Source of the DNA: an uncultured Mogibacterium sp.
GTDB taxonomy: Bacteria > Bacillota_A > Clostridia > Peptostreptococcales > Anaerovoracaceae
NCBI RefSeq assembly: GCF_938039775.1
Contig: NZ_CALHTQ010000129.1
Span: 1-11,042, forward strand
Direction: 5' to 3'
DNA: 11,042 bases
Numbering within the stretch: position 1 is the stretch's first letter; every line of letters begins with the position of its first letter. The position numbers and the translations under genes were made by a program. The notes under the pieces are model-generated. The model made no database searches, had not been told where the DNA came from, and saw only the letters and a list, made by a program, of their open reading frames with translations. Of the stretch, positions 1-11,042 are shown one piece after another.

Positions 1-276
1 ACAAAAAGACGCATAACATTCGAATATGCACTAATTGACGGTGTAAACGATCAACCGCATCATGCCTGTGAACTCGCGTGTCATTTGAAAGGTTGGCTAA
101 CACACGTCAATCTAATTCCTTTAAATGAGGTTGATGGCACGGGTTACAGGACGTCGCTTAAGACGAACGTCAGAAACTTTGCGTCTCTCCTTGAAGAAAA
201 AGGGATAACAGTATCCGTTAGACGAACTCTTGGCACAGATATTGATGCCGCATGCGGACAGTTAAGACTGCGATAA
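1..276 (+). CDS. rlmN: 23S rRNA (adenine2503-C2)/tRNA adenine37 methyltransferase RlmN, C-terminal part
   Basis: The frame is open from base 1, so the gene starts upstream and only the last 91 residues are visible. They match the C-terminal third of RlmN, the radical-SAM enzyme that adds a methyl group to C2 of A2503 in 23S rRNA and A37 of some tRNAs. Recognisable blocks are the strand [15 protein letters not shown] (fragment residues 3-17), HVNLIPLN (35-42), and the C-terminal [16 protein letters not shown] (73-88). Cys85 of the fragment (TGC at 253-255) corresponds to the conserved cysteine that resolves the methyl-RNA intermediate in RlmN. The radical-SAM CxxxCxxC cluster motif lies outside the window. 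The gene ends with three consecutive in-frame TAA codons (274-282) and a terminator follows directly, so it probably closes its own transcript and is not part of the plsX operon. Cfr, a related enzyme, is less likely because the housekeeping context and the [11 protein letters not shown] tail fit RlmN. Confidence 0.95.
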
Positions 277-294
277 TAATAAGAATAATTCTGT

Positions 295-325
295 AGTGCT
301 GCTTTGAAAAATGCAGCACTTTTTT
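295..325 (+). terminator. Rho-independent terminator after rlmN
   Basis: An 8-bp perfect stem (AGTGCTGC at 295-302, GCAGCACT at 313-320) with a 10-base loop is followed by five more T residues (321-325). It sits 19 bases after the rlmN stop codon and ends that transcription unit before the plsX promoter. Confidence 0.92.
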
Positions 326-376
326 ATAAATGAAAAATCTTAGATAGCTTTAAATATCGCATGTTTTGGCGTTTTA

Positions 377-385
377 TGTTATAAT
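377..385 (+). promoter_or_regulatory. Extended -10 promoter for the plsX operon
   Basis: TGTTATAAT is a perfect extended -10 element (TG, one base, TATAAT) of a sigma-A type promoter. No good -35 box lies 16-18 bases upstream; the best (TCGCAT, 357-362) matches only two positions, which is tolerated when the extended -10 is perfect. Transcription would start near 391-393, leaving a leader of about 110 bases before plsX. A second, weaker TG-T-TATATA occurs at 431-439. Confidence 0.7.
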
Positions 386-478
386 AATGTGCTAATTTAA
401 GGCTTGTTTTAAATGTTTATTACGTGGTGCTGTTATATACAGTAGTGATAGACTTAGAACTATGAAGGGACTAGCTTG

Positions 479-489
479 CGTAATTTACG
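479..489. promoter_or_regulatory. Small palindrome next to the plsX ribosome binding site
   Basis: CGTAATTTACG is a perfect inverted repeat of 5-base arms around one T. It lies in the leader six bases before the GGAGGG element. It could be a protein-binding half-site pair or chance; it does not resemble the published Bacillus FapR operator, which would have been the expected regulator site upstream of plsX. Confidence 0.3.
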
Positions 490-495
490 AATCAT

Positions 496-501
496 GGAGG
501 G
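496..501 (+). promoter_or_regulatory. plsX Shine-Dalgarno
   Basis: GGAGGG ends only three bases before the ATG at 505, a shorter spacing than the usual 5-9. The start is still the best one because the protein begins exactly as PlsX family members do (MRILIDGMGGDHAP). Confidence 0.75.
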
Positions 502-504
502 ACT

Positions 505-1539
505 ATGAGAATACTAATCGATGGTATGGGCGGAGATCACGCTCCTCAGGAAATAGTAAAGGGTGCAATTCAGGCGGCAAGAGAGATAGACGATACAGTT
601 GTAATCATTGGCGCTGAACATTTAATAAAAGAAGAACTGAATACTCAGAAATGGGATGGAGTAAATATAGAAGTTGTGAACGCAACTGAAGTTATTACCA
701 ATAACGAATCTCCGGCAATGGCTGTTCGTAAGAAAAAGGATTCGACTATTAATCGTGGTATGAAGATGGTCAAAGAAGGCGAAGCAGATGTCTTCATCTC
801 CGGTGGAAGTACAGGTGCGCTTCTTGCAGCAGGGCTTCTTGGACTAGGACGTATCAAAGGAATAAAGAGACCTGCGATAGCAGCTTTTTTTCCACAGATA
901 GGAAAAGATGATACAACTCTTCTCTTAGACTGCGGGGCTAACGTGGACTGTAAGCCAGAATTTTTATACCAATTCGGTGTTATGGGAAGTATTTTCGTAC
1001 AGAACGTTAAAGACAAGGAAAGACCTAATGTTAGGCTTCTAAATGTCGGTGCGGAGGCTGAAAAAGGCGATGAACTTCATAAGGAAGCATATGAGCTACT
1101 AGCAAATAGTTCGATTAATTTCCAGGGCAATGTCGAAGGACGTGATGTTGTAGCCGGAATTTGTGATGTTGTTGTTACAGATGGATTCTCAGGAAATATC
1201 TTCCTTAAGAGCTCAGAGGGGCTTGCTCTATCAATTATGGGTAGACTTAAAGAAGTGCTGATGGGTGGAACTATATCCAAGATAGCAGCACTACTACTAG
1301 CAAAGCAGCTTAAAGGGATGAAAAAGGACTTCGATTACTCTGAGGAAGGTGGAGCTCCGATACTCGGACTTAAGGGACCTGTTCTTAAAATACATGGAAG
1401 TTCAAAGGCATATGCTGTTTATAATGCCATTCTCAAAGCTAGAGATTACGTTGAGTCAGATGTAACTGGCAAGATTGAAAAGGCAATTGCTGAAAGCGAT
1501 GAGATTGGTAGCGATGAATTAGTTAAACCAGAAGTTTAA
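505..1539 (+). CDS. plsX: Phosphate acyltransferase PlsX
   Basis: PlsX converts acyl-ACP and inorganic phosphate into acyl-phosphate, the acyl donor used by PlsY in the first step of phospholipid synthesis; it is a peripheral membrane enzyme. The 344-residue product has the family's usual length. Motifs in order are DGMGGDHAP (6-14), SGGSTGA (99-105), LLDCGAN (140-146), NVGAEAEKG (180-188), VVTDGFSGN (223-231) and GGAPILGLKGPVLKIHGSS (282-300). It is the first gene after the extended -10 promoter and heads the operon. In many Firmicutes acpP, for the acyl carrier protein, lies between plsX and rnc; here that gene is absent and only 56 bases separate plsX from rnc. The partner enzyme PlsY is encoded about 6.5 kb downstream in the same apparent transcript. 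Confidence 0.97.
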   Translation: MRILIDGMGGDHAPQEIVKGAIQAAREIDDTVVIIGAEHLIKEELNTQKWDGVNIEVVNATEVITNNESPAMAVRKKKDSTINRGMKMVKEGEADVFISGGSTGALLAAGLLGLGRIKGIKRPAIAAFFPQIGKDDTTLLLDCGANVDCKPEFLYQFGVMGSIFVQNVKDKERPNVRLLNVGAEAEKGDELHKEAYELLANSSINFQGNVEGRDVVAGICDVVVTDGFSGNIFLKSSEGLALSIMGRLKEVLMGGTISKIAALLLAKQLKGMKKDFDYSEEGGAPILGLKGPVLKIHGSSKAYAVYNAILKARDYVESDVTGKIEKAIAESDEIGSDELVKPEV

Positions 1540-1540
1540 C
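1522..1540 (+). repeat. Inverted repeat straddling the plsX stop codon
   Basis: GTTAAAC (1522-1528) and GTTTAAC (1534-1540) form a perfect 7-bp stem with a five-base loop that includes the plsX TAA at 1537-1539. Only two pairs are G-C and no T run follows, so it is a poor terminator. It could be an mRNA end-processing or stability hairpin, or chance. Confidence 0.4.
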
Positions 1541-1595
1541 ATATTAATTCTGCTAGATAAAACGTTAATGCTTTTAATTCGAGAATGTTAGGTTT

Positions 1596-2279
1596 ATGAA
1601 CAGCTTAGAAAAGAAACTAGGATATAAATTTAATAATAGAAAGTTACTTGAGATAGCTCTCACACACAGCTCTTATGCATCTGAGCATGGCAAAAGCTAT
1701 GAGTTTAATAACGAGAGACTTGAGTTTCTTGGAGATGCGTTCCTCGATGCCATAGTTGGTAAAAAGATCTTTGTTATTATGCAAGAGGCCAATGAAGGTA
1801 TTCTCTCTAAGACTAGAGCTGATGTTGTATGTGAGAAGTCTCTTGCAGATGTTGCACAAACATTAGGCGTTGGTGAATATCTTAGACTAGGCAAGGGTGA
1901 AGTTAACGGTGGTGGCAGACAAAAGGCTTCAATTGTCGGAGACGCTGTAGAAGCATTAATTGGTGCGATGATAATTGATGGTGGATATGAAGAAGCTGAG
2001 AAAGTTGTTTTAGATTTATTTGCTGATAAGATTAGACTTGCGATAAAAGGGGAACTCCACAAAGATTATAAGACACATTTGCAGGAGAAGCTGCAAGACC
2101 TTATAAAAGGTGTTCACATAGAGTATAAGTTAATGCGTGAGGAAGGTCCCGACCATAGGAAAGAATTCGTCACAGCTGTTTTGGCGAACGGCGAAGAACT
2201 TGGCCGAGGCGTAGGAAATAGTAAGAAGGAATCAGAGCAAGCAGCAGCAGCCAATGCGCTTACGAAGGGAGATATATAG
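1596..2279 (+). CDS. rnc: Ribonuclease III
   Basis: RNase III cleaves double-stranded RNA, including the processing stems of the rRNA precursor. The 227-residue product has the standard two-part architecture. The nuclease domain (about 1-150) carries the signature NERLEFLGDA (39-48), with metal-binding acidic residues Glu40, Glu43, Asp47, Glu67, Asp116 and Glu119 in the places expected from the E. coli enzyme. A double-stranded RNA-binding domain follows (about 157-225), with GPDHRKEF (184-191) and KKESEQAAA (210-218). The ATG at 1596 gives the usual N-terminus (LEKKLGYKFNNRKLLEIALTHSSY region). Its Shine-Dalgarno is weak (TTAGG just upstream), so translation may be modest or coupled. The rnc-smc-ftsY order is typical of Firmicutes. 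Confidence 0.97.
   Translation: MNSLEKKLGYKFNNRKLLEIALTHSSYASEHGKSYEFNNERLEFLGDAFLDAIVGKKIFVIMQEANEGILSKTRADVVCEKSLADVAQTLGVGEYLRLGKGEVNGGGRQKASIVGDAVEALIGAMIIDGGYEEAEKVVLDLFADKIRLAIKGELHKDYKTHLQEKLQDLIKGVHIEYKLMREEGPDHRKEFVTAVLANGEELGRGVGNSKKESEQAAAANALTKGDI
2267..2271 (+). promoter_or_regulatory. Shine-Dalgarno that decides the smc TTG start
   Basis: GGGAG inside the end of rnc lies nine bases before TTG at 2281. The only longer start, ATG 2254, lies upstream of this site, lacks a Shine-Dalgarno and would add nine residues that are foreign to the family. Confidence 0.7.
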
Positions 2280-2280
2280 C

Positions 2281-5200
2281 TTGTATTTTAAACGAATAGA
2301 GCTACAGGGATTCAAGTCATTTGCAGATCCCGTAACAATCGACTTAAATGACGGAATAACATGCATTGTAGGACCTAATGGAAGTGGAAAGAGTAACATC
2401 AGTGACGCACTTCGCTGGGTTCTTGGTGAACAGAGTCCCAAATCGCTTCGAGGCGGTAAGATGGATGATGTTATATTTGCAGGAACTGCGACCAGAAAGC
2501 CTAAGGGAATGGCCGAAGTTTCTCTTGTTATAGACAATTCACTTGCGATTCTCCCATTAGAATATAACGAAGTTCAAGTAACTCGCCGTATGTATAGATC
2601 TGGTGAGAGCGAATATCTTATAAATGGCAATCAGTGTAGATTAAGAGACATTAAAGAGCTGTTTATGGACACTGGAATAGGTGTTGACGGATACTCAATT
2701 ATTGGACAAGGCAAGATTCAGGAAATTGTCAGCACAAAGCCTGAAAATCGAAGAGAAATATTCGAAGAGGCTGCAGGTGTCGTTTTATACAAGAGCAGAA
2801 AGGCAGAAGCAGAAAGGAAGTTAGCTGCTGCATCTGATAATCTTGAGCGTGTTAAGGACATCATCGCTGAGATTGAAGGTCGTATAGGAACACTTAAGAA
2901 TGAGTCCGAAAAGGCGAGTGAATATATCGTTCTGCGTGATAGATACAAATACGTAGGTGTTAACATCATTATTCATAATATAGATGGGCTTATTCGTTCT
3001 GTTGAAAATTCTCGGAATGAGCTTATCGAAATGGAAGATAAGCTTAAAGAGATGGACGTAAAATCTGAAGAGCTTGAACTTCAAATTGAGGGAATCAGAG
3101 ATAGGTCTTCAGAGTTGGACCAGGCATATGAAGATGCAAATGCTGAGCTTTTAAATAATATTGAAGAACTAAATACCATCACAAGCCGCGGGCAGGTAAA
3201 CGAAGAAAAGATTCAGGGGATTGAACGTGAGCTAGCTAGACTCGAATCTGTTATCGAAGAGACGAAAAACAAACTCGAGGCAGAAAACAACAACTTTGCA
3301 GAACTTGAAGCAAATGAAAAATCATACAGAGCTGAGAAAGAGCAAGCATTAGCTGCTTTGCAGGAAGCTGAAGACGATTTTAATGATAGTAGACGCAAGC
3401 TTGAGGCTATCAACTCTGAAATTGATAATAGCAAGGACGCTATCATCAGTCTGAGCAATAAGAATATTACTAGGAAAGCAGACATCTCAACTCTAGAGAA
3501 TTATGTAACTACGCTAAATGACAGAAAAGAGAAGCTTAGCGAGGAGTATTGCGGTAAAGACGAGACTGATGCTGAGAATGCTCGCCAGTTAAAACAGCTA
3601 GAAAACCAGTATAGCGAAGTAGCGAGTAGGCAGAACGGTGTAGCCAGTAATATTAACGAGATTGTTGCAAACATAAGATTGCTAGAAGAACAGGTTAGTA
3701 ATAGTGTCAAACAGATAGAAGATATCAGCAATAAGTACAATAGAACTCTTGCTCGTAAAAACACCATCGAAGAGATGGAGAGCAACTATGAGGGATATAA
3801 TAATGCTGTTAGATCTCTTATGAAACAGCATACTAGTGGCATTATTGGCACAGTTTCAGATTTAATAAAGGTTCCAGCTGGATATGAGGTTGCAACCGAA
3901 ACTGCACTTGGGGTGGCGATGCAGAACATCATCTGTGATGATGATTCTTCGGCAAAGTCTGCAGTAAGATGGCTAAAGGATAATAAGGCGGGTAGAGCTA
4001 CATTTCTACCACTTTCGTCTATCAGATATAGTAAGCAGTATCCAGAGCGTGAGATTGAAAATGCTCCTGGGTATCTTGGAGTTGCCTCAGAAATAGTTGA
4101 AACTGAAGATAAATACCACGGCATACTAGAGTATTTGCTCGGACGTGTTATCTTTACTAGCAATATGGATGATGCAGTTAGAATTTCTAAGATGACTAAC
4201 AAGGGCTACAGAATTGTTACCATCGATGGTGAGATAATTAACTCAAGTGGTGCAATTACTGGTGGAAAATTTAAGAATAAGTCTGCTAATATACTCGAGC
4301 GTAAGAATGAAATAAAGGAATTGAGTGAAGCCGCTGAGAATTATAAAGAGCAGATTGCTGCACTTAGAGAAGAAATTGCTTCCACTAATAGTAAAATCGC
4401 AGAGCTCAAAGAGTCTAGAGGAAAAGCATACGATGAGCTACAGCAGGTAGAAGTTGACAAGGGCGTAATCGGTAGTGAACTTGAGAGAATTAAAAAGCTG
4501 ACAGATGATGCAGGCGCCCATAAGGATCAGTATGCAATTGAAATTGAGACTCTTAATGGAGATATCCAAAGAGCCGATGAGATGGTCAGTAAGCATAAAT
4601 CTGAAATCGCAGATACTGAAGCAGAAATCACTAGACTTAATGCTCATATTGAGGAGCTCATGGGTGAAGCTGAGAAGTACGACACTCGTGTAAACAAGCT
4701 TCGTGAGATAACACTAGAAAATAAGCTTCAACTAAGTGAGCAGGATGCGAGAATTCTCGGCTTAAATGAGCTCATAGAACGTGTTAGAGACACTATTACA
4801 GACCTCGAAAACGAGTTGGAGGATTCTACGGAATCTTACAAAGTGCTTAAGGAGAAGCATCATATGCTTACCAGCAGCGATGCCGAATCGAGCGAGAAGA
4901 TTGCACAGCTGACTGAGCTTAAGCAAGGTCTCGAAAATCGTATAAAGGTTCTGGGAGAATCTATTGACGAAAATAATAAAGCTTACGAAGAGGCTATCAG
5001 AGATCAAAAGATACTCGCACATGATTTAAATGATCTGCATGATGCTAAGTATAAGCTAGAGGTAAAGAGCGCCAAGAACGAAACTCTGCTAGATACACAG
5101 AAAGATAAGCTATGGGATGAGTTTGAAGTTTCATTCGCAGAAGCGCAGGACATCAGAGATGATGACTTTGGTATCACAGCCGGCAATAAAGAAGCTAAAG

Positions 5201-5847
5201 AAATCAAACTTCGTTTGGCGGAGCTAGGAGACGTAAATATCTCTTCTATTGAAGAATATAAGTCAGTAAGCAAGCGATACGACTTTATGACAGCACAGGA
5301 GAATGATATCTCTACTGCGATGAAAGAGCTTAGGTCGATTATTACCAACATGGAGCGTAATATTAGGGACAAGTTCAAAGAAAACTTCGATAAGGTAGTG
5401 ATTAACTTTGAGTATAGCTTCAGAGAGCTGTTTGGAGGCGGTCACGCAGAGCTTAGACTCGAAGATGAATCAGACCCGCTATCGTCAGGAATTGAGATTA
5501 TCGCACAGCCACCAGGCAAGAAACTCAAGAATATCAACCTGATGTCAGGTGGAGAGAAGACACTTACAGCCATTGCGCTGATGTTTGCTGTAATAAAGGC
5601 AAAACCAACACCTTTCTGCATACTTGATGAAGTAGAGGCTGCGCTTGATGAGGCAAATATCGAAAGATTCTCGAATTACCTCAAGCGTTTTGAAGATGTA
5701 CAGTTTGCTCTTATCACTCACCATAAGGCGACGATGGAACATGCTGATGTGCTCTACGGAGTAACGATGCCAGAACAGGGGATCTCTAGAGTGCTTTCGC
5801 TCAAGTTCGAAGATGGGTTTGACCCTAGCGAGTATTCAAACGAATAG
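2281..5847 (+). CDS. smc: Chromosome partition / condensin ATPase Smc
   Basis: Smc is the dimeric ATPase that, with ScpA and ScpB, extrudes DNA loops and organises the chromosome for segregation. From the TTG start the product is 1188 residues, close to the 1186 of Bacillus subtilis, and begins MYFKRIELQGFKSFAD like other Smc proteins. The N-terminal head has Walker A GPNGSGKS (31-38) and IGQGKIQEIV (about 141-150). A long coiled coil rich in Glu, Lys, Leu and Asn follows (about 165-505). The hinge runs from about 515 to 665, starting near GIIGTVSDLIKVPAGYE and ending in ITGGKF. A returning coiled coil (about 670-1020) leads to the C-terminal head, with ABC signature LMSGGEK (1087-1093) and Walker B FCILDE, whose Asp1116 and Glu1117 are the ATPase residues, followed by the D-loop ALDEAN. 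The TTG start is one base after the rnc stop, so the two are probably translationally coupled. scpA and scpB are not in the window. The frame is intact throughout. Confidence 0.97.
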   Translation: MYFKRIELQGFKSFADPVTIDLNDGITCIVGPNGSGKSNISDALRWVLGEQSPKSLRGGKMDDVIFAGTATRKPKGMAEVSLVIDNSLAILPLEYNEVQVTRRMYRSGESEYLINGNQCRLRDIKELFMDTGIGVDGYSIIGQGKIQEIVSTKPENRREIFEEAAGVVLYKSRKAEAERKLAAASDNLERVKDIIAEIEGRIGTLKNESEKASEYIVLRDRYKYVGVNIIIHNIDGLIRSVENSRNELIEMEDKLKEMDVKSEELELQIEGIRDRSSELDQAYEDANAELLNNIEELNTITSRGQVNEEKIQGIERELARLESVIEETKNKLEAENNNFAELEANEKSYRAEKEQALAALQEAEDDFNDSRRKLEAINSEIDNSKDAIISLSNKNITRKADISTLENYVTTLNDRKEKLSEEYCGKDETDAENARQLKQLENQYSEVASRQNGVASNINEIVANIRLLEEQVSNSVKQIEDISNKYNRTLARKNTIEEMESNYEGYNNAVRSLMKQHTSGIIGTVSDLIKVPAGYEVATETALGVAMQNIICDDDSSAKSAVRWLKDNKAGRATFLPLSSIRYSKQYPEREIENAPGYLGVASEIVETEDKYHGILEYLLGRVIFTSNMDDAVRISKMTNKGYRIVTIDGEIINSSGAITGGKFKNKSANILERKNEIKELSEAAENYKEQIAALREEIASTNSKIAELKESRGKAYDELQQVEVDKGVIGSELERIKKLTDDAGAHKDQYAIEIETLNGDIQRADEMVSKHKSEIADTEAEITRLNAHIEELMGEAEKYDTRVNKLREITLENKLQLSEQDARILGLNELIERVRDTITDLENELEDSTESYKVLKEKHHMLTSSDAESSEKIAQLTELKQGLENRIKVLGESIDENNKAYEEAIRDQKILAHDLNDLHDAKYKLEVKSAKNETLLDTQKDKLWDEFEVSFAEAQDIRDDDFGITAGNKEAKEIKLRLAELGDVNISSIEEYKSVSKRYDFMTAQENDISTAMKELRSIITNMERNIRDKFKENFDKVVINFEYSFRELFGGGHAELRLEDESDPLSSGIEIIAQPPGKKLKNINLMSGGEKTLTAIALMFAVIKAKPTPFCILDEVEAALDEANIERFSNYLKRFEDVQFALITHHKATMEHADVLYGVTMPEQGISRVLSLKFEDGFDPSEYSNE

Positions 5848-5864
5848 ATAACTTGTACAGTTAT
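5848..5864 (+). repeat. Small inverted repeat between smc and ftsY
   Basis: ATAACT (5848-5853) and AGTTAT (5859-5864) form a 6-bp A+T-rich stem around TGTAC. It starts right after the smc stop and lies seven bases before the ftsY ribosome binding site. No T run follows, so it is not a terminator. Its role, if any, is unknown. Confidence 0.35.
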
Positions 5865-5881
5865 AGCTGGAAAGGATAAAG

Positions 5882-6778
5882 ATGGGACTTTTTAAGGATA
5901 AAAGCACATTCAGAAAATTCACGGAAAAGGTTACAAATGTAATCGTTGGTAATCCCAATATTGATGAGGAGTTTTACGAGGAACTCGAGGAGTCGCTTGT
6001 AATATCTGATATCGGTATTGAAACGACTGATAAAATAATGGATATGCTCAAAAAACGCATTAATGCGAAGTATCTTACCAAGCCGGAAGATATTAAGAAA
6101 GCGCTTGCAGATGTGATAGCCGAAATAGTTGACAAAGGTGAGAGAAACAAATTGTCGACTGATTATCCACTCGTTATTCTTATGATTGGTATTAATGGTG
6201 GTGGCAAGACTACATCTATCGGTAAGCTTGCAAACCTCTTCAAAGAACGTGGACAGAGTGTTCTTCTCGCAGCAGCTGACACATTTAGAGCAGCGGCTGC
6301 AGATCAGCTTGTAGAATGGGGAACACGTTCGGGTGTTCGAGTTATTCGACACGAAGAGGGAACTGACCCAGCTGCAGTTATCTATGATGCTGTACAGTCG
6401 GCAAAGGCAAATAATATCGATGTTTTAATCTGTGACACTGCCGGTAGACTACAGAACAAAACTAACCTAATGAAGGAGCTGGAGAAAATGGACAAGATTA
6501 TTAGCCGTGAGTATCCCGAGGCTTCGAGAGAGACTTTAATTGTTCTAGATTCTACAACTGGCAAGAATGCAATAAGCCAGGCAAAAGAGTTTTCGGAAAT
6601 TGCTAATATTACTGGTATTGTACTCACTAAGCTTGATGGAACGGCGAGAGGTGGAATTTCAATTACAGTAACAGATGAATACGATCTTCCGATCAAACTT
6701 ATCGGCGTTGGTGAAGGAATACACGACCTAAAGGAGTTTGAACCACAGGAATTTGCAGGAGGTATTTTCGATGAGTAA
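5882..6778 (+). CDS. ftsY: Signal recognition particle receptor FtsY
   Basis: FtsY is the membrane-associated GTPase that docks the SRP-ribosome complex and hands nascent membrane proteins to SecYEG. The 298-residue protein is the compact form without a long acidic A domain. It has a short basic amphipathic N-terminus (MGLFKDKSTFRKFTEKV), which in related proteins contributes to membrane binding, a helical N domain (to about 85), and a GTPase G domain. The GTPase motifs are G1 GINGGGKT (103-110), DTFRAAA (133-139), G3 DTAGR (185-189), G4 TKLD (249-252) and GVGE (275-278). The start at 5882 has AAAGGA five bases upstream. The end overlaps der by eight bases. In many Firmicutes ylxM and ffh follow ftsY; here der follows instead. 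Ffh itself is excluded because there is no C-terminal methionine-rich M domain. Confidence 0.96.
   Translation: MGLFKDKSTFRKFTEKVTNVIVGNPNIDEEFYEELEESLVISDIGIETTDKIMDMLKKRINAKYLTKPEDIKKALADVIAEIVDKGERNKLSTDYPLVILMIGINGGGKTTSIGKLANLFKERGQSVLLAAADTFRAAAADQLVEWGTRSGVRVIRHEEGTDPAAVIYDAVQSAKANNIDVLICDTAGRLQNKTNLMKELEKMDKIISREYPEASRETLIVLDSTTGKNAISQAKEFSEIANITGIVLTKLDGTARGGISITVTDEYDLPIKLIGVGEGIHDLKEFEPQEFAGGIFDE
6757..6762 (+). promoter_or_regulatory. der Shine-Dalgarno
   Basis: A perfect AGGAGG inside the ftsY 3' end lies eight bases before ATG 6771. It selects that ATG over an upstream TTG at 6738 that would add eleven non-family residues. Confidence 0.88.
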
Positions 6779-8090
6779 ACCTATACTCGCAGTTGTAGGT
6801 AGACCCAACGTGGGAAAATCTACATTCTTTAACAGAATAATAGGGGAGAGAAAAGCCATCGTTCAAGATACTCCTGGCGTTACACGAGATAGAATTTATG
6901 CTGAGACGGAGTGGAATGGTAGGGAATTTGCCATAATTGATACTGGTGGTATTGAGGCCAATACTAGCGATGTAATCCTTTCTCAGATGAGAGAACAGGC
7001 AGTCACAGCGATGGAGCTAGCCGATGTTATTGTATTTATGGTTGATGGCAAAGAAGGTCTTACATCTGCCGATCATGACGTTGCTAATATCCTTAGAAGA
7101 ACAGGTAAGGAAATCATCCTAGTAGTCAACAAGGTCGATAATCCAAATAAGTACGGTGACAATATCTATGATTTTTATGAACTGGGACTCGGAGAACCGA
7201 TTGCAATCAGCTCAGTCAATATGCTTAACATAGGTGATTTACTAGATGCAATCGTTGCTGGTTTTCCAGATGAGATTTACGGGTACGAAGAATCTACTAA
7301 AATTGCTATCATAGGAAAGCCAAACGTAGGAAAATCTTCACTTGTAAATGCACTTACCAACGAGAAGCGAGTAATCGTTTCTCCGATTGCCGGAACTACT
7401 CGTGATTCAATCGATACACCATTTACTTACAATAATCGTGAGTATACTCTAATCGATACAGCAGGACTAAGACGTAAGAGCAAGGTTAACGATTCAATTG
7501 AGCACTTCAGTGTAATTAGAGCCGTTACATCCGTTGAAAGATGCGATATATGTATCATGATGATCGATGCGGTAGAAGGGTTGACTGAGCAGGATAAGAA
7601 GATTCTCGGCATCGCGCATGAAGCGGGTAAAGGTCTGATGATTGTAGTTAACAAGTGGGATCTAGTCGCAAAAGAGACTAACACTATGAGAGATTACGAG
7701 AGAACTTTGAGGGCCGACCTTCAGTTCGTATCGTATGCTCCAATCATTTTCGCATCGGTTCTCGAAAAGAAGAGAATATTTGACATTATCGATAAGGCTG
7801 CGAAAATCGAAGATATCAGGTCTAGAAGAATAACTACGGGAAAGCTCAATAGTGTTATCGAAGATGCTGTGATGATGAGGCAGCCACCATCAGACAAGGG
7901 TAAGCGTCTCAAGATTTATTATGCTAGCCAGATAGGCTCAAGACCACCGCTATTTTCATTCAATATTAACTCACGTGAACTCATGCATTTCTCATATTCA
8001 AGATATCTTGAGAACAAGCTACGTGAAGCATATGATTTTGAAGGAACACCTATCAAATTCTTATTTAATGAGAAAAAGGGAGATCAATAA
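6771..8090 (+). CDS. der: Ribosome assembly GTPase Der (EngA)
   Basis: Der is an essential GTPase with two tandem GTPase domains that helps mature the 50S subunit. The 439-residue length is typical. Domain 1 has GRPNVGKS (10-17), DTGG (57-60) and NKVD (120-123). Domain 2 has GKPNVGKS (182-189), DTAG (229-232) and NKWD (294-297). A KH-like RNA-binding domain follows (about 350-439), with KRLKIYYASQIGSRPP (378-393). Both G5 loops differ from the usual SA motif: ISSVNMLNI (146-154) and FASVLEKKRI (328-337), where many Der proteins have ISAxxGxGI and FISALTGQRV. The ATG overlaps the ftsY stop by eight bases and the TAA abuts the next ATG with no gap, so translational coupling on both sides is likely. 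The der-plsY-gpsA order is common in Clostridia. Confidence 0.97.
   Translation: MSKPILAVVGRPNVGKSTFFNRIIGERKAIVQDTPGVTRDRIYAETEWNGREFAIIDTGGIEANTSDVILSQMREQAVTAMELADVIVFMVDGKEGLTSADHDVANILRRTGKEIILVVNKVDNPNKYGDNIYDFYELGLGEPIAISSVNMLNIGDLLDAIVAGFPDEIYGYEESTKIAIIGKPNVGKSSLVNALTNEKRVIVSPIAGTTRDSIDTPFTYNNREYTLIDTAGLRRKSKVNDSIEHFSVIRAVTSVERCDICIMMIDAVEGLTEQDKKILGIAHEAGKGLMIVVNKWDLVAKETNTMRDYERTLRADLQFVSYAPIIFASVLEKKRIFDIIDKAAKIEDIRSRRITTGKLNSVIEDAVMMRQPPSDKGKRLKIYYASQIGSRPPLFSFNINSRELMHFSYSRYLENKLREAYDFEGTPIKFLFNEKKGDQ
8078..8082 (+). promoter_or_regulatory. Shine-Dalgarno of the plsY-gpsA gene
   Basis: GGGAG within the last codons of der lies eight bases before ATG 8091. It is the only good ribosome binding site for this 643-codon frame; no comparable site precedes a methionine codon in the linker or at the GpsA boundary. 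Confidence 0.78.
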
Positions 8091-10022
8091 ATGAAATATT
8101 TACCGCTTACCATCATGGTGATTGCTGCATACTTCATAGGAAATATCTCGCCAGCGACATTAATAGCCCGTGTTTACGGAATAGATATTAAGAAAGCTGG
8201 AAGTGGAAATGCAGGAACTACTAACGTTCTTAGAGTTTTAGGAACTAAGGCGGCAATTTGCACGCTACTGATAGATGTATTTAAGGGATTCATTGCTGTT
8301 TCGATAGCACAGGGCAATTTTAATAATCTTGGTGCAATGCTAGCATTTGCAGCCGTAGTTATAGGACATATTTATCCAATTGTGTTTAAATTTAAGGGTG
8401 GAAAGGGTGTTGCGACATTCATTGGTGCTGCTATGGCTTTAAACTGGCCGAGCATGTTCGCTGCAGCTTTGATTGCAATTGTTGTTGCTGCTATATCAAA
8501 GAAGATGTCCCTAGGGTCCATACTTGCAGCAATGATGTATCCACTATTGATGCTTTATTACTATCCGAAAGCTATACCTATTGCTATGTTCATGACTTTA
8601 GTAATTATCTTTACTCACCGTGGTAACATCAAGAGATTGATTAGGGGCGAGGAAAAAGAACTAAGCATAGGTTCTAAAATCAAGACGAAACTTAGAGAGC
8701 AGTCAGAAGAAACAGATAATTCTGAAAAAATAGATGATATCAAAGATCCTGCTGCATCTGAAAAGGTAGGGGGTAGTAGTAAAACCACTGAGTCACCTGC
8801 TACTTACAACGATTCAAAGTCCATGGAAACTTCAGATGAGTCAATAGCAAGAGTAGAATCTAAAGATGACGATTCTAATGAAGAATCTAAAGATGACATT
8901 ATGATAGCTGGCAAGAAGAATGAGCTTGTTAACGAAGCAACGGCAGTAGAACATAATATGATAGAAGTGGCAGATGAACCTATTGACTATTACAAAGATG
9001 TTGAGATGCCTAAACTCAAAACCGATGAGAAGAGAGTCGTATCTGTAATCGGTAACGGTAGCTTTGGTACTGCTATTGCAAATGTCATAGCACACAATGG
9101 ACACCGTGTAACGATATACGGACGTAATAAGGAAGATATAAACAAGACTCGCGAAAGTAGAGTTAACGAGAAATATTTACCTGGTGCTATCCTTCATGAG
9201 AAGCTTAGATTCACATCCAATGTAAGAACGGCGGTTGGCAAGAGAGATATCATAATCTTTGCTATCCCTGCACAGCAGTTTGGAAGTTTCTTAGAGAAGA
9301 ATGCGAAGTATATCGATAAAAACGCTATCATAGTTAACCTTGCGAAAGGAATTGAGAATAAATCTCTAAAGACTATGTCTCAAATTGCAAAGAAATTGCT
9401 TAAGAACAAGTATGTAGCTGTTTCTGGACCATCACATGCTGAAGAGATTGTTCGTAATTATCCGACGACAGTAGTTGCGGCGTCTAATGATGACAATGCT
9501 GCAAAAGAAATTCAAAATATTATGATGAGCAAGACGTTTAGGGTTTATACCACGAACGACATTATTGGAGTAGAGCTCGGTGGTGCACTCAAGAATGTAA
9601 TTGCTCTCGGAACAGGTATAACTGATGGTATGAATTTTGGTGATAATTCTAAAGCAGCATTAATGACAAGGGGAATTCATGAGATAGCAAGACTCGGAGA
9701 GACTATGGGTGCAAAGAGCGAGACTTTTGCAGGTCTTTCGGGAATTGGTGACCTTATGGTTACATGCTCATCTGATTTATCTAGAAATAGAAGATGTGGT
9801 CTTCTAATCGGAGGCGGTATGACGCCAGAAGAGGCTATTGCTGAAATTAAGACCACAGTTGAAGGATTTTACACAGTTGAAGCAGCGAGCAAGCTTGCTA
9901 AAAAGTTGAAGGTTGACATGCCAATTACTAATGCCATCAAAGCTGTAATTGATGGCAAACTCAATCCTCGAGATGCCGTTGAAATGCTAATGAATAGAGA
10001 TAGAAAACAAGAGAACAAGTAA
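8091..10022 (+). CDS. PlsY-GpsA fusion: acyl-phosphate:glycerol-3-phosphate acyltransferase joined to glycerol-3-phosphate dehydrogenase
   Basis: One uninterrupted 643-residue frame encodes two enzymes normally made from separate neighbouring genes. Residues 1-190 are PlsY, an integral membrane enzyme that acylates glycerol-3-phosphate with acyl-phosphate to form lysophosphatidate. Hydrophobic segments lie near 3-28, 53-73, 79-97, 107-136 and 141-175. The three active-site motifs are intact: GSGNAGTTNVLR (37-48), HIYPIVFKFKGGKGVAT (93-109) and HRGNIKRL (176-183). Residues about 315-638 are GpsA, which reduces dihydroxyacetone phosphate to glycerol-3-phosphate with NAD(P)H. It has the nucleotide-binding GNGSFGTAIA (321-330), LAKGIE (417-422), SGPSHAEEI (445-453), GVELGGALKNV (493-503) with the expected catalytic Lys501, and GLSGIGDLMVTC (548-559) followed by SRNRRCG (564-570). 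An acidic linker separates them. Published PlsY topologies put the C-terminus in the cytoplasm, where GpsA would need to be. Both halves look functional, and PlsX, which makes the acyl donor, is in the same apparent operon. The frame ends in tandem stops TAA TAG. Confidence 0.93.
   Translation: MKYLPLTIMVIAAYFIGNISPATLIARVYGIDIKKAGSGNAGTTNVLRVLGTKAAICTLLIDVFKGFIAVSIAQGNFNNLGAMLAFAAVVIGHIYPIVFKFKGGKGVATFIGAAMALNWPSMFAAALIAIVVAAISKKMSLGSILAAMMYPLLMLYYYPKAIPIAMFMTLVIIFTHRGNIKRLIRGEEKELSIGSKIKTKLREQSEETDNSEKIDDIKDPAASEKVGGSSKTTESPATYNDSKSMETSDESIARVESKDDDSNEESKDDIMIAGKKNELVNEATAVEHNMIEVADEPIDYYKDVEMPKLKTDEKRVVSVIGNGSFGTAIANVIAHNGHRVTIYGRNKEDINKTRESRVNEKYLPGAILHEKLRFTSNVRTAVGKRDIIIFAIPAQQFGSFLEKNAKYIDKNAIIVNLAKGIENKSLKTMSQIAKKLLKNKYVAVSGPSHAEEIVRNYPTTVVAASNDDNAAKEIQNIMMSKTFRVYTTNDIIGVELGGALKNVIALGTGITDGMNFGDNSKAALMTRGIHEIARLGETMGAKSETFAGLSGIGDLMVTCSSDLSRNRRCGLLIGGGMTPEEAIAEIKTTVEGFYTVEAASKLAKKLKVDMPITNAIKAVIDGKLNPRDAVEMLMNRDRKQENK
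8658..9029 (+). other. Acidic low-complexity linker between the PlsY and GpsA domains
   Basis: Residues about 190-313 of the fusion match neither PlsY nor GpsA by eye. From residue 203 to 314, 33 of 112 residues are Asp or Glu, and Ser, Thr, Lys and Asn are also abundant. There is no hydrophobic segment long enough to cross the membrane. It is therefore probably a flexible cytoplasmic tether. The frame stays open and in register with both flanking domains. Confidence 0.8.
8855..8897 (+). repeat. In-frame 16-bp direct repeat inside the linker
   Basis: AGAATCTAAAGATGAC occurs exactly at 8855-8870 and 8882-8897. The 27-base period equals nine codons, and the repeat encodes ESKDD twice (residues 256-260 and 265-269). 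This looks like a recent local duplication that lengthened the linker without breaking the frame. Confidence 0.85.
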
Positions 10023-10025
10023 TAG

Positions 10026-11042
10026 ATGAAGAAATACCACATTATAACTTTCGGTTGCCAGATGAATGAGCACGATTCCGAAAATATTGCGGGAATGCTC
10101 GAGGGTATGGGATACGAATTTTCAGAAGAGCCATATAAGGCTGACGTAGTAGTCCTTAATACGTGTAGTGTTCGCGAGCACGCTGATAAGAGATTTTATG
10201 GGATGCTCGGACAGTTTAAGAAAAGGTGTGACGAGAATAAAGATACTAGAATCGTGTGTGTTTGCGGCTGTATGCCGCAGCAGCCGCGCGTTCAGGAAGA
10301 GATTAAGAAGAGCTTTGCATGGGTAGATGTAGTTTTTGGAACTCAGACGATTGGAGATTTTCCAAGACTGCTTAATGACAGAATATCCACTGGAAAGAAG
10401 CAGTTTTCAATCACTGCAAACAATACTAAAGTTCCTGATGAAAAGGAATCCAAGCGACTGCATAAGCACAAGGCTCTCGTAAATATTACATATGGATGTA
10501 ATAACTTTTGCACCTACTGTATTGTTCCATATACTCGCGGAAGGGAGAAAAGTCGTTCTCTTGATGATGTGGTAAATGAGGTAAAAAAACTTGCTTCAGA
10601 TGGTGTAATTGAGATTATGTTACTCGGACAGAACGTAAATTCGTTTATAGACAACAAAGGTAATACTTTTCCGACTCTCGTAAAGGAAATTAATAAGATT
10701 GACGGACTTGAGCGAATTAGATTTATGACATCAAATCCTAAGGATCTTTCAGACGAGTTAATCAATTGCTACAAGACATGCGAGAAGCTTTGTAATCACA
10801 TTCATTTACCAGTGCAGTCTGGCAGCAGCTCTGTGCTAAAACGCATGAACCGCAGGTACGATAGAGATAAGTACATCGATATTATTGACAAACTGAAAGC
10901 TGCATGTCCAGATATTGCAATTACTACAGATATTATCGTAGGCTTTCCAGGTGAGACAGAAGAGGAGTTTAAAGATACACTTTCTTTAGTCGAGTACGTG
11001 GAATATGATTCGGCATTTACTTTTATATATTCACCAAGGGAA
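10026..11042 (+). CDS. miaB: tRNA-2-methylthio-N6-dimethylallyladenosine synthase MiaB, N-terminal part
   Basis: MiaB is a radical-SAM methylthiotransferase that adds a methylthio group to i6A37 of tRNAs reading UNN codons, steadying codon-anticodon pairing. The first 339 residues are present and the frame is open at the window end, so the C-terminal TRAM domain and the stop are missing. The N-terminal iron-sulfur domain has FGCQMNEHDSE (Cys11), NTCSVRE (Cys47) and CGCMPQQ (Cys82). The radical-SAM cluster is YGCNNFCTYCIVPYTRGRE (Cys158, Cys162, Cys165). LGQNVNSF (200-207), MTSNPKDLSDELI (234-246), HLPVQSGSSSVL (260-271) and FTFIYSPRE (331-339) are typical of MiaB rather than of RimO or MtaB. 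There is no clear Shine-Dalgarno; the ATG lies three bases after the plsY-gpsA stop and directly after a TAG in the same frame, so coupling to upstream translation is likely. Confidence 0.95.
   Translation, partial: MKKYHIITFGCQMNEHDSENIAGMLEGMGYEFSEEPYKADVVVLNTCSVREHADKRFYGMLGQFKKRCDENKDTRIVCVCGCMPQQPRVQEEIKKSFAWVDVVFGTQTIGDFPRLLNDRISTGKKQFSITANNTKVPDEKESKRLHKHKALVNITYGCNNFCTYCIVPYTRGREKSRSLDDVVNEVKKLASDGVIEIMLLGQNVNSFIDNKGNTFPTLVKEINKIDGLERIRFMTSNPKDLSDELINCYKTCEKLCNHIHLPVQSGSSSVLKRMNRRYDRDKYIDIIDKLKAACPDIAITTDIIVGFPGETEEEFKDTLSLVEYVEYDSAFTFIYSPRE

Follow-up and report, generated by a model that had tools for sequence, protein, structure and literature searches.

The locus raises the question of why GpsA, which makes glycerol-3-phosphate, and PlsY, the membrane enzyme which acylates it, are encoded in one open reading frame, and what the join does for them. 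The window, i.e. the whole stretch of 11,042 nucleotides analysed, comes from an uncultured Mogibacterium sp. The fused plsY-gpsA gene (8091..10022, plus strand) has an ATG start and runs through 643 codons to a TAA stop with no interruption, so the single-chain fusion proposed in the initial annotation is confirmed. The gene for the EngA GTPase, der (6771..8090, plus strand; TIGR03594, 566.3 bits, cut-off 306.7; start picked from an AGGAGGT site), lies directly upstream and its stop abuts the ATG of the fused gene. Directly downstream is miaB (10026..11042 and beyond the window end, plus strand; TIGR01574, 418.5 bits, cut-off 355.3), and the same gene run contains plsX (505..1539, plus strand; TIGR00182, 361.9 bits, cut-off 243.4), which makes the acyl-phosphate used by PlsY. 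A GGGAG within the end of der (8078..8082, plus strand), 8 nt 5' of the ATG, probably serves the fused gene as ribosome-binding site; a scripted Shine-Dalgarno rule instead scored AAGG, 11 nt from the ATG.

Codons 1-190 (8091..8660, plus strand) encode the PlsY part, the acyl-phosphate:glycerol-3-phosphate acyltransferase, which is recognized by Pfam PF02660 (165.3 bits over residues 13-183, cut-off 24.1) and by NCBIfam TIGR00023 (157.0 bits, cut-off 137.2). The predicted structure matches the seven-helix membrane fold of Aquifex aeolicus PlsY, 5xj5, with a TM-score of 0.88 to the target. The residues binding glycerol-3-phosphate or acyl-phosphate in the Aquifex enzyme are Ser35, Thr41, Arg45, His92, Lys104, Ser142, His177 and Asn180 according to the available text of PMC5700162. 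When these are transferred by alignment to the Aquifex chain all eight are kept in the window protein, as S38, T44, R48, H93, K105, S143, H176 and N179. Judged from its sequence the PlsY part is thus complete, with all substrate-binding residues, and its activity is predicted. It resembles known PlsY in modelled fold, binding residues and the presence of plsX in the gene run, and differs in the approximately 450 extra C-terminal residues which carry the second enzyme. The initial annotation had placed GpsA on the correct side of the membrane; this agrees with the same source, in which the active site is towards the cytoplasmic side and the glycerol-3-phosphate-binding His177 and Asn180 are near the C-terminus, the side of the C-terminus itself not being stated in the text available.

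The GpsA part consists of the N-terminal NAD-binding Rossmann domain (9039..9500, plus strand; PF01210, residues 317-470, 160.2 bits, Pfam cut-off 23.1) and the C-terminal domain (9558..9983, plus strand; PF07479, residues 490-631, 187.1 bits, Pfam cut-off 25). The NCBIfam subfamily model NF000942 scores 416.4 bits against a cut-off of 257, and several narrower NCBIfam GpsA equivalogs stay below their cut-offs, e.g. NF000941 with 394.8 against 423. The NAD-binding glycines, the catalytic Lys and the GPSxxxE, GxGD and SRNRR positions are all present; 16 of 16 chosen positions are kept, and they are invariant or nearly so among 65 aligned fused proteins. The GpsA part therefore appears complete with intact active-site positions, and dehydrogenase activity is predicted; together with the eight PlsY residues this bears out the claim of intact active sites on both halves. 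Known GpsA (NF000942; PF01210 plus PF07479; 3k96, 1z82) is alike in full length, active-site positions and fold (TM-score 0.97 to 3k96 across GpsA), and differs in that the window GpsA is tethered to a membrane enzyme and preceded by a segment with a DYY motif.

Between the two enzymes lies an acidic, Ser/Thr-rich linker (8661..8978, plus strand, codons 191-296), in which 28 of 106 residues are D/E, 14 K/R and 22 S/T. It is predicted to be disordered (model pLDDT below 50 at residues 192-288), and its length varies from 37 to 430 residues in the 104 proteins where it could be measured among the best 120 of 641. The DYY segment, PIDYYKDVEMPKLKTDEK (8979..9032, plus strand, codons 297-314), is specific to the clade: the motif, which precedes the glycine motif of GpsA by 21-22 residues, occurs in 14/14 genomes with the fusion and 5/5 genomes with split genes, and in none of the other 126 of the 145 family-sample loci inspected. 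In the model pLDDT rises to 82 at residues 291-300 and to 90 at residues 301-310.

The two halves are both under strong purifying selection. Compared with Mogibacterium pumilum, omega is 0.040 for PlsY, 0.024 for the whole GpsA part and 0.213 for the linker, and a second relative, L003, gives 0.040, 0.029 and 0.205; with a third, L004, dS has reached saturation in the linker and in GpsA. Decay of the GpsA half of the window is ruled out by the omega of 0.024. Over 20 codons the DYY segment has an omega of 0.29 with dS only 0.22, indicating that overall it is less constrained than the domains. The fusion is the single PlsY or GpsA match at E 1e-3 in the M. pumilum genome (one 1.86 Mb contig) and also in G061, and besides the fusion G125 has only partial matches of 25-27%; altogether, 6 of the 14 bifunctional genomes yielded no further GpsA match of at least 40% identity. 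It should be noted that all eight genomes searched, among them M. pumilum, have a glycerol kinase scoring over the TIGR01311 cut-off, and glycerol-3-phosphate could therefore also come from a source other than GpsA.

The initial annotation had suggested a protein search for chains with both domains; among the best 120 of 641 proteins over threshold 119 carry both, the exception being P0027, which has GpsA only; a chance occurrence is thereby excluded. M. pumilum ATCC 700696 has the same frame and domain order with 91% identity to the window, and in its genus group three of four genomes (M. pumilum and two more) have the fusion, while G161 has a form with a catalytically dead GpsA domain. Fusion was called by a stop-to-stop frame test at the locus. 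By this test the fusion is present at 14 of the 145 best-scoring loci, from 279 matching family-sample genomes, and plsY and gpsA are separate neighbours at 129; the pair is likewise adjacent at 56 of 58 inspected loci of a class sample of 341 genomes. Reported open-frame lengths above 500 aa were also seen at loci with a real stop between plsY and gpsA. Among plasmid and phage records none matched the query at 60% identity or above; three plasmid and three phage records cover 80% of it, each in two pieces.

The fused clade, including five genomes with split genes, has a support of 100/100 and requires one gain when outgroup-rooted, which places a single origin of the fusion at the base of this clade. 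Separate genes in relatives, which could have spoken against the fusion, are indeed found in these five genomes; however, the tree makes them later splits of the fused gene, confined to one lineage of the clade, and the split GpsA retains DYY. That they represent the ancestral state was rejected by the AU test (p 9.5e-45), and thus they do not refute the fusion. Fusions outside the clade, P0265 (a simple stop-loss fusion on one 5.1 kb contig) and P0266/P0269, have the same two enzymes in the same order; they are unrelated and differ in a linker of near zero or about 60 residues and in having no DYY. The proposed origin from an adjacent gene pair holds, most inspected family-sample loci being paired still, but simple loss of a stop does not account for a linker of 37-430 residues and the DYY segment. 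One further candidate dead form, P0221, has an out-of-frame-looking end and stands beside P0108 in the tree; it was treated as a frameshift artefact and excluded from the final tree with seven further long or off-clade rows, and five dead-form rows were added.

In at least three lineages the catalytic residues of GpsA have been lost; the GpsA-derived domain stays on PlsY and another GpsA is found elsewhere. Three well-supported groups inside the fused clade contain such domains: L156, L157, P0125, P0261 and P0248; L174, P0214 and P0205; and L171, P0242 and P0244. These 11 rows need three changes on the tree, and the starred branches alone force three. All eight tabulated dead rows keep the PlsY binding residues (8/8) and have lost the Lys of KGIE and the SRNRR positions, with an altered glycine motif. 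In 63 P0127-type proteins the domain has a mean identity of 92.8% and a gap fraction of 0.001, compared to 81.2% and 0.262 for the linker. Within P0242-P0244 identity is 76-82% and gap-free in the N-half, 64-75% in the C-half, 47-65% in the linker and 45-54% in the tail. Omega for the dead domain is about 0.19 between L156 and L157, a rough value since it comes from a single pair with dS 2.35, near saturation. A Rossmann fold is predicted with pLDDT mostly 81-93, although the alignment behind the model held bifunctional relatives, so that the model leans to the old fold. Four genomes of the clade (G259, G296, G092 and G214) have a PlsY without any GpsA remnant, and there the domain is dispensable. 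Taken with the five splits and the dead domains, these genomes indicate that a lineage with another GpsA can do without the join.

We consider it quite probable that the intact fusion is one bifunctional membrane protein, in which tethered GpsA makes glycerol-3-phosphate beside PlsY, which acylates it. The GpsA half would be suspended in the cytoplasm, joined to the PlsY C-terminus by the flexible acidic linker, and would convert dihydroxyacetone phosphate to glycerol-3-phosphate; the PlsY half would then join this with PlsX-derived acyl-phosphate to give lysophosphatidate. Membrane tethering of GpsA follows from the anatomy of the chain if, as we presume, the full-length chain accumulates with both halves active, and the tether would hold the two enzymes at 1:1 and raise the glycerol-3-phosphate level around PlsY. 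Channelling in the strict sense may occur but is not required; the highly variable linker length argues for proximity over a rigid tunnel. According to the available parts of two papers, phospholipid synthesis in a Staphylococcus aureus gpsA-null strain stops upon glycerol withdrawal (PMC3840577), and an Escherichia coli plsX plsY double mutant is rescued by GpsA overexpression, necessarily without PlsY (PMC11633183); these results suggest that glycerol-3-phosphate supply can limit the acylation step.

That sequencing or assembly error joins two genes, a general possibility also raised initially, is extremely improbable: for the clade it is refuted by recurrence of the fusion in many genomes, among them the independent one-contig genome of M. 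pumilum, 14 genomes in all, and nearly all of the best-matching proteins. It is also improbable, though less so, that the chain is made as two pieces, by internal initiation, by frameshifting at an A5 run near the end of PlsY, or by proteolysis of the linker. On a 1.4 Mb contig P0027 (373 aa, 94% identity) is called as GpsA alone, with a first residue that matches codon 271 of the window gene, and P0122-P0124 are PlsY-only calls (87-93% identity) from short contigs, P0122 diverging in a frameshift-like manner from the window past the GE of the PlsY end; these may be splits, frameshifts, assembly errors or contig ends in near relatives. Against two pieces, the in-frame starts in the linker region of the window gene (ATG codons 245, 271, 290 and 306, GTG codon 293) have no Shine-Dalgarno match by the scripted rule, in keeping with the single ribosome-binding site originally described, of 108 fused proteins with an exact DYY motif only 30 have a Met in the 25 residues preceding it, and linkers of up to 430 aa remain open. 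There is no conserved internal start for GpsA; both enzymes are in one open frame.

A neutral fusion, in which a fortuitous stop loss locked two co-expressed adjacent genes together without any kinetic gain, seems to us rather unlikely. Adjacency is the norm, so fusion is only a small step away, the unrelated fusions occur, one lineage has split again, and linker length varies freely; on the other hand the frame is open in proteins down to 44% identity despite many linker indels (best 120 of 641), and no other GpsA was found in six of the bifunctional genomes. Somewhat more credible, yet still short of probable, is an additional, non-catalytic role of the GpsA domain in support of PlsY, as scaffold, stabiliser, regulator or docking site for PlsX or free GpsA. 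This would explain why dead domains, conserved and gap-poor, are retained in three separate groups on PlsY with full binding residues, with a low omega and a predicted Rossmann fold. The rough omega, the bias of the fold model and the four genomes which do without a remnant weigh against it, and slow decay without function may be an alternative. As a tentative extension, the GpsA domain could after the fusion have gained this second role, whereupon lineages with a separate GpsA dropped catalysis at least three times and retained the pseudoenzyme permanently as a cytoplasmic component of the acyltransferase.

No account of a PlsY-GpsA fusion was found in the literature searched, and it is absent from the available parts of PMC7203096, PMC12548448, PMC1950310, PMC3633358, PMC6431249 and PMC11633183. 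Similar in design is the PlsY-DegV fusion (UniProt A0A0P6X7I7, A0A0P6XUK7), for which substrate hand-over was proposed (PMC5700162). The available text of that paper reports no match in a Pfam search for PlsX/PlsY or PlsY/PlsC fusions, and does not mention GpsA. Here too the partner is joined to the C-terminus of PlsY; DegV serves the acyl-phosphate side, whereas GpsA makes the other substrate. The green-algal bidomain GPDH (Dunaliella, 6iuy; PMC7468427, as far as available) likewise unites a GPDH with a neighbour in its pathway within a single chain, but its partner is a phosphatase domain and its product glycerol, and the fusion is unrelated.

Bacteria open membrane-lipid synthesis with the successive steps of GpsA and PlsY; for Gram-positive organisms, the available part of PMC3840577 describes the biochemical control points as little known. 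A natural producer-consumer tether makes control at GpsA/PlsY directly testable, and PlsY-GpsA is the glycerol-3-phosphate counterpart of PlsY-DegV, which had been taken as an argument that acyl-phosphate is handed over. The clade offers a natural experiment in which all states are found together, fused and intact, re-split, fused but dead, and lost, and the dead GpsA remnants on PlsY hint at a role of the join beyond catalysis.

The fused plsY-gpsA gene lies at positions 8091-10022 of the window (+ strand) and is a single ATG-to-TAA frame of 643 codons. Pfam places the PlsY domain (PF02660) at residues 13-183 and the GpsA domains at residues 317-470 (PF01210) and 490-631 (PF07479), all far above the curated cut-offs. 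With the NCBI models the protein scores 157.0 bits for PlsY (TIGR00023, cut-off 137.2) and 416.4 bits for GpsA (NF000942, cut-off 257); the cut-offs of narrower GpsA equivalogs, e.g., NF000941, were not reached. These scores and the frame bear out the proposal of the initial annotation that one frame holds both enzymes. The genes, all on the + strand, are in the order end of rlmN, plsX, rnc, smc, ftsY, der, plsY-gpsA, miaB. The rlmN piece is partial and scores below its NCBIfam equivalog cut-off; plsX, rnc, smc, ftsY, der and miaB each pass theirs.

The ATG of the fused gene directly adjoins the der stop and has GGGAG 8 nt upstream. No Shine-Dalgarno match was found, by the rule applied, at the starts inside the linker of the window gene, and the earlier reading of a lone ribosome-binding site at the front is supported. 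A clade-specific segment with the motif DYY ends the linker just before GpsA, and a Met within 25 residues before DYY is present in only 30 of the 108 fused proteins with the exact motif. The frame is therefore kept open, with no conserved internal start visible. NCBI taxonomy places Mogibacterium within Anaerovoracaceae, and the closest named relative among the genomes compared is M. pumilum. The same fusion is found in M. pumilum ATCC 700696 (91% identity), and at E 1e-3 the whole query hits the genome of this strain (one contig, 1.86 Mb) only once; in the M. pumilum genus group (four genomes) the fusion is intact in three and of a dead form, lacking catalytic residues, in one (G161). Against M. 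pumilum, omega (NG86) is 0.040 for PlsY, 0.024 for GpsA and 0.213 for the linker (three gapped codons), and against the locus L003 it is 0.040, 0.029 and 0.205 (13 gapped codons); against L004 dS is saturated for GpsA and linker. The DYY segment (20 codons) gives 0.29 and 0.13 against M. pumilum and L003 on very few sites, so strong conservation is limited to the motif and its position. Some gene calls count against the single-chain reading. P0027 is a GpsA-only call of 373 residues (94% identity) on a 1.4 Mb contig, starting at the residue matching codon 271, inside the linker, and P0122-P0124 are PlsY-only calls (87-93% identity) on short contigs. Splits, frameshifts or contig ends may explain these calls; P0027 is possibly a broken or split copy in a close Mogibacterium relative.

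Across 65 aligned fused proteins all 16 GpsA positions chosen in the window are invariant or nearly so. They comprise three glycines of the NAD motif, the Lys of KGIE, GPSxxxE, a second Lys, GD, SRNRR and others. In PlsY the substrate-binding residues, taken from the Aquifex enzyme as given in PMC5700162 and transferred by alignment of the window protein to the Aquifex PlsY chain, are kept 8/8 (S38, T44, R48, H93, K105, S143, H176, N179). The active-site motifs of both enzymes, as originally read, are thus confirmed. The AlphaFold2 model of the fused protein has a mean pLDDT of 80.8 and a pTM of 0.56, and Foldseek matches it to Coxiella GpsA (3k96) and Aquifex PlsY (5xj5) with TM-scores to target of 0.97 and 0.88. 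Since residues 192-288 have pLDDT <50, the linker is predicted to be disordered, and the model gives no support to a fixed arrangement of PlsY and GpsA relative to each other. The DYY segment, from about residue 291, has pLDDT >=82 and runs on into GpsA.

A protein search gave 641 proteins under threshold. As to the suggested search for both domains in one chain, 119 of the best 120 carry both, and P0027 carries GpsA only. In the family sample 279/296 genomes have a match; the other 17 (e.g., G004, G015, G025), in which this query hit neither PlsY nor GpsA at E 1e-3, could be incomplete, have distant copies or use another route. Loci were called fused or separate from stop-to-stop frames in 145 of the best-scoring among the 279, a choice biased to near relatives (three rows in which the upstream sequence was too short and a repeat row of one genome were left out; a count over 151 loci includes six second copies of the same places). 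Fourteen are fused; in 129 the two genes are separate neighbours on the same strand, and two have GpsA only. In the class sample 318/341 genomes match, among the matches listed end-to-end only in M. pumilum. The 58 class-sample loci tested, which take in all listed rows whose reported frame was 392 or longer except that of M. pumilum, had neither a fusion nor DYY before GpsA (0/58 each); 56 are separate adjacent genes and two GpsA only.

A FastTree of 165 rows, made after dropping seven loci (including L014) whose pieces were short or absent, needs two changes between the fused and separate states. In an IQ-TREE of 53 rows all 36 fused rows form a clade (support 100/100) together with five separate-gene rows (L015-L018 and L020). 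A topology in which the fused rows form a clade of their own, with these five outside, was rejected (AU p 9.5e-45, log-likelihood lower by 119.8), so the five are best read as a later split of the fused gene. Relatives with two separate genes, which were to speak against the fusion, do exist in these five; the force of that objection is lost if the separation came later. The DYY motif, a trait outside the tree data, agrees with a later split: in the family-sample loci it precedes the GpsA Rossmann start in 14/14 fused, 5/5 split and 0/126 other genomes. The free GpsA proteins of the five carry the DYY segment at the N-terminus and start near the motif (MKDYYAG, MDYYEG and similar), which indicates that it was retained and the remaining linker is gone.

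Among 120 fused proteins (the window and the 119 matches) DYY is exact in 108 and occurs as variants such as DFY, DYF, NYY and DHY in 12; its distance to the glycine motif, measurable in 107 of the 108, is 21-22 residues. Linker length, measured in 104 of the 120, is 37-430 residues. The longest fusions (about 890-960 residues, linkers up to 430; P0034, P0039 from Baileyella intestinalis, P0052, P0061, L012, L014) have conserved-looking islands in the linker, e.g., a basic stretch in P0039 and P0052 with LRKFK and AVYYGMPMHPEYIP.

Other fusions fall elsewhere. P0265 (539 aa) has hardly any linker and lacks DYY; it clusters with separate-gene rows, the closest being L140 (73%). P0266 and P0269 (600 and 611 aa; contigs of 80 and 202 kb) are far from all other rows. 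By these placements the PlsY-GpsA join has arisen about three times, the P0265 case being one short contig (5.1 kb). Precomputed Pfam data also hold PlsY joined to PF00702/PF12710, PF07336 and PF13664 (P0267, P0268 and P0270, one cluster each).

A query of PlsY plus linker matched many proteins, 399-469 residues long, that have PF02660 and PF01210 but lack PF07479. In the half-length remnants compared the C-terminal domain is missing altogether, the catalytic Lys is lost and the glycine motif is altered; PlsY is intact, and the genomes searched have another GpsA elsewhere. Such proteins (P0125-P0215, L156, L157, L174) belong to two separate lineages. A second dead kind (L171 of G161, and P0242-P0244) has a full-length GpsA domain with the catalytic positions lost; these proteins (L171/L155, P0242-P0244) have a basic C-terminal end, and the frame is kept in relatives at 72-98% identity. 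In the PlsY tree 11 dead rows form three groups within the fused clade, each with starred support; the dead state needs three changes and the starred branches force three. An earlier tree with fewer rows gave the same three places.

In 63 P0127-type proteins, chosen by sequence pattern, mean identity is 92.8% in the domain (almost gapless), 81.2% in the linker (many gaps) and 98.6% in PlsY, and in P0242-P0244 the N-half is 76-82% identical without gaps versus 47-65% for the linker. Judged by these sequence comparisons the remnants are more constrained than the linkers. L156 against L157 gives an omega of about 0.19, rough since dS is 2.35, and the P0127 model keeps the Rossmann fold, with a bias in that direction from the bifunctional relatives in its alignment. 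The dead domains suggest that the GpsA domain may have a further, non-catalytic role.

A second GpsA is present in 8/14 bifunctional genomes (43-49% identity), and at 40% identity or above none was found in the other six (G001, G061, G125, G077, G083, G132). It is present in 4/5 split genomes (41-43%) and in 4/4 dead-domain (G033, G109, G066, G161) and 4/4 PlsY-alone genomes (42-49%). This distribution, in genomes of unstated completeness, is consistent with a course in which the genes first fused, a second GpsA was then gained and the fused GpsA afterwards decayed. Four clade genomes (G259, G296, G092, G214), found within the 30 top-scoring loci, have PlsY without an adjacent GpsA remnant. 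P0219, P0229 and L183 are PlsY proteins with a long acidic tail and no fused GpsA; the tails of P0219 and L183 end lysine-rich.

No PlsY-GpsA fusion was found described in titles or abstract starts of the open (non-subscription) papers searched. The available part of PMC5700162 reports two PlsY-DegV fusions and a Pfam search in which PlsY was not found fused with PlsX or PlsC; the word GpsA is absent from that part. The source names of the best 120 of the 641 proteins are mostly PlsY or glycerol-3-phosphate acyltransferase, and P0030 alone is called the dehydrogenase. Glycerol kinase scored above cut-off in 8/8 genomes searched and is thus another possible source of glycerol-3-phosphate. Phospholipid synthesis in an S. 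aureus gpsA-null strain halts on glycerol withdrawal (PMC3840577) and an E. coli plsX plsY double mutant is rescued by GpsA overexpression (PMC11633183), so the supply of glycerol-3-phosphate can limit acylation. A linker that varies so freely in length speaks against a rigid channel between GpsA and PlsY. The fused protein is most likely a tethered pair, in which GpsA would produce glycerol-3-phosphate next to PlsY.
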